Source of the DNA: Croceicoccus pelagius
Lineage (GTDB): Bacteria > Pseudomonadota > Alphaproteobacteria > Sphingomonadales > Sphingomonadaceae
DNA length: 64,000 bases
Assembly (NCBI RefSeq): GCF_001661915.1
Contig: NZ_LYWY01000040.1
Location: forward strand, 186,001-250,000
Direction of reading: 5' to 3'
The notes below the pieces were generated by a model. That model was given only the letters and a program-made list of their open reading frames with translations. It did no database searches and was not told where the DNA came from. Within the stretch, counting starts at the first letter, position 1; each line of letters begins with the position of its first letter. Below, one piece after another: positions 1 to 64,000 of the stretch. Position numbers and translations under genes: made by a program.

Positions 1-165
1 TTCGGTTCGTCTGTGAACCACGGAAAACCACGACTTTGCGGGCCGCGCAATTGGCCGGCGGGCGCTTGAGACACTCTGCGACAAAGCTCTACATCGCGCT
101 TACGCCGGGGGGATTCCTGATACTCCGGCAGGGCATTTCCGCGTGTCCGGACTGCACAAAAAGAT

Positions 166-200
166 AGGGCCGGGGAGAGCCTTGCGCTCTCCCCGGCCCT
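166..200 (-). terminator. Rho-independent terminator after tig
   Basis: A perfect 15-bp stem (arms 166-180 and 186-200, 5-nt loop) lies 29 bp past the tig stop. On the minus strand it is followed by TATCTTTTT, a good U-tract. Positions 1-165 beyond it hold no ORF I can support; they are probably intergenic, leading to a gene outside the window. Confidence 0.9.
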
Positions 201-228
201 GTCGGCCTGTCGCGAATCGCGTGCCCGA

Positions 229-1812
229 TCAGTCGGCCTTGGCGGCCTTCTTGGCGGGAGCCTTCTTCGCAGCGGCCTTCTTTGCCGGTGCCTTCTTGGC
301 AGGAGCCTTTTCGCCCTCTTCCTTGTCGGCGGCAGCCTTCTTGGCCGGAGCCTTCTTCGCCGGAGCCTTCTTGGCAGCGGGCTTTTCCTCCGCTGCGTCG
401 TCGGTCTTGGCGTCGGCCTTCTTGGCGGCAGCCTTCTTCTTGGCCGGGGCCTTCTTGGCGGGCTTTGCTTCGGCCTCGGCGCCTTCTTCGGCTTCGATTG
501 CGGCCTGCAGCTCTTCCTTGGTCACTTCACGTTCGGTCACTTCGGCCTTGTCGAACAGGAAGTCGACGACCTTGTCCTCGTAAAGCGGGGCCCGCAGCTG
601 GGCAGCGGCCATCGGCTCGTTGCGGACATATTCCATGAACCGCTCACGGTCTTCCGGGCGATACTGCTGGGCAGCCTGCATCATCAGCATCTGCATTTCC
701 TGGTTGGAAACCTCGACGCCGTTCTTCTGGCCGATTTCCGAAAGCAGCAGGCCAAGGCGCACGCGGCGCTCTGCAATGCGCTTGTAGTCGTCCTTCTCGG
801 CCTCGATTTCCTTCATCGCGGCTTCGGGATCTTCCTCGCGGGCAGCTTCCTGCTCCAGCTGGGCCCAGATCTGCTGGAATTCGGCGTCCACCATGCTCGG
901 CGGGACGGCGAAGTCGTGACCGTCGGCCAGGACGTCGAGTAGCGAGCGCTTCATCTGGGTGCGGGTAAGACCGGCGGTCTCCTGCTCCAGCTGGCCCTTC
1001 AGAAGCTCCTTGAGCTTGTCGAGGCTGTCGAGCCCGAGGTTGGTGGCGAATTCCTCGTCGACCTTGGTTTCGGTCGGCGACTTCACTTCCTTGACGGCGA
1101 TGTCGAAGGTCGCTTCCTTGCCCTTCAGGTTCTCGGCCGGATAGTCTTCGGGGAAGGTCACGGTGATGGTCTTTTCATCGCCGGTCTTCGCACCGACGAG
1201 CTGTTCCTCGAAGCCCGGGATGAAACGGCCCGAACCGATTTCCAGCGCCGCGTCCTCGGCCTTGCCGCCGTCGAATTCGACGCCGTCGAGCTTGCCGACG
1301 AAATCGATGATCAGCTGGTCGCCTTCGGCGGCCTTCTTGGTCTTTGCAGCCTTCTTGAAGGACTTCTGCTGACCGGCCAGCTGTTCCAGCGCCTCGTCGA
1401 CCTGTGCGTCAGTGACGGGAACGACCAGCTTTTCAAGCTTCAGACCGTCAAGCTCGGGCGCCTCGATTTCGGGCAGCACTTCGAGTTCGACGGTGACTTC
1501 GGCGTCCTTGCCCTGCTCGTAACTTTCGCCGAGCGTGACCGACGGCTGCATTGCGGGGCGCAGCTTGTTCTCGGTCATGACCTTGTCGACGCTTTCGCGG
1601 ACGGCCTTCTGGAGAGCGTCGGCGTGGATCGCCTCGCCGTGCATCTTCTTTACGAGATTCGCGGGAACCTTGCCCGGACGGAAGCCCGGCATGCGGACCT
1701 GCGGTGCGATACGCTTGATCTCGTCAGCGACGCGCGAATCGATCTCGGAAGCGGGAATGGTTACGGCGTAGGCACGGGCCAGGCCGTCGTTCTTGGTTTC
1801 GGAAATCTGCAT
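229..1812 (-). CDS. tig: Trigger factor with Lys/Ala-rich C-terminal tail
   Basis: Ribosome-associated peptidyl-prolyl isomerase and chaperone that meets nascent chains at the exit tunnel. The N-terminal ribosome-binding domain holds the signature MPGFRPGKVP. A FKBP-type PPIase domain follows (about residues 155-245, with the ending GRFIPGFEEQLVG), then the helical C-terminal chaperone domain. I chose the ATG at 1812 (527 aa) because family similarity begins at MQISETKN and a GGGATACC purine-rich stretch precedes it; an in-frame extension to 2055 would run through the tRNA gene. The oddity is the last ~85 residues, made of repeated PAKKA/AKKAP units, which bring the protein well above the usual 430-450 aa. 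The gene lies 85 bp downstream of tRNA-Leu on the same strand. Confidence 0.97.
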   Translation of the reverse strand: MQISETKNDGLARAYAVTIPASEIDSRVADEIKRIAPQVRMPGFRPGKVPANLVKKMHGEAIHADALQKAVRESVDKVMTENKLRPAMQPSVTLGESYEQGKDAEVTVELEVLPEIEAPELDGLKLEKLVVPVTDAQVDEALEQLAGQQKSFKKAAKTKKAAEGDQLIIDFVGKLDGVEFDGGKAEDAALEIGSGRFIPGFEEQLVGAKTGDEKTITVTFPEDYPAENLKGKEATFDIAVKEVKSPTETKVDEEFATNLGLDSLDKLKELLKGQLEQETAGLTRTQMKRSLLDVLADGHDFAVPPSMVDAEFQQIWAQLEQEAAREEDPEAAMKEIEAEKDDYKRIAERRVRLGLLLSEIGQKNGVEVSNQEMQMLMMQAAQQYRPEDRERFMEYVRNEPMAAAQLRAPLYEDKVVDFLFDKAEVTEREVTKEELQAAIEAEEGAEAEAKPAKKAPAKKKAAAKKADAKTDDAAEEKPAAKKAPAKKAPAKKAAADKEEGEKAPAKKAPAKKAAAKKAPAKKAAKAD

Positions 1813-1897
1813 TGGTATCCCTTCTAAGGGTATCTCTCTCGTCTGGCGGTAGTCGGATCTGCCGCGTGGCTGGTCCGGGTCTACCGCCGTTTCGGTC

Positions 1898-1982
1898 TGG
1901 TGCGGGCGAAGGGACTCGAACCCCCACATCTTGCGATACCAGAACCTAAATCTGGCGCGTCTACCAGTTCCGCCACGCCCGC
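1898..1982 (-). tRNA. tRNA-Leu (anticodon UAG)
   Basis: Read on the minus strand, an 85-nt cloverleaf starts GCGGGCG and pairs with CGCCCGC before the discriminator A and an encoded CCA. The anticodon arm is CCAGA-TTTAGGT-TCTGG, giving anticodon TAG. The T arm reads GGGGGTTCGAGTCCC. The extended variable arm and G-rich D loop fit leucine tRNA. Confidence 0.95.
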
Positions 1983-2096
1983 GGCGACCTTCACCTGCCA
2001 TATGGCATGAAAAATCGGCTCGCGCGCCTCTATCGAAGCCCTGCCAAAAGCGCAAGCGCCACGGGATACTGCGGCCTCGATGTGCGTTTTATCGAC

Positions 2097-2285
2097 ATGG
2101 CCAGCAATCCAGACCCCAAGCCCGACACGATCGAACCCGCCGCGCCGCCAGAGACGCCGCCGGTGATCACCCCTGACGAACAGCCCCAGATCGATCCTAC
2201 GCCGGGCCCCGGCGAAGTGACCGAACCTGCGCCCGACATCGCCGACCCCGGCGGCAATCCCATGGAAACGCCGCCGCCGGATTGA
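2097..2285 (+). CDS. Small proline-rich acidic protein, unknown function
   Basis: A 62-aa reading frame starting MASNPDPKPD and very rich in Pro, Glu, Asp and Thr, ending METPPPD. It has no Cys, no hydrophobic segment and no recognisable domain, so it would be a disordered cytoplasmic peptide. It is divergent from the tRNA-Leu/tig unit and convergent with sppA, whose stop lies 21 bp away. No convincing Shine-Dalgarno sequence precedes the ATG. It could be a real sphingomonad small protein or only an open frame in GC-rich DNA; comparison with relatives would decide. Confidence 0.45.
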   Translation: MASNPDPKPDTIEPAAPPETPPVITPDEQPQIDPTPGPGEVTEPAPDIADPGGNPMETPPPD

Positions 2286-2306
2286 CCTGAGGCCGAGATC
2301 TGACGG

Positions 2307-4187
2307 TCAGTTCGCGAAAAGCATTTCCGCCGCGCGCAGCCAGCGCGGCGCGTCCGCCTGCACCGACAGGAGCCGCGCCGGAACCGGACATGTCGTGCAA
2401 CGCGCCTGTATGGTCGGGCGGGCGATCATGCTCTCCACGTCCTCCACGACCGAGGAAAGCCGCGCATTGCGATGCGCGACCAGCAGTTCAGGAAGCCCGA
2501 CCCGCACAGTTTCCTCCTTTGGCGCGGTCAGGTCTTGCACGAACATCGTGAAGGGGTCGGGCTTTTCCTTAAGATAGCTTGCATGCCACTCGCCATCGTC
2601 CAGACCCGCCTCCTTGGCCGCATAGGCCAGCGCGTCGTCGAGACCGCCCAGCCGATCGACAAGCCCGACCTGCCGCGCGGCCCCGCCGGTCCAGGTCCGC
2701 CCTTCGGCCAGCGTCAGCGCCTTGGCGCGGTCGATCTTGCGCGATTCCTGCACCAATTCGAGGAACGTGTCGTAGGAATGCGTGACTTGCGCCTGCAGCA
2801 CCGCGTCCATCTGTTCGGAGAAACCGCCGAACACGTCGGGCTGGCCCGATAGCGGGGTCGTACCCAGCGAATCGGTGCGTACCGAGAATCGGCCGAGCGT
2901 GTTCTCGAACGAGGGGATCGTCGCGAAGACGCCGATGGAGCCGGTGATCGTCGAGGGTTCGGCAAAGATCGCATCGCCGGGCGTTGCCACCCAGTAGCCG
3001 CCGCTTGCCGCGATATTGCCCATCGACACGACGACCGGGATGCCCGCTTCCTTGTGGCGCAGGATCGACTGGCGGATGACTTCCGATGCCGTGACCGACC
3101 CGCCGGGCGAATCTACGCGCACGACAAGAGCGGCCAGATCGTCGTCCAGCGCATCGTCGAGGATTTCAGCGATACGATCGCCGCCTGCCGTGCCGGGGCC
3201 TGCATCGCCGTCGACGATAGTGCCGGCGATGGTGACGACGCCAATCGACTTACCCGGCTTTTTCGCGGGGCTGGCGCGTAGCCACGTTTCATAGCTCGTA
3301 TGCGCGAAGGCCGCCGGATCGCCGGGCAGGTCATCGTCCTCGCCCACGATGGAGGCGACGTGCGCGCCAAAGTCCTTGCGGCTGCCCAGCTTGTCGACCA
3401 GCCCGCTCTTCAGCGCGGCCTTCGCCGGATCGCCGCCCGCATCGGCAATCGCGCCTGCAGGGTCGGAGATCAGCTTGTCGAGCTTGGCCTTGGGCCGCAC
3501 GCGGGCGACTTCGCCGCGCCACTGCTCCCACAAGGAATCGAGCGCGCCGCCGATGTCGCTGCGCGCGTCGTCGGAAAAGGAACTGCGCGAATAGGTTTCG
3601 ACCGCGCTCTTGTACCGCCCTGCACGGTAGATGTGGACGTTGACCCCGTACTTGTCGGCCGCCTCGCCCCAGAACAGGTAAGTCCCGCCCGGCCCTGCCA
3701 ATAGAGCGCCGCCCATCGGGTCCATCCAGACCTCGCTTGCATGGGCAGCAAGCTGCGCGCTGTCAGCGGAATAGGCGATGGCGTGGACCAGCACCGGCTT
3801 CTTTGCGGCACGGACCTTGTCCATCGCGCGGCCGATGTCGGACAGCGTAACCTGCCCCGCGCCCAGGAAATAATCGAGATCGAGCGCCACGGCCTTGATC
3901 TTGTCATCGCTCGCCGCACCCTCGATCGCGCGGATCACGTCGGCGGCTCTGTGTTCGCGGGTCGCGGCCTGCATCGGCACGATGAGAGAGAGCGGGTCAA
4001 TCGCCTGCGGCTCTTCCACGACGACGCCGTCCAGCGTGACCAGCAGCGCGCCTTCGGTGACCGAGGCGGGCGTCGGGCGATAGCTGAGCGCGGCATAGAG
4101 CAGGCCGAAGAACATGAGCAGCATGAGAAGGACGAGCCCGTCCTTCACGGCGACGAGGAATTTCCAGACCTTGCGGGCGAACGACAT
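2307..4187 (-). CDS. sppA: Signal peptide peptidase SppA, 67K type
   Basis: Membrane-anchored serine protease that degrades cleaved signal peptides on the periplasmic side. The 626-aa length matches the double-domain (E. coli-like) SppA. A single N-terminal membrane anchor occupies residues ~14-34. The N-terminal S49 half carries the catalytic lysine in GRYKSAVETYS (K193). The C-terminal half carries the nucleophile in NIAASGGYW (S395), together forming the Ser-Lys dyad. The ATG at 4187 is preceded by AGGATACCCG; an upstream in-frame start at 4241 adds 18 residues unlike the family. The gene is divergent from pyrB. Confidence 0.95.
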   Translation of the reverse strand: MSFARKVWKFLVAVKDGLVLLMLLMFFGLLYAALSYRPTPASVTEGALLVTLDGVVVEEPQAIDPLSLIVPMQAATREHRAADVIRAIEGAASDDKIKAVALDLDYFLGAGQVTLSDIGRAMDKVRAAKKPVLVHAIAYSADSAQLAAHASEVWMDPMGGALLAGPGGTYLFWGEAADKYGVNVHIYRAGRYKSAVETYSRSSFSDDARSDIGGALDSLWEQWRGEVARVRPKAKLDKLISDPAGAIADAGGDPAKAALKSGLVDKLGSRKDFGAHVASIVGEDDDLPGDPAAFAHTSYETWLRASPAKKPGKSIGVVTIAGTIVDGDAGPGTAGGDRIAEILDDALDDDLAALVVRVDSPGGSVTASEVIRQSILRHKEAGIPVVVSMGNIAASGGYWVATPGDAIFAEPSTITGSIGVFATIPSFENTLGRFSVRTDSLGTTPLSGQPDVFGGFSEQMDAVLQAQVTHSYDTFLELVQESRKIDRAKALTLAEGRTWTGGAARQVGLVDRLGGLDDALAYAAKEAGLDDGEWHASYLKEKPDPFTMFVQDLTAPKEETVRVGLPELLVAHRNARLSSVVEDVESMIARPTIQARCTTCPVPARLLSVQADAPRWLRAAEMLFAN

Positions 4188-4324
4188 CGGGTATCCTGAA
4201 ACTTGAGGGATTAGCGGCCAAGCTAGTGGCCCGCCCGCCAAAGGGCAAAGGACAAAAACCGTGAGGCTTTGGCTGGCGCACGCTTGCCCTATGACGCGAA
4301 GGTGAATAGGGCACAGTCCCTAAG

Positions 4325-5341
4325 ATGAGCGACACGCCCCCTTCCCCCTCCACCCGATACCCCGCCGGTGGCCAGGCGTTTCCCCACAAGGACCTCACCG
4401 GCATTTCCGATCTGCCCCCCTGGCAGATCCTCTACCTGCTGGACGAGGCGGAGCAATGGGTCGCCCTGAACCGCCAGCGGAACAAGCACGTCGATGTTCT
4501 GGCGGGTCTTACCATCATCAACGCCTTCTTCGAAAACTCGACCCGGACGCTTTTGTCGTTTGAGATCGCTGGCAAGCGGCTGGGCGCGGACGTCGTCAAT
4601 ATGCACGCCGCGCAGTCGAGCGTGAAGAAGGGCGAGACGCTTATCGATACGGCCACCACGCTGAACGCGATGCGCGCCGATGCCATCGTGATCCGGCACG
4701 CTAGTTCGGGCGCGGTCCGGCTGATCGCGGACAAGGTCGACTGCCCGGTGCTGAACGCCGGTGACGGTCGGCACGAACACCCGACACAGGCACTGCTCGA
4801 CGCGCTGACCATGCGGCAGTGGATGCGTTCGCGCGGGAGCGAGGAGTTTACAGGGCTCAAGGTCGCGATCTGCGGCGACATCCTGCACAGCCGCGTGGCG
4901 CGTTCGAACGTGCTGCTGCTGACCGCGCTGGGCGCGGATGTTCGGGTCTGCGCGCCGCCCGCGCTTATGCCCGCCGCCATCGAACAGATGCGCGTGTCCG
5001 CCTACACCAATTTTGACGAGGCAATCGACGACGTCGACGTCGTCATGATGCTGCGCCTCCAGAACGAGCGGATGAGCGGGCCTTTCATCCCCTCGGCGCG
5101 CGAGTATCGCCACCTTTATGGCCTTACCCAGACGCGGCTGAAACGCGCCGCGCCCCATGCGCTCGTCATGCATCCCGGCCCGATGAACCGCGGCGTGGAA
5201 ATCGATAGCGACGTTGCGGACCATTTAGAGCGCAGCGCCATCACCACGCAGGTGGAAATGGGCGTCGCGATCCGCATGGCCTGTCTCGACGTGCTGACCC
5301 GCCGCGCCCGCGGGATCGAAGGATGGGAGGCGCTCTCGTGA
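4325..5341 (+). CDS. pyrB: Aspartate carbamoyltransferase catalytic chain
   Basis: Catalyses carbamoyl phosphate + aspartate to N-carbamoylaspartate, the committed step of pyrimidine synthesis. The 338-aa protein has the carbamoyl-phosphate loop FFENSTRT (S72-T75), the [11 protein letters not shown] motif, and the C-terminal HPGPMNRG signature. The stop codon overlaps the GTG start of the dihydroorotase-like gene, so the two are translationally coupled. No pyrI regulatory gene is present; this fits class A ATCases, in which PyrB works with a PyrC' partner. Confidence 0.97.
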
Positions 5342-6573
5342 AGCCGATGGCTCCTCTTACGATCACCGGCGGAAAGCTGCTGACCGGATCCGGCGAACCG
5401 ACTGCGGGTGCGATCCGCTGCGAAGGCGACCATATCACGGCAGTCGGCGACGTCGCCGCGCAGGACGGCGACCGTACGGTCGATGCCAAGGGCAAAATCG
5501 TGATGCCGGGGATCATCGACCTCGGCGTGTTCGAAATCGACAAGCCTGCATTCCATTTCGGCGGAGTGACGCGCGCCGCGCTCATGCCCGATCAGCCGCC
5601 GCCGCTCGACTATCCAGCGCGCGTCCGCTTTGCGGCAAGCTTCGGCAAGCCCGATTTCTGGGTCCACCCCATCGCCGCGGCAACGCGCGGGCTGGAAGGC
5701 AACGAACTGCCCGAACTGGGCCTGATGAAAGATGCAGGCGCCAAGGCCGTGTCGTCGGGCCGCAAGTGGATCACCGATTCAGGCGTCATGCTGCGCGTCC
5801 TGCAATATGCCGCGATGCTGGGCCTGCCCTTCATCTCGCACGCCGAGGACGCAGGGATCGCAGGCGGCGCGGTCGCCACCGATGGTGAAACCGCGACCCG
5901 GCTTGGCCTTGCCAGCGCTCCGGCTGAGGCAGAGGCTCTCGCCGTCATGCGCGACGTGACGCTGGCCGAGATGGCGGGCGCACATCTGCATATCCGGCAG
6001 GTCACGACTGCCGCCGCGCTCGACATCGTGCGCAAAGCCAAGGATCGCGGCGTGCGCGTGACTTGCGGGGTTACGCCTGCGCACTTCATGCTGTCCGACA
6101 TCGCGGTGAACGGCTTCCTGACGTTCGCCCGCCTCTCCCCGCCACTGCGCGCCGAAAGCGACCGTCGGGCCGTGTTGGCGGCTCTTGCAGACGGCACCAT
6201 CGACGTGGTCGCGAGCGGGCACGACCCGCGCGGGCCCGAGGACAAGCGCCTGCCGTTTGCCGATGCCGCACCGGGCATGGCAGGCGCCGAAACGCTGCTC
6301 CCGCTGACGCTGCAACTGGTGCGCGACGGCGTGATCGACATGACGCGCATGGCGCAGCTACTCTGCGTCAATCCGGCGAAGATTCTGGGCGTTCCGGCGG
6401 GGCGTCTGGAAGCAGGTCTCGAGGCCGACATCGCGATCGTCGATCCCGACCGTCCGTGGATCGTCGATTCGGACCGTATGGAAGCGCAGGCGGGCAACAC
6501 GCCTTTCGACAAGCAGCCGGTACAAGGCCGCGCGCTGGCCCTCTTCAAGGGCGGGATGGACGTTAAGGTCTAG
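5338..6573 (+). CDS. pyrC': Dihydroorotase-like protein PyrC' (probably non-catalytic)
   Basis: Amidohydrolase-fold protein of about 411 aa coupled to pyrB. The GTG at 5338 sits 7 nt after GGGAGG and overlaps the pyrB stop; an ATG at 5347 is the alternative start. The fold is clear from MPGIIDL, the central FISHAED segment and the C-terminal [16 protein letters not shown]. The catalytic ligands are missing. The usual HxH after PGxxDxH is replaced here ([10 protein letters not shown]), and the TDHAPH metal/active-site motif reads SGHDPR. By analogy with Pseudomonas PyrC', it probably scaffolds PyrB into a dodecamer rather than closing dihydroorotate. A genuine dihydroorotase would then be encoded elsewhere. 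Confidence 0.88.
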
Positions 6574-6767
6574 TTCCGCGCCTCTTCGGCCAGCGTCGTA
6601 TCCGACGGGCCGGGGATCGTCCATATCCCGACGTTGAGCGCCATGATCACGGCGAGCACGAGCATCAGCCCGGCGCGCTTGCGATCGCCCTTATTCCAGG
6701 CAAGCCACGCTCCCACGCACATCGCGATGGCGCCAAGGACGAGGAGGGAGAGGGCAATGTCGCTCAC
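6570..6767 (-). CDS. Small membrane protein, unknown function
   Basis: A 65-aa protein with two predicted membrane helices (about residues 5-24 and 33-50), separated by a positively charged loop NKGDRKRAG. It is convergent with pyrC' and overlaps its end by 4 bp. The hydrophobic-charged-hydrophobic layout argues for a real protein. No family was recognised. Confidence 0.65.
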   Translation of the reverse strand: MSDIALSLLVLGAIAMCVGAWLAWNKGDRKRAGLMLVLAVIMALNVGIWTIPGPSDTTLAEEARN

Positions 6768-6923
6768 GTCGCGATCCTTAGCTCCCTGTTCGCGGCGCGC
6801 CTAGTCCCCGCCCGCACGCTGCCCACCACTTGCCGCTTTTGCCGGAACCGTTCGCGCTTTCGACCGCTGACCCTGCAACGACGCGCCCGCCGCTGCGGGC
6901 CGAGCGAGACAGGAACCAGTTTC

Positions 6924-7346
6924 ATGAGCATTTTCGGCAAGATCAAGGATGCCATCTTCGGCAAGAAGAAAGCCGACCACGACGTGCAGATCAGCGTCGA
7001 CGGCAAGACCGTCAGCCCGGATGGCAATCTTCGCCCGACACCTCCGGGCGGCATGCCTTCGCCTACGGCGACGACCAGCAATGGCGGCGTGATGTCCGAC
7101 GTCGATGTCGAGAAGCAACTCGCATCAATGGACGGAGCAGACCGGCTTAACTGGCGAACCTCGATCGTCGACCTGATGAAGCTGGTCGGCATCGATCCCA
7201 GCTACGAGAACCGCAAGGAACTGGCCCACGAACTGGGCGACACCGACTATTCGGGGAACGCCGAAGAGAACATCGCCCTGCACAAGGCGGTGATGAACGG
7301 CCTTGCCAGGAACGGCGGCAAGGTGCCCGCATCGATGCGAGACTGA
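6924..7346 (+). CDS. DUF3597 family protein
   Basis: A 140-aa soluble protein with the family features: N-terminal MSIFGKIKDAIFGKKK, a low-complexity Pro/Thr/Gly linker (residues ~35-50), and a compact helical C-terminal domain starting VDVEKQLASMD and containing RTSIVDLMKLVGIDPS. The molecular function of DUF3597 is unknown; the C-terminal part has been likened to LysM-adjacent small domains, which I cannot test. It is monocistronic and followed by a strong terminator. Confidence 0.8.
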   Translation: MSIFGKIKDAIFGKKKADHDVQISVDGKTVSPDGNLRPTPPGGMPSPTATTSNGGVMSDVDVEKQLASMDGADRLNWRTSIVDLMKLVGIDPSYENRKELAHELGDTDYSGNAEENIALHKAVMNGLARNGGKVPASMRD

Positions 7347-7364
7347 TCCAGCGGCCAGAATGCG

Positions 7365-7405
7365 AAAAGCCCGCCGGCTCCATCATGGAACCGGCGGGCT
7401 TTTTC
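7365..7405 (+). terminator. Rho-independent terminator, probably bidirectional
   Basis: The stem AGCCCGCCGG...CCGGCGGGCT closes around a short loop and is followed by TTTTT on the plus strand. The minus strand also ends in a T4 run, so it can serve both the DUF3597 gene and, more distantly, rplT. Confidence 0.85.
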
Positions 7406-7463
7406 GTACCCGAAAGTGCTTTCAGCCGATCAGGCCGAAAGAACCTTCTTGGGATTGACCCGA

Positions 7464-7823
7464 TTAAGCAGGCAGAGCCTGCTTGGCCTGGGCGATGATC
7501 GCACCGAAAGCGGCGCTTTCGTTCATCGCGAGGTCGGCCATGACCTTGCGGTCCAGTTCGATGCCGGCGAGCTTCGCGCCGTGCATGAACTGCGAGTAGG
7601 TCAGGCCTTCGGCGCGGACAGCGGCGTTGATGCGCTGGATCCACAGGGCGCGGAAGTTCCGCTTCTTAACCTTGCGGTCGCGATACGCGTACTGACCGGC
7701 CTTTTCGACGGCCTGGCGAGCGACGCGGATCGTGTTCTTGCGGCGGCCGCGGTAACCCTTGGCCTGATCCAGAAGACGCTTGTGCTTGGTGCGGGTGGTA
7801 ACACCCCTCTTGATGCGTGCCAT
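7464..7823 (-). CDS. rplT: 50S ribosomal protein L20
   Basis: Large-subunit protein needed early in 50S assembly, binding 23S rRNA. The 119 aa match the family length, with the basic N-terminus [18 protein letters not shown], the GYRGRRKN motif and the C-terminal globular part [14 protein letters not shown]. It lies 13 bp downstream of rpmI in the standard rpmI-rplT order. infC, often upstream in other bacteria, is not next to them here. Confidence 0.98.
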
Positions 7824-7836
7824 GTGTCGCTACTCC

Positions 7837-8040
7837 TCAGTTCAGCCCGTAGGGCGCCCACTTCTTGATCGTCTTCGCGTCTGCGTCGCTGATCACGGTG
7901 GTGCCGCGGTTCTGGCGGATGTACTTGCCGTTGTGGCTGATGAGGCGGTGGCGCTTGCCGGCGACGCCGTGCTTGACCTTGCCGTTGGCGGTGATCTTGA
8001 AGCGCTTCTTCACACCGCTCTTCGTCTTGAGCTTGGGCAT
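7837..8040 (-). CDS. rpmI: 50S ribosomal protein L35
   Basis: A 67-aa ribosomal protein with [14 protein letters not shown] and the [11 protein letters not shown] motif. Two ATGs are possible (8046 and 8040). The second is preferred because AAGGAG sits 6 nt before it, whereas it abuts the first, and MPKLKT is the conserved N-terminus. It is co-transcribed with rplT. Confidence 0.97.
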
Positions 8041-8182
8041 TTTCATCTCCTTGTCAGAAGACACGTCCGAACCAGCCCTGGCAGCCCTATTAGCCAGGCC
8101 GGCGGTTGAATCACGTGTCGTTGAAGTGCGCGCGCCTACAGAACGCGGCGCGGTTTGGCAAGCGCTGTGTGGGTAGCGCGCC

Positions 8183-8386
8183 CTAATCCATCGAATAGAG
8201 GATGAACCACGCAAGCCCCGTGCCGCCGATGAACAGCATCCACGAAAAAGGGAACGCAACCGAATATACGGTGAGACGATGCACGTAGAGTGCACCGCCG
8301 GTCGTGCCGCCGTTCATGAGCACCATCGACACGATCCACGAAAAGAGCGCGCCCGGCACAAGAGATTTATAGAACGATACCATCAT
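8183..8386 (-). CDS. Small membrane protein, unknown function
   Basis: A 67-aa protein with two or more hydrophobic helices (about residues 8-24 and 40-64) and a Gly/Thr-rich connection NGGTTGG. The pattern is typical of a small inner-membrane protein. It lies between the L35 operon and the SDR gene on the same strand. No family was recognised. Confidence 0.6.
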
Positions 8387-8481
8387 GCGACTTCGACCCC
8401 ATGCCCTCCTTGCAGGTCGAAATCACCTTGCGCGCGCAGGGTTAAGTTTCGCCTAACGCGTGCTGCATCTGCGCAAATAAA

Positions 8482-9261
8482 TCAGGCATCGTACTGCATG
8501 AGCCGGGTCATCCCGCCATCGACGACAAGCTGCTGGCCCGTCACGAAACCCGATTTCTCGCCTGCGAGCCAGTCGATCGCCTCGGCAATATCCTCGACAC
8601 GGCCGATTCGGCCCACGAGGTGCTGTTCCTTCGCGCGCTTCGAATGGTCGGGGTCGGTGCGATCCGCTTCCTTCTGCCAAGGTCCGGTCTCGATCCATCC
8701 GGGCGCGACGGCGTTGACGCGGATATCGGGGCCAAGCGTCACCGCCATCGCATGGGTCAGCGCGAAGAGCCCGCCCTTGGCCGCGGCATAGCCGTAAGTC
8801 TCCGGCTCGGACTGAAGCGCGCGGCTGGACGTGACGTTGACGATAGCGGCAGGCGCGCGCTTCCTCAGCATGGCGACAGCGGCGCGGCTGCACAGGAAAG
8901 CCGACGTCAGGCTGGCGTCGATCCAGCCCTGCCACGCCTCCAGCGTCAGGTCTTCCAGCGGGCCGGATTTCGGGTTCGCGATCCCTGCATTGTTGACGAG
9001 GAGGTCGAGACCGTCGGTCCAATCCGCGATGCTCTCGAACGCGTCCCTCACCGGGTCCTCCTTGCCGACATCGCACTCGATCGCAAGCAGCCGGCCTTTG
9101 GGCAGCAGCGCCAAGAGTTCGGCCAGCGCCTTTGCGTCCTTGTCTAGCGCGGCGACTTTCCAGCCCCTGCCCGCGAAATGCAGCGCAGTGCCGCGGCCTA
9201 TGCCTGCCCCGCCACCGGTGATGACGACGGCGGGCGTGTTCTTTTCGGTCTTGTCGGTCAT
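8482..9261 (-). CDS. SDR family NAD(P)-dependent oxidoreductase
   Basis: Classical short-chain dehydrogenase/reductase of 259 aa. The Rossmann motif is TGGGAGIGRG near the N-terminus, the NNAG motif stabilises the central sheet, and the catalytic Ser and YAAAK are present. Residues after the first beta-strand read ALDKD, where an Asp ending strand 2 suggests preference for NAD over NADP. The C-terminal VDGGMTRLMQYDA is usual for the family. The substrate cannot be told from sequence, and its neighbours give no pathway clue. Confidence 0.9.
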   Translation of the reverse strand: MTDKTEKNTPAVVITGGGAGIGRGTALHFAGRGWKVAALDKDAKALAELLALLPKGRLLAIECDVGKEDPVRDAFESIADWTDGLDLLVNNAGIANPKSGPLEDLTLEAWQGWIDASLTSAFLCSRAAVAMLRKRAPAAIVNVTSSRALQSEPETYGYAAAKGGLFALTHAMAVTLGPDIRVNAVAPGWIETGPWQKEADRTDPDHSKRAKEQHLVGRIGRVEDIAEAIDWLAGEKSGFVTGQQLVVDGGMTRLMQYDA

Positions 9262-9285
9262 GCCCCCATAACGCGGGGAACGCGA

Positions 9286-9705
9286 TCAGGTGCCGTTGCG
9301 CTGGGAAAGGATCGGCAGGCCGGTCTTCTTCAGCCATGCCATGAAGTCGTCGCCTTCGATCAGCACCGATTCCTCAGACGGCGGAACGGTCCAGACCCAT
9401 CCTTGCGCCGAAGACATCCCTTCCGAAGTCCGCACGCGCAGGACGATGCGGCGATATTCGCGGCCTTCGTACCGGTCGAGCTTCATGAGATCGGCCCGCG
9501 TCAGTTCAAGGTCGGCGAGCACGCCCTTCACCCGCCCCTGCCCCGGAACGAGCGCGGGGAACCAGCCCCTTGCCGAGGGAATGGCGAGCAGCTTCCCCGG
9601 CGCATCGGCCTCCAGCGAGGACACGACGCGTTCCTGAACGAAGTGCGCCATCGGCGTGTCGGCATGGCCCATCAGCGTGCCGTAGAGGAAGAGCTTTTTA
9701 CGCAT
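9286..9705 (-). CDS. Gamma-glutamylcyclotransferase-fold (GGACT/AIG2-like) protein
   Basis: A 139-aa protein with the fold's YGTL motif near the N-terminus (LFLYGTLMG), the internal KGVLADLE strand, and the acidic LDRYEGREYRR segment holding the likely catalytic Glu. Members remove gamma-glutamyl or similar amine-linked groups as 5-oxoproline; the actual substrate is unknown. It is followed closely by the SDR gene and preceded by hisN on the same strand, with gaps of 24 and 9 bp, so a small operon is likely. Confidence 0.82.
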   Translation of the reverse strand: MRKKLFLYGTLMGHADTPMAHFVQERVVSSLEADAPGKLLAIPSARGWFPALVPGQGRVKGVLADLELTRADLMKLDRYEGREYRRIVLRVRTSEGMSSAQGWVWTVPPSEESVLIEGDDFMAWLKKTGLPILSQRNGT

Positions 9706-9714
9706 TCGGAAGGC

Positions 9715-10533
9715 TCAGTGATGACAGGCCAGCGCCTCGACCACGTCGTCGAGCCGTGCCGGATCGCCAAGCGCGATGACGTGGCCATCGCTTCCTGCGT
9801 GAAGCGGTTCGCCGTTCCAGTCGGCCATAGTTCCGCCCGCGCCTTCGACCACGGGGATCAGCGCGGCATAGTCATACAGCTTCAGCCCCGCTTCGCACAC
9901 GATGTCGAGCTGGCCCGAGGCGAGCATGGCATAGTTATAGCAGTCGCCGCCCATGACCATGCGGCGATGGTCGGTCTTGGCTGCAAGGCCCATGAAATGT
10001 TCGCCTTGGTGATCGTCGAAGTAGTGGGGGCCGGTCGTGGCAAGCGTCGCGTCGGAGAGTTCGCGGCACGGGCGGCAGCGCACTTCCTCTCCATTCAGCA
10101 GCGTCGGCAGCCCCGCGGCGCCGACCCAGCGTTCGCCGGCGATCGGCTGGTCGATCACGCCCAGCACCGGCCAACCGTCGACCATAAGCGCGATCAGCGT
10201 GCCAAAGATCGGGCGGCCCGCAAGGAAACCCGCCGTCCCGTCGATGGGATCGAGGACCCACTGGCGGCGCGCTTCGCCGCGCTCGTTTCCGTATTCCTCG
10301 CCGATGATGCCGTCTTCGGGCCGCGCCGTGCCAAGAATCGCGCGCATCGCCTTTTCCGCCTCGCGGTCGGCGACCGTTACGGGCGAGGCATCGCCCTTGC
10401 GTTCGGGGCCGACGATCTTGCGAAAGTGCGGACGGATGGCATTGCCAGCCGCATCGGCGAGGCGCTGCGCGAGTGCGATGTCGTCTTTCAGATCCATGTC
10501 GTCCGCACTTGCCGCAGCGCGCGCGCCGGTCAA
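9715..10533 (-). CDS. hisN: Inositol-monophosphatase-family histidinol-phosphatase
   Basis: Likely hydrolyses L-histidinol phosphate in histidine synthesis. The 272-aa protein has the Mg-dependent IMPase motifs: IIGEEYG (metal-binding Glu), WVLDPIDGTAGF, and the C-terminal CEAGLKLYDYAALIPVVEGAGG. The KLYDYAAL segment resembles HisN proteins more than SuhB, which usually has a WDxAAG pattern. A second ATG 12 codons in (10497) is a possible start. No other his genes are nearby, so substrate assignment rests on family resemblance. Confidence 0.83.
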   Translation of the reverse strand: MTGARAAASADDMDLKDDIALAQRLADAAGNAIRPHFRKIVGPERKGDASPVTVADREAEKAMRAILGTARPEDGIIGEEYGNERGEARRQWVLDPIDGTAGFLAGRPIFGTLIALMVDGWPVLGVIDQPIAGERWVGAAGLPTLLNGEEVRCRPCRELSDATLATTGPHYFDDHQGEHFMGLAAKTDHRRMVMGGDCYNYAMLASGQLDIVCEAGLKLYDYAALIPVVEGAGGTMADWNGEPLHAGSDGHVIALGDPARLDDVVEALACHH

Positions 10534-10546
10534 GCGAATTGCGGCG

Positions 10547-10990
10547 CTATTCGGCGGGCACGCTCGCTTCCTCGCGCGGGACTAGCACGCGTTCGGGCTG
10601 GTCCTTCACGTGGACGCGGAAGACGATGGCCCGCGCGCCCTCCGGCCCGCCAATCGGTTCGTGGATGCGGCGCGGGGCGATGACGTAGCTGTCGCCCACG
10701 TTCAAAGGGCGGTCCGGCTGGCCTTCCTCGACATGGGTCGCGCTCCCCTCGATCACGTAGAGGAACTCCTCGCCGGGGTGATAATGGCGCGGCACCTGCG
10801 CGCCAGCGGGGATCACCACGTCCGAGATGATGACTTCGAGATCGGGCGCGCCCGACAGCGGGGCGCGCAGCATCTCGTTCGAACCGGCGGGCATTTCGTG
10901 GTCACCCCCCGTCAAATCATCATGCGCCAGAGCGGGCGACGCGCAAAGCGCCGCCGCGGCAAGGCAGACCTGCCCGATTGCCTTTTTCAT
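10547..10990 (-). CDS. Secreted cupin-domain protein
   Basis: A 147-aa protein with a Sec signal peptide (MKKAIGQVCLAAAALCASPALA, cut before HDD) and one cupin barrel. The metal-binding motif 1 reads PRHYHPGEEFLYVIEG and motif 2 includes PRRIHEP, giving the His/His/Glu/His set of a metal cupin. It probably sits in the periplasm. The ATG at 10990 follows GGGGAGAGTTCC; the Shine-Dalgarno sequence itself lies in a hairpin arm. It is downstream of prs on the same strand, 38 bp away. The substrate is unknown. Confidence 0.85.
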   Translation of the reverse strand: MKKAIGQVCLAAAALCASPALAHDDLTGGDHEMPAGSNEMLRAPLSGAPDLEVIISDVVIPAGAQVPRHYHPGEEFLYVIEGSATHVEEGQPDRPLNVGDSYVIAPRRIHEPIGGPEGARAIVFRVHVKDQPERVLVPREEASVPAE

Positions 10991-10994
10991 GGAA

Positions 10995-11021
10995 CTCTCC
11001 CCTTCCCAAGGAAAGGGAGAG
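10995..11021 (-). promoter_or_regulatory. Hairpin covering the cupin gene's ribosome-binding site
   Basis: Arms CTCTCCCCTT and AAAGGGAGAG pair with one mismatch across a 7-nt loop, between the prs stop and the cupin start. On the minus-strand mRNA the second arm is GGGGAG, the Shine-Dalgarno sequence of the cupin gene. No U-tract follows, so it is more likely to damp translation than to terminate. Confidence 0.4.
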
Positions 11022-11028
11022 GCTATCC

Positions 11029-11967
11029 TCAATCGAAGAGCGAGGAAACCGAGCTTTCGTCGGCAATACGGCGAATGGCTTCGCCAATCAGCGTCGCGAT
11101 CGAAAGGACGCGGATCTTGTCCGATTCCTTGGCCGCCTCGGTCGGCTGGATCGTGTCGGTGATGACCAGTTCGGTCAGCGCCGAGTTCGACACCTTGGCC
11201 ACCGCGCCGCCCGAAAGCACGCCGTGGGTGATGTAGGCGACAACCGACTTGGCACCCTGGTCCAGAAGGGCCTGCGCCGCGTTGCACAGCGTGCCGCCCG
11301 AATCGATGATGTCGTCGATCAGGATGCAGTGACGGCCTGATACGTCGCCAATAATGTTCATGACTTCCGATTCGCCGGGACGGTCGCGGCGCTTGTCGAC
11401 GATGGCCAGCGGCGCATTGTCGAGACGCTTGGCCAGCGCGCGGGCGCGGACGACACCGCCGACGTCGGGCGAGACGACCATCAGTTCCTGATCGCCGTAG
11501 CGGGCCTGGATGTCGGCCGCCATCGCGGGCGCGGCGTAAAGGTTGTCGGTCGGGATGTCGAAAAAGCCCTGGATCTGCCCTGCGTGCAGGTCGACGGCCA
11601 GAACACGGTCGGCACCGGCGCGGGTGATGATGTCGGCGACCAGCTTGGCCGAAATCGGCGTGCGCGGACCGGGCTTACGGTCCTGGCGGGCGTAACCGAA
11701 GTAGGGAACGACGGCCGTGATGCGCTTGGCAGACGCGCGCTTCAGCGCATCGATGCCGATCAGCAGTTCCATCAGATTGTCGTTGGCCGGAAAGCTCGTC
11801 GACTGGACGATGAAAACGTCCTCGCCGCGCACGTTCTCGTGGATCTCGATGAAGATTTCCTCGTCCGCGAAGCGGCGCACCGATGCGTCCGTCAGCGGAA
11901 TTTCAAGGTAGGCTGCAATGGCGCGTGCCAGCGGCAGGTTGGCATTGCCCGACATGATCTTCATCAA
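11029..11967 (-). CDS. prs: Ribose-phosphate pyrophosphokinase
   Basis: Makes PRPP from ribose 5-phosphate and ATP, feeding purine, pyrimidine, histidine, tryptophan and NAD synthesis. The 312 aa match class I enzymes. Visible motifs are the N-terminal [12 protein letters not shown], the ATP-binding region around [10 protein letters not shown], the [13 protein letters not shown] metal/ribose site, and the PRPP loop [16 protein letters not shown]. The first ATG at 11967 is used; the second, one codon in, is equally possible. Confidence 0.98.
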
Positions 11968-12077
11968 ACGACTCCCGAAATGTCCCGATTCCCGTCGCGA
12001 CGGGCCTTAGCGGGGAGTCCCGCAAATGCAACAATGCCAAGGGCCCAACCGGTGGACGAAGGCGGCATTTTGCCCAC

Positions 12078-12578
12078 CTAGCGGCCTGCCCGCGCCAAGA
12101 CGTAGTCGGCAAAGTCAGCCTTGGCAGCGCGGTATGCCTCCATGTCCTTGCCGTCGAATCGGCGCTTGATCGCGTTGTATTCGCCGACCAGGACATCATC
12201 GGCGCAAAGCGCGTCGCGGAATGCGGTGAACACGTCCCACTTGCCGCCCGCAATGGTCAGCTGCACACCCAGCGGCGGATCGCAGGTGCCGTCCTCGAAC
12301 GATGCCATGTCCTCAAGCGAGGCATTGTCGTCGTTACGGGGATAGAGCGCGGCCAGCGTGGCTTCGGCCCCGGCGTAATCGGCGCGGGGCGCGCGCACAT
12401 TGATGTCAAGATCGCCCTTGCCGAGACAGCCGGGCACCGAAGTCGCGCCGACGTGGTGGATCTCACACGTAACGGGCAGGACCGCGCGCAAGTGCGCGGC
12501 GATCGTCTCGAACGCCGCGTCGGCGCGGTGCCGCGCCACTTCGGCATCGGGGACAAGCGTGAGGATCTCCTCGCTCAC
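12078..12578 (-). CDS. GrpB family (UPF0157-like) protein
   Basis: A 166-aa protein recognised by IHHVGATSVPG followed by KGDLDINVRAP, the nucleotidyltransferase-like GS...D(I/L)D core of the GrpB family. The fold belongs to the polymerase-beta-type nucleotidyltransferases, but no substrate is established for bacterial members. It lies between prs and glpX on the same strand, 21 bp after the glpX coding end in map order, so it may be read with its neighbours. Confidence 0.8.
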   Translation of the reverse strand: MSEEILTLVPDAEVARHRADAAFETIAAHLRAVLPVTCEIHHVGATSVPGCLGKGDLDINVRAPRADYAGAEATLAALYPRNDDNASLEDMASFEDGTCDPPLGVQLTIAGGKWDVFTAFRDALCADDVLVGEYNAIKRRFDGKDMEAYRAAKADFADYVLARAGR

Positions 12579-12599
12579 GCCCGCTTCCCGATAATGCCT

Positions 12600-13574
12600 T
12601 CAGTCGCCGGTGTGGTGCTCGCCGCGGACCCAGCGGACCGTGCCCGAGGAGGCGCGCATCACGACGCTCTCGGTCGTGAACTTGCCGCCCTTCAGATGCT
12701 TCACGCCGTCGAGCAGCGAACCGTCGGTCACGCCGGTCGCGGCAAAGATGCAGTCGCCCTTGGCCAGATCGCTGAGATTGTAGATCCGATCGAGATCCTC
12801 GATGCCCCACTTGCGCGCACGGGCGCGTTCATCGTCGTTGCGGAACAGCAGCTTGCCCTGGAACTGGCCGCCGACACAGCGCAGCGCCGCGCAGGCCAGA
12901 ACGCCTTCCGGCGCACCGCCCGAACCCATGTAGATGTCGATCGTCGTTTCGGGATCGGTGGTGGCGATAACGCCCGCAACGTCGCCGTCGGGGATCAGCA
13001 CGATGCCGCAGCCCAGTTCGCGCAGTTCGGCGATCATTTCGGCATGGCGCGGACGATCCAGCACGCAAGCGATGATCTGGTGCGGTTCGACACCCTTGGC
13101 CGCGGCCAGCGAACGCACGTTGTCACTGGCGCTCTTGGTCAGGTCGATCGTGCCTTCGGGATAGCCGGGGCCGATCGCGATCTTCTGCATGTAGACGTCG
13201 GGCGCATTCAGCAGGCACCCTTCTTCGGCGGCGGCCAGAACGGCCAGCGCATTGGGGCCGGCCTTGGCGGTGATCGTCGTGCCTTCCAGCGGGTCGAGCG
13301 CGATGTCGATCTTCGGGCCCTTGCCGATCGCGCCGCCGACCTTTTCGCCGATGTAGAGCATCGGGGCCTCGTCACGCTCGCCCTCGCCGATGACGACAGT
13401 GCCGTCCATGTAAAGTTCGTCGAATGCCTTGCGCATCGCTTCGACGGCGGCAGCGTCTGCCGCCTTCTCGTCGCCGCGACCGATGAGGTAGGAGGCCGCG
13501 ATGGCCGCCGCTTCGGTCACGCGGACCATTTCGAGGACGAGGACGCGATCGAGGACGTCACTGGCTTTAGGCAA
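12600..13574 (-). CDS. glpX: Class II fructose-1,6-bisphosphatase
   Basis: Gluconeogenic phosphatase, fructose 1,6-bisphosphate to fructose 6-phosphate. The 324-aa protein has the GlpX hallmarks: VVIGEGERDEAPML (lithium-sensitive phosphatase metal site), DIALDPLEGTT, and YMGSGGAPEGVLAC. The ATG at 13574 (MPKASDVLD) lies 143 bp after the homoserine dehydrogenase stop on the same strand. A hom-then-glpX order is a conserved arrangement in sphingomonads as I recall it. Confidence 0.96.
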   Translation of the reverse strand: MPKASDVLDRVLVLEMVRVTEAAAIAASYLIGRGDEKAADAAAVEAMRKAFDELYMDGTVVIGEGERDEAPMLYIGEKVGGAIGKGPKIDIALDPLEGTTITAKAGPNALAVLAAAEEGCLLNAPDVYMQKIAIGPGYPEGTIDLTKSASDNVRSLAAAKGVEPHQIIACVLDRPRHAEMIAELRELGCGIVLIPDGDVAGVIATTDPETTIDIYMGSGGAPEGVLACAALRCVGGQFQGKLLFRNDDERARARKWGIEDLDRIYNLSDLAKGDCIFAATGVTDGSLLDGVKHLKGGKFTTESVVMRASSGTVRWVRGEHHTGD

Positions 13575-13717
13575 TTCTTTTCCCCCGGAAGGATCGTTGG
13601 CAATTTTGCAGTTGCGAAGGGACTAGCCGCAGCCCCCCGCAATGTCGAGACGATCGCGTCGCTGCATCGCCGCCGCGGATAGGTGCGGTGTGTTGCAGCC
13701 TCGCGGCAATACGGTAC

Positions 13718-15067
13718 CTACTGGCGAAGGATGTGCATCACCAGCGGCTCTGCCGTGATGCTGTCGCTGTCGGCCAGAAGTTCCAGCGCGCGGGTGACGC
13801 AGCCCTCCTCGCCTTCGTGCGTGACCATGGCGACCATGACCGACCCGTCGTCGGAGCCCGAATCCTTGGCGCCCTTCTGGATCAGGCTCTCGATCGAGAC
13901 ATTGGCATCGCGCATCGCGGCGGTCAGTTCGGCCAGCACGCCCGGACGATCGTTGACCATGAAGCGCAAGTAGGCCTTGCCCCTGTGGTTGCCGGTTTCG
14001 GCAGGGACATTGGCGTCCAGTTCGCTGACGGGGATCGAGAACGGCGGATCGATTTCGTTCTCGCTCTCCCACAGACGCGCAATGTCGATGATGTCGGCAA
14101 CGACCGCGCTGGCCGTGGGTCCGTCACCGGCGCCCGCCCCCTGGAACAGAAGCCGGCCCACGAAATTGCCTTCGGCGACGACCGCGTTCGTCGCGCCATC
14201 GACATGGGCAAGCGGGTGGTCCTTGGGCACGAGATAGGGGTGTACGCGCTGGAACAAGTGCTTCACGCCGTCGGCGCTCGGCTCTACCCGCGCCATGCCG
14301 AGCAGGCGGATGACATAGCCCAGCGAATCGGCCTGTGCGATGTCAGAAGCCAGAACGCGGCGGATGCCGTCGGTGGTTACAGCCGCGAAATCGAGTTCGG
14401 TTCCGAACGCGATGGAGGCAAGGATCGACAGCTTGTGCGCGGCATCGATACCGTCGATGTCGAACGTGGGGTCCGCCTCCGCATATCCCATGGCCTGCGC
14501 CTCGGCGAGGACCTTGGAGAAGTCGGCGCCCGTGTCCTCCATGGTGGAGAGGATGTAATTGCAGGTGCCGTTGAGGATGCCGTAGACGCGCTCGATCTCG
14601 TTCGCGGCCGCGCCTTCGCGCAGGCCCTTGATGACGGGAATGCCGCCCGCGACCGCCGCCTCGAAACGTACCGGCACGCCAGCGCTTTCCGCATCGCGCG
14701 CAAGACCCAGACCATGATGCGCGATCATCGCCTTGTTGGCAGTAACGAAGGCCTTGCCATTGGCGACCGCCTTGCGCGCCAGGGTCAGCGCCGGACCGTC
14801 CGACCCGCCGACCAGTTCGACAATAACGTCGACATCGTCACGCTCGGGCAGCGCGGTCATGTCGTCTTCCCAGGCATAGCCAGACAAGTCGACGCCGCGA
14901 TCCTTGCCGCGGTCGCGCGCGCTGACGGCGACGATTCGCAAGGGACGCCCGCAGCGCCGCTCGATCAGGTCGGCATTGGTCTCGATGAGGCGGATCACGC
15001 CTGCACCGACGGTTCCAAGGCCCGCCAGGGCCAGGCGCAGGGGCTCGGTCTTCATCGCTTCGCTCAC
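13718..15067 (-). CDS. hom: Homoserine dehydrogenase with ACT domain
   Basis: Reduces aspartate semialdehyde to homoserine, leading to Thr, Met and Ile. Domains run in order: N-terminal NAD(P) Rossmann (AGLGTVGAGV), the catalytic domain with KAFVTANKA, GILNGTCNYIL and the YAEADPTFDIDGIDAAHK signature with the catalytic Lys, and a C-terminal ACT domain (about residues 355-430, NDRPGVLAELTAAMRD) for allosteric control by threonine. Length 449 aa is normal. A second ATG four codons downstream (MKTEPLR) is an alternative start. Confidence 0.97.
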   Translation of the reverse strand: MSEAMKTEPLRLALAGLGTVGAGVIRLIETNADLIERRCGRPLRIVAVSARDRGKDRGVDLSGYAWEDDMTALPERDDVDVIVELVGGSDGPALTLARKAVANGKAFVTANKAMIAHHGLGLARDAESAGVPVRFEAAVAGGIPVIKGLREGAAANEIERVYGILNGTCNYILSTMEDTGADFSKVLAEAQAMGYAEADPTFDIDGIDAAHKLSILASIAFGTELDFAAVTTDGIRRVLASDIAQADSLGYVIRLLGMARVEPSADGVKHLFQRVHPYLVPKDHPLAHVDGATNAVVAEGNFVGRLLFQGAGAGDGPTASAVVADIIDIARLWESENEIDPPFSIPVSELDANVPAETGNHRGKAYLRFMVNDRPGVLAELTAAMRDANVSIESLIQKGAKDSGSDDGSVMVAMVTHEGEEGCVTRALELLADSDSITAEPLVMHILRQ

Positions 15068-15217
15068 GGTCTCGTCTTTCGCTGTTCGCCGCGCCCGTTA
15101 AGCGACAGCGACGCGATTGGCCAGAGGCTAGCGCAACTAAATGGTCACGAACCGGCTCTCACGCGCAACGAAATGGCGCGGGTTTCGGCGCAGGGGTGGG
15201 GTTTGGCGCAGGCAAGG

Positions 15218-16081
15218 TCAGAAGACGCGCTTGCGCCCGCAGTTGCCCAGTTGTTCGATGACGACGGCGTAGTCCTGCGCGGCCGCACGGCGCAGCGACG
15301 GATCGGTCGCGATCTGGGCCGATGCCGGAAGCTGTGCCGGAAGCGCGCAGGCCAGACGATACCACGCCAGCGTACCCTTCGCAGGCGGGCGGGCATCGGG
15401 ATTGACCAGTTCGCCCGTCGACAAACCCCAGCGGACGGGGTGGTTGGGGCTGCGGATTACGGCGATCGAGGCAGGCGAGTCGTCCTCTGTCTTCAGAAAG
15501 ATCTGCGTCTCTCCCTCACCGGCAAGGTTGCCCGGCGTATGCAGCGCGTCGCGAACACCCGTCACGACAGGCGCGCCATCGGGGGTGACAAGCTCGCCCA
15601 GAAGCGTACGCAGGCGGGTATCACCGACGATCTCGATCGGCACTTGCGCGTCAGGCGCGACCAGCTGGACCTCGCCGGGCTTGCCCGCGACGGGGCGGGC
15701 GAACAGCACCATGTCGCGCTTCTTGATCTTCGCCATGCGGCCCTTTGCGTCCAGGGGAATGTCGGCGAGGTACTTCACCTTGGCCCCGATCGGAGCATTC
15801 CCCGAAAGCAGGCTTTTCGTGTCGGCCTCGACATAGGCGCGGGTCCAGCCGTTGCGGACAGGTCCGGTGCGGTCGGCGTCGAGCTCGACCGCCTTCTTGA
15901 CGGTGACGACGGCAACCAGCTGCGCCGCATCGGCCAGATCGGCGAGGTCGGCATAAGGCATCAGCGCCTGCGAATCGACAGTCCCTTGCGCACTTGCCGC
16001 CACCGGCACGAAGGCGCCCGCACCTGCCCCTGCCAGCATCGCGGCGGCCAGAACCGGAACCAGTTTGCGTGCCTTCACCAT
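15218..16081 (-). CDS. Exported protein of unknown function
   Basis: A 287-aa protein with a clear Sec signal peptide (basic MVKARK, hydrophobic core to residue ~30, cleavage near ASA-QG). The mature part begins VDSQALMPYADLADLADAAQ and contains two Cys near the C-terminus (LACALP and LGNCGRK) that could form a disulfide. No catalytic motif was recognised. It is divergent from tonB across a 393-bp gap and lies upstream of hom on the same strand. It is probably periplasmic. Confidence 0.75.
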   Translation of the reverse strand: MVKARKLVPVLAAAMLAGAGAGAFVPVAASAQGTVDSQALMPYADLADLADAAQLVAVVTVKKAVELDADRTGPVRNGWTRAYVEADTKSLLSGNAPIGAKVKYLADIPLDAKGRMAKIKKRDMVLFARPVAGKPGEVQLVAPDAQVPIEIVGDTRLRTLLGELVTPDGAPVVTGVRDALHTPGNLAGEGETQIFLKTEDDSPASIAVIRSPNHPVRWGLSTGELVNPDARPPAKGTLAWYRLACALPAQLPASAQIATDPSLRRAAAQDYAVVIEQLGNCGRKRVF

Positions 16082-16474
16082 CGAATTCTTACCTCGCCAT
16101 TGTCATAGGTCGGCCGCATGCATTCCTTCGGGAGACTGCGGCGCGCTGCAAATTGCACAACCAATTCCATGAAACGAGAAAGTTCGTGAATCGGTCCTTA
16201 ATCGACAAAGCAATTGCACGTAGGGCCCAAGCCCGCTAACAATCCAAAAAAAAGAGGCTGGGCACTGACCCGGCCACATTCGAATGCGCGTTCAACGGTG
16301 AGTTTTTTCGCTATGCGGTCAAAAAACCTTACCGGCAGTGTGCAATCCGGAACTTCCGGCAGGGTGGAAAAAAATTGGGGCGATACGGTTCGGCATCGGC
16401 TGTGCCGGATCGTGCGTTTGTGAGGGTGCGCCTGCAAGGGCAAGCCTGTAAGTTTATTGGAGTGATCCGTCTGA
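16082..16474. other. Long divergent intergenic region upstream of tonB
   Basis: This 393-bp gap must hold promoters for the exported protein (minus) and tonB (plus). It contains several A-runs (six to eight long), a perfect palindrome CATTCGAATG near 16279, a CCGGAA-G-TTCCGG hairpin near 16348, and an orphan minus-strand terminator listed separately. The tonB ATG at 16475 follows TTGGAGTG. I see no clear Fur box. Confidence 0.6.
16246..16275 (-). terminator. Orphan terminator-like hairpin, minus strand
   Basis: On the minus strand GGCCGGG-TCAGTG-CCCAGCC (7 bp, one G-U) is followed by TCTTTTTTTT. No gene on the minus strand ends just before it, so it would end either antisense transcription from the tonB side or a short RNA encoded between 16276 and about 16420. 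No convincing promoter was found for such an RNA. Confidence 0.5.
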
Positions 16475-17134
<660 letters not shown>

Positions 17135-17141
17135 TAACGGT

Positions 17142-17165
17142 GCGGGCCCAATCCCTCGGGCCCGC
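17142..17165 (+). repeat. Intercistronic hairpin between tonB and exbB
   Basis: A perfect 8-bp inverted repeat, GCGGGCCC and GGGCCCGC, with an 8-nt loop, starts 7 bp after the tonB stop. No U-tract follows, so it is unlikely to be a full terminator; mRNA processing or partial attenuation is possible. Confidence 0.6.
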
Positions 17166-17220
17166 CACCACCCCACGAATTTAAAGCTATCAAGCCAATT
17201 TTGTTGAAGGATATCCCGTA

Positions 17221-17988
17221 ATGCTCATCGAAATCATGGCCGCGGCCGCCGAGGCCCCGCAGAACAAATTCGGTTTCGCCGAAGCTCTGGAACAGGGCGG
17301 TTTCATCGCCTACGCCACTGTTGCCATCCTTGGCGTCATGTCGTTCGGCTCGTTCTACATCCTCTTCGTCAAGTGGATCGAACAGAACAAGATCCTGCGT
17401 CAGGGCAACGAAGTCCGCACTTCGTTCTGGCGTGCAGGTTCGCTGCGTGAAGGCGCAACGAAGCTCGAAAAGAACTCGGCCTATCGCCAGATCGTCGACG
17501 ACGGCATCGCCGCCGAAGAACAGCACGCCAAGATGACCGACAGCCTCGAAGCCCACGACTGGCTCCACGGCTCGCTCGCTCGTTCGGAAGCTGCCATTAA
17601 CGCCAAGCTCGCTGGCGGTCTGCCGTTCCTTGCAACCGTCGGTGCGACGTCGCCGTTCATCGGTCTGTTCGGTACGGTTGTCGGTATCTACCGCGCACTG
17701 ATCGCCATCGGCATCGCCGGTTCGGCCTCGATCGACAAGGTCGCAGGTCCGGTCGGTGAAGCACTGATCATGACCGCGCTTGGCCTGCTCGTCGCAGTTC
17801 CGGCCGTGCTTGCCTACAACTACCTGCAGGCTCGCAACAAGAAGATCGCTGCGCAGCTCTCGGGCTTCTCGACTGACGTTCTCGCGAACATCAACTCGAA
17901 GGGCGCCGTGAAGCCGGCCGTTGCTGCTGCTCCTGCCAAGAAGCCTGCTCCGGCGACCACCGCTGCCGGCGCACAGGTCAAGAAGTAA
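17221..17988 (+). CDS. exbB: ExbB/TolQ/MotA family proton-channel protein
   Basis: Inner-membrane proton-conducting subunit of the TonB motor. The 255-aa protein has three membrane segments: residues ~24-45, and a C-terminal pair at ~130-160 and ~180-205 around the MotA/TolQ signature ATVGATSPFIGLFGTVVGIY. The channel-lining Thr/Ser and the second helix ALIMTALGLLVAVPAVLAYNY are intact. The last ~30 residues are an Ala/Lys/Pro-rich tail. It is followed by three stacked hairpins and then exbD1. Confidence 0.95.
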   Translation: MLIEIMAAAAEAPQNKFGFAEALEQGGFIAYATVAILGVMSFGSFYILFVKWIEQNKILRQGNEVRTSFWRAGSLREGATKLEKNSAYRQIVDDGIAAEEQHAKMTDSLEAHDWLHGSLARSEAAINAKLAGGLPFLATVGATSPFIGLFGTVVGIYRALIAIGIAGSASIDKVAGPVGEALIMTALGLLVAVPAVLAYNYLQARNKKIAAQLSGFSTDVLANINSKGAVKPAVAAAPAKKPAPATTAAGAQVKK

Positions 17989-17990
17989 GC

Positions 17991-18070
17991 ATCCGTTCCG
18001 CCTGGCGGGGTTCGCCTCGCCAGGCACGGATTTCCCGCCCCGCGGGAAGTCGGCCCGGAATGCTCCGGGC
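17991..18070 (+). repeat. Three stacked hairpins between exbB and exbD1
   Basis: Directly after the exbB stop come three consecutive stem-loops: 17991-18031 (arms ATCCGT..GCCTGGCG and CGCCAGGC..ACGGAT), 18032-18048 (TTCCCG/CGGGAA) and 18053-18070 (GCCCGGA/TCCGGGC). None is followed by a U-run. They are likely to fold in the mRNA and act as a 3' stabiliser or processing block for tonB-exbB. Confidence 0.75.
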
Positions 18071-18104
18071 AGTCGCAAGAGCAATTACGAGATAGGATGA
18101 GAAT

Positions 18105-18635
18105 ATGGCGATAGCGATGGGATCCGGTGGCGACGAAGCCCCGATGTCCGACATCAACACCACGCCGCTCGTCGACGTGATGCTGGTGCTGCTCATCATC
18201 TTCCTGATCGCGGTTCCGGTCGCGATCCAGTCGATCGAGCAGATGAAGATGCCCGTGTTCGCGTCCGAGGAATCCAAGGACAAGGTCGAGAACCTGGTTG
18301 TGTCGATCAGCGCCACGGATGCCAATGGCATCAGCCCCGGCGAACCGGGTTATTCCGGTGCCAGCCGCGATGGCCAGTGCCGCATCTACCTGGGCGCAAC
18401 TCCGGTGAGTTCGGAAGAACTCTATGACCGTTCGTTCAATCGCCTTGACGCGATCATCGAACGTGCAGGCGGCCCCGATGCTTTGGTCGACGATCCGGAC
18501 AAGATTCCGCAGGTTCACATCCGCGGCGACGTCAACACGCCGTGGAAGTGTGTTGCCGGCACGATCTATCAGATCCAGTCCGCGGGCTACCCGACGGTGG
18601 GCTTCATTTCGACCCCGGTCGATCCGAACGCCTGA
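18105..18635 (+). CDS. exbD: ExbD/TolR-type biopolymer transport protein, first copy
   Basis: Single-span inner-membrane partner of ExbB. The 176-aa protein has the conserved start of the helix, [15 protein letters not shown], with the proton-relay Asp, and a periplasmic C-terminal domain. The periplasmic domain is longer and more divergent than in copies two and three: an inserted loop follows SISATDANG, and two Cys appear (GQCRIYLG and PWKCVAG). It ends [12 protein letters not shown]. This copy may have a distinct role in the motor, for example in contacting TonB. Confidence 0.93.
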
Positions 18636-18665
18636 TCGCGGCAAGCAAGATAAAGGAGACATTCA

Positions 18666-19133
18666 ATGGCAATGTCAGGCGGCAGCGATGATGGCTCGCC
18701 GATGATGGAAATGAACACGACGCCGCTTATCGACGTCATGCTCGTTCTCCTCATCATGTTCATCATCACGATCCCGGTCGCGACTCACGCGGTCAACATC
18801 GATCTCCCGGCTCCCAGCGACGTTCCCTCGAACGTCGATGTGAACCCGATCAAGAACAAGGTCGTGCTCACGCAGGACGGCCAGATCCTCTGGAACGGCA
18901 CTCCGCTGAACGAAGGCCAGTTCGTCGCAACGCTTCAGCAGTCGCTGGCGCTTCCGGTCGAACCGGAACTCCAGTTCCAGCCGGAAGAATTCGCGAGCTA
19001 TGACCTCTCGGCTTCGGTCCTGCGGATCATCAAGAGCTCGGGCGCTACCAAGTTCGGATTCGTCGGTAACGAACAGTTCCGTGAATTCGAAGCAGGCCCC
19101 AAGGGCGTGAACCCCACGACAAGCACCCGGTAA
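18666..19133 (+). CDS. exbD2: ExbD/TolR-type biopolymer transport protein, second copy
   Basis: A 155-aa protein: short cytoplasmic N-terminus, [18 protein letters not shown] with the functional Asp in the membrane helix, and a periplasmic ExbD domain with GATKFGFVGNEQFREFEAGPKG. It begins 30 bp after exbD1 with AAGGAGA before the ATG. Its helix-coding DNA (18701-18784) is almost identical to that of the third copy. A terminator follows 27 bp after the stop. Confidence 0.93.
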   Translation: MAMSGGSDDGSPMMEMNTTPLIDVMLVLLIMFIITIPVATHAVNIDLPAPSDVPSNVDVNPIKNKVVLTQDGQILWNGTPLNEGQFVATLQQSLALPVEPELQFQPEEFASYDLSASVLRIIKSSGATKFGFVGNEQFREFEAGPKGVNPTTSTR

Positions 19134-19160
19134 GGGAAGCACAAGGGGAAACCAGATCAG

Positions 19161-19187
19161 GGGCGGGCCGCAAGGTCCGCCCTTTTT
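19161..19187 (+). terminator. Rho-independent terminator after exbD2
   Basis: GGGCGGGCC-GCAA-GGTCCGCCC (9 bp, one G-U) followed by TTTTT. It separates the tonB-exbB-exbD1-exbD2 transcript from the third exbD. Confidence 0.88.
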
Positions 19188-19264
19188 CGTTTCATAACAG
19201 GTGTTTTTCACAGATCGGCAATTCGGTGGTACGATTCCCGTCCAGCAAGAGTGGGAGTGAGACC

Positions 19265-19726
19265 ATGGCCCTGAGCCTGAATGCCGACTCGCAACCGATG
19301 ATGGAAATGAACACGACGCCTCTTATCGACGTCATGCTCGTCCTCCTCATCATGTTCATCATCACGATTCCCATCGCGACACACCAGGTACCGATCGACC
19401 TGCCGGGGAAGAGCGCCCCCGTTATCGGTCCCTTGTCACCGGTAAAGAACAAGGTCGTGCTGACCAGTGACGACCGGATCCTGTGGAACGGCACCGAAGT
19501 AACCCGCGAGGGTCTTGCCGCGACGATCGACCAGTCGCTCCTGCTCAACCCCGAACCCGAACTTCAGTTCGAACCGGCCGAGGCCGCAAGCTATGACGCG
19601 TCGGCCAAGGTGCTGCGCACCATACGACAGTCGGGCGCGACGAAATTCGGCTTTGTCGGCAATGAACGCTTTCGTGAGTTCGAAAGCGGACCCAAGGGCG
19701 TCAACGCAATGGTGAGCGCCAACTAG
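19265..19726 (+). CDS. exbD3: ExbD/TolR-type biopolymer transport protein, third copy
   Basis: A 153-aa ExbD very similar to the second copy along its whole length: the same [18 protein letters not shown] helix, KNKVVLT, ILWNGT and SGATKFGFVGNERFREFE. The ATG at 19265 follows GGGAGTGAGACC; an in-frame ATG at 19226 lacks such a signal. It lies behind a terminator, so it either has its own promoter in the 77-bp gap or depends on read-through. It ends convergently 10 bp from the helicase. It is a likely tandem duplicate. Confidence 0.92.
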   Translation: MALSLNADSQPMMEMNTTPLIDVMLVLLIMFIITIPIATHQVPIDLPGKSAPVIGPLSPVKNKVVLTSDDRILWNGTEVTREGLAATIDQSLLLNPEPELQFEPAEAASYDASAKVLRTIRQSGATKFGFVGNERFREFESGPKGVNAMVSAN

Positions 19727-19735
19727 CCTCGAAGG

Positions 19736-22189
19736 CTATCCGCGGACCGGATCGTCGGGACGCATGGCGACACCGCCAAGCGTCTCGGCCTCCAGCAACA
19801 GTTCGTCATCGGCAGAGCCTGCGGGAAGAGTCTCGCGACCGATGACGACCATGACCGGTACGGCCAAGGGACTCACCCGTTCAAGCTGCACGTGGACGGT
19901 CTGCTCCGCCGCGCGGTCGAGCACGCCCGCCAGCCTGCCGATATCGGTCATCCGCGTCCGCGCTTCGGCCCAGGCGGCTTCGATCAGGACATGGTTCGGT
20001 TCGTACTTCTTCAGCACATCGTAGATCAGGTCGGTCGAAAAAGTGACCTGCTTGCCGGTCTTGCGCTTTCCCGGCTGCTGGCGTTCGACCAGCCCGCCGA
20101 TCACGGCGGCTTCCCTGAATGCGCGGCGCAGCAGGTGCGATTCCTGAACCCAGTCGACGAATTCGTGGGCAAGGATGTCGGGCGATAGAATCGACGCCGG
20201 GTCCTCGATCGGTTTCAGCCCCCAGACCGCGAGCGAATAGTCGTTCGCCACGAAGCCCAACGGCGACAGCCCCCTGTCCTCCATCCGCCGCGTGATGAGC
20301 ATACCCAGCGACTGATTCGCGTTCCAGCCCTCGAACGTATAGAACACGCTGTACTCGCGCTTGGCGTGGGGGAAGCTTTCGACCAGCAGCTCGTCCGGCT
20401 CCGGCAGGTGCGAACGCCAGTCCTGCACTTCCAGCCACTCGCGCACGTCATCCGGGAACCGCGACCACCCCGGCCGGTCGACCAGCATTTCGCGCACGCG
20501 ATCCGCGAGATGGGTCGTAAGCGGCATGCGTGCACCGCCATAGGACGGGATCATCACCGACTTCTTGGAGCCGCGAACGATCACTTCGCTCTCCTTCAGG
20601 CTTTCGACCTCAAGGCTTATGCCCGCGAACTGGAACGTGTCGCCGGGGCGAAGGGCGGCGGCAAAGCGTTCCTCAACCTTGCCTAGAGAGCGCCCGTTGC
20701 GAAACCGCACGGTCAGCATCTCGCCATCGATAATGATACCCGCATTCAGCCGGTGCCGCGCGGCCTGTTCGGGGTGCGTCAGGCGCCAGACGAAACCGCC
20801 TTCCCCGTCTGGCTCACGCGTGATGCGTTTGAACCGATCATAGGCGCGCAGGGCATAACCGCCGTCGGCCACGAAATTGACGACGCGGTCGAACAGAGTT
20901 TCGTCCACCCAGGCATAGGGGTGGCACGAGCGTATCTCGCGCAGCAGGTCCGTTTCACGAAACGGCGCCGCACAGGCGCAGCCCATCACGTGCTGGGCGA
21001 GGACATCGAGGCTGCCGGGGCGGAAATCCTCACCATCGCGCACGCCTTCCTCGACCGCGTCCTTGGCCGCCTGCGCCTCGAGGAACTCGAACCGGTTGCC
21101 GGGGACGAGAATCGCGCGGCTCGGCTGGTCGAGCCGGTGATTGGCGCGCCCCACGCGCTGCAACAGGCGCGAGGAGCCTTTGGGTGCGCCCATCTGGACA
21201 ACGCAGTCAATATCGCCCCAGTCCACTCCAAGATCGAGACTGGCCGTCGCGACAAGCGCGCGCAGCTCACCGCGCGCCATGGCCCCCTCGACCTTGCGGC
21301 GTGCCTCTACCGAAAGCGAGCCGTGGTGAATGCCGATCGGAAGGACATCCTCATTCACGTCCCAAAGCAGCTGGAAGATGTATTCGGCCAGAAAGCGCGT
21401 GTTGGTGAAGATCAGCGTGGTCCGGTTACGGCGGATCTCTTCGTAAAGTTGCGGCACGGCCCAAGCCGCCGCGTGCCCACCCCAGGGAATGCGCTCTCCC
21501 TCGGGCAGAAGGATCTCGATCACAGGCTCCGCGCCAGGCTCGCCGATCACTTGGCTGACAGCGTCGATGTCGCCCCAAGGGGCCAGCCATTCGCGATATT
21601 GCTCGGGATCGGAGACCGTCGCAGAGAGCCCGATACGGCGCATGTCCGGTGCGATCGCTTCCAGTCTTGCGAGCGCCAGCGCAAGCAGGTCTCCGCGTTT
21701 GCCGGTGGCAAAGGCGTGAATCTCGTCGATGACGATGCGCTTCAGCCCCGCGAACATTACGAAGCTTTCAGGATAGGACAGGAGCAGCGACAGGGATTCC
21801 GGTGTCGTCAACAGGACGTGCGGCGGCTTGGCCCGCTGGCGCGCCTTGCGCTGCGATGGCGTGTCGCCGGTCCGGCTCTCTACCCGGATGGGTAGTTCCA
21901 TCTCCTCGATCGGGACAAGCAGGTTGCGACGAACGTCGGTGGCAAGCGCCTTGAGCGGCGAGACGTAAAGCGTATGCAGCCCGTCATCGGGCGCGGCGCC
22001 ATCCAGCCTTTCGGGCGTGAAGGCTGCCAGCGTCGGCAGAAAACCCGCCAACGTCTTGCCCGCGCCGGTATCGGCGGTCAGCAGCGCGCTCTGCCCCGCA
22101 TCGTCGGCATCGAGCATTTCGGCTTGGTGCCGGCGGATACGCCAGCCACGGCCTTCGAACCATGCTTCTATGCTTTCGGGAATCGCCAT
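19736..22189 (-). CDS. lhr: Ligase-associated DEXH-box helicase (Lhr-Core type)
   Basis: Superfamily 2 3'-5' DNA helicase of 817 aa, implicated in DNA repair. RecA-like domain 1 has Walker A ADTGAGKTLAGF, motif Ia YVSPLKAL, motif II DEIH and motif III LSATV. Domain 2 has TRFLAEYIFQ and motif VI QRVGRANHR. A winged-helix and Lhr-type C-terminal domain follow, giving the Lhr-Core length (long Lhr is ~1500 aa). Usual partners (ATP-dependent ligase, exonuclease, PdeM phosphoesterase) are not in this window. It is convergent with exbD3. Confidence 0.92.
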   Translation of the reverse strand: MAIPESIEAWFEGRGWRIRRHQAEMLDADDAGQSALLTADTGAGKTLAGFLPTLAAFTPERLDGAAPDDGLHTLYVSPLKALATDVRRNLLVPIEEMELPIRVESRTGDTPSQRKARQRAKPPHVLLTTPESLSLLLSYPESFVMFAGLKRIVIDEIHAFATGKRGDLLALALARLEAIAPDMRRIGLSATVSDPEQYREWLAPWGDIDAVSQVIGEPGAEPVIEILLPEGERIPWGGHAAAWAVPQLYEEIRRNRTTLIFTNTRFLAEYIFQLLWDVNEDVLPIGIHHGSLSVEARRKVEGAMARGELRALVATASLDLGVDWGDIDCVVQMGAPKGSSRLLQRVGRANHRLDQPSRAILVPGNRFEFLEAQAAKDAVEEGVRDGEDFRPGSLDVLAQHVMGCACAAPFRETDLLREIRSCHPYAWVDETLFDRVVNFVADGGYALRAYDRFKRITREPDGEGGFVWRLTHPEQAARHRLNAGIIIDGEMLTVRFRNGRSLGKVEERFAAALRPGDTFQFAGISLEVESLKESEVIVRGSKKSVMIPSYGGARMPLTTHLADRVREMLVDRPGWSRFPDDVREWLEVQDWRSHLPEPDELLVESFPHAKREYSVFYTFEGWNANQSLGMLITRRMEDRGLSPLGFVANDYSLAVWGLKPIEDPASILSPDILAHEFVDWVQESHLLRRAFREAAVIGGLVERQQPGKRKTGKQVTFSTDLIYDVLKKYEPNHVLIEAAWAEARTRMTDIGRLAGVLDRAAEQTVHVQLERVSPLAVPVMVVIGRETLPAGSADDELLLEAETLGGVAMRPDDPVRG

Positions 22190-22245
22190 CGTCCCACCTT
22201 AACGAACGAAGGGGGAAATCAGTGCCGCAAAGGTTTGCAGGCAAA

Positions 22246-22277
22246 GAAAAAGGCCCGGTGGACAAGCCGACCGGGCC
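22246..22277 (-). terminator. Rho-independent terminator (small-RNA candidate or pgm)
   Basis: On the minus strand GGCCCGGT and ACCGGGCC pair around a 10-nt loop and are followed by TTTTTCTTT. It is 263 bp beyond the phosphomannomutase stop, a long way for its own terminator, and closes the small-RNA candidate described separately. Confidence 0.85.
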
Positions 22278-22348
22278 ATGAAGTTTTGGGAGAGGATGCC
22301 TGAAAGGCAGGATCTTTGTGCACTGCAGCGAGCCTTCTCGCAACTGCA
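22247..22348 (-). ncRNA. Candidate small regulatory RNA, about 100 nt
   Basis: On the minus strand a promoter-like pair TTGCAA-17 nt-GCTATT places the start near 22347. The predicted RNA has three modules: a GC-rich stem-loop (22325-22347, GCGAG/CTCGC with flanking GCAG/CTGC), a small stem-loop (22297-22309, TGCCT/AGGCA), and a single-stranded stretch with CCTCTCCC before the strong terminator. CCUCUCCC is complementary to purine-rich Shine-Dalgarno sequences, a pattern seen in alphaproteobacterial trans-acting sRNAs. There is no ORF on this stretch with a start signal. This is inference from sequence only. Confidence 0.5.
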
Positions 22349-22539
22349 AAAATAGCTACCGGACTTTCGTTTTTTGCAACGATGTCAATAAGCGTTCCCG
22401 ATCAGTCACTTAGAACATGAATCATTTTTCATCTTGTTCCAACATACTGACTTTTTGGGCTTTGAATCGCCCCTGTCCTGTCAAGCGAGACCGCCACAAG
22501 CCCGAATCACCATTCAGGCCCCCTGATTTGTGAACGATA

Positions 22540-23952
22540 TCAGTGAGAGGCCTGCGGGCCGCGTTTCAGGCCCGAAAGCGCCAGCTGATCGTCGATCTGC
22601 GCCATCAGGCGTTCAAGCCCCGCCTCACTGTCGCTTTCCGCGCGGGCGACCAGAACGTCCTGCGTGTTCGATGCGCGCAGCAGCCACCAGCCGTCGTCGT
22701 TCGTAACGCGAACGCCGTCAGTGTCGTTGACGTCGTCGGGGCTATCGGCCAGTCGCTCCTTCACCTCGTCGATTACCGCGAACTTGCGGCTCTCGTCCAC
22801 CTGGAAGCGCATTTCCGGCGTGTTGATCATGTCGGGCATGTCGCCGCGCAGCTGCGTCACCGACTTGCCCAGCCGCGCGCTCGCCACGAGCAGGCGCACG
22901 CCTGCGTAGAGCGCATCGTCGAAACCGTAGTATTCGTGCTTGAAGAATACGTGCCCGCTCATCTCTCCGGCCAGCGGCGCACCCGTCTCCTTCATTTTGG
23001 ACTTAATCAGCGAGTGGCCGGTCTTCCACATTAGCGGCTTGCCGCCATGCTCGGCAATCTGGTCGTAGAGCGCCCGGCTGGCCTTGACGTCCGCTATGAT
23101 GGTGGAGCCGGGGACGAGTTTGAGGAGATCCTCGGCGTAAATCATCAGGAGCTGGTCGCCCCAAATGACGCGCCCTTTCCCGTCGATCGCACCGATACGG
23201 TCGCCGTCGCCGTCGAAAGCCAGTCCGAAGTCGAGATGCTTCTCCGCGACAAGGGCCCTGAGATCGGCGAGATTCTTCTCCTCGGTTGGGTCAGGATGAT
23301 GATTAGGAAAATTCCCGTCGACATCGGTGAAGAGGGTAAAGTGCTCCCCTGGGAGCTTGGGGACCAGCCGTTCGATTGCCGGCCCCGCCGCGCCGTTCCC
23401 CGCGTCCCAACCGATCCGAAGAGTGGACAGCCGATCCTTCCCGGCAGCGTCCAGCCCGGCGATGGGTTCGAGGAGTCTCTCGATATATTCGGCCATGATC
23501 TCCCGGGTCTCGACCGAACCGGACCCGTCAAGCCAGTCACCGGCCGCGGCCATTGTCCCGATCTCGAGGATGTCGGCCCCAAAGAACGGCCGACCCTGAA
23601 ATACCATTTTGAAACCGTTGTAATTGGGGGGATTGTGGCTGCCAGTTATCTGAATGCCGCCATCCACATCTTCGGCTGAGGCTTCGGCGTAATAGAGCAT
23701 GGGCGTCGGCCCCATGCCGACGCGCACGACGTCGCACCCAGTAGAGGTCAGCCCCTCGCACAGCGCATGCTCCAGCATGGGCGAGGAGACGCGCCCGTCA
23801 TACCCGATCGCGACCTTCTTGCCCCCTGCCCGGCGCAGCAGCGTTCCGAAGCTGCGCCCGATTGCGCGTGCGTCGTCGGGGCCGAGAGTCTCTCCGATGA
23901 TACCCCGAATGTCGTATTCGCGCAGGACGGTCGGATCGAAGGTGTGGTTCAT
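22540..23952 (-). CDS. Phosphomannomutase/phosphoglucomutase
   Basis: Interconverts hexose 1- and 6-phosphates for GDP-mannose and UDP-glucose precursors of polysaccharide and lipid glycans. The 470-aa alpha-D-phosphohexomutase (AlgC/ManB type) has four domains. Visible motifs are the phosphoserine loop TGSHNPPNYNG, the metal loop FDGDGDR, the sugar-binding GEMSGH and the C-terminal phosphate-binding RASNTQDVLVARAES. The ATG at 23952 gives MNHTFDPTVLREYDIRG, the family N-terminus. Whether it prefers mannose or glucose phosphate cannot be settled from sequence. Confidence 0.95.
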   Translation of the reverse strand: MNHTFDPTVLREYDIRGIIGETLGPDDARAIGRSFGTLLRRAGGKKVAIGYDGRVSSPMLEHALCEGLTSTGCDVVRVGMGPTPMLYYAEASAEDVDGGIQITGSHNPPNYNGFKMVFQGRPFFGADILEIGTMAAAGDWLDGSGSVETREIMAEYIERLLEPIAGLDAAGKDRLSTLRIGWDAGNGAAGPAIERLVPKLPGEHFTLFTDVDGNFPNHHPDPTEEKNLADLRALVAEKHLDFGLAFDGDGDRIGAIDGKGRVIWGDQLLMIYAEDLLKLVPGSTIIADVKASRALYDQIAEHGGKPLMWKTGHSLIKSKMKETGAPLAGEMSGHVFFKHEYYGFDDALYAGVRLLVASARLGKSVTQLRGDMPDMINTPEMRFQVDESRKFAVIDEVKERLADSPDDVNDTDGVRVTNDDGWWLLRASNTQDVLVARAESDSEAGLERLMAQIDDQLALSGLKRGPQASH

Positions 23953-24024
23953 GGATGGCCTTTCGGTCGTGATGGTCGCGGGTTCGCGCCGGGGCAGCAG
24001 GACACTGCACCCTATGCTTCTGCC

Positions 24025-24315
24025 CTATAAGTCGTTTTTGCGCCGACTTTGTTCCAGCAGCAAGTCACGCGCATTGTCGATCGCGTGAACGGCATCGCTC
24101 GATCCGCCGCGATCGGGGTGCGCGTCCTTGATCGCGCGGCGATGCGCGGCAAGGATATCCTCCGCGCTCGCATCGCGCGAAACACCCAGCAAAGTGCGGG
24201 CCTGCGCGCGTTTCTGGCTCTTTTCGGACTCGGCCCACATCTGCCAGGGCCAGATTCCGAAAAGCATCCGGAAGGCAATCCCCGCCACCACGACGAGGAT
24301 GACGAATTTCATCAT
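24025..24315 (-). CDS. Membrane-anchored J-domain (Pam18/Tim14-like) protein
   Basis: A 96-aa protein with an N-terminal membrane helix (about residues 3-24) and a C-terminal J domain of the short Pam18 type: ARTLLGVSRDASAEDILAAH, then the HPD tripeptide in AHPDRGG and a closing helix AIDNARDLLL. It should recruit and stimulate DnaK at the inner membrane. Its start overlaps the mipZ stop (ATGA), so it is translationally coupled to the division-site regulator. Confidence 0.88.
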   Translation of the reverse strand: MMKFVILVVVAGIAFRMLFGIWPWQMWAESEKSQKRAQARTLLGVSRDASAEDILAAHRRAIKDAHPDRGGSSDAVHAIDNARDLLLEQSRRKNDL

Positions 24316-25136
24316 GCGGCCTGATCCACCGCATCGCCCTTGGCCTGCGCGTTTGCGGTTTCCGGCATCGGCAGGTTCAGCCCCTTCACCAGCGCACGCA
24401 GTTCCTGCCGCGCGACGAGGTGGCTGGTGGCCAGATCGCCCAGGTGCCCCTTGTCGAGCAGCGTCAGCCCCGAAGGAAACAGTTCGCGATAGATGACGCG
24501 TTCGGACAGGCCCGGCGCAACGCGGAAACCGACCCGGCGCGACAATTCGGTCAGGGCCTCGTCGATACGGCGCATGTTGCGCGCCTCGACGTGCTGTACG
24601 CGGTTGCGCAGCACGATCCAGTCCATCTCGCGCTTGCCTTCAGTGACCGTGGCCATCCCGCGTTTCTTGCGGGTTTCCCAGATCAATTCGGCATAGAACG
24701 ACAGCTTCTTCACCTTGAACGTTTCCGCATCGACCTGCCCGATAAGGTCGAAGTCGACGAAACTGTCGTTCAAAGGCGTGACCAGCGTATCGGCCTGCGT
24801 CGCGACGTGACGCGCATATTTGTCGTCGCGGCCCGGCGTGTCGAAGATGAGGAAATCGAGCCCTTCGCTGATTTCCGCGACCATTTCGTCGAGAGCCTCG
24901 ACGCTCGGCCCGCCAAACACGCCTACGGCAGCGCCGGGCAGTTCAATGTCGCGGCGTTTCTCGGTGTCCAGCCGGTTCTCGAAATAGCGGTAGAAGGTAC
25001 GTTGGCGCGGATCGAGATCGATCGCGCCGACTTTTGCGCCCTGATAGGCAAGGGCGACCGCGACGTGGACGGCGGTGGTCGATTTACCGGTTCCGCCCTT
25101 TTCGTTCGCGAACACGATCTTGTGAGGTGTGGTCAT
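24312..25136 (-). CDS. mipZ: Division-plane positioning ATPase MipZ
   Basis: ParA/MinD-family ATPase that forms polar gradients through ParB and blocks FtsZ assembly away from midcell in alphaproteobacteria. The 274-aa protein has the deviant Walker A NEKGGTGKSTTAVH, switch I DLDPRQRTFYRYFENR, and Walker B-like FLIFDTPGRDD. The WETRKKRGMATVTEGKREMDWIVLRNR segment is diagnostic of MipZ rather than ParA. The ATG at 25136 follows AGGACAG; the in-frame extension to 25184 lacks a signal. It is the first gene of a two-gene unit with the J-domain protein. Confidence 0.93.
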   Translation of the reverse strand: MTTPHKIVFANEKGGTGKSTTAVHVAVALAYQGAKVGAIDLDPRQRTFYRYFENRLDTEKRRDIELPGAAVGVFGGPSVEALDEMVAEISEGLDFLIFDTPGRDDKYARHVATQADTLVTPLNDSFVDFDLIGQVDAETFKVKKLSFYAELIWETRKKRGMATVTEGKREMDWIVLRNRVQHVEARNMRRIDEALTELSRRVGFRVAPGLSERVIYRELFPSGLTLLDKGHLGDLATSHLVARQELRALVKGLNLPMPETANAQAKGDAVDQAA

Positions 25137-25237
25137 CTGTCCTCGCAGTGATTGATGCGCCGCCGGGTTTGCCGGGTTGCCCAACGGCGGGCGGACGCTA
25201 CAGCTTGCGCAGCAGTTTACCGGAAGGGCTGAAGTTC

Positions 25238-26095
25238 ATGCAAACGATCCGCGCGCTCAATCCACTACGGGAGACGACCGCCGCCCTTCGCCGCGCCGCG
25301 GGCAAGGGGGCAAGGCTGGCATTGGTGCCGACCATGGGGGCGCTTCACGACGGCCATCTGACGCTGGTGCGCCGTGCCCGCGAACTGGCGGACATCGTCG
25401 CGGTGTCGATTTTCGTGAATCCGAAACAGTTCGGCCCGAACGAGGATCTGGACGCCTATCCCCGCCAGTTGGAGCGGGACAGCGAGCTTCTGATCTCCGA
25501 AGGCGTGGACCTGCTCTGGGCGCCTGAAGTGGGCGAGATGTATCCCGAAGGCTTCGCCTCGAACATTTCGGTCGAGGATGTAAGCGCGGGTCTTTGCGGC
25601 GCGGACCGGCCCGGCCATTTCGACGGCGTGGCGACCGTGGTGTGCAAGCTGTTCAACCAGGTTGCGCCCGATATCGCGCTGTTCGGGGAAAAGGACTGGC
25701 AGCAGCTTGCCGTCATTCGCCGCATGGCCCGCGATCTCGATCTCTACGCCCCGATGCCAGAGGCGATCATCGGCGTACCCATCGTGCGCGAAAAGGACGG
25801 CCTCGCCATGTCCTCGCGCAATGCCTACCTCTCGGCGCAGCAGCGCGCTGCGGCGGTTACTTTGCCGAACGCGATGCGCGATGCGATCGAACGGCTGGAA
25901 AACGGCGACGCGGCCGCGCAAGTGCTGGACGACTTACGCGCCGCCTTGCTGGCGGGCGGCTTCGACAGCGTCGACTATGCCGAACTGCGCGATGCGGCCT
26001 CGATCGAGCTGCTGGACGAACCGAACGAAAACGCCCGCCTTTTCGTCGCGGCGCGCATCGGCGGGACGCGGCTGATCGACAACATGGCGGTGTAA
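25238..26095 (+). CDS. panC: Pantothenate synthetase
   Basis: Condenses pantoate and beta-alanine with ATP to make pantothenate for CoA. The 285-aa protein has the HIGH-like nucleotide motif PTMGALHDGH, VSIFVNPKQFGPNEDLDAYPR, the pantoate-binding LFGEKDWQQL and the IVREKDGLAMSSRN adenylation loop. The ATG at 25238 follows GGAAGGGCTGAAG; upstream in-frame codons do not resemble the family. It is divergent from mipZ. Confidence 0.97.
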   Translation: MQTIRALNPLRETTAALRRAAGKGARLALVPTMGALHDGHLTLVRRARELADIVAVSIFVNPKQFGPNEDLDAYPRQLERDSELLISEGVDLLWAPEVGEMYPEGFASNISVEDVSAGLCGADRPGHFDGVATVVCKLFNQVAPDIALFGEKDWQQLAVIRRMARDLDLYAPMPEAIIGVPIVREKDGLAMSSRNAYLSAQQRAAAVTLPNAMRDAIERLENGDAAAQVLDDLRAALLAGGFDSVDYAELRDAASIELLDEPNENARLFVAARIGGTRLIDNMAV

Positions 26096-26101
26096 GCCGC
26101 C

Positions 26102-27376
26102 TCAGTCGTGGTGCAGGATGCGCTGTTTCATCGACCGGATCGCCAGCCACATCGCAGCGACGACAAACGGGGTCAGCACCGCGATGATCACGCCCGACGA
26201 GATGTCGTGGTCGAACTTCTCCGCGCCTTTCAGCATGTAGCCGATGAGGCTGATCGCGTAGTAGCTGAGCGCCACGACCGACAGCCCTTCGACAAGGTGC
26301 TGCATCCGTAGCTGGGTCGAGATCGATTTCTCCATCGAGTGGAGCAGCCGCCCGTTCTGGTTCTCGATCCGCGTTTCGACCCGCGTGCGGAACAGCGACA
26401 CGAACTGCGCCGTGCGCGCGGCCAGCGTCTCGGCCCGCCGTCGGTGCGCGGCGCAAGTGCGGATCGCGGGCAGAAAGCGGCGCTGGGTGAAATCGGCAAG
26501 CGACTGGAAGCCGGGCACGGGTTCGATGCACAAGTCCTCAAGCCGCTCCTCGACAAGAACGGCATAGGCCTCGGTCGCGCTCAGCCGGAAATCGGAGGAC
26601 GCGGTCTGCGTCATCAGCTGCATCGACAGGTCCGTCACTTGCTTCAACAGCTCGTCGTCGGACACGTCGCTGCGCGCAACGCGGGTGCCGAGGGTGGCCA
26701 GTTCCGCCTCGATCCCGTCGAGTACTTTCCACCCGGCCTGCGCCACCGGCAGGCCGAGCAGCGCGAGGTTGCGGTAATTGCCCAGTTCCTGAAGCCGCTG
26801 GACCGTGCGCGACAGGTCGCCGGGCGGAAGCCCGTTCGCGGCGACCAGCACCGCGCCGAAACCATCCTCGCGCAGGCGGAAGTCCGACCAGATCCGCGCC
26901 CCGCCCGCGATGTCGCAACTGACGAGGTCGAGCGGCTCGAACGCAAAACGCGGAAGCAGGGCAGCGGCCTCGGTCATATCGGCCACGATCGCGATTCGGG
27001 TCGCGCGCACGATCTTGCCCGGCAGGCTGTCCGCCCAGTCGAGCGCGCGGGACACCGCCTCGTCCCCTTGCGGGTCGAGCGCGATGCCTGCTCCGCGTGA
27101 GATGAACAGCGTGGTCGCACTCGCCTCGCTGTGCCGTTCCCAGCCGAAATCGATCCCTTCGCCAAAGCTCCCCTGAACGTGGCGCGGGTTGGGCGAGGGT
27201 TCTACCGCGCCGCCTTCGGGCAGGCGGGCGAGCGATTCCTGCTCTATCTCGCGCTCCTCGTCCGCGACTTGCCGCAGGACCTGGATCACCGTCATCCCCG
27301 GCTGCAACTGCGGCCAGCGCCGCAAGTGCATTTCGGCGACGACCGATTTCCGCAGTTCGTGTTCGTTACGCATCAT
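26102..27376 (-). CDS. DUF3422 family inner-membrane protein
   Basis: A 424-aa protein of the DUF3422 family. The N-terminus has HELRKSVVAEMHLRRWP, a variant of the family's ELHARP start. The central soluble domain is alpha/beta (about residues 60-330), with a coiled-coil-like segment near EKSISTQLRMQHLVEG. Two C-terminal membrane helices (about residues 355-375 and 390-412) end in SMKQRILHHD. The function is unknown. The start at 27376 rests on family alignment; the Shine-Dalgarno sequence is weak. It is convergent with panC, with 6 bp between them. Confidence 0.82.
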   Translation of the reverse strand: MMRNEHELRKSVVAEMHLRRWPQLQPGMTVIQVLRQVADEEREIEQESLARLPEGGAVEPSPNPRHVQGSFGEGIDFGWERHSEASATTLFISRGAGIALDPQGDEAVSRALDWADSLPGKIVRATRIAIVADMTEAAALLPRFAFEPLDLVSCDIAGGARIWSDFRLREDGFGAVLVAANGLPPGDLSRTVQRLQELGNYRNLALLGLPVAQAGWKVLDGIEAELATLGTRVARSDVSDDELLKQVTDLSMQLMTQTASSDFRLSATEAYAVLVEERLEDLCIEPVPGFQSLADFTQRRFLPAIRTCAAHRRRAETLAARTAQFVSLFRTRVETRIENQNGRLLHSMEKSISTQLRMQHLVEGLSVVALSYYAISLIGYMLKGAEKFDHDISSGVIIAVLTPFVVAAMWLAIRSMKQRILHHD

Positions 27377-28222
27377 CGCGTCTTGTCCCGTCCGAGAACC
27401 TGCGCCGCCGTGACCGCCGGAACCAGTCTGTGATTCACCGGCTCCAGACCTGCGGCGCGCCGTTGCCTCGACAGGTTGTGCCTCAGAACACGGGTCTGAA
27501 GCACCCCACCTGAAAGGATGACGCCCGGCTATTTCTGCGCGGCAAGATCGGCCGCAGTCTCCCGCCACACGCATTGTGACGCAGCGCAGTATGGGGAAAC
27601 ATGGGGGCGGCGGGCGACTGCAAAAGGTCGTCCGCCGCCGCGTCCACGTGGCAATAACGCGCGATGCCAGAGACCGTCCTGGCCATGAGCGCAAACGGCA
27701 TGGCATCGCGCGCCTTGCGACGACGCAGTTCGTGAACGGCCTCCGCGTTCCGCGCGTCACAAGAGAGGTAAGAAACCTCCAAGCCCTTGATTGCGGTTAT
27801 CTTTCCATTCCGCAACAGCCGCGCGGTTTCAGCCACAGGTTCGTTTGCATCGGCACCCAGTCTTTGAACTCACAGGCGCGGCCCGCAATGGGCGCGGTGG
27901 CCGAATGCATATCGTTGCCGGCAATCCGAAAATAATCCTGCCATTGGCCCCGCGCAGCCAGTGGCCGAGCGGCCAGTGATCGGTGGAGGCCGCCAAAGTG
28001 TCGATGGCGGCCAGCCAGCGCTCCATCGCCGGAACGACAAGCGCAAGTTCGAGCATACCGGCGGCGATCCGCGCCTCCACACTCACCCCGCCGAGCCGCA
28101 CGATGTCGCGAAGAAACGGATGACCCGCAACAAGCTGGCGTGAAATCCGATGTGTGCGGGGCAAACTTACCGGCAGATGCGCGATCAGAATGCGGAAGCG
28201 CGCTTTCCGGTCATTCGGCAAC
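27377..28222. other. Low-coding region between DUF3422 and the efflux operon
   Basis: The 846 bp hold the hypF remnant (27483-27935). The stretch 27377-27482 is the upstream region of the DUF3422 gene. The part from 27936 to 28222 is open in several frames but has no recognisable protein, start signal or repeat, and probably represents further decayed DNA. Confidence 0.6.
27483..27935 (-). pseudogene. hypF: Decayed hypF fragment (hydrogenase maturation carbamoyltransferase)
   Basis: The minus frame reads VAETARLLRNGKITAIKGLE, then LSCDARNAEAVHELRRRKAR, PFALMAR and DDLLQSPAAP. This is the start of the YrdC-like domain of HypF, which makes the carbamoyl group for the NiFe-hydrogenase CN ligands. 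In the same frame upstream, RYAFGHRAHCGPRL resembles the end of the HypF zinc-finger region. It is cut by a TGA (27870-27872) where HypF usually has Trp. Downstream, SPAAP joins directly to MFPHTALRHN, as if about 25 codons between SPAAP and MLPYTPLHH were deleted. Only about 140 of ~750 residues remain, and no other hyp gene is nearby. Confidence 0.72.
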
Positions 28223-29641
28223 CTACAAGGGGCCGAAGCCCCCGCCCAGCGCCACGAACAGCGACGCTCGGTTCTGCAATTCGGCCCGGCGCGTCGCGAT
28301 CAGCAGTTGGCGCGCCTCGAACAGGTTGCGCTCGGCGTCCAGCACTTCGAGATAGTCGGCCACGCCCTCGCGGTACCGCAGGCGGGCGATGCGGGCGATC
28401 TTTTCCTGCGCGGTCACGGCGCGGTCCAGCGTCGCGACCTGTTCAGCTAGGTAACGCCGCGCGGCCAGCGCGTCGGCGACTTCGCGGAAGGCGGTCTGCA
28501 CGGCGAGGTCGTAGTTCGCCACTTCCTCGACCTCCATCGCCTTGGCCAGATCGAGGTTCGCCTCGCGCGCGCCGAAGTCGAAGATCGGCAGCGAAATGCT
28601 GGGGCCGAAGCTCCAGCCAAGGCTGTCGGACGAAAATAGGTCGCTGAGGTCGTTCGAAGTGAAGCCCGCGCTGCCGGTCAGCGAGATTGTCGGAAAGAAC
28701 GCCGCCCGCGCCGCGCCGATATTGGCCCGCGCGGCACGAAGCTGTTCTTCCGCCGCGACGATGTCGGGACGAGCCAGCAGCAGGTCGGATGGCAGGCCCG
28801 CATCGAGGCGGCGCGCATCGAACTGTTGGGTCAGCGGCTGGCCCGCAGGCAGATCGACGGGAATGGTCCCGCCGACCAGCACGGCAAGCTGGTTACGCAG
28901 CTGTGCCCCTGCCAGCTTCTCGCTCGCCAGTTGCTGTTCGGCCTGCGTCAGCAGGGTTTCTGCCTGCCGGAAGGGCAGCGCGGACGTGACGCCCGCATCC
29001 AGACGGCGCTGCGCGATGCGAAGGCCTTCGCGGCGGCTCTGCGCAGTCGCTTCGGCAAGGGCAATCTGTTCCTCGGTCTCGAGAATCTCGAAATAAGTCG
29101 TCGCCGTATCGCGCACGAGCGAGAGGTAGAACGAACGCTGCGCCGCGACGGTCGCGAGGTATTGCGCCCGTGCCGCTTCCGACAGGTTCGCAACGCGGCC
29201 CCAGAAGTCGAGTTCGAACCCTGTCACGCCAACGCCGACGTCATAGCGATCAAGCGTGAACGGATCGGTCTGCATTCCGCTGATGTTCGACACGCCGGTG
29301 CGCGTGCGCGTCGCGCTGCCATCGGCGGCCACGGTCGGCAGCCGGTCGCTGCGCTGGATACGGTACTGCGCGCGGGCCTGTTCGATCCGTGCCGTGGCGG
29401 CGACGAGATCGCGGTTGTTGGCCAGCGCACTGGCGATCAGCGCATCGAGGCGCGGGTCGGTGAACCAGTCCCTATACGAAAGCTGCGATGCCGTAACCGT
29501 GCCGTCGGGCGCCATTTCCGCATCGTAGGCAGGCGCGCTGGACAGTTCGGGACGCACGTGATCGGGCGCGAAGTTCGCGCAGCCCGAAAGGGCAAGGGTG
29601 GCAGCGGCCAGAAGCAAGCCGAATTGCAGGCGGATCATCAT
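28223..29641 (-). CDS. RND efflux outer-membrane channel lipoprotein (OprM/NodT family)
   Basis: TolC-like trimeric exit duct of a tripartite pump. The 472-aa protein has a lipoprotein signal peptide with lipobox LSGC (Cys21) and the duplicated OEP domains typical of OprM/CusC (for example QYRIQRSDRLPTVAA and the matching repeat around RANIGAARAAFFPTISLTG). It ends with the AERNLFEARQLLIATRRAEL segment. Its ATGA start overlaps the pump gene's stop, so it is the last gene of the adaptor-pump-channel operon. Confidence 0.94.
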   Translation of the reverse strand: MMIRLQFGLLLAAATLALSGCANFAPDHVRPELSSAPAYDAEMAPDGTVTASQLSYRDWFTDPRLDALIASALANNRDLVAATARIEQARAQYRIQRSDRLPTVAADGSATRTRTGVSNISGMQTDPFTLDRYDVGVGVTGFELDFWGRVANLSEAARAQYLATVAAQRSFYLSLVRDTATTYFEILETEEQIALAEATAQSRREGLRIAQRRLDAGVTSALPFRQAETLLTQAEQQLASEKLAGAQLRNQLAVLVGGTIPVDLPAGQPLTQQFDARRLDAGLPSDLLLARPDIVAAEEQLRAARANIGAARAAFFPTISLTGSAGFTSNDLSDLFSSDSLGWSFGPSISLPIFDFGAREANLDLAKAMEVEEVANYDLAVQTAFREVADALAARRYLAEQVATLDRAVTAQEKIARIARLRYREGVADYLEVLDAERNLFEARQLLIATRRAELQNRASLFVALGGGFGPL

Positions 29642-32600
29642 GCCGGTTCCTTTCCGGCTGCATCGTGGGGTTCGATGTGCCCTGCGGCATGCGGCATACC
29701 GCGGCTCAACTTGCGGCGGACCAGCAGGTAAAGAACCGGGATGATGAAGATGCCGATGGCTGTCGCCGCGATCATGCCGCCCATCACGCCGGTGCCCACC
29801 GCGATGCGGCTGGCAGCACCCGCGCCGCTGGCGAAGACCAGCGGGACCATGCCCATCGTAAAGGCGAGCGAGGTCATGATGATCGGGCGCAGGCGCAGGC
29901 GCGCGGCCGACTTCACGGCATCGATGCGCCGCTTGCCCGCAGCCTCTTCCTCGATCGCGAATTCCACGATCAGGATCGCATTTTTCGCCGCCAGACCGAT
30001 GATCGTGATCAGGCCGACATTGAAATAAACGTCCGCCGAAAGGCCGCGCAGCATGGAAAACAACACTCCGCCAAGTACGCCCATCGGCACGATCAGAAGA
30101 ACCGCAAGCGGCACCGACCAGCTTTCGTAAAGCGCGGCCAGCAGCAGGAAGACCACCACGACCGACAGGCCGAGCAGCAGGCCGATCTGGCCGCCGGCCT
30201 GCTTCTCTTCATAGGACACGCCGGTCCATTCGAACGCGATGCCTTGCGGCAGCTGCGACGCAAGCTGCTCCATCTCGTCCAGCGCGGCGCCCGAACTTTC
30301 GCCCGGTGCGGCCATGCCCGACAGGGTCATCGCCGGATAGCCGTTGTAACGTGCCAGACTGACGGGCGCTGCGGACCATTCGACCGTGGCAAAGGCGCCG
30401 AAGGGCACCGGTTCGCCCGATGCGTTAGGGATACGCAGCGCCAGCACGTCTTCGGGCGTCATGCGGTGCGGCGCATCGGCCTGTACGAGCACGCGCAACA
30501 CGCGGCCGTTGTAGTTGAAGTCGTTGGCATAGGCCGACCCGAAGTTGATCGAGAGCGCGTTGTTGATGTCGGTCATCGAAAGGCCGACGGCACGTGCCTG
30601 AAGCCGGTCGATGTCGATATCGATCGTCGGGCTGTCGCCCTGTTCTTCCGGTCGCAGGTTCACGATCAGCGGGCTTTGCGATGCCATGCCCATCAACTGG
30701 TTGCGCGCATCGAGCAGCGCCTCGCGGCCTAGGCCCGCACGGTCTTCGATCTTCATCGTGAAACCGCTGGCCTGACCCAGCGACTGGATCGGCGGCGGCT
30801 GGATGACGAAGGCGATGCCGTTTTCAAGCTGGGAGAACACACCGCTCGCCTTGGCGAGAAGCGATTCCGCGCTGCTTTCGCTGGACGTGCGCTCGCTCCA
30901 GTCCTTGAAGGAGGTGAACATCATCGCGTTGCTCTGGCCCTGGCCGAAGAAGCTACGGCCGCGCACGACGACGATGTCTTCGACTTCTTCCTGCGAAGTC
31001 CAGAATTCCTTCATCGGTTCAACCGATTCGTTCACGCGGTCACGCGTCGAACCGGGTGCCGACTGCACCATCGAAATCAGGTAGCCCTGGTCCTCGTTCG
31101 GCAGGAACGCGGTCGGCAGGCGCATGAACAGCAGCAGGGTCACCGCGCCCAGTGCGATGAAGACCGCAAAGGCCCGCATCGGCGCGGCGAGGATCCTGTC
31201 GTTCGCGCGTCCGTATTTTCCGGTCATCTTGTCGAACCACTGGTTGAACCGGCCGAACAGGCGCTTGGCGCGCCATTGCAGGACAGCCAGCCTTCCGCGC
31301 CATCCCTCGCCCTCGGGAGGAGTGTCGGACAGGTGTTCGCCTTCGTGCTCCTCCGCCTTCAGGAACGTCGCGCACAATGCGGGCGTCAGCGACAGCGCGA
31401 GCACGGCGGAGAAGAAGATCGAGATCGCCAGCGTGACCGAGAACTGACGGTAGATGCCGCCGGTCGACCCCGGGAAGAACGCCATCGGCAGGAACACCGC
31501 GACGAGCACCAGCGTGATGCCGATGATTGCGCCGGTGATCTGATCCATCGCCTTGCGCGTCGCCTCCAGCGGGCCAAGGCCTTCTTCGCGCATGATGCGT
31601 TCGACGTTCTCGATCACGACGATCGCGTCGTCGACAAGAATGCCGATCGCCAGCACCATGCCGAACAGAGACAGCACGTTGATCGAAAACCCGAAGAGCC
31701 AGAGGCCAAGGCAGGCGCCCGCCAGCGCGATAGGCACGACGAGCGCGGGAATGATCGTTGCGCGCCATGACTGCAGGAAGAGGTACATGACGAGGAAGAC
31801 GAGGATCATCGCCTCGACCAGCGTCTTGATGACTTCCTCGATCGAGGCCTGCACGAAGGGCGTGGTGTCATAGGGGACAGCCCAGTTCACACCTGCGGGA
31901 AGCGAGCTTTCCAGTTCGGCAAGGCGCGTCTTAACGCCTTCCGCAGCGTCCAGAGCATTGGCCCCTGTCGCAAGCTGGATCGCCATGCCGGCCATCGGCT
32001 TGCCGTTCCATTCGGTCGTGACCGAATAGTCCTGCGCGCCCAGTTCGACGCGCGCGACATCGGCAAGGCGTACGACCGCACCGCCCGTATTTGCGCGAAG
32101 GATGATGTTTTCAAACTCCTCGACCGTGGTGAAGCGGCCTTGCGAGGAAATGGTCGCGGTGATCTGCTGGCCTTCCACGGTCGGCAATTCGCCGATCGCG
32201 CCGCTGGCATTCTGGGAGTTCTGTTCCTGCACCGCGGCAAGGACCTGTGCCGGCGACAGGTCGTAGGACGCCAGCGCCTGCGGATCGAGCCAGATACGCA
32301 TGGCATATTGCGAACCGAACAGCAGGACGTCGCCAACGCCGTTCACGCGGCGCAGTTCATCGACCACACGCTCGGCGGCGATGTTGCCGAGATCGGTCGT
32401 CGTCATGTTCGGATCGTCCGAGGACAGCGCGACGATCATCAGAAAGCTGGAATTGGCCTGGCGGACACTGATGCCCTGTTGCCGCACGGATTCGGGCAGG
32501 CGCGCCTCTACTGTGGAGAGGCGGTTCTGCACCTCGGTCTGGGCGATATCGATGTCGGTGCCCGATTCGAAGGTCAGCGTAATGCTTGCCGTGCCGTTCG

Positions 32601-32850
32601 AAAGGCTGGACGAGGCCATGTAGAGGAAACCCTCCACCCCGTTCAGCTGCTGCTCGATCACCTGGGTGACGTTGCTTTCCAGAGTTTGGGCATCGGCACC
32701 GGGATAGACGACCGAGATCGTCAGCGACGGCGGGGCGACTTGCGGATACTGTTCGACCGGCAGCGTTCGCAGCGCAAGAACGCCGGCGAGCAGGATACCG
32801 AGCGAGACGACCCATGCGAAGATGGGCCGGTCGATAAAGAAACGGGCCAT
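29638..32850 (-). CDS. RND multidrug efflux pump, HAE1 (AcrB/MexB-like)
   Basis: Proton-driven inner-membrane transporter of 1070 aa. It has the HAE1 start MARFFIDRPIFAWVVSLGI, twelve membrane helices in two repeats, two large periplasmic domains, and the proton-relay Asp pair in GILVDDAIVVIENVERIM of TM4. The signature GAIIGITLVLVAVFLPMAF is present. Substrates are probably hydrophobic drugs or toxic compounds, but the exact range cannot be read from sequence. It follows the adaptor gene by 3 bp and overlaps the channel gene. Confidence 0.96.
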   Translation of the reverse strand: MARFFIDRPIFAWVVSLGILLAGVLALRTLPVEQYPQVAPPSLTISVVYPGADAQTLESNVTQVIEQQLNGVEGFLYMASSSLSNGTASITLTFESGTDIDIAQTEVQNRLSTVEARLPESVRQQGISVRQANSSFLMIVALSSDDPNMTTTDLGNIAAERVVDELRRVNGVGDVLLFGSQYAMRIWLDPQALASYDLSPAQVLAAVQEQNSQNASGAIGELPTVEGQQITATISSQGRFTTVEEFENIILRANTGGAVVRLADVARVELGAQDYSVTTEWNGKPMAGMAIQLATGANALDAAEGVKTRLAELESSLPAGVNWAVPYDTTPFVQASIEEVIKTLVEAMILVFLVMYLFLQSWRATIIPALVVPIALAGACLGLWLFGFSINVLSLFGMVLAIGILVDDAIVVIENVERIMREEGLGPLEATRKAMDQITGAIIGITLVLVAVFLPMAFFPGSTGGIYRQFSVTLAISIFFSAVLALSLTPALCATFLKAEEHEGEHLSDTPPEGEGWRGRLAVLQWRAKRLFGRFNQWFDKMTGKYGRANDRILAAPMRAFAVFIALGAVTLLLFMRLPTAFLPNEDQGYLISMVQSAPGSTRDRVNESVEPMKEFWTSQEEVEDIVVVRGRSFFGQGQSNAMMFTSFKDWSERTSSESSAESLLAKASGVFSQLENGIAFVIQPPPIQSLGQASGFTMKIEDRAGLGREALLDARNQLMGMASQSPLIVNLRPEEQGDSPTIDIDIDRLQARAVGLSMTDINNALSINFGSAYANDFNYNGRVLRVLVQADAPHRMTPEDVLALRIPNASGEPVPFGAFATVEWSAAPVSLARYNGYPAMTLSGMAAPGESSGAALDEMEQLASQLPQGIAFEWTGVSYEEKQAGGQIGLLLGLSVVVVFLLLAALYESWSVPLAVLLIVPMGVLGGVLFSMLRGLSADVYFNVGLITIIGLAAKNAILIVEFAIEEEAAGKRRIDAVKSAARLRLRPIIMTSLAFTMGMVPLVFASGAGAASRIAVGTGVMGGMIAATAIGIFIIPVLYLLVRRKLSRGMPHAAGHIEPHDAAGKEPA

Positions 32851-32853
32851 GGC

Positions 32854-34032
32854 TTATTCGGCCCCTGCCTGTGCAGCGGCCTTTTCGGGCTTCGTCGCGG
32901 CGGTTGCGGGCGCCTTGTTGCCGACCGGCGTCTCAACCGGCTTGACCGGCGCGCCGGGGCGGATCTTCTGCAGGTTCGACACGATGACCTTGTCGCCAAC
33001 CTTCAGCCCGCTCTTCACGATCCACTGTTCGCCCAGCATCGCGCCCAGCTTCACCGGGCGCATCTGGGCAAGCCCGTCCACATCGACCACGTAGACCGAG
33101 CCGCCGTTCTGGTTCACCGTCACCGCGCGCTGGGGAACGGCGATGCCGTTGCTGATCGTCCCCACGGAAATTTTTGCGCGCACGAATTCACCGGGAAGCA
33201 ACACGCCATTGCTGTTCGGGAATTCGGCGCGGACTTCGACTGTGCCCGTTTCTTCGTCGACCGAAAAAGCAAGGAAGTCGAGACGGCCAGGTACGTCGTA
33301 GTCCGTCCCGTCAGCGAAAGTAAGACGCACTTCAGCGGTCTCGCGACCGGCGTAGTCGATTTCGCCTGAATTGATCCTGTCGCGAACGGCCAGAAGTTCG
33401 CTCGCCGACTGGTTGAACGTGACATAGACCGACGACGTCTGCTCGATCTTCGTCAGCAGCGTGCCTTCGCTCTGGCTGACCAACGCACCTTCAGTGACCT
33501 GTGCACGCCCTGCCCGACCGGAGATCGGCGCGCGAACGGTCGTATAGCCTAGTTGAAGCCCGGCTGCATCGAGCTGGGCGCGGATCTCGGCGACACTGGC
33601 ATCGGCCTGTCGCGCGGCGGCAACGGCGGCGTCGTATTCCTGCGCGCTGATTGCGTTCTCCTCAACCAGCGGACGATAGCGGTCGACAACCGCGCGGGCG
33701 TTGGCGGCGGTTGAACGGGCGCGTTCGAGGCTGGCCTGCGTCTGCGCATAGCTGGCGCGCAATTCGCGCGGATCGATGCGGAAAAGCGGCTGTCCGGCGC
33801 TGACGTAGGTGCCTTCCTCGTAAAGCCGCTGCTGAACGATACCGGTCACGCGTGCGCGCACTTCGGCCGTCCGCACCGGCTCGACCCGTCCGGGCAGTTC
33901 GATCACGTTGGGCAGGGTGGATTCCGCGACCGTAATCGTGCGAACAGGGACTGCAGCGGGAGCCGCAGCCTCGTCAGCGGGGGAACAGGCTGCGAGAAGC
34001 AGGGCGATGGACCCGGCCAGCAAGGCTCTCAT
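32854..34032 (-). CDS. RND efflux periplasmic adaptor (membrane fusion protein)
   Basis: A 392-aa AcrA/MexA-type adaptor joining pump and outer-membrane channel. The ATG at 34032 gives a lipoprotein signal MRALLAGSIALLLAACS (lipobox LAAC). The lipoyl/barrel-sandwich halves flank a coiled-coil hairpin (residues ~95-160, PLFRIDPRELRASYAQTQ and YTTVRAPISGRAGRAQV), followed by beta-barrel and membrane-proximal domains. An upstream in-frame start at 34101 would run through the operator palindrome. The C-terminal ~25 residues are Ala/Lys/Pro-rich. It is the first gene of the operon. Confidence 0.94.
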   Translation of the reverse strand: MRALLAGSIALLLAACSPADEAAAPAAVPVRTITVAESTLPNVIELPGRVEPVRTAEVRARVTGIVQQRLYEEGTYVSAGQPLFRIDPRELRASYAQTQASLERARSTAANARAVVDRYRPLVEENAISAQEYDAAVAAARQADASVAEIRAQLDAAGLQLGYTTVRAPISGRAGRAQVTEGALVSQSEGTLLTKIEQTSSVYVTFNQSASELLAVRDRINSGEIDYAGRETAEVRLTFADGTDYDVPGRLDFLAFSVDEETGTVEVRAEFPNSNGVLLPGEFVRAKISVGTISNGIAVPQRAVTVNQNGGSVYVVDVDGLAQMRPVKLGAMLGEQWIVKSGLKVGDKVIVSNLQKIRPGAPVKPVETPVGNKAPATAATKPEKAAAQAGAE

Positions 34033-34070
34033 CAAGAAGGGGCTTTCAATTCCATTGTGCAAGTGCGAAG

Positions 34071-34088
34071 GTGTAATAGTCATTACAC
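34071..34088. promoter_or_regulatory. Palindromic operator between efflux operon and tetR
   Basis: A perfect inverted repeat GTGTAAT-AGTC-ATTACAC lies 39 bp before the adaptor start and 41 bp before the tetR start. Its position between the divergent genes and its dyad shape fit a TetR-family operator that would control both directions. Binding is inferred. Confidence 0.75.
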
Positions 34089-34128
34089 GTTGCATCGGCA
34101 AGACGCTTTCGAAGAAGATTTCCTATCG

Positions 34129-34758
34129 ATGAACAAGATTTCCGAATGCTGCAGGCTCGACCGGCGCCGCCAGGCTATCCTTGAAGCTGCCCGCGAGCTC
34201 TTCATTTCAAAGGGATACGAGCAGACGACGCTGGGCGATGTGGTCAAGGCCGCAGGCGGCTCGCTGTCGACGATCTACAAGCTTTTCGGCAACAAGGACG
34301 GCCTCCTCGATGCGGTCGTGTTCGCCAAGGTGGTGTCGGGCGCCGAGATGATTCGTCAGGTTGTCGACACCGAACCCGATCCGGTGAAGGCCTTGTCGCG
34401 TATCGCGCGCGAGCTTTATCACACCCATCTCGAAGCCGAGGCCGTGGCGCTTGTGCGCGTCGTCATCGCCCATTCCATCCGCGACAAGAGCTTTGCCGAA
34501 CGCTTCTTCACCACGACCGCAATGCGCAGCCGCGACGCGGTAGAAGCCGCCTTGCACAAGTGGCGCGCGGAAGGGTTGAAGTTCGTCGGCTCACCTTCGG
34601 AACTGGCCGACATGTTGCTGGGCCTGATGGTGGTGGACATGCAAACCCAGGCGATCAGCCACGGCCTGAAGGGCGTCGTCGACGATGCCGACATTGACTA
34701 TCGCATCACGTTCTTCCTGCGCGGCGCAGGGCTTTTGCAGGCCGACTCGGCGGGCTGA
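34129..34758 (+). CDS. TetR/AcrR family transcriptional regulator of the efflux operon
   Basis: A 209-aa repressor-type protein. The N-terminal helix-turn-helix (residues ~10-60) reads RRRQAILEAARELFISKGYEQTTLGDVVKAAGGSLSTIYKLFGNKDGLLDAVV, the standard TetR signature. The C-terminal ligand domain is of the AcrR_C type, ending FFLRGAGLLQADSAG. The ATG at 34129 fits the family; the frame is open upstream through the operator. It is divergent from the RND operon and very probably its local regulator. Confidence 0.93.
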   Translation: MNKISECCRLDRRRQAILEAARELFISKGYEQTTLGDVVKAAGGSLSTIYKLFGNKDGLLDAVVFAKVVSGAEMIRQVVDTEPDPVKALSRIARELYHTHLEAEAVALVRVVIAHSIRDKSFAERFFTTTAMRSRDAVEAALHKWRAEGLKFVGSPSELADMLLGLMVVDMQTQAISHGLKGVVDDADIDYRITFFLRGAGLLQADSAG

Positions 34759-34786
34759 CTTGTCCGGGTGTATCGCGGGGAGAGTT

Positions 34787-34860
34787 TGGAGCGGGTAAGG
34801 GGAATCGAACCCCTCTAGCTAGCTTGGAAGGCTAGAGCATTACCACTATGCTATACCCGC
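34787..34860 (-). tRNA. tRNA-Gly (anticodon UCC)
   Basis: On the minus strand a 74-nt cloverleaf begins GCGGGTA and ends TACCCGC-T-CCA, with CCA encoded. The anticodon arm CTAGC-CTTCCAA-GCTAG gives TCC, and the T arm has GGGGTTCGATTCCCC. Confidence 0.95.
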
Positions 34861-35005
34861 TCACCAGGTGCGGATTTGCGCTTGCCACCGCTCGGGCCGT
34901 CTCGTCAACGCCTTCTTGCATGGCACCCTTCCCTTTCCGCCAGTTTTCATCGCCACCTGCACGGGGTTAGCCATGCCGCTCAAGAAATCGAACGGGAGTG
35001 GAGAG

Positions 35006-35356
35006 ATGCAGGTAATTGTCGCAGGTTGGATCCGGATGGAGGGCGAGGCCGCTCCCACGTTGTTGAGCGCGCAAGGGCATATTGATGCAGCGCTCGCCGA
35101 GAAAGGGTGCATCGCCTACGAATGGGCGGTCTATCCCGGTAAGACCGACACGATTTTCGTGTTCGAGCAGTGGGAGACGATCGACGACCTTATCGCCCAT
35201 CTCAACGCCGAACCCTATTTCGCGATGGGCGGACACCTGGAGAATGCCGGAATCGCCGGGGCTGAGGTGCTCTGCCACTCGGTAAATAAAAGTCAGAACA
35301 TCTACGGCAACGACGGGCTGATCGCGGAAGAGATCTTCGGTATCCGCACCCGCTGA
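35006..35356 (+). CDS. Antibiotic-biosynthesis-monooxygenase (ABM) domain protein
   Basis: A 116-aa ferredoxin-like ABM/YgiN-type protein: beta strand MQVIVAGWIRM, helix-rich ALAEKGCIAYEWAVYP, VFEQWETIDDLIAHL and the closing AEVLCHSV strand. Members act as quinol monooxygenases or small-molecule oxygenases without cofactors; the substrate is unknown. The ATG at 35006 follows GGGAGTGGAGAG; the longer frame from 34868 starts inside unrelated sequence. It is monocistronic, with a terminator 44 bp downstream. Confidence 0.82.
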   Translation: MQVIVAGWIRMEGEAAPTLLSAQGHIDAALAEKGCIAYEWAVYPGKTDTIFVFEQWETIDDLIAHLNAEPYFAMGGHLENAGIAGAEVLCHSVNKSQNIYGNDGLIAEEIFGIRTR

Positions 35357-35395
35357 CTTACGCGGCCAAGGGTTAAACGGGCAAACGCGCAAAGA

Positions 35396-35429
35396 AAAAG
35401 GGCCGCCGGTTCGATCCGGCGGCCCTTTT
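35396..35429. terminator. Bidirectional terminator between the ABM gene and petC
   Basis: GGGCCGCCGG and CCGGCGGCCC form a 10-bp stem around TTCGAT. The plus strand continues TTTT and the minus strand TTTTTC, so it can end both the ABM transcript and the bc1 operon. Confidence 0.9.
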
Positions 35430-35450
35430 CGTATTCGGTTATCGAAAACC

Positions 35451-36284
35451 TCAGTGCTTCTCGTTCCGCCAGACGTTGCGGTAGGCAAGGTATGCCAGGA
35501 CCGTCGCGATCAGCAGGAAGAGCACCACCGGCCAGCCCGTTGCGTGGCGCTTGGCGAGCGTGGGCTCTGCCGTCCACACGAGGAACGCGGCAACGTCCTG
35601 CGACATCGAATCGAGATCGTTGGGCGAACCATCGTCGAAGTCCACTTGGCCGTCCACCAGAGGCTGCGCCATGGCGAGGTTCAGGTTCGGGAAGTACGGG
35701 TTGTAGTGCAGCCCGTCTGGGGTCTTCGCCTCGGGGAATTCGGCCAGCAGTTCCGCAGGCTGATCCTGATAACCGGTCAGCAGCGAATAGACATAGGCGT
35801 CGCCGTTGTGTCGGGCCTTGGCCATCAGCGAAAGATCAGGCGGAATCGCGTTGTTGTTGGCAGCGCGAGCGGCGACATCGTTCGGATAGGGCTTGGGGAA
35901 GTAGTCGGTAGGCAGGGCGGCACGCATGGTGTCTTCGCCCGTAACCGGATCGATGCCCGGAACCATCCAGGTCGCGGCTTCGGCCTTAACCTGCGCTTCG
36001 GTGTAGCCCAGCTGTTCCAGGTCGCGGAAAGCGACGTGGCGCAGCGAGTGACAGGCCGAGCAGACTTCCTTGTAGACCTTGTAGCCACGCTGGACCTGCT
36101 GAAGGTCGAAGTGGCCGAAGGGGCCGTCGCTGGCAAGGTGCAGCGCCTTGGGGTGTTCGTGGAACACGTGCTCGGCCGTTTCGACCTTGGGCTCGCTGGC
36201 CCAGGTGAAGAAGCCGACCGCGAGGGTCACGAGAAGCCAGCCGCTGAAGAAGATGCCGACGAGGATGCCGATTAGACGGACCAT
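35451..36284 (-). CDS. petC: Cytochrome c1
   Basis: Haem c subunit of the cytochrome bc1 complex, passing electrons from the Rieske protein to cytochrome c. The 277-aa protein has an N-terminal hydrophobic segment, the haem motif CSACH (in YKEVCSACHSLRH), the distal Met region in the C-terminal half and a single C-terminal membrane anchor (about residues 250-268). The last residues are YRNVWRNEKH. It is the third gene of petA-petB-petC. Confidence 0.96.
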   Translation of the reverse strand: MVRLIGILVGIFFSGWLLVTLAVGFFTWASEPKVETAEHVFHEHPKALHLASDGPFGHFDLQQVQRGYKVYKEVCSACHSLRHVAFRDLEQLGYTEAQVKAEAATWMVPGIDPVTGEDTMRAALPTDYFPKPYPNDVAARAANNNAIPPDLSLMAKARHNGDAYVYSLLTGYQDQPAELLAEFPEAKTPDGLHYNPYFPNLNLAMAQPLVDGQVDFDDGSPNDLDSMSQDVAAFLVWTAEPTLAKRHATGWPVVLFLLIATVLAYLAYRNVWRNEKH

Positions 36285-36309
36285 TTGTCTGTTTCCCTAT
36301 TCCGGCCGG

Positions 36310-37584
36310 TTATTCGGCTGCCGCTGCGCCGTTCTTGGCGAGCACAGCTTCAGTGATGGAGTTCGGCAGAGGCTTGGTCTTCTCGATCATCGACACAATG
36401 GGCAGGATGATCAGGAAGTGCGCGAAGTAGTACGCGGCGGCCAGCTGGCTGAACATGACGTAGGGTTCTTCAGCCGGTGCGCCGCCCAGGTAGAACAGCG
36501 CGGCCATGCAGGGCACGAAACCGAACCAGATGAACTTGCGCAGCATCGGGCGGTAGCGGGCCGAGCGAACCGGCGACGTGTCGAGCCAGGGCAGGAAGAA
36601 CCAGACCAGGATGGCTGCGAACATCGCGAGCACGCCGAGCAGCTTGGCGGGCACGAAGAAGAAGTCGAACGTGAAGGCACGCAGGATCGCGTAGAACGGC
36701 CAGAAATACCATTCCGGAACGATGTGCGCCGGCGTCGAGAGCGGGTTTGCCGGGATGTAGTTGTCCGGGTGACCCAGAGCGTTCGGCATGAAGAACACGA
36801 ACGCGGTGTAGATCACGAGGAACGCGGCAAGCCCGAAGCCGTCCTTCGCGGTGTAGTAGGGGTGGAACGGAACCGTGTCCGATTCCTGCTTCACTTCGAC
36901 GCCCGTCGGGTTCGACGAACCCGGGATGTGCAGCGCCCAGATGTGGAGGATGACCACGCCCAGGATCACGAAGGGCAGCAGGAAGTGCAGCGAGAAGAAG
37001 CGGTTCAGGGCGGCGTTATCGGGGGCAAAACCGCCGAGAAGCCAGATCTGAAGCGGTTCGCCGACCAGCGGGATCGCGCCGAACAGGCCGGTGATGACCT
37101 TGGCGCCCCAGAAGGACATCTGGCCCCACGGCAGGACGTAGCCCATGAAGGCGGTTGCCATCATGAGAAGGAAGATCACGACGCCCAGCAGCCAGATCAT
37201 TTCGCGCGGCGCCTTGTAAGACGAGAACAGGAAGCCGCGGAAGATGTGGGTGTAGACCACGACGAAGAACGCGGACGCGCCGTTCGCGTGGGCGTAACGC
37301 AGCATCCAGCCCCAGTTGACGTCGCGCATGATGTGCTCGGTCGAATCGAATGCGACCAGCGCGTTGGGCGCGTAGTGCATCGCGAGGATAATGCCGGTGA
37401 CGATCTGGATCATCAGGCAGAAGCCGGCAAGAACGCCGAAGTTCCACCAGTAGTTCAGGTTACGCGGGACCGGATAACCGGCGCCGATCGCGTTGTAGAC
37501 GAAACGGGGAAGCGGCAGCTTCTCGTCCATCCACCGCATGAACGGGTTGGTCGGCTGGTAGTGGTTCGCCCAGGGGAAGCTCAT
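36310..37584 (-). CDS. petB: Cytochrome b of the bc1 complex
   Basis: Membrane core of complex III with two b haems and the Qo/Qi sites. The 424-aa protein has eight membrane helices, the bis-His haem ligands (for example LAMHYAPNA and the YTHIFRG region) and the Qo motif [13 protein letters not shown]. The cyt b start, [18 protein letters not shown], is intact. It lies between petA (12 bp) and petC (25 bp). Confidence 0.97.
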
Positions 37585-37596
37585 CGTCTCTTATCC

Positions 37597-38166
37597 TCAG
37601 CCGACTTTTACGGTGGTTTCGGAGGTGTACTCGTATTCCGGAACCTGCAGGTTCAACGGAGCGGGCCCCTTCCGGATGCGTGCGGCGGTATCGTAGTGCG
37701 AGCCGTGGCACGGGCAGAAATAGCCGCCGAATTCGCCCTTCACCTCGCCTTCGCCCGCGCCCAGCGGGACGCAGCCGAGGTGGGTGCACACGCCCATGGT
37801 GATGAGCATGTCTTCATGCCCTTCCTTGGTCATTTCAGTGAGCGTCGCCGGATCGCGCAGCGTCGATACGTCGACGGCGTTGGCTTCGGCGATTTCCTTT
37901 TCCGTCAGGCGGCGCACGAAAAGCGGCTGCTTGCGGAAGACGGCCTTCACGGCCTGGCCCGGCTGGATCGCGGAGATATCGACTTCGGTCGAGCTTTCGG
38001 CGAGCACGTCCTTGGACGGCGCCATCTGGCTGATCAGCGGGTAGAGGGTCGCAAGCGCACCCACGCCGCCGAAGCTTACCGCAGCGATTTCGATGAAGTC
38101 GCGGCGACGAACGCCACCTTCATCGCCATCCGCAACCGCGGTGTTGTCGATCGTAGCCTCTGCCAT
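37597..38166 (-). CDS. petA: Rieske iron-sulfur subunit of cytochrome bc1
   Basis: A 189-aa 2Fe-2S protein. The N-terminal Tat-like leader ([10 protein letters not shown]) and membrane anchor come first. The cluster-binding domain follows, with [10 protein letters not shown] (Cys-x-His) and CPCHGSHYD (Cys-x-x-His) and the disulfide Cys pair. It is the first gene of the petABC operon. Confidence 0.97.
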
Positions 38167-38348
38167 GCGTGGCCATCCCTGATCTGGCCGCCCGGCTGAT
38201 TACCGGGCAGGAAGGTTTTCAGACTTTCCGGAAAGCTGCCCGCCTCCGGACCCGAACGGAATCGTGACAGCACGAGGCAATTCGCCCCGCACAGGACCCG
38301 TCTTGGCGCGCCTCATAGACACGGTGCGCGAAATTTCCAACAGGCATT

Positions 38349-39428
38349 TTACGCTGTTTCCGCAACTGCGAAGCCTGCACCTTCGGGCCATGCCGAACTG
38401 CGAAGGGCGATAACCTTGAACAGATCGCCCATCTGATCGGGGTCGACGAGGCGTTTCAGCGCCTCCAGAACGTCACCCGCATTCGCCGGATTCGCCCGTG
38501 CCAGCGCGCCTGCACGCTGCCCGATGCCCAGCGCCATCAGGAACGCACCCTGCGGGCTCATGCCGGTGACGGCCAGTCCTCCGTCTCGCGCAGCCTCTGC
38601 CAAAGCGGTAAAATCGACGTGGGCAGTAAGGTCCGCCGTACCGGGTGCTTCGAACGGATCGGCGCGTTCGTGGCGGGCGACGGCTTGGAAGGTCGATCCG
38701 GTGCGCGGCGCAAGGTGGCCGTAATCAATCGCGAGAATCGCCCCGCCTTGCCGCGCGACGCGTTCGGACAACTCGCGCATAATCGCGGATGCGGCAGGGC
38801 AGGTTTCGACGACCGTGCCTTCCGCCTTGTCCCGCAAATGCGCCGGAACAGCCGCATCCATCGGCTTGTCGCCCGGTGCCGGAACGAATCGGTCACCGGC
38901 GAGCGCCACGGTCATTTCGCGCCAGCCGCTTTCCGTTCGAACCAGTTGCCGGATTGGCAGCGCGTCGAAGAATTCGTTGGCGACGACCAGCAGCGGACGG
39001 TCGTCAGGCAGGGTCGAGACATCGTCGTGGAACTGCGCGCCCGCCAGCAAGTCGCCCTGCGCCCCGCGCAAGGCGGGCGATCCTTCGACAAGGTGCGCGC
39101 GCGGCACGCCGCCCGTCATGCCCAGCACGCGTAGCGCATCGCGCGCCAGCGTCCCGCGCCCGGGCCCAAGCTCGACATAAGCCGCAGCCGAAGCATCGGG
39201 CAGGCCCGCAGCCACCGCCCTTGCGCGCGTGTCGGCAAGCCAGCCGCCGATCATCTCGCCGAACATCTGGCTGATCTCGGGCGCGGTGATGAAATCGCCC
39301 GCCGCGCCCAGCGGATCACGCGGGCTGTAATAGTGCGCGTTCGCCTCTGCCATGTACTGCGCGAGCGATATCGGCCCGAAATTGCGAATCAGGTCGGCGA
39401 AATGGTCCGAAAGGTCGCGCCGCGCCAT
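38349..39428 (-). CDS. SAM-dependent methyltransferase, MidA/NDUFAF7 type
   Basis: A 359-aa class I methyltransferase of the MidA/NDUFAF7 family (PF02636, formerly DUF185). The SAM motif is YVELGPGRGTLARD, preceded by AGDFITAPEISQMFGEMIGGW and followed by LVVANEFFDALPIRQ. In mitochondria the relative NDUFAF7 dimethylates an arginine of complex I during assembly; a similar role here is inference. It begins 10 bp after the lgt stop, so the two are probably co-transcribed. Confidence 0.9.
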   Translation of the reverse strand: MARRDLSDHFADLIRNFGPISLAQYMAEANAHYYSPRDPLGAAGDFITAPEISQMFGEMIGGWLADTRARAVAAGLPDASAAAYVELGPGRGTLARDALRVLGMTGGVPRAHLVEGSPALRGAQGDLLAGAQFHDDVSTLPDDRPLLVVANEFFDALPIRQLVRTESGWREMTVALAGDRFVPAPGDKPMDAAVPAHLRDKAEGTVVETCPAASAIMRELSERVARQGGAILAIDYGHLAPRTGSTFQAVARHERADPFEAPGTADLTAHVDFTALAEAARDGGLAVTGMSPQGAFLMALGIGQRAGALARANPANAGDVLEALKRLVDPDQMGDLFKVIALRSSAWPEGAGFAVAETA

Positions 39429-39438
39429 GAACGCCCGC

Positions 39439-40305
39439 TCAGGCCGGATCGGCGACCGGAGCTTTCGCCTGCTGCCCGATGGCGGGCCGCGTCAGCGACC
39501 AGATCACGATGCCGACACCCACCGCGATCATCGGCAGGGTCAGCCACTGACCCATCGACAGGCCGGTGCTGGCCGCGAATTCGGCCAGCTGCTCGTCCGG
39601 TTCGCGGAAGAACTCGACCGTGAAGCGGGCCAGGGCGATACCTGCGGTGAACACGCCGACAAGAAAACCGGGGCGATAGCGCGCCCGCGTCAACCAGAAG
39701 AGCGAGAGCATGATGACAATCATCGCAAGGCCTTCCAGCCCTGCTTCGTAAAGCTGGCTGGGATGACGCGGCAGCGGTCCTGCGCGCGGGAAGACCATGC
39801 CCCATGCGACGTCGGTGGGGCGGCCCCACAGCTCTCCGTTGATGAAGTTCGCGATGCGACCGAGGAACATCCCGAAAGCGACGTTGACCGAGATGTAATC
39901 GCACATGCGGATGAAGTTGAGGTTGTTGCGCCACGCCACCCACGCGATCGCCAGCAACACGCCCATCACGCCGCCGTGAAAACTCATCCCCCCGTTCCAC
40001 AACTGCACCAGCTGGTCCGGATTCGCCCAGAGCGAGGGTTCGTAGAAGGTCGCATAACCGATGCGCCCGCCAAGGATGATGCCCAGCGTGCACCAGAAGA
40101 ACAGGTCCTCTGCATGACGCTGTGCCATCGGGGCGCCGGGCTGCTTCAGCATCTTGATGAGGTGGAAATACCCCAGCACGATGCCCGCCAGATAGGCCAG
40201 CGAGTAGAACCGCAGCGTGAAGAAGCCGAGGTCGATTCCCGGTCTCAGGCCAAGGTCCGCCCAGTGGATCGGGGCGTTCGCCGTCTCGGCGGCGGCAGCA
40301 AGCAT
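39439..40305 (-). CDS. lgt: Prolipoprotein diacylglyceryl transferase
   Basis: Transfers diacylglycerol to the lipobox cysteine of prolipoproteins in the inner membrane. The 288-aa protein has seven or so membrane helices, the Lgt signature GRIANFINGELWGRPTDVAWG, the YSLAYLAGI start with the conserved FYSLAY, and RHPSQLYEA. The ATG at 40305 (MLAAAAETANAP) is chosen because membrane-domain similarity starts soon after; no strong Shine-Dalgarno sequence precedes it. It is divergent from glnD. Confidence 0.94.
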   Translation of the reverse strand: MLAAAAETANAPIHWADLGLRPGIDLGFFTLRFYSLAYLAGIVLGYFHLIKMLKQPGAPMAQRHAEDLFFWCTLGIILGGRIGYATFYEPSLWANPDQLVQLWNGGMSFHGGVMGVLLAIAWVAWRNNLNFIRMCDYISVNVAFGMFLGRIANFINGELWGRPTDVAWGMVFPRAGPLPRHPSQLYEAGLEGLAMIVIMLSLFWLTRARYRPGFLVGVFTAGIALARFTVEFFREPDEQLAEFAASTGLSMGQWLTLPMIAVGVGIVIWSLTRPAIGQQAKAPVADPA

Positions 40306-40500
40306 CTCAAGCAATCGACAAAACTTTCCGTCTGGGCCGGGGGAACCCCGGCATGTCGGGCGCGCTTTTGGCACAGGCGGCGATGCGATGGTAGGGGGCT
40401 GGATAAAGGTCGCCGCGTTATGCCAACTGCCGGTTCCCCCGCTCTGTTCTGGGGCGCTGTTCACTTGTTTGGTCGCGCCGCCCATATAAGAGTTTGATTG

Positions 40501-43281
40501 ATGCGCGTGTGCATACCGCGCGCGAAGGAAGGACCGGACTTGCCCGCACCCCGTATTGCGAACCAGCGTGCCATCATCGACCGCCGCCGCGTCGTCGCAA
40601 AACTCGACGCGCTGGTCGAAGGCATGGACAGCTTCGACCGCAAGCCGATCGTGAAACTCCTGCGCGGCGCGCTCGACAAGGGCCGCGCGGAAATCGCGGA
40701 CCGGCTGGTGGAAGAACCTGCCGCCGGGCACAAGGCAGCCGCGGCGCAATCGTTCCTGATCGACCAGCTGGTCCGCATCATCCACGACCACGTGATTACC
40801 CACGTCTATCCGCTCGCCAACCGTTCACGCGGGGAGCGGTTGGCGATCCTTGCCGTGGGCGGCTACGGGCGCGGCGAGATGGCGCCGCAGTCCGACGTCG
40901 ACATCGGATTCGTCACGCCGATGAAGAACACGGCGTGGTGCGAACAGGTGGCAGAGGCCATGCTCTACTACCTGTGGGACCTTGGCCTGAAAGTCGGCCA
41001 TTCCAGCCGCACGCTGGACGACATGGTCCGCATGGCAAAACAGGATCTGACGATCCGCACTGCCCTTCTGGAGGCGCGCTTCCTTTGGGGCGACCAGGAC
41101 CTTTACGACGAGGCGCGCGAACGGTTCTGGAAGGAAGTGGTCAAGGGGACCGAGCGCCAGTTCGTGGCCGACAAGCTGGAAGAACGCGACGCGCGCCACA
41201 AGCGCATGGGCGATTCGCGCTATGTCGTCGAACCCAACGTGAAAGAGGGCAAGGGCGGCCTTCGCGACCTCCACACGCTCTACTGGATCGGCAAGTACAT
41301 CCACCGCGTGCAAAGCGCGTCGGAACTGGTGGGCGCAGGGCTGCTGTCGCAATCCGAATACCGCGCCTTCCGCCGGGCGGAAAACTTCTTCCTCGCCGTG
41401 CGCTGCCACATGCACATGATCACAGGGCGCGAGGAAGACCGCCTGACATTCGACCTGCAGCGCGAAGTGTCGGAACGGATGAACTTCGTAGACCGTCCGG
41501 GCAAGAGCGCGGTCGAACGCTTTATGCGGTTCTATTTCCTCCAGGCGAAGCGCGTCGGATCGCTGACTGGCGTCTTCCTTGCCGAGTTGGACGAACAATT
41601 CGCCAAGCGCGCCAACCGGAACCTGCTGTCACGCCTGCGCGACCGGAAGCGCACGATCAGGGGTTTTGAGATCGCGGGCGGGAAGATCAACATTCCCAGC
41701 GACACTTTCTTCCAGAAAGACCCGAAACGGCTGGTGGAGATCTTTACGCTGGCCAACACCGAAGGAGTCGAGGTCCACCCCGCCGCAATGCGCGCCGCCG
41801 ACCGCGATGCCGTGCTGATCGACCGGTCGGTCCGCAACGATCCCAAGGCGAACGCATTGTTCCTCGACTTGCTGGCAAGCGAGGACAACCCCGAACTGGC
41901 GCTGCGCTGGATGAACGAGGCGGGCGTTTTCGGTCGCATCATGCCGGAATTCGGCCGTGTCGTCGCGCAGATGCAGTTCGACATGTACCACCACTACACG
42001 GTGGACGAGCACACGATCCGTGCCATCGGCACGCTCGCCCGGATCGAGAGCGGGGAGATGAACGACACCCACCCGCTTTCGACCGAACTCTTGCCCAAGC
42101 TGAAGTACCGCCGCGCGCTCTATGTCGCGACGCTGATGCACGATATCGCCAAGGGCCGCGGTGGCGACCACTCGGTGCTCGGCGCGGACCTCGCTGAAAA
42201 GGTCTGCCCACGCCTTGGCCTGGACGAGACGGAGACCGAACTGGTCGCGTGGTTGGTCCGCCACCACCTGCTGATGAGCGCGACGGCGTTCAAGCGCGAC
42301 CTTGCCGACCACAAGACGATCATCGATTTCGTCGAGGTCGTCCAGTCGATGGAGCGTCTGCGCCAGCTTCTCATCCTGACCGTGGTCGACATCGGCGCGG
42401 TCGGCCCCGGCACCTGGAACAGCTGGAAAGCGCAGTTGCTGTCCGATCTCTATTACGCGGCGGAAGAACGCATCCGCCTTGGCCACAAGGTCCACGGCCG
42501 GGACAAGCGGATCGAGATCAAGAAGGAGCGCGTGAACGCCCTGCTCGACGATGGCGGCGCGCTGGTCGACAAGTTCGGCAAGGCGATGCAGCCGTCCTAC
42601 TGGATCGCGGAGGCGGAGGACGTGATCGCATCGAACCTTCGCCAGATGGAGGTGATGGGCAAGCAGCCCCTTTCCATCGACACGCAGTATTACGCCGAAC
42701 GCGGCGCGACGCTGGTGACGGCGATGGCCGCCGACCATCCGGGCCTGTTCTCCCGCATCTGCGGCGCGATCCATCTTGCCGGCGGCAACATCATCGACGC
42801 GCGCATCCACACGACGCGAAACGGCCTCGCGGTCGACAACTTCCTCGTGCAGGACCCGCTGGGCCGGCCCTTTGCCGAAGACAGCCAGATGCAGCGGCTG
42901 GTCAAGGGGATCGAGGACGCGCTGGCGAACAAGGTGAAGCTGGTGCCGCAACTGGCCGCCCGCCCCACTGCACGCACCCGCGCCCATGCCTTCGACGTCC
43001 GCCCGCGCGTCAACTTCGACAACGAGGCGTCGAACAAGTTCACCGTGGTGGAGGTCAACGCCCGCGACCGGCCGGCTCTGCTGAACCGCCTGTCACGCGC
43101 GCTGTTCGAGGCCAAGACGATCGTGAATTCGGCCCACATCACGCATTACGGCGAACGCGCGGCCGACACGTTTTACGTAACCGATCTCCTGGGCGACAAG
43201 ATCGCCAGCGAGAGCAGGCTGAAAGCGCTTGAGAAACGGTTGCTCGAAGCGGTCGAGGCCACGGAAGAAGCGGCGAGCTGA
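40501..43281 (+). CDS. glnD: Bifunctional uridylyltransferase/uridylyl-removing enzyme GlnD
   Basis: Senses glutamine and adds or removes UMP on PII proteins, controlling nitrogen assimilation. The 926-aa protein has an N-terminal nucleotidyltransferase domain with GGYGRGEMAPQSDVDIGF (from residue 119). An HD domain carries the uridylyl-removing site (ATLMHDIAKGRGGDHS, around residue 545), and two C-terminal ACT domains start near residues 735 and 850. The ATG at 40501 is used; a TTG lies one codon before. It is followed by a long terminator hairpin. Confidence 0.96.
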   Translation: MRVCIPRAKEGPDLPAPRIANQRAIIDRRRVVAKLDALVEGMDSFDRKPIVKLLRGALDKGRAEIADRLVEEPAAGHKAAAAQSFLIDQLVRIIHDHVITHVYPLANRSRGERLAILAVGGYGRGEMAPQSDVDIGFVTPMKNTAWCEQVAEAMLYYLWDLGLKVGHSSRTLDDMVRMAKQDLTIRTALLEARFLWGDQDLYDEARERFWKEVVKGTERQFVADKLEERDARHKRMGDSRYVVEPNVKEGKGGLRDLHTLYWIGKYIHRVQSASELVGAGLLSQSEYRAFRRAENFFLAVRCHMHMITGREEDRLTFDLQREVSERMNFVDRPGKSAVERFMRFYFLQAKRVGSLTGVFLAELDEQFAKRANRNLLSRLRDRKRTIRGFEIAGGKINIPSDTFFQKDPKRLVEIFTLANTEGVEVHPAAMRAADRDAVLIDRSVRNDPKANALFLDLLASEDNPELALRWMNEAGVFGRIMPEFGRVVAQMQFDMYHHYTVDEHTIRAIGTLARIESGEMNDTHPLSTELLPKLKYRRALYVATLMHDIAKGRGGDHSVLGADLAEKVCPRLGLDETETELVAWLVRHHLLMSATAFKRDLADHKTIIDFVEVVQSMERLRQLLILTVVDIGAVGPGTWNSWKAQLLSDLYYAAEERIRLGHKVHGRDKRIEIKKERVNALLDDGGALVDKFGKAMQPSYWIAEAEDVIASNLRQMEVMGKQPLSIDTQYYAERGATLVTAMAADHPGLFSRICGAIHLAGGNIIDARIHTTRNGLAVDNFLVQDPLGRPFAEDSQMQRLVKGIEDALANKVKLVPQLAARPTARTRAHAFDVRPRVNFDNEASNKFTVVEVNARDRPALLNRLSRALFEAKTIVNSAHITHYGERAADTFYVTDLLGDKIASESRLKALEKRLLEAVEATEEAAS

Positions 43282-43303
43282 ACCGCGCCGGCAGAACGAA
43301 CGG

Positions 43304-43358
43304 AAACGGGGCGGGACCGACAGGCAAAAACCTGTCGTACCCGCCCCGTTTCTGTTTT
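43304..43358 (+). terminator. Terminator after glnD
   Basis: A 12-bp outer stem (AAACGGGGCGGG/CCCGCCCCGTTT) encloses a second GACAGG/CCTGTC stem and is followed by CTGTTTTGG. It lies 23 bp past the glnD stop and 60 bp before the OmpA-family stop on the other strand. Confidence 0.85.
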
Positions 43359-43417
43359 GGCGTCAGGCCGTAGGGCAGACGCATGGGGCAGGCAAATGGG
43401 GCCAGCCCCCGCAATCA

Positions 43418-44290
43418 TCAAAGGCCGTCGAGACCCTTGCTGACCAGAACATTGACCGCCACGCGGCGGTTCTGCGCCTTGCCGTATTCGGTTTCGTTGT
43501 CGGCGGCCGGATCGGCTTCGGACATGCCGGTCGGCGTCAGCATGCGATAGGGCTTCCAGCCGCAAGCCTGCTGCAGGTAGTTCACCACGCGGCCGGCCCG
43601 CTTCTCGCTCAGCTCCTGGTTGTAATCCTGGCTACCGTCGGCATCGGTGTAACCGACGACGAGCAGCAGGGCATTGTCCATGCTTTCGGCCTGCGAAGCG
43701 GCGCTGCAAAGCTCGTTCTGGGCTTCGGGCGACAGGTTCCAGCGACCGGTGTCGAAGTAGACGTTGGTCGTCGACTTGATGTTGTACTGGTCGATGTCAC
43801 CCATGCGGCCGCGCAGGGCTTCGGTCGCGGCTTCGTTCTGGGCAAAGCGCTGGTCGGTGCCGTTGAAGATCATCGCGGCGGTTTCGAGATCGTCGTTGCT
43901 GAAACGGATCTCGTCGGCGACGAGCACGTTGGCGTACTGCATCGTCTTCACCTTGACCGGCAGGCCGTTGAACAGCGACGACGCTGCACGGTCCTTGCTC
44001 GACAGGCCGAGGAAGCCGCCCTTGCTCTTGATTTCGGTCTCGTCGTCGATGGTGACGACGGTGCGGGTGCCGTCGGACGCGGTAACCTGCATGCGGTCAC
44101 CGGCGCGGGCCGAAATGATGCCTTCGACCTCGGGTCCGGCAGTCATCTGGTCGCGGCTGGGAAGGCGGTCGGCCTGGACGAGAACGCTCTCGCTCGGGCG
44201 GTCGTTGACCTGCGCGAATGCGCCGGTGGCCGGAACGGCCAGCGTGGCTGCAAGCAGCAAGGCCTTCGAAGTCATGGAAACCGATTTCAT
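43418..44290 (-). CDS. OmpA-family outer-membrane protein
   Basis: A 290-aa exported protein: signal peptide (cleavage after AFA in ATGAFAQVN), a central part resembling a periplasmic OmpA-N-like domain (DRMQVTASDGTRTVVTID), and a C-terminal OmpA peptidoglycan-binding domain with NVYFDTGRWNLSPEAQ, VGYTDADGSQDYNQELSEKRAGRV and NRRVAVNV. Two ATGs are possible. The second (44290) has AAGGAG 7 nt before it, whereas it nearly abuts the first (44296). It probably tethers the outer membrane to peptidoglycan. A long upstream region precedes it. Confidence 0.9.
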   Translation of the reverse strand: MKSVSMTSKALLLAATLAVPATGAFAQVNDRPSESVLVQADRLPSRDQMTAGPEVEGIISARAGDRMQVTASDGTRTVVTIDDETEIKSKGGFLGLSSKDRAASSLFNGLPVKVKTMQYANVLVADEIRFSNDDLETAAMIFNGTDQRFAQNEAATEALRGRMGDIDQYNIKSTTNVYFDTGRWNLSPEAQNELCSAASQAESMDNALLLVVGYTDADGSQDYNQELSEKRAGRVVNYLQQACGWKPYRMLTPTGMSEADPAADNETEYGKAQNRRVAVNVLVSKGLDGL

Positions 44291-44639
44291 CAACATACTC
44301 CTTGAATTGTTCGGCCCGATCCTCGCATCCGCACGGCGACATGGCGCCACCGTCCCCCTGATGACTGTCGGGCTTTCGAAACTTTCACCCCTCTTCAAAC
44401 TGGTGTGCGGCGGCGGGCCACACGTGAACGCGGGACGATGCCTGTTCACCCCGCCCTTGCTGGCGCATTAACAATTCCCGTTAGCCATGCGTTTTAGCTG
44501 CTAACGGGAGCGCATTGTGCGACGAACCGTTTAAGCTGTCGCCACAAAAAAGCCACTTTCCACCGGCGGTTTGCCACATTTCCCGCCATTGCGAGGTTGG
44601 CAGCAGGGGGATTCCCTGCCCAGATTCAGCGCGCGGAGA
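44291..44639. other. Upstream region of the OmpA-family gene
   Basis: The 349-bp gap holds the 5' region of the OmpA-family gene. Within it, 44476-44509 is a 10-bp perfect inverted repeat (listed separately). The stretch 44380-44440 is Gly/Cys-coloured in frame but has no convincing ORF, and the remainder (44510-44639) is the 3' side of the neighbouring membrane gene. Confidence 0.55.
44476..44509. promoter_or_regulatory. Inverted repeat upstream of the OmpA-family gene
   Basis: TCCCGTTAGC and GCTAACGGGA form a perfect 10-bp dyad with a 14-nt spacer. A second imperfect pair (ACAAT and ATTGT) lies further out at 44471 and 44514. It could be an operator or an RNA hairpin; no neighbouring regulator suggests which. 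Confidence 0.5.
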
Positions 44640-45431
44640 TCAGGAATAGCGCGCGAGATGCTCTACGGCCGCGAAAGCGCCATCGGGATCGGGCAAATGG
44701 TCGAGATAGACATGACGCACATCGCCCGGCTCTCCGGTGACGAGCGTGATCGACCCGCGCTCACCGCTGTCCGCATTCCGCCAAGCATCGACGATCCGGT
44801 CGCCCGCGACCTCGCGGTAGACCGCCCGCCTCAGGGGCGAGATCCAGACCACGCGCGACCGCGTGACCGAGCCATGGCCGAACATGTCGCGCAGCCACGT
44901 CCGGACAAGCGGGAGCCCCATCACCAGCACCGGCACCGCGTAACAGAGCGTCACCATCAGCGGGAAGAACATCCGCCGCAGCCCCTCGCCAAAGCCGGTC
45001 GCGCCTGTTGCCGATGATTGCAGCCACATCCCCAGCAGGATCAAAAGTCCAAGCGCGATCGGCAGGACGACAGCGCGCGGCCCGCGAAACGTACGCCAGC
45101 CAGGCCTGCCGATCCAGCGTAGGGTCTCTCCCGCGGGCAGCGTGTCTTCCGCCTCGGCCACGGGCAAAGCGCGCAGCGTACGAACCATCCGGCAGGCGAC
45201 AACGGTGGCCGCCAATGCGAAACTGCCCAGAATGACGGCAAAGACCGTCTGTCCGGTTCCGCGGTCGATAGCGACGCGGCGGTGCTGCGGGTCGCGTAGA
45301 TAGAAAGTGCTGTCCGGGTGCAGGACCGCGAAAGCCGCGACCGCGAAGAAAACGATCATCGCCAGCGCCACCGAAATGGCGATGGCTGTCATCTGTCCGC
45401 GGCCCGGCCTGTCTGGATTATCGTCCTGCAT
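44640..45431 (-). CDS. Membrane protein of unknown function
   Basis: A 263-aa protein with about four hydrophobic segments (roughly residues 14-36, 60-80, 110-130 and 150-175) and a C-terminal soluble part (SRVVWISPLRRAVYREVAGDRI) of beta-rich, PH-like character. The start at 45431 (MQDDNPDRPG) is uncertain, with MTAIAISVAL a later option; no clear ribosome site is seen. No catalytic motif was recognised. Confidence 0.6.
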   Translation of the reverse strand: MQDDNPDRPGRGQMTAIAISVALAMIVFFAVAAFAVLHPDSTFYLRDPQHRRVAIDRGTGQTVFAVILGSFALAATVVACRMVRTLRALPVAEAEDTLPAGETLRWIGRPGWRTFRGPRAVVLPIALGLLILLGMWLQSSATGATGFGEGLRRMFFPLMVTLCYAVPVLVMGLPLVRTWLRDMFGHGSVTRSRVVWISPLRRAVYREVAGDRIVDAWRNADSGERGSITLVTGEPGDVRHVYLDHLPDPDGAFAAVEHLARYS

Positions 45432-45657
45432 CCCGCCGCGTCTTGTGGCGGGAAAGGCGCGGGCGGGAAAGCGCTTTCCTACTGCCGGCCCGCTCGTCAT
45501 GATGCGGGTGGCTCTTTGGTTTTGTTGTATTTTTGGCGTTCGGCGCGCAAAGTGTCACCCTGTCTGGTGGCGCTTCCAGCGGCGGATTTCCGGCCTTTCC
45601 TGCAGGCGGCGGCAAGGTGACAGGGTGTCACCTTTGTCACCCGCGGCATGTTTGCCG

Positions 45658-46989
45658 TCAGACAGCGGCGCGCAGCCTTGCGATAGCCCGATCCTTGCCG
45701 ATCAGCGGCAACAGCGCGTTCATGTCCGGCCCGTGGTCCATGCCGGTCAGCGCCTGTCGCAGCGGCAGGAACAGCGCCTTGCCCTTGCGGCCCGTGCTCT
45801 CCTTGAGCGCGCCCGTCAGCGTCTTCCACGCCGCCTCGTCCCACGTCATCTTGTCGGCAGCGGCGGCGGCCTCGGCGATGAAGGCGCGGTCGTCGTCGGT
45901 CATTTCGGGCCGGGGCACATCGCCTGCGATGACCTGCCACCACTCGTGCGCCTCGCTTGCCTTTTCGAGGTTCGGGCGCACTGCCAGCCACGCGGCCTCG
46001 TCCATGGCTTCGGGCAGCAGCCCTGCAACTTGCTTATAGTCCATCTGGTGCACGATCTGCGCGTTCAGCCGCAGCAGTTCCGCTTCGTCGAAACGCGCCG
46101 GTGCGCGGCCGAAGGTGGCAAGGTCGAACCCTGCGGCAAGCGAGTCCATCGACGGTTCGGCAACGATGGGCTGCGACGTGCCGATGCGGGCGAGCAGCGA
46201 GTCGATCGCCATCGGCTCAAGCCCCTGTTCGCGAAAAGTGTCGACCCCGATCGAGCCGAGACGCTTCGACAGCTTCCCCTCGCTCCCGGTCAAGAGCGCC
46301 TCGTGCGCAAAGCGTGGCGGGGTTGCGCCTAGTGCGGTGAACATCTGCAATTGGACGGCCGTATTCGAGACGTGGTCCTCACCGCGCAGCACGTCGGTCA
46401 CGCCCATGGCAATGTCGTCGACCGCGCTAGGCAACATGTAGAGCCACGACCCGTCGGCGCGGCGGATTACGGGGTCGGACATGCGATCCCCCTCGAACTT
46501 CTGGGGGCCGCGAATGCCATCGTCCCAGACGATGGGTTCGTCGCGGTCGATCAGGAAGCGCCAGTGCGGGGCGATGCCCGCAGCTTCTTTCGCGGCATGG
46601 TCGGCTTCGGTCAGGTCCAGCGCTGCGCGGTCGTAGATCGGCGGCAGGCCCCGTCCCAGCAGGACCTTGCGGCGCAGTTCCAGTTCCTGCGAGGTTTCGT
46701 AGCAGCGATAGACCCGGCCCGCCGCTTTCAGCCTCTCGAATGCTTCTTCGTAATGGGACAGGCGCTGCGACTGACGCTCCTCGCCATCGACGGCAAGACC
46801 CAGCCAGGCCAGGTCCTTGCGGATCGCCTCGACATATTCCTCTTTCGAACGTTCGGCGTCGGTATCGTCGACGCGCAGCAGGAATCGCCCGCCCGCGGCC
46901 TTGGCGAGCAAGAAGTTGTGTAGCGCCGTGCGGATATTGCCGACGTGAAGGAGCCCGGTAGGCGAAGGAGCGAAGCGCGTGATCGTCAT
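45658..46989 (-). CDS. gltX: Glutamyl-tRNA synthetase
   Basis: Class I aminoacyl-tRNA synthetase of 443 aa, slightly shorter than the usual ~470. It has the HIGH-like motif PTGLLHVGN and the KMSKS-like KLSKRLGS (after LLTGSEG). Alphaproteobacteria usually carry two GltX; the SKRLG form with an Arg in place of the final Ser is the usual second type. The specificity cannot be settled from this window alone. It starts MTITRFAPSPTG at 46989. Confidence 0.94.
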   Translation of the reverse strand: MTITRFAPSPTGLLHVGNIRTALHNFLLAKAAGGRFLLRVDDTDAERSKEEYVEAIRKDLAWLGLAVDGEERQSQRLSHYEEAFERLKAAGRVYRCYETSQELELRRKVLLGRGLPPIYDRAALDLTEADHAAKEAAGIAPHWRFLIDRDEPIVWDDGIRGPQKFEGDRMSDPVIRRADGSWLYMLPSAVDDIAMGVTDVLRGEDHVSNTAVQLQMFTALGATPPRFAHEALLTGSEGKLSKRLGSIGVDTFREQGLEPMAIDSLLARIGTSQPIVAEPSMDSLAAGFDLATFGRAPARFDEAELLRLNAQIVHQMDYKQVAGLLPEAMDEAAWLAVRPNLEKASEAHEWWQVIAGDVPRPEMTDDDRAFIAEAAAAADKMTWDEAAWKTLTGALKESTGRKGKALFLPLRQALTGMDHGPDMNALLPLIGKDRAIARLRAAV

Positions 46990-47166
46990 GGACCCGCTAT
47001 AGTGTCCGAAACCGAGGGGAAAAGGCCCGAGTTATCAGCGGGCGGCGATAGGAAAGGTTAATTCCGGATGAATGCGACTTGCCGAGGTCGATGCTGCGCA
47101 GCATAATCCCGCGCCAAGGCAGGCCGGAACACCTGTCTTCGGACATGATAAATATAAGAGGCTTGG

Positions 47167-47523
47167 ATGGTTGGAACGACACAGGTCCGGTGGTGCCCCC
47201 GCTGCAGGACATGGGGCAAGGCAACGCGAACCATGCGCGATCCCTCACGCGCTTTCGTCGCCAATTTCGAAACGGGCGCGATTCCTTTTGAATACGTGCG
47301 CGAAGGCTATCGGTGCCAGACATGCGAAGAATTGCACACGACCACGCGGATCACGAACTGCAAGCCGGAATACGTCTGGTCGGCCCGCAGCGTTCTCGCC
47401 AAGCTCTACACGCTTGACGAGGACATGCGCCGCAAGCGCGCGATCCCGATGTCGTGGGAAGGTCATCCAGAACTGTCGGACTGGTCGGAAGCAATGACCC
47501 CGCGTGCCGCCGTACGGCATTGA
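47167..47523 (+). CDS. Small four-cysteine, zinc-ribbon-like protein, unknown function
   Basis: A 118-aa protein with two Cys-x-x-Cys pairs (WCPRC at residues ~9-13 and RCQTCEE at ~49-55), a typical zinc-binding spacing, plus a further Cys in RITNCKPEYVW. The rest is basic and soluble. It is divergent from gltX and convergent with the lipoprotein gene, 5 bp apart. No known family was recognised; a zinc-dependent nucleic-acid or protein-binding role is only a guess. Confidence 0.6.
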   Translation: MVGTTQVRWCPRCRTWGKATRTMRDPSRAFVANFETGAIPFEYVREGYRCQTCEELHTTTRITNCKPEYVWSARSVLAKLYTLDEDMRRKRAIPMSWEGHPELSDWSEAMTPRAAVRH

Positions 47524-47528
47524 CGAAC

Positions 47529-48026
47529 TTACTGGCTGAACAGCGTTACCGAGTGACTGCCACCCGATAGTTGGATGCCGTTTTCGGGTGTCCGGCGCAC
47601 TTCGCTTGCCGCATCGATGGCTGCGACCATCGACGCGATTTCGGGTTCGAGCGGCGCTGCGCACGGCAGCGGCTTCGGCTTGATGTCGATGGTGATCGCA
47701 GGGGTGCGCCGCGTCGTGACCTTTTCGGCTTTGTGGGTATAGTTCCACGCGATCTGCTGGCAGTTGTCGAATTCGATCCGATCCTGCCCGATATGAATGG
47801 CAACGCCGTAATCGGCCTCGAACGGTTCGCCATCGATGCCCGCAAGCCGCCAATCACCGCGAATGGTTTCGGGCCAGGGGTTGGCAGGTTCCGGGAACTC
47901 CTCGACGATCCGCCCTTCCATCGCCGCGCGGGGATCGCCCATCGGATGCTCGCGCTCTTCCGGTTCGGGAAGCGCGGGGCCGCAGGCCGCAAGTCCCGCG
48001 AAGGCAAGGGCGGCGAGCGCCCTCAC
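47529..48026 (-). CDS. Small lipoprotein, possibly META-domain-like
   Basis: A 165-aa lipoprotein with signal peptide and lipobox LAAC (Cys15), then a Pro/Glu-rich stretch and a folded part beginning IRGDWRLAGIDGEPF that resembles the start of META/HslJ-type domains. It ends GGSHSVTLFSQ, again META-like. The ATG overlaps the nadE stop (ATGA), so it is probably coupled to NAD synthetase. The function is unknown. Confidence 0.72.
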   Translation of the reverse strand: MRALAALAFAGLAACGPALPEPEEREHPMGDPRAAMEGRIVEEFPEPANPWPETIRGDWRLAGIDGEPFEADYGVAIHIGQDRIEFDNCQQIAWNYTHKAEKVTTRRTPAITIDIKPKPLPCAAPLEPEIASMVAAIDAASEVRRTPENGIQLSGGSHSVTLFSQ

Positions 48027-49684
48027 CCCGAACGGAACCGGTGGGTAATCGGATAACGCCGGTCACGCCCGAAGTTGCGCGCGCCCAGCTTCACGCCCGG
48101 AGGGGCCTGCCGCCGTTTGTATTCGGCGACGTGGAGCAGGCGTTCGATGCGGGTCACGGTGTGGCGGTCGAAACCCTCGCCGACCAACTGGTCGACGCTC
48201 TTTTCGTGCTCCACCAGCCCCAGCAGGATGCCGTCGAGGACATCGTAGGGCGGCAACGAATCGCTGTCCTTCTGGTCGGGGCGAAGTTCCGCACTGGGCG
48301 GCTTGTCGATGATGTTCTGCGGGATGACGGGGCCGGACGGACCAAGTCCGATCTTCGGCTTGTGGTGATTGCGCCATTCCGAAATGCGGAACACCGTCGT
48401 CTTGTAGGCATCCTTCAGCGGATTGTACCCGCCCGACATGTCGCCGTAGATCGTGGCATACCCGACGCTCATCTCGCTCTTGTTGCCGGTGGTGACCAGC
48501 ATCGGGCCGAACTTGTTCGACAAAGCCATCAGCGTCACGCCGCGAATACGCGACTGGATGTTTTCCTCGGTGATGTCGACGCTCATGTCCGCGAAATCGT
48601 CTGCAAGCATCTCGTCGAAACCGGCGACGGCCGGCTGGATCGGGATGGTGGACAGGCGGCACCCGATCATCTTCGCGCACTCGGCCGCATCGTCCAGGCT
48701 TTCCTGGCTGGTGAATCGGCTGGGCAGCATGACGCACCAGACGCGATCGGGGCCCAATGCATCGGCAGCGATCGCGGCGCAGATCGCGCTGTCGATACCG
48801 CCAGACAGGCCCAGCACGATGCCGGGAAATCCGTTCTTGTCGACATAGTCGCGCAGGCCGACGACCATCGCGCAGTAGATATCCTCGGGGTGGTCGGCCA
48901 GCCGGTGCAGCGCGCCGGGCACGCAGGACCAGCCGTTCTTGCCCTTGATCCAGCGGGTCGTGACCTCGACCTCTTCCCAGTCGGGAAGCTGCGCGGCGAG
49001 CGTACCGTCACCGTTGATCACGAAGCTCGCCCCGTCGAACGCCAGTTCGTCCTGGCCGCCGACGCGGTTGAGGTAGGCCATCGGCACGCCGGTATCGATC
49101 GCGCGGCGCTTGGCCACGCCTTCGATGCGAAGCACGTCCTTCTCGATCTCGTAGGGGCTGCCGTTGACGCAGACGAAGATCTGCGCGCCCTGTTCGGCAA
49201 GGTGGCGGCAGACGGCGGGGTGCCAGATATCCTCGCAGATCGGCAGGCCGAGCATCACACCGCGGAACAGGACCGGATCGGGCAGGTCGCCCGGGCTGAA
49301 CAGGCGGGCCTCGTCGAAAGTGCCGTAATTCGGCAGTTCGTGCTTGAACCGCGTCGCGGTAATCCGCCCGCCGTCGAGCAGCGCGACACCGTTATGTAGT
49401 GCCCCGTCGCGCACGAAGACCGAACCGACCAGCATCGCGGGCCCGTCCTTCTCGGTTGCCTTGGCGAGCCGGTCCAGCTCTTCTGCCGCGCGTTCGATCA
49501 GGGCAGGCTTTTGCACCAGGTCTTCGGGCGGATAGCCGATGAGGTTCATTTCGGGAAAGACGACGAGATCGCTTTCCATCTTCGCCGCCCGGTCGCGCGC
49601 GGCCAGCATGGCTTCGGCGTTGGCAGTGATGTCCCCGACCAGCTGGTTGCACTGGACAAGCGTGATTGCGAGCGTTTCGGTCAT
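48023..49684 (-). CDS. nadE: Glutamine-dependent NAD+ synthetase
   Basis: Makes NAD from nicotinic acid adenine dinucleotide using glutamine. The 553-aa two-domain enzyme has an N-terminal nitrilase-type glutaminase with the catalytic triad visible in FPEMNLIGYPP (Glu), RFKHELPNYG (Lys) and LPICEDIW (Cys). The C-terminal synthetase has the ATP loop GLSGGIDSA. The ATG at 49684 gives MTETLAITLVQ; the in-frame extension to 49729 lacks a signal. The lipoprotein gene overlaps its end. Confidence 0.95.
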   Translation of the reverse strand: MTETLAITLVQCNQLVGDITANAEAMLAARDRAAKMESDLVVFPEMNLIGYPPEDLVQKPALIERAAEELDRLAKATEKDGPAMLVGSVFVRDGALHNGVALLDGGRITATRFKHELPNYGTFDEARLFSPGDLPDPVLFRGVMLGLPICEDIWHPAVCRHLAEQGAQIFVCVNGSPYEIEKDVLRIEGVAKRRAIDTGVPMAYLNRVGGQDELAFDGASFVINGDGTLAAQLPDWEEVEVTTRWIKGKNGWSCVPGALHRLADHPEDIYCAMVVGLRDYVDKNGFPGIVLGLSGGIDSAICAAIAADALGPDRVWCVMLPSRFTSQESLDDAAECAKMIGCRLSTIPIQPAVAGFDEMLADDFADMSVDITEENIQSRIRGVTLMALSNKFGPMLVTTGNKSEMSVGYATIYGDMSGGYNPLKDAYKTTVFRISEWRNHHKPKIGLGPSGPVIPQNIIDKPPSAELRPDQKDSDSLPPYDVLDGILLGLVEHEKSVDQLVGEGFDRHTVTRIERLLHVAEYKRRQAPPGVKLGARNFGRDRRYPITHRFRSG

Positions 49685-49794
49685 GGAGTGGCGAACGATT
49701 TTCCGTTGCGGGGCGCGATGGCCGGACAAGTGATTGCAACGGCTGGGCTAGCGCAAATCTCGCGGATGCAACAGGGGGTTCGGCACTGCCCGCG

Positions 49795-50157
49795 TTAAAG
49801 CTGCGATCCGCGATCCATCAGCCGGGCCATCCGCTCATGCAACGGTTTGTCGATTTCCTTGCGCAAATGGTCGAAGACCATGGGGCGCAGCGGCGCGCGG
49901 AACGATACGCCGACGAACGCGCCATTCTTCCAGCGCACGTCGACGACCAGTGGGCCGACGTCTTCCAGAATCATGTGGAACACGTCACCCGGCTCGCATG
50001 TGATCGCGTGATCGCGGATGCGGCAGCCGGTTTCGGAAACCTCAACGATGGAGATGACGCGCCCGACGAAAGGGCCGGACTGGATGCGACCGAAGGCCAT
50101 GCCGCGCCAGCGTTCCTGCGAACGCACATCGTGCGCCGAAAGACGCTCGTATGCCAT
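49795..50157 (-). CDS. PilZ-domain protein
   Basis: A 120-aa protein with a PilZ-like beta barrel (ISIVEVSETGCRIRD and RWKNGAFVGVSF), the fold that binds cyclic di-GMP. The N-terminal RxxxR motif is not clearly present: the nearest is HDVRSQERWRG. c-di-GMP binding is therefore uncertain; some alphaproteobacterial PilZ proteins lack it. It is divergent from the DUF294 gene. Confidence 0.78.
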   Translation of the reverse strand: MAYERLSAHDVRSQERWRGMAFGRIQSGPFVGRVISIVEVSETGCRIRDHAITCEPGDVFHMILEDVGPLVVDVRWKNGAFVGVSFRAPLRPMVFDHLRKEIDKPLHERMARLMDRGSQL

Positions 50158-50339
50158 GCCCCTGATCCCTTGGAAAAAGCCCCTCGGCGCGACGTTATAC
50201 GCAAATTACTTAAAAGCGAGCGCTTTTCGCAGACGCACAATTGTTGACCGCACTTGTCACCGGCCTAGTGCCGAATTCTCGACCTAAGTCGCAGTGGCAC
50301 CGTGCTTTGCGCAGGAGTAGCATCGGAACCGGATTTGCC

Positions 50340-52232
50340 ATGCAGGATGCGCCCGAAACTCTCGAGATCGCCGAATTCCTTCGGCAGCACCCGCCCTTCG
50401 GCGGACTGTCTGACGCAGAGCTGGCTGCGCTGATCCGCGCACTGGAAGTGCGATACTACCGGCGCGGATCGACGATCATTTCGGCAGGCGACGAGAACGA
50501 TTGGTTTTCGATGGTGCGTTCCGGCGCGGTCGAACTGCGGCTGGGTGGAAGCGATCTTAATGCGCGGCTGGGTGAAGGCGGGTGCTTCGGTTACCCCTCT
50601 CTGCTGCGTGACGGGCGCGCCCAGAACGAGGCGGTCGCGCTCGAGGATTCGCTCGTCTATCGCATCGCCAAGCCCGCGTTTCTCGCCACGATCCGCAGCC
50701 ACCCCGAATTCCGCGCCTTCTTCGAAATCGACGAAGCCGTCCGCCTGCGCCGCGCGGTGGACAGGATGCGGCAGGTCGCGTCGGCCAGCGAAGGCTCGGC
50801 TGACACCCTGGGCGCCCACGCCTCTATCGGATCGCTTGTCCGGCGCACCGGGATCGTCACCGGCGATCCGGGCATGGCCGTGTACGAAGCCGCGCGCCTC
50901 ATGACGCGCGAGGATGTCTCCACCCTCCCTATCTGCCGCGACGGCAGGCTGATCGGCATCGTCACCGACAAGGACTTGCGCCGCCGCGTTCTGGGAGTCG
51001 GGCTGAACCTGTCGAGCCCGGTCAGCGCGATCATGACCAAAGAGCCGGTGACCGCCGTACCCGATACGCCGATCCTGACCGCGCTGATCACGATGGCCGA
51101 ACGGCACATCCACCACTTGCCGATCCTCGATCCGGCGGGCGAAGTGATCGCCATTGTCTCTTCCAACGACATCCTGTCCCAGCTCGGCTCGAACGCGCTG
51201 CATATCGCCAAGGCCATTTCGGCCTCGGCGGATTCGGGACAGGTCGCCGACGCGACTTCGCAGCTTCCGCAGGCGCTGACCGGGCTGGTCGCGGCGGGCG
51301 TCGATGCCGATCACGTCTCGCGCTATGTCTCGACAATCGGTGAAGGCGCGCATCGCCATCTCCTGAAACTGGGCGAAGAGAAACTCGGCCCGCCGCCGGT
51401 GCCATACGCGCTGGCCTGCTTCGGCTCTCTCGCAAGGGCGGAACAGGCGCTGGGCTCGGACCAGGACAACGGGTTCGTCTTTGGTGAAGGATACGATACT
51501 GCGCAGCATGATGCCTATTTCGCCGAGCTTGCCCGCCACTTGTGCGACGGGCTGAACGCGGCGGGTTATCGCTATTGCCCCGGCAACATCATGGCGACCA
51601 ACCCGACCTATCGCCGGACGGCGGAGGAATGGGCCGATATCTTTCGCAGCTGGATCGAGAGCCCAGATCCGCAAGCGGTTCTGGAAAGCACGATCTTCTT
51701 CGACATGCGCGCATTGGCGGGCGAGAAATCGCTGGTCGAAGGGCTGCGGCGGGAAGTCTTCGCCGAGGCCGCCAAGAACGGCATATTCCTGTCTTTCATC
51801 GCGCGCGCCGCCGCGACGACGCGCGTGCCGCTGGGCTTTTTCCGCAACTTCCTGCTGCAGGACGATGCGGACGAAGGGCGCGTGCTCGACCTCAAGACAC
51901 AGGCCATAGCGCCCATCGTCGACATTGCGCGCACACATGCGCTGGCGAAGAAGCTGGTCGCGACCAACACGATGGAGCGCCTTTCGGGCGCAGCCGACAG
52001 CGAATCGCTGCCGCGCGATGCGGCGCGCGATCTTGCCGCCTGTTTCGAATTCGTGCGCGACGTGCGCTTCCGCCATCAAGCAGAACAGATCGTACGCGGG
52101 GAGCCGCCTTCGAACAAGCTCGATCCCGCGAGCCTGTCTCGCTTCGACCGGGAGCACTTGCGCGATGCCTTCAAGCTGATCCGCGATCAGCTTGAAAAAC
52201 TGCGCAGTCAGTTCGCAGGCGGGGTCACATGA
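50340..52232 (+). CDS. cNMP-binding/CBS/DUF294 nucleotidyltransferase-like signalling protein
   Basis: A 630-aa cytoplasmic protein built like the DUF294 signalling proteins next to ActP-type transporters. Residues ~10-120 form a cNMP-binding-like barrel (VRYYRRGSTIISAGDENDWF). A CBS pair spans ~175-300 (STLPICRDGRLIGIVTDKD, HIHHLPILDPAGEVIAIVS). A GlnE-like nucleotidyltransferase domain is near residue 360 (CFGSLARAEQALGSDQDNGF), followed by a C-terminal helical domain (DUF294_C). The ATG at 50340 follows GGATTTGCC. It overlaps the exonuclease gene (ATGA). Confidence 0.9.
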   Translation: MQDAPETLEIAEFLRQHPPFGGLSDAELAALIRALEVRYYRRGSTIISAGDENDWFSMVRSGAVELRLGGSDLNARLGEGGCFGYPSLLRDGRAQNEAVALEDSLVYRIAKPAFLATIRSHPEFRAFFEIDEAVRLRRAVDRMRQVASASEGSADTLGAHASIGSLVRRTGIVTGDPGMAVYEAARLMTREDVSTLPICRDGRLIGIVTDKDLRRRVLGVGLNLSSPVSAIMTKEPVTAVPDTPILTALITMAERHIHHLPILDPAGEVIAIVSSNDILSQLGSNALHIAKAISASADSGQVADATSQLPQALTGLVAAGVDADHVSRYVSTIGEGAHRHLLKLGEEKLGPPPVPYALACFGSLARAEQALGSDQDNGFVFGEGYDTAQHDAYFAELARHLCDGLNAAGYRYCPGNIMATNPTYRRTAEEWADIFRSWIESPDPQAVLESTIFFDMRALAGEKSLVEGLRREVFAEAAKNGIFLSFIARAAATTRVPLGFFRNFLLQDDADEGRVLDLKTQAIAPIVDIARTHALAKKLVATNTMERLSGAADSESLPRDAARDLAACFEFVRDVRFRHQAEQIVRGEPPSNKLDPASLSRFDREHLRDAFKLIRDQLEKLRSQFAGGVT

Positions 52233-52912
52233 TGCTGCCGCCCTTCAATGCGTGGCGCTTTTCACGCCGTTTCGATGCCGCCCGCAAGGCCGCACCCGAA
52301 GGGCCCTTGCGCGACTTCTACGAAGCCGGACACCCGGGCTTCGCGACGCCGGTCGAAGATCTTGAAATGATCGCGATCGACCTGGAGACCGACGGCCTCG
52401 ACTTCGATCACAGCGCCTTGCTTGAGGCAGGGCTGGTCGCGATGCGCCACGACCGCGTCTTTGCCGGCACGGGCAAGCGCATCCGCATCCGGCCACCGGC
52501 AGCCCTGTCGGAAGCCAGCGTCGTCATCCATCGCATCACCGACGAAGCGCTGAAGGATGCGCTGGACGAGGAAGCGGCGCTGGCGAAATTGCTACCGATG
52601 CTGGCAGGCAAAGTCCTTGTCGCGCACTTTGCCGAGATCGAGACCGGCTTTCTCGATGCGGCGTGCAGGCGGGTTTACGATGCGCCCTTCATCGCGCCCT
52701 TCGTGTGCACGATGGCGCTCGAGAATCGCTGGTTCCCGCGGCCGCGCGCGGCAGACGGTCTGCGCCTTGCGAAGTTACGCGCGCAGTACGGGTTGCCTGC
52801 CTACCGCGGGCACGACGGTCTGGTCGATGCACTGGCCTGCGCGGAGCTGCTGATTGCCCAGCTCGCGGTCCGGAACAGTGGGCCGACACTGGGCGATATC
52901 CTGCGCCGTTAG
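52229..52912 (+). CDS. DnaQ-like 3'-5' exonuclease
   Basis: A 227-aa DEDD-type exonuclease: Exo I IAIDLETDGLD (Asp and Glu ligands), Exo II LVAHFAEIETGFLD, and Exo III YRGHDGLVDALA (His and Asp). Small DnaQ homologues next to DUF294-symporter clusters are common in proteobacteria and may act on nucleotides rather than DNA. Its start overlaps the DUF294 stop, which suggests they work in one pathway. Confidence 0.88.
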   Translation: MMLPPFNAWRFSRRFDAARKAAPEGPLRDFYEAGHPGFATPVEDLEMIAIDLETDGLDFDHSALLEAGLVAMRHDRVFAGTGKRIRIRPPAALSEASVVIHRITDEALKDALDEEAALAKLLPMLAGKVLVAHFAEIETGFLDAACRRVYDAPFIAPFVCTMALENRWFPRPRAADGLRLAKLRAQYGLPAYRGHDGLVDALACAELLIAQLAVRNSGPTLGDILRR

Positions 52913-53044
52913 GACGCCTTCAGGCCGCTTCAACACCCTACGACTAATGTCGCGCGTGTGCGCTCTGCCGCCCCTCTATAACGTTTCAACGTCCGCATAG
53001 ACGGTTTTGCGGTCTTACAACGACCACAGGAGGGGAGGACAGCC

Positions 53045-53317
53045 ATGTCCGATGAAACACCCGATACGTCCGCATCGGCGGGGGCGTACTGGAAAAAGAA
53101 TATCCGCCTGCTCATCACGCTGATGGCCATCTGGTTCATCGTGTCGTTCGGTTTCGGCATCCTGCTGCGTGATTTCCTAGACCAGTTCATGCTCGGCGGC
53201 TTCCCGCTCGGTTTCTGGTTTGCGCAACAGGGTTCGATCTACGTCTTCATTCTCCTCGTGTTCTACTACGCGTGGAAAGTGAAGAAGATCGAACGCGAAT
53301 ACGATCTCGACGATTGA
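53045..53317 (+). CDS. DUF4212 small membrane subunit of the symporter
   Basis: A 90-aa protein with a short cytoplasmic N-terminus (about 17 residues), two membrane helices (about residues 20-42 and 60-80) and a charged tail VKKIEREYDLDD. DUF4212 genes sit directly before ActP/VC2705-type symporters and are thought to form a small subunit. A very strong Shine-Dalgarno sequence AGGAGGGGAGG precedes it. The symporter starts 10 bp later. Confidence 0.9.
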   Translation: MSDETPDTSASAGAYWKKNIRLLITLMAIWFIVSFGFGILLRDFLDQFMLGGFPLGFWFAQQGSIYVFILLVFYYAWKVKKIEREYDLDD

Positions 53318-53327
53318 GGAGGGGCAG

Positions 53328-55103
53328 ATGTCTACACAGAACCTGATCTATCTCTTCGTCGGCATCAGCTTCGCGCTGTACATCGGCATCGCCATCTGGA
53401 CGCGTGCCGGTTCGACGAAGGAATTCTACGTGGCGGGTGGCGGTGTCCATCCGATCGTCAACGGCATGGCAACGGCCGCCGACTGGATGAGCGCCGCATC
53501 GTTCATTTCCATGGCCGGTCTCATCGCCTTCATGGGCTATGACGGCTCGGTCTATCTGATGGGCTGGACCGGCGGTTACGTCGTGCTTGCCCTTTTGCTT
53601 GCGCCATACCTGCGCAAGTTCGGCCAGTTCACGGTGCCCGACTTCATCGGCACGCGCTACTATTCCAAGGTCGCGCGCACGGTGGCGGTGATCTGCCTGA
53701 TCTTCATCAGCTTCACATACATCGCCGGGCAGATGCGCGGCGTGGGTATCGTCTTTTCCCGCTTCCTCGATGTCGACGTCAACATGGGCGTCATCATCGG
53801 CATGTGCATCGTGTTCGTCTATGCGGTGCTCGGCGGCATGAAGGGCATTACCTATACCCAGGTGGCGCAGTACTGCGTGCTGATCTTTGCCTACATGGTT
53901 CCGGCCTTCTTCATCTCGATGCTGGTGACCGGCAACCCCATCCCGCAGCTTGGCCTCGGCTCCACCGTCAATGACGGGTCGGGGATGTACGTGCTGCAGA
54001 AGCTCGACGAATCGCTCCAGATGATGGGCTTCGGCCCTTATACGGACGGTTCGAAGTCGATGATCGACGTCTTCTGCATCACCGCCGCCCTGATGATCGG
54101 TACGGCAGGCCTGCCGCACGTCATCGTCCGCTTCTTCACCGTTCCCAAGGCTTCGGACGCGCGTCGTTCGGCAGGCTGGGCCCTGATCTTCATCGCGTTG
54201 CTCTACACCACGGCCCCCGCGGTCGCGGCGTTCGCTCGCCTGAACTTCAACAGCACGGTGAACGAGCAGTCGTATGCCGAAGCTCCCGGCTGGTTCAAGA
54301 ACTGGGAAAAGAACAACCTCATCGCCTGGACCGACAAGAACGGCGACGGCGTGATGCAGGTGGCAAAGGGCGACGCGTTCAAGGGCGCTCCGGAATTTGC
54401 CGAAGGCACCGGACCCAACGGCGAACGCCTCGTCTCGAACGAAGTGCTCACCGACAATGCGAACGAGGTCTACGTCGACAAGGACATCATGGTCCTTGCC
54501 AACCCCGAAATTGCGAACCTGCCTGGCTGGGTCATCGCTCTCGTCGCTGCCGGTGGTCTTGCCGCCGCGCTCTCGACGGCAGCAGGCCTGCTGCTGGTGA
54601 TTTCGACGGCGGTCAGCCATGACCTCCTGAAGTCCACCTTCAAGCCGAGCATCTCGGAAAAGGGCGAGCTGCTTGCAGCCCGCGTCGCGGCAACCTGCGC
54701 CATCGTGGTCGCCGGTATCCTCGGCATCTATCCTCCGGGCTGGGTGGCGCAGGTCGTGGCCTTCGCCTTCGGTCTTGCTGCGGCATCGCTGTTCCCGGCG
54801 ATCTTCATGGGCATCTTCTCCAAGACGATGAACAAGGAAGGCGCAATCGCGGGGATGGTCACCGGTCTCGTGTTCACGTTCGTCTATATCGCCTACTTCA
54901 AGCTGGTGAACCCGGACGCGAACGTCGCCGAAAACTGGCTGCTGGGCATCTCGCCCGAAGGCATCGGCGTGATCGGCATGGTGCTGAACTTCATCGTCGC
55001 CCTGGTGGTGATGAAGATGACGGCACCTGCCCCGGCAGAGATCGGTCGCCTGGTCGAATCGATCCGCGTGCCGCGCGGTGCAGGAGAAGCGCGCGCCCAC
55101 TAA
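53328..55103 (+). CDS. VC2705-type sodium/solute symporter
   Basis: Solute:sodium symporter (SSS family) of 591 aa, likely a carboxylate or acetate carrier by analogy with ActP. The N-terminal inverted repeat starts LYIGIAIWTRAGSTKEFYVAGGGV; the Na+ site region ADWMSAASFISMAGL is conserved. A loop of about 90 residues (NNLIAWTDKNGDGVMQVAKG) is inserted between membrane helices and looks like a degenerate EF-hand: position 12 is not acidic, so calcium binding is doubtful. The membrane core resumes with LAAALSTAAGLLLVIS. It is coupled to the DUF4212 subunit. Confidence 0.92.
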   Translation: MSTQNLIYLFVGISFALYIGIAIWTRAGSTKEFYVAGGGVHPIVNGMATAADWMSAASFISMAGLIAFMGYDGSVYLMGWTGGYVVLALLLAPYLRKFGQFTVPDFIGTRYYSKVARTVAVICLIFISFTYIAGQMRGVGIVFSRFLDVDVNMGVIIGMCIVFVYAVLGGMKGITYTQVAQYCVLIFAYMVPAFFISMLVTGNPIPQLGLGSTVNDGSGMYVLQKLDESLQMMGFGPYTDGSKSMIDVFCITAALMIGTAGLPHVIVRFFTVPKASDARRSAGWALIFIALLYTTAPAVAAFARLNFNSTVNEQSYAEAPGWFKNWEKNNLIAWTDKNGDGVMQVAKGDAFKGAPEFAEGTGPNGERLVSNEVLTDNANEVYVDKDIMVLANPEIANLPGWVIALVAAGGLAAALSTAAGLLLVISTAVSHDLLKSTFKPSISEKGELLAARVAATCAIVVAGILGIYPPGWVAQVVAFAFGLAAASLFPAIFMGIFSKTMNKEGAIAGMVTGLVFTFVYIAYFKLVNPDANVAENWLLGISPEGIGVIGMVLNFIVALVVMKMTAPAPAEIGRLVESIRVPRGAGEARAH

Positions 55104-55262
55104 GGCCAAGGCGCCAACCGGCTCCCCCCTCCTGGGGGTCCCTCGGCGGGGGCGGCAGCACAAGCTGTCGTCCCCGTCATCATTTGGCCCGTGCTATTTG
55201 TACGCGGCGAACTTTGCCCTAGAACTCAGGACTTCGGATCGAGAGGACCTGCCGGAAAGCCC

Positions 55263-58200
55263 ATGTCGCTGCTTGTCATGCCCATGCTCGCGGTCCTCTA
55301 CGGGGCGCTGCTGTTCCTTGTCGCGCATCTGGGCGACGACGACCGCATGGCCGAATTTGCAGGCCGCCACAAACGTACGATCTTCGGGCTGAGCCTTGCG
55401 GTCTATTGCACCAGCTGGACCTTCTACGGTGCGGTCGGCACCGCAGCCACGAGCGGCTGGCAGTTCGTGCCGATCTACCTCGGCCCGGTCCTGATGTTCA
55501 CCGTGTTCGGCGGCTTCGTCGCGCGCGTGCTGCAGACCGGCAAGGCGCAGCATTCGACCTCGATCGCCGACTTCCTTTCGGCCCGATACGGCAAGAGTGC
55601 ATGGGTCGCGGCGATGGTCACAATCATCGCCCTGTTCGGCGCCCTGCCCTACATGGCGTTGCAGCTCAAATCAGTGAGCCAGACCATGACCGCGCTCTCG
55701 CCCGAACTGATGGGCCTGCTGCGGGGAGAGGAAGTCGCGCTCACCGTCGCTGCCGCCATGGCTGCTTTCGCCATGCTGTTCGGCACCGGCCGGATCGATC
55801 TTACGCAGCAGAACCGCGGCGTCGTCATCGCCATCGCGTTCGAGGCGGTGGTAAAGCTCGTCGCGCTTGTCACGATGGCGGCCTTCGCCTTCTTCCTGCT
55901 GACTCAGCGTGTCCCCGACGACGGCGTAACGCAGGCTCTCGAAGCCTCGTTCTCGACCACACAGATCGATTCGCGTTTCATCGTCATGACTTTCCTCGGC
56001 GCGATGGCGATACTCTGTCTGCCGCGCCAGTTCCACATGCTGGTGGTCGAGGCACGCGAAAGCCGCCTTGTCGGCACCGCACGCTGGTTGTTCCCGGCAT
56101 ACCTCGTCATCGTATGCCTGTGCGTCCTTCCGGTAATGCTCGCCGGCAAGGCGCTTCTTCCGGCAAGCGCCCCTGCCGACATGCACATGCTGCAACTTCC
56201 GATCAGCTTCGGGGCGGACTGGCTGGCGCTGCTTGCCTTCATCGGCGGGTTCTCGGCGGCGACCGGCATGATCATCGTCACCAGCATCGCGCTGTCGAGC
56301 ATGATCACCAACGACCTCATCGTGCCCGTCTTTTTCCGCAGCCAGATCCGGCGGCGGGGCGAGACTCAGATGATCGGCAACGCACTGATCAACGTGCGCC
56401 GCCTGGTCATCGCTGTGCTGCTGGCGCTGGCTTACGCCTATCACCGCTCGGTCGGAAGCGAGGCGACGCTGGCAGGGCTTGGCGAGATCGCCTTTGCGAG
56501 CGCGGCCCAGTTCGCGCCGGGGCTGCTGCTCGGCTTCTTCTGGCGCAAGGCCAATCGTTCAGGGATGATCGCCGGGCTGACCGGCGGTTTCGCGATGTGG
56601 CTGATGCTGCTGGCGATGCCGGTCTTCGGACCGGAAATCGTGCCGCCCGTCGTCGGCTCCGATCCGCTCGTTTCAGGCGTCGTCCTGTCGCTGTCTGCGA
56701 ACATGCTGCTTTTCGTGGTGTTCAGCGTAGCGGCAGAGCCGAACCTGCTGGACCGCGTGCAGTCGGTCGCCTTCATCGACCAGTCCGAGGCCGACCTTGG
56801 CCGCTCTCGCATCGCCACCAACACCCGGGTTGCGGACTTTCGACTGCTGCTCGAACAGTTCATGGGCGCCAGCAACGCGCGCGATGCGCTCAACCGCCTG
56901 CGCCTCGTCACCGCGCGCCCCTACCACGACGCGGACGAGCCTGACGACCCGCTGATCGACATGGCCGAACGCATGATCAGCTCGATCATCGGCAGCTCGT
57001 CCGCCCGCGCGCTGATCCAGTCGACGCTGGAGGGAGAGCCGGTCAGTATCGAGCACGTCGTCGCCATGTTCGACGAAACGAGCCAGCGACTGCAATTCGG
57101 CTCCGACCTCCTCCAGATCGCGATCGAGAACATCGACCAGGGCATTTCGGTGGTCGATGCCGAACAGCGGCTTGTCGCGTGGAACAACCGATATCGCATG
57201 ATGTTCGACCTCCCGACCGAACTGGTCGAAGTGGGCCGCCCGATTGCCGAGATGATCCGCTTCAACATGCGGCAGATGGGCCACGACGAAGCCGCGACCG
57301 AGCACGAAGTGAACAAGCGCCTGCACCACTTGCGCGCAGGTCGCCGCCATTCCACCGAACGCGAACTGCCCGACGGACGCGTACTGCGCATCCTCGGCAA
57401 CGCCGCACCCGGCGGCGGATATGTCACCAGCTACACCGACATCACCGCCGACCGCGAGGCCGAGGCCGCGCTGGAGGCCAAGGTACGCCAACGCACACAG
57501 CAGCTGGTGGAAGCAAACCGCGCGCTGGAAGCGGCGACCAGGTCCAAGACCCGCTTCCTTGCCGCGGCCAGCCACGACCTCGTCCAGCCGATGAACGCCG
57601 CCCGCCTTTTCGCCAGCGCCTTGGCCGAGGAGATCGGTCCCAAACGCGCTCAGGAATCTGCGCTGCTGGCCCAGATCGACCGTTCGATCGAAACGGCTGA
57701 CCGCCTGCTGCGCGCGCTGCTCGACATTTCGCGCCTTGATGGCGGCAAGGCACAAGTGGAGCCCGAACGCTTCTCGCTCGATACCGTCTTTGCCGAGATC
57801 GAGAACGAGTTCGCGCTGCAAGCCGAGGCCAAGGGACTGGGCCTTGTCGTGCGGCGCTCCGGCCTCTGGGTCAGGACCGACCGGGGGCTGTTCATCTCGG
57901 TGCTTCAGAACCTCGTCACCAACGCCGTGCGCTATACCGACGAAGGCCGCATCCTCGTCGCCGCCCGCAAGCGCGGCGACATGGCGGAGATCGTTGTTGC
58001 CGACCAGGGCCGCGGCATCGCGGAGGAAGACCTCCCTCGCATCTTCGAGGAATTCACCCGCCTCGGCGAACGCAACAGCGACGAGGGGTTGGGCCTCGGC
58101 CTCGCCATCGTGCGCCGCATCGCCGCCATGCTGGGTACCGAGGTAGAAACACGCTCCGTCGTCGGTCGCGGCACCTCGTTCCGGTTCCGCCTGCCGCTGG

Positions 58201-58622
58201 TCGAACCCGGTACACCCGCAGCACCGGTCGGCAAGCTGCGCACGCCCGCCCCTGCCCCAAACCGGCGCGAAGTCGTGTGCATCGATAACGACACCGGCGG
58301 CCTCGGCGCGGTCACCGCATTGCTCGAACGCTGGGGCTTCGACGTTCACGCCGCGACCGGACCGGAGGGCATCGACCTTGCCAGCGCGCCGGACCTTTTG
58401 CTGCTCGATTACCGCCTCGACGACGATCTGACCGGCGATGTCGCCTATGACCGGCTCTGCGAAAAGTGGGGAACGAGCCCGCCCGCGATCCTGCTGACGG
58501 CGGAAGACACGGCGGAAACGAAGGCTGCGGCAGAGCGCATCGGGGCCAGCCGCCTGATCAAGCCGCCCTCGCCGCCCGCGCTACGTTCTCTGATGAACGC
58601 GCTGCTCTCGCAGCCCGGCTAG
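55263..58622 (+). CDS. Symporter-PAS-histidine kinase-receiver hybrid (CbrA-like)
   Basis: A 1119-aa sensor. Residues 1-560 are a complete SSS-type symporter domain with about 13 membrane helices (GDDDRMAEFAGRHKRTIFGL near the start). A PAS domain lies near residues 605-720 (IENIDQGISVVDAEQRL), then a coiled coil. HisKA has the phospho-acceptor His771 (FLAAASHDLVQPMNAARL). HATPase has the N box NLVTNAVRYTDEG and G boxes DQGRGIAEEDL and EGLGLGLAIVRR. A receiver follows (from ~1000) with phospho-Asp1049 (LLLLDYRL). A transport-linked sensor, as in CbrA, is likely. It ends convergent with the flavoprotein gene, overlapping by 4 bp. Confidence 0.93.
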   Translation: MSLLVMPMLAVLYGALLFLVAHLGDDDRMAEFAGRHKRTIFGLSLAVYCTSWTFYGAVGTAATSGWQFVPIYLGPVLMFTVFGGFVARVLQTGKAQHSTSIADFLSARYGKSAWVAAMVTIIALFGALPYMALQLKSVSQTMTALSPELMGLLRGEEVALTVAAAMAAFAMLFGTGRIDLTQQNRGVVIAIAFEAVVKLVALVTMAAFAFFLLTQRVPDDGVTQALEASFSTTQIDSRFIVMTFLGAMAILCLPRQFHMLVVEARESRLVGTARWLFPAYLVIVCLCVLPVMLAGKALLPASAPADMHMLQLPISFGADWLALLAFIGGFSAATGMIIVTSIALSSMITNDLIVPVFFRSQIRRRGETQMIGNALINVRRLVIAVLLALAYAYHRSVGSEATLAGLGEIAFASAAQFAPGLLLGFFWRKANRSGMIAGLTGGFAMWLMLLAMPVFGPEIVPPVVGSDPLVSGVVLSLSANMLLFVVFSVAAEPNLLDRVQSVAFIDQSEADLGRSRIATNTRVADFRLLLEQFMGASNARDALNRLRLVTARPYHDADEPDDPLIDMAERMISSIIGSSSARALIQSTLEGEPVSIEHVVAMFDETSQRLQFGSDLLQIAIENIDQGISVVDAEQRLVAWNNRYRMMFDLPTELVEVGRPIAEMIRFNMRQMGHDEAATEHEVNKRLHHLRAGRRHSTERELPDGRVLRILGNAAPGGGYVTSYTDITADREAEAALEAKVRQRTQQLVEANRALEAATRSKTRFLAAASHDLVQPMNAARLFASALAEEIGPKRAQESALLAQIDRSIETADRLLRALLDISRLDGGKAQVEPERFSLDTVFAEIENEFALQAEAKGLGLVVRRSGLWVRTDRGLFISVLQNLVTNAVRYTDEGRILVAARKRGDMAEIVVADQGRGIAEEDLPRIFEEFTRLGERNSDEGLGLGLAIVRRIAAMLGTEVETRSVVGRGTSFRFRLPLVEPGTPAAPVGKLRTPAPAPNRREVVCIDNDTGGLGAVTALLERWGFDVHAATGPEGIDLASAPDLLLLDYRLDDDLTGDVAYDRLCEKWGTSPPAILLTAEDTAETKAAAERIGASRLIKPPSPPALRSLMNALLSQPG

Positions 58623-59788
58623 AGCCCTTCGGCGCAGGCAACCGCGCTCGCCCAGGCCCATTGGAAGTTGTAACCGCCAAGCCAGCCCGTCACGTCCACG
58701 GCCTCGCCGATGAAGTGGAGGCCGGGGACTTTCTTCGCTTCCATCGTCTTCGACGAAAGCTCGCCCGTTGCAACGCCGCCGACGGTTACTTCGGCCTTGG
58801 CGAAACCCTCCGTACCGTTGGGATGGAAGGTCCAGCGCTTCAACCGCTCACCTGCTGCGCGCAAGGCTTTATCCTTGCAATCGGAGAGCGGGACCGGGAT
58901 GCCGATCCTTTCCGCCAGTTCGCCCGCCAGTCTTTCGGGCATCAGCCCAGCGAGCGTCGAGCGGACGGTCGCCTTGGGGTTTTGGGCCTTCGCCGCGATG
59001 AAGACCTGCGCATCGGCATCGGGCAGGAAATCCACGGTAACGGGCGCACCCGGCTCCCAGTAGGACGAGACCTGCAGGATCGCCGGACCCGACAATCCGC
59101 GATGGGTGAACAGGGCCGCTTCACGGAACTTCGCCTTGCCCGCGCCTGCCACGACCTCGGTCGACACGCCCGACAATTCCCGGAACAGCAAATCCTCACC
59201 GCCCAGCGTCAGCGGCACGAGCGCTGGGCGCGGTTGCACGACCTTCAGTCCGAACTGGCGCGCAAGGTCATAGGCGAAACCGGTCGCCCCCATCTTGGGG
59301 ATCGACGGGCCGCCCGTGGCCACCACCAGTGACGGAGCCGAATAGCTGCCCGCAGAAGTCTCTACCGTGAAAGCACCGTCAGTGTGACCGACGCTGCCGA
59401 TGCTCTCGCCGCAGCGCAATTCGACATCGCCTTTCGCGCATTGATCCAGCAACAGATCGACGATCTGCCGCGCCGAGCCATTGCAGAACAATTGGCCGAG
59501 CGTCTTCTCATGCCAGGCGATGCCATAGCTTTCGACCAGCGCGAGAAAATCGCGCGCGGTATAGCGGGCCAGCGCCGACTTCGCGAAATGCGGGTTCGAT
59601 GAAAGGTAGCGATCGGGCGCAACGTCGAGATTGGTAAAATTGCACCGCCCGCCGCCTGAAATCAGGATTTTCTTTCCCGGCGCATCGGCGTGTTCGATCA
59701 GCATGACCCTTTTGCCGCGCTGCCCCGCACGGGCAGCGCACATCAGGCCCGCCGCCCCTGCGCCGAGCACGATGACGTCGTGCGTCAC
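58619..59788 (-). CDS. HI0933-family NAD(P)/FAD-dependent oxidoreductase
   Basis: A 389-aa flavoprotein of the HI0933/BaiN family. The N-terminal FAD dinucleotide motif is VLGAGAAGLMCAAR, the family motif SGGGRCNFTN is intact, and the ATGGPSIPKMGATGFAY segment and C-terminal GEAVDVTGWLGGYNFQWAWASA are typical. The substrate is unknown in most bacteria. It is followed by der on the same strand, 4 bp away, so a two-gene unit der then flavoprotein is likely. Confidence 0.92.
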   Translation of the reverse strand: MTHDVIVLGAGAAGLMCAARAGQRGKRVMLIEHADAPGKKILISGGGRCNFTNLDVAPDRYLSSNPHFAKSALARYTARDFLALVESYGIAWHEKTLGQLFCNGSARQIVDLLLDQCAKGDVELRCGESIGSVGHTDGAFTVETSAGSYSAPSLVVATGGPSIPKMGATGFAYDLARQFGLKVVQPRPALVPLTLGGEDLLFRELSGVSTEVVAGAGKAKFREAALFTHRGLSGPAILQVSSYWEPGAPVTVDFLPDADAQVFIAAKAQNPKATVRSTLAGLMPERLAGELAERIGIPVPLSDCKDKALRAAGERLKRWTFHPNGTEGFAKAEVTVGGVATGELSSKTMEAKKVPGLHFIGEAVDVTGWLGGYNFQWAWASAVACAEGL

Positions 59789-59792
59789 CGGA

Positions 59793-61172
59793 TCAATTCT
59801 TTGCGAAGGGGTTCTTGGGCGTACGCATCATCAGGCGCACCGGTACCGATCCGAAACCGAGATCGCGGCGCAGCCCGTTGACGAGATAACGGCGATAGGA
59901 TTCGGGCAGATGATCAAGACGTGTACCGAACACCACGAAACGCGGCGGACGTGCGCCGGTCTGCGTGATGTAGCGCAGCTTGATCCGCTTGCCACCCGGA
60001 GCCGGCGGCGGATTGGCGGCGAGCGCATCGTCGAACCAGCGATTGAGCGCGGCGGTCGGTACGCGCTTGTTCCAGATCTCGCGCGTTTCGAACGCGGCGT
60101 TGAGCAGGTTGTCCAGCCCCTTGCCGGTCCGCGCCGACACGGCGACCAGCGGCACACCGCGGGCCTGTGCCAGACCTTCGTCCAGCGCGGCGCGGATGCC
60201 GTTGAACAGACCACTCGGGTCTTCGGCCACGTCCCACTTGTTGATCGCGATGATCAGCGCGCGGCCTTCCTCGATCGCGTGGCTCGCGATCTTGAGGTCC
60301 TGGACCTCGAGACCCTTTGTCGCATCGAGCAGGAGCACGACGACTTCGGCATAGTCGACCGCGTGGCGCGCATCGGCGACGGCCAGCTTTTCCAGCTTGT
60401 CCGTCACCTTGGCACGCTTGCGCATACCGGCCGTGTCGATCAGCTTCACTGCGCGGTCCTCGCCCGACTTCGGATCATGCCAAGTCCAGTCGATGGCGAT
60501 CGAATCGCGCGTGATCCCCGCCTCGGGCCCGGTCAGCAGGCGATCTTCCTGAAGGAACTGGTTGATCAGAGTCGACTTGCCCGCGTTCGGACGACCGACG
60601 ATTGCCAACTGCAACGGACCGAGCGGTTTTTCCTCATCGTCCTCGAACGGCTCAAACTCGGGCTTTTCGGGCTGCAGCGGTTCGAGCGTCGGCAACAGTG
60701 CCTCGAACAGATCGGCCACGCCTTCGCCATGCTCCGCGCTCATCGCAACGGGATCGCCGAAGCCGAGCGAGAACGCCTCGTAGATGCCTGCGTCGCCCGC
60801 CTTGCCCTCGGCCTTGTTCGCGACGACCGTGATCGGAACCGACGAACGCTGCAGATAGCGGGCGATTTCCTCGTCCAGCGGGGTCAGGCCGGTGCGGCTG
60901 TCAATTACGAACAGCGCAGCAGCAGCGCCGACCAGTGCGGCCTCGGTCTGCTGGCGCATACGGCCGGGCAGCGAATGCGCGTCCTCGTCCTCCCAGCCCG
61001 CCGTATCGACGATCTGGAACTTCAGGCCGAGCAGCTCGACATCGCCGAATCGACGGTCACGCGTGACACCCGGCTGATCGTCGACCAGCGCGAGTTTCTT
61101 GCCGACCAACCTGTTGAACAGGGTCGACTTGCCCACGTTGGGGCGACCGATGATGACGACTTGTGGAAGCAT
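59793..61172 (-). CDS. der: Ribosome biogenesis GTPase Der (EngA)
   Basis: Essential double GTPase for 50S assembly. The 459-aa protein has two G domains, each with its P-loop (GRPNVGKSTLFN and GRPNAGKSTLINQ), the switch motif DTAG/DTAGMR and NKxD (VANKAEGKA variant in the first, AINKWDVAE in the second), and a C-terminal KH-like domain. The ATG at 61172 (MLPQVVIIG) matches the family; a TTG four codons earlier lies inside the hairpin described separately. No Shine-Dalgarno sequence is visible because that hairpin ends one base before the ATG. Confidence 0.95.
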   Translation of the reverse strand: MLPQVVIIGRPNVGKSTLFNRLVGKKLALVDDQPGVTRDRRFGDVELLGLKFQIVDTAGWEDEDAHSLPGRMRQQTEAALVGAAAALFVIDSRTGLTPLDEEIARYLQRSSVPITVVANKAEGKAGDAGIYEAFSLGFGDPVAMSAEHGEGVADLFEALLPTLEPLQPEKPEFEPFEDDEEKPLGPLQLAIVGRPNAGKSTLINQFLQEDRLLTGPEAGITRDSIAIDWTWHDPKSGEDRAVKLIDTAGMRKRAKVTDKLEKLAVADARHAVDYAEVVVLLLDATKGLEVQDLKIASHAIEEGRALIIAINKWDVAEDPSGLFNGIRAALDEGLAQARGVPLVAVSARTGKGLDNLLNAAFETREIWNKRVPTAALNRWFDDALAANPPPAPGGKRIKLRYITQTGARPPRFVVFGTRLDHLPESYRRYLVNGLRRDLGFGSVPVRLMMRTPKNPFAKN

Positions 61173-61173
61173 T

Positions 61174-61203
61174 ATGCGCGCCAAGTGGCGACTTGGCGCG
61201 CAT
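61174..61203 (-). promoter_or_regulatory. Perfect hairpin directly before the der start codon
   Basis: ATGCGCGCCAAGT and ACTTGGCGCGCAT pair over 13 bp with a 4-nt loop GGCG, ending one base before the der ATG (61172). It has no following U-tract on the minus strand. It would occupy the place of the ribosome-binding site. It may also end transcripts from the upstream mmsB gene, though without a T-run. Confidence 0.75.
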
Positions 61204-61244
61204 TTCGCAAGGAAATTAGAGATTCGTGTGAGCGGGGCGGCCGC

Positions 61245-62114
61245 TTACAGCGTCGTGAAGATCGAACCGAAGTCCTTGCCGCCCAGACCGGCCTTGTCGG
61301 CTTCCTCGTAGATCTCGGTCGCCTTACGGCCCAGCGGGACCTTTGCATCGCTCGCATCGGCAGCCGCCATGGCGAGGCGCAGGTCCTTCAGCATCAGCGC
61401 GACGGCGAAACCGCCGGCATAGTCATTGTCGGCAGGGCTGGCTGCGCCGACATTCGGAACCGGGGTGTAGTCGTTCAGCGACCAGCAGTAGCCGGTCGAC
61501 TTCGAGCTGATGTCGTAAAACGTCTGCGGGTCGAGGCCGTTGCGTTCGGCCAGCTTCATCGCCTCGCAAGTGCCGACCATATGGGCGGCGAGCAGCATGT
61601 TGTTACACATCTTGGCAACCTGCCCCGCCCCCGCACCGCCAGCGCGGATCACGGCCTTGGCCATCGGTTCGAGAACGGTTTCCGCCTTGGCGACTGCGCT
61701 GTCGGTGCCGCCCACCATGAAAGTGAGGTTGCCGCCGTTGGCCGCGGCGATGCCGCCCGAAACCGGCGCGTCGACCATTTCATAGCCTGCGGCAGTCGCG
61801 GTCTCGATCATCTCGCGCGCGGTGGCGACGTCGATGGTCGAACAATCGATCAGCAGCGCGCCTGCGGGCGCATGGCCGATCACGTCGCTGGTCAGCACAG
61901 ACTTCACGATGCCGCCGTTGGGCAGCATGGTGACGACCGCTTCGGCCCCTGCAACGGCTTCGCGAACGTTGGTGAACGTGGCGCAGCCGTTTTCCTTTGC
62001 GCGGGCGAGCGCGTCTTCGGACAAGTCGAAGGCGGAAACCTCGTGGCCGGCTTTTGCAAGGTTCGCGGCCATGCCGCCGCCCATGTTGCCAAGGCCGATG
62101 AATGCGATTTTCAT
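61245..62114 (-). CDS. mmsB: 3-hydroxyisobutyrate dehydrogenase
   Basis: Oxidises 3-hydroxyisobutyrate to methylmalonate semialdehyde in valine breakdown. The 289-aa beta-hydroxyacid dehydrogenase has GLGNMGGGMAANLAKAGH (NAD-binding), DAPVSGGIAAA (substrate-binding) and GQVAKMCNN with the catalytic Lys. It is the last gene of the operon hibch-ech-mmsB on the minus strand, 27 bp after the enoyl-CoA hydratase stop. Confidence 0.95.
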   Translation of the reverse strand: MKIAFIGLGNMGGGMAANLAKAGHEVSAFDLSEDALARAKENGCATFTNVREAVAGAEAVVTMLPNGGIVKSVLTSDVIGHAPAGALLIDCSTIDVATAREMIETATAAGYEMVDAPVSGGIAAANGGNLTFMVGGTDSAVAKAETVLEPMAKAVIRAGGAGAGQVAKMCNNMLLAAHMVGTCEAMKLAERNGLDPQTFYDISSKSTGYCWSLNDYTPVPNVGAASPADNDYAGGFAVALMLKDLRLAMAAADASDAKVPLGRKATEIYEEADKAGLGGKDFGSIFTTL

Positions 62115-62141
62115 GTCTTATTCCCTCTCGAGGTCTGCGCC

Positions 62142-62936
62142 TTAGCGCCCCTTCCAGTTCCCTGCGCGCTTTTCGACGAACGCGGCCATGCCTTCGGCCT
62201 TGTCCTCGGTAGCGGTGAGCACCTGGAACATGCGGCGTTCGGCAATCAGGCCCTGATCGAGCGTGGTTTCAAACGCCGTGTTGACCATTTCCTTGTTCAT
62301 CATCGCGGCCAGCGGCGGCATCGAGGCGATGGTCGCGGCGGTCTTCATCGCGTCCTCAACCAGATCAGCCAGCGGCACGATGCGGGTGACGAGGCCCGAA
62401 CGTTCGGCTTCCTCGGCGTCCATCATGCGGCCCGTCAGGCACATTTCCATGGCCTTCGCCTTGCCGACCGCGCGGGTCAGGCGCTGCGAACCGCCCATGC
62501 CGGGCGCTACGCCAAGCTTGATCTCGGGCTGGCCGAACTTGGCCGTATCGGCAGCGATGATGAAGTCGGCCATCATCGCAAGCTCGCACCCGCCGCCCAG
62601 CGCAAAACCGTTCACGGCAGCGATCCACGGCTTGCGAACCTTCTTCACGATGTCGGCGGTCCAGCCGGCGAAGAAATCCTCGATGTAGAAGTCGGCGGCA
62701 GGCTTGTCCGACATTTCCTTGATGTCGGCGCCCGCGGCAAAAGCCTTCTCGCCGCTGCCGGTGAGCACCGCGCAAAGCTGCGAGCTGTCAGCCTGAAACT
62801 TGGCGAAGGCGTCGGTCAGTTCGGCCAGCACGGTCGAATTGAGCGCGTTCAGCGACTTGGGCCGGTTGAGCGTGATCAGCGTGACCGCGCCGCGCGTTTC
62901 GGTGAGGATCGTCTCGTAGGTGGTCTCGGAGCTCAT
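62142..62936 (-). CDS. Enoyl-CoA hydratase
   Basis: Crotonase-fold enzyme of 264 aa, hydrating an enoyl-CoA (methacrylyl-CoA in valine degradation is the likely substrate here). The oxyanion-hole and catalytic region read [20 protein letters not shown] and [19 protein letters not shown] (with Glu residues of the crotonase active site), and the C-terminal helix ends [11 protein letters not shown]. The start at 62936 (MSSETTYE) overlaps the hibch stop as ATGA; a start at 62948 is possible. Confidence 0.92.
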
Positions 62937-63988
62937 AGCGGTTTCCATTCCTGGTCTGCGGGCAGCGGCGCGTAGAGGCTTTCGACCATTTCTTCGGTCA
63001 CTTCCTCGGGCGTGGCGGGCTGCCACTGCGGATTGTTGTCCTTGTCGACAAGCAGGGCGCGAACACCTTCGGCAAAGTCGTGGCGCGTGATCGCGCGCGA
63101 TGCGCCGCGCAGTTCCATCGCCATGTTCTCGGCAAAAGTCTCGCAAGCAGCGCCGAGTTCGAGCTGCTTCAGCACGTTCTTGCAGGCCGACGGGCTTTTC
63201 GTGCGTAGCGTTTTCAGTTCCTTGGCCGCCCAATCGCCACCATCCGCCTCAAGCGCGGCGATGATATCTTCAAGGCTGTTCGAAGCGAAAAGGCGGTCGA
63301 TCAGGTCTAGATTGCCGCTGATCCGCGCAGGCGGCGGAGCGAAGGACTGGCCTTCCAGCGTGCCCTCGATATCTTCCGGGTGCGAGATGATGCGCGCCTT
63401 CGCCTCGGAAAGGCGTTCATGCGGCAGGTAGTGCGTCGCAAGGCCTACCGCGAGGCATTCCGCCCCATCCAGCCGCGCGCCCGTAAGGCCGAGGAACTGC
63501 CCAAGCCGACCGCGAAGGCGCGACAGGTACCAGCCGCCGCCGACATCGCAGATTAGGCCGATGCCGGTTTCCGGCATGGCGAACTTTGTGTTCTCGGTCG
63601 CGACGCGATACTTCGCAGGCTGCGAAATGCCGACGCCGCCGCCCATCGTGATGCCGTCCATGAAGGCGACGATCGGCTTCGGATACGTGAACATCAGGTG
63701 GTTCAGCTTGTACTCGACGTCGAAGAAGTGACGCCCGCTGGCACCTTCGTCTTCCAGCGCCGACTTGCGGAGCAGGGTGACGTCGCCGCCGGCGCAGAAA
63801 CCGCGTCCCTCGGCATGGTCGACGATCACCGCCCTGATGCTGTCATCGTCCTTCCATTCGACCAGCGCGGCGATCATCGCCTCGCACATGTCGAGTGTCA
63901 GCGAGTGGATCGCCTTGGGGCGATTGAGCGAAAGGTGGCCCACCGCGCCATGGCGGTGAACGTGAACGTTTTGGGTACTTTCGGTCAT
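62933..63988 (-). CDS. 3-hydroxyisobutyryl-CoA hydrolase
   Basis: Removes CoA from 3-hydroxyisobutyryl-CoA in valine degradation. The 351-aa crotonase-family hydrolase has [31 protein letters not shown] and [22 protein letters not shown], where the Glu in PETGIG and the following Asp correspond to the HIBCH active site, plus the extra ~90 C-terminal residues ([24 protein letters not shown]-like region) that distinguish HIBCH from plain hydratases. It is the first gene of the three-gene operon; 12 bp remain to the window end. Confidence 0.94.
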
Positions 63989-64000
63989 TACTTCACGAGG

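Follow-up and report, generated by a model that had tools for sequence, protein, structure and literature searches.

The locus between pgm and lhr

The minus strand of the window (the whole 64,000-nt stretch of Croceicoccus pelagius DNA analysed here) carries a phosphoglucomutase/phosphomannomutase gene (pgm; 22540..23952) and, downstream of it, an lhr-type helicase gene (19736..22189), both assigned by Pfam; the helicase is 96% identical to its counterpart in Croceicoccus gelatinilyticus. The gap between them has 50% G+C compared with 63.9% for the window, in keeping with a preliminary description that had called it unusually AT-rich. It holds, on the same strand, a predicted SuhB/alpha-R8 RNA of about 61-63 nt (22247..22309). 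Positions 22237-22315 (minus strand) score 53.8 bits against Rfam family RF00519 (suhB/MmgR/alpha-R8), above the cut-off (gathering score) of 41, and the match spans the full model (1-77 of 77; E 2.9e-8 for 64 kb). We consider it close to certain that the locus encodes a SuhB-type RNA. It adds one more member to an established family rather than representing a novel type. The preliminary description had read the minus strand here as encoding a separate small RNA, one that exposes a C-rich stretch of anti-Shine-Dalgarno type and ends at an intrinsic terminator; the RF00519 match and the conserved parts bear this out, although the gene is shorter than proposed.

The layout of RF00519, a weak hairpin, a single-stranded anti-Shine-Dalgarno core, and a Rho-independent terminator, is present here in that order on the minus strand. 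The 5' hairpin, UGCCU-UUC-AGGCA (22297..22309), is paired in 95.0% of cells across 16 syntenic copies; the core AUCCUCUCCC (22288..22297) contains CCUCUCCC; and the terminator stem-loop (22252..22277), also listed by a terminator scan and paired in 96.1% of cells in the 16 syntenic copies, runs into a U-run at 22247-22251. The second stem-loop, the strong terminator, and the single-stranded stretch between them thus lie where they had been described, and they are conserved across copies. The RNAalifold consensus of 53 aligned copies has 13 pairs in all, confined to the terminator and a hairpin of four pairs. The 5' hairpin is nearly invariant among these copies and hence shows no covariation; changes on both sides occur at seven pairs, every one in the terminator stem. 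The core is invariant except for its last base.

These copies come from a scan of 157 loci for two fixed spellings of the core, the canonical and the local one; it gave 68 distinct copies and would miss intermediate spellings. CCTCTCC is found in 55 of the 68, with 16 copies between pgm and lhr and 39 elsewhere (37 of these with the full 110 nt upstream); the 53-copy alignment leaves out two that are cut by contig ends. The syntenic sample leans to one genus, with one copy each from 14 genomes and the rest supplied by two Tsuneonella. The common core of alpha-R8 RNAs is given as UUUCCUCCCU in the available text of one report (PMC12559287). Copies of this taxonomic family have AUCCUCUCC followed by C or T, and the 13 canonical-core copies stem from other families of the order. 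The spelling AUCCUCUCCC, common to the core-bearing copies of the family, is still complementary to Shine-Dalgarno sites, and we take it as a lineage variant because the curated RF00519 model still accepts the sequence.

Covariance-model searching in relatives, as the preliminary description had suggested, gave an RF00519 match in 55 of 60 (E <= 0.001), over the cut-off in 51. That description had also asked for conservation wherever the pgm-lhr order is kept; this is so in the 14 genomes of the genus, but it does not extend further. The RNA is not tied to lhr, because among 80 lhr loci, 63 of which are preceded by pgm in the same orientation, only six of the 63 carry the exact core in the gap; the core was not found in L051, L053, L079, and L099, four loci whose pgm and lhr genes are no more than 650 nt apart.

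In the genome of C. pelagius itself, two RF00519 matches exceed the cut-off, and a third scores 32.8 bits. The third (L003, G000:C9:82692-82769) has no CCTCTCC core and is perhaps another small RNA, or a terminator only. Within the window, the site TTTTGCAGTTGCG (13604-13616) was rejected, as neither a -10 element nor a hairpin was seen after it. Two other genomes of the genus, G003 and G012, have six RF00519 matches each (L021, L123-L128, and L142-L145); in G003, the sequence around the core is the same in two of them, both located on C2.

Promoter frame and extent of the RNA

Upstream of the hairpin, on the minus strand, lie a -35 element, TTGCGA (22338..22343), and, 17 nt after it, a -10 element, CACAAA (22315..22320). 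Both hexamers are weak when judged by the Escherichia coli consensus. In the 53 aligned copies, the TTG of the -35 is invariant. In core-bearing copies set out without gaps, a block like TTTYGCANTTGC, a 17-nt spacer, a -10-like element (CACAAA, CACATA, CATATC, CATATA, and similar), and the hairpin follow one another at constant spacing from the core; a few core-bearing copies deviate from the TTTYGCANTTGC-like block. The frame stands at constant distance in the 55 core-bearing copies and in 108 copies from 66 genomes of a wider draw of 99 family genomes. The pattern used for the latter required a TTG at the -35 position and, after 32 unconstrained bases, the hairpin together with the core, so that the TTG is built into the 108-copy count; an exact match was absent in 33 of the 99 genomes.

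A further conserved element lies upstream: a palindrome, GTTGCA-N5-TGCAAC, stands about 64 nt before the start in many siblings, and a degenerate copy of it is found here at 22365..22379 (minus strand). In many siblings it occurs together with TTTCGCACTTGC at the -35. A regulator cannot be assigned to it, because TTGCANNNNNTGCAA occurs once in the genome, elsewhere; the spacing of NtrC sites does not fit.

From the position of the -10 element, transcription is predicted to start near 22308 (22307-22309), and this placement of -35, -10, and start gives the length of about 61-63 nt. The preliminary description had instead started the RNA at 22348, exactly at a first stem, and given it about 100 nt and three stems, transcribed from a promoter TTGCAA-17-GCTATT. 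The promoter strings are present (22374-22379, 17 nt, and 22351-22356, minus strand), and a 104-nt form folds more stably than most shuffled sequences (z -2.07; 6 of 200 shuffles as stable). The GCTATT columns are, however, poorly conserved in the 16 syntenic copies, and the TTGC of TTGCAA, though conserved in them, belongs to another element, the degenerate palindrome just described. A sigma-70 scan did not list this promoter among its sites (1 site in 15 kb, elsewhere; 2.4 expected by chance). The stretch proposed as the first stem (22320..22347, minus strand) can fold, and its outer pairs are invariant within the genus, but the structure is not a conserved one: among the 16 syntenic copies it pairs in 81.9% of cells, compared with 81.7% for shuffled letters, and 268 of 500 shuffles did equally well; its innermost two pairs are broken in 15 and 12 copies, and the five of its ten pairs that never vary are uninformative either way. 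RNAalifold leaves the region unpaired in the 53 copies, and the fold of the 5' 30 nt varies between copies.

The same stretch in siblings is the bipartite promoter; the aligned family copies place the -35 and -10 where the 5' part of the longer RNA had been drawn, so that we read the first stem as promoter DNA, not expected within the RNA, and neither the start at 22348 nor the length of about 100 nt is supported. The stem would also partly close the core: in the predicted 102-nt form, three core bases are mostly paired (unpaired probability 0.27-0.34), whereas in the predicted 63-nt form every core base but the first is open. The longer model thus appears very improbable, and the short form has our strong preference. 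Still more remote is the idea that the RNA is a leader or attenuator of lhr instead of a separate transcript. It does directly precede lhr on the same strand, but the core lies between pgm and lhr in so few of the 80 lhr loci (six), siblings sit elsewhere in genomes, and a strong terminator stands 58 nt before the lhr start codon. The case of the first stem shows that an operator dyad within a promoter is able to mimic an RNA stem.

A likely PhaR operator across the -10 element

Across the -10 element of the short SuhB RNA lies TGCAGTGCACAA (22316..22327, minus strand), a perfect match to TGCRNYGCASMA, the consensus for PhaR (AniA) that was derived, as far as the available text tells, from footprints and promoter comparison in Bradyrhizobium (PMC6201568). 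The string TGCAGTGCA is likely, judging by sequence, to be part of a PhaR operator at the SuhB promoter. The perfect 12-mer occurs, in the same columns, in all 16 distinct copies between pgm and lhr, and in 1 of the 37 other full-length copies (L024). In the wider draw, 39 of 108 copies, from 26 of 66 genomes, have YGCRNYGCR at the operator position, and six further occurrences lie at other offsets, whereas 500 column shuffles placed it at the operator position in 7.5 copies on average and in 15 at most; the full 12-mer occurs in 25 of the 108 copies, always at that position. All these counts are inflated, because copies from related species are not independent.

The genome encodes PhaR (PF07879, 106.6 bits), a single phasin, and PhaC. 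A perfect consensus match lies 90 nt upstream of the phasin start, and another about 530 nt before the PhaC domain (the distance is to the domain, the start codon being ambiguous). The second suhB copy of this genome (L002, G000:C30) has a -10 without the operator; farther upstream, about 120 nt ahead of the -35, two perfect matches to the PhaR consensus form a palindromic pair (C30:229161-229175).

A match by itself proves little, because the genome contains 80 perfect matches (overlapping palindromes counted on both strands), compared with 18 for the reversed pattern. This abundance would suit a reading in which the RNA is as described but the conserved TGCRNYGCACAA is the site of another regulator, or a constraint of the promoter itself. 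The AT-rich arms of the Sinorhizobium meliloti PhaR motif point both ways, the right one fitting this promoter and the left one missing, and the second conserved palindrome upstream, for which no regulator can be named, also leaves room for such a reading. Against it stand the constancy of TGCRNYGCACAA in the 16 syntenic copies and its excess over column shuffles; the ordinary CATATA-like hexamers of siblings that lack the operator; the perfect match before the phasin gene; and the control of mmgR by PhaR in S. meliloti. According to the available portions of one report, the S. meliloti mmgR promoter is among those bound by PhaR in gel shifts, the exoL site is bound efficiently, and PhaR is sequestered by granules (PMC12542648); TGCAGTGCACAAAGA of the window is identical to a stretch in that exoL site. 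We therefore hold the alternative to be unlikely, about as probable as one might grant a serious minority view, and control by PhaR of the SuhB RNA between pgm and lhr to be rather probable from the sequence comparisons.

Candidate targets and relation to known RNAs

The core AUCCUCUCCC would pair with GGGAGAGGAU. Among the 14 genomes of the genus, GGGAGAGGA followed by ATG 2-11 nt later occurs at 89 sites, 7 of them in this genome, compared with 4 and 1, respectively, for the reversed control. We inspected 42 of the 89 sites and, by reading of the sequence, found a TonB-dependent receptor after nine. Both receptor-preceding sites of this genome (G000:C32:60764 and C25:240076) were confirmed by a Plug domain, and one receptor retains GGGAGAGGACTG-ATG in four genomes. 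A further GGGAGAGGA site of this genome precedes a gene for a Rieske-domain oxygenase; a convincing gene thus follows only three of its seven sites, and none was seen after the remaining four.

Receptor starts could be placed for 33 of 41 Plug matches; of the others, five were in loci truncated at a contig end and three yielded no start. GGGAGAG precedes 7 of the 33, whereas among 131 non-receptor genes of this genome, which are crude gene calls, it precedes 2 (Fisher p 0.0002). GAGG alone is also enriched, however (17 of 33 compared with 29 of 131), pairing with the 16S tail is likewise better for receptors (p 0.003), and the separation of receptors from other genes was equalled by 8 of 200 permuted cores, so that the signal is partly generic. 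As a target class the receptors are accordingly suggestive only. The Caulobacter crescentus SisA RNA represses TonB-dependent receptors via its core, as stated in the available text (PMC12559287), and we count this agreement in favour. Overall, receptor mRNAs seem, on these sequence matches, somewhat better than an even bet as the main targets.

Two adjacent ExbD-family genes (Pfam) lie beyond lhr at 18666-19723 of the window (plus strand), about 2.5 kb from the small RNA; the pair is of interest because TonB-dependent receptors are suspected as targets. The genome encodes hfq, and an open frame of 210 codons at G000:C9:3900-4325 (L295, minus strand) contains two tandem Hfq domains. Tandem Hfq occurs in some sphingomonads.

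What is available of the literature on related RNAs allows several comparisons. The SuhB RNA of Sphingopyxis granuli TFA, a member of the same order, is reported as 61 nt, which supports the short length proposed here; it represses translation in an Hfq-dependent manner by pairing to the thnR 5' UTR, and granules have been proposed to favour suhB transcription. Its known target, thnR, is a tetralin gene, and a PhaR operator goes without mention in the accessible part of that report (PMC6563040). Caulobacter SisA-D (alpha-R8) resemble the present RNAs in having several siblings with unrelated expression, the hairpin-core-terminator layout, and an anti-Shine-Dalgarno core, with direct repression of TonB-dependent receptors; they differ in the core, UUUCCUCCCU compared with AUCCUCUCCC here, and are restrained by the sponge CrfA, the accessible text making no mention of PhaR (PMC12559287). 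MmgR of S. meliloti belongs to the same Rfam family, has a PhaR-bound promoter near its start, and is linked to polyhydroxybutyrate, but it is 77 nt long, single-copy, and also under NtrC, is reported to act on phasins, and has the canonical core (PMC7143759, PMC8401924, PMC12542648, each as partly available). The AbcR (alpha-r15) RNAs of rhizobia are likewise anti-Shine-Dalgarno, Hfq-binding, and partly SuhB-like, but are described as having 114-120 nt and two anti-Shine-Dalgarno motifs (PMC7143759, in part), whereas here there is one, together with the full-length RF00519 match. A search of the open-licence literature, judged by titles and the beginnings of abstracts, found no link between SuhB and PhaR in sphingomonads.

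We propose, with reasonable confidence drawn from sequence comparison, that the locus makes a SuhB/MmgR RNA of about 61-63 nt that is repressed by PhaR and masks the Shine-Dalgarno sites of receptor mRNAs. A trans-acting RNA would be transcribed from the minus strand, beginning at 22307-22309 and ending at the terminator near 22247. PhaR bound across the -10 would repress this pgm-lhr sibling; as polyhydroxybutyrate granules accumulate, PhaR would be drawn away and the RNA made. Its open AUCCUCUCCC core, presumably with Hfq, would then pair to Shine-Dalgarno sites such as GGGAGAGGAU and block translation. In this way a filled carbon store would reduce further uptake.

Taken by itself, the RNA is typical of its group; the part of possible importance is the promoter, which would link a sensor of polyhydroxybutyrate granules to a post-transcriptional regulator in sphingomonads. 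We see an even chance that some sphingomonad SuhB siblings, among them the pgm-lhr copy of Croceicoccus, are wired to PhaR via an operator at the -10, so that the carbon store sets import by TonB-dependent receptors, while others answer other signals from the same promoter frame. If true, such selective wiring would offer a mechanistic basis for the stimulation of suhB by granules that has been proposed in S. granuli, and it could explain why genomes retain several nearly identical siblings.
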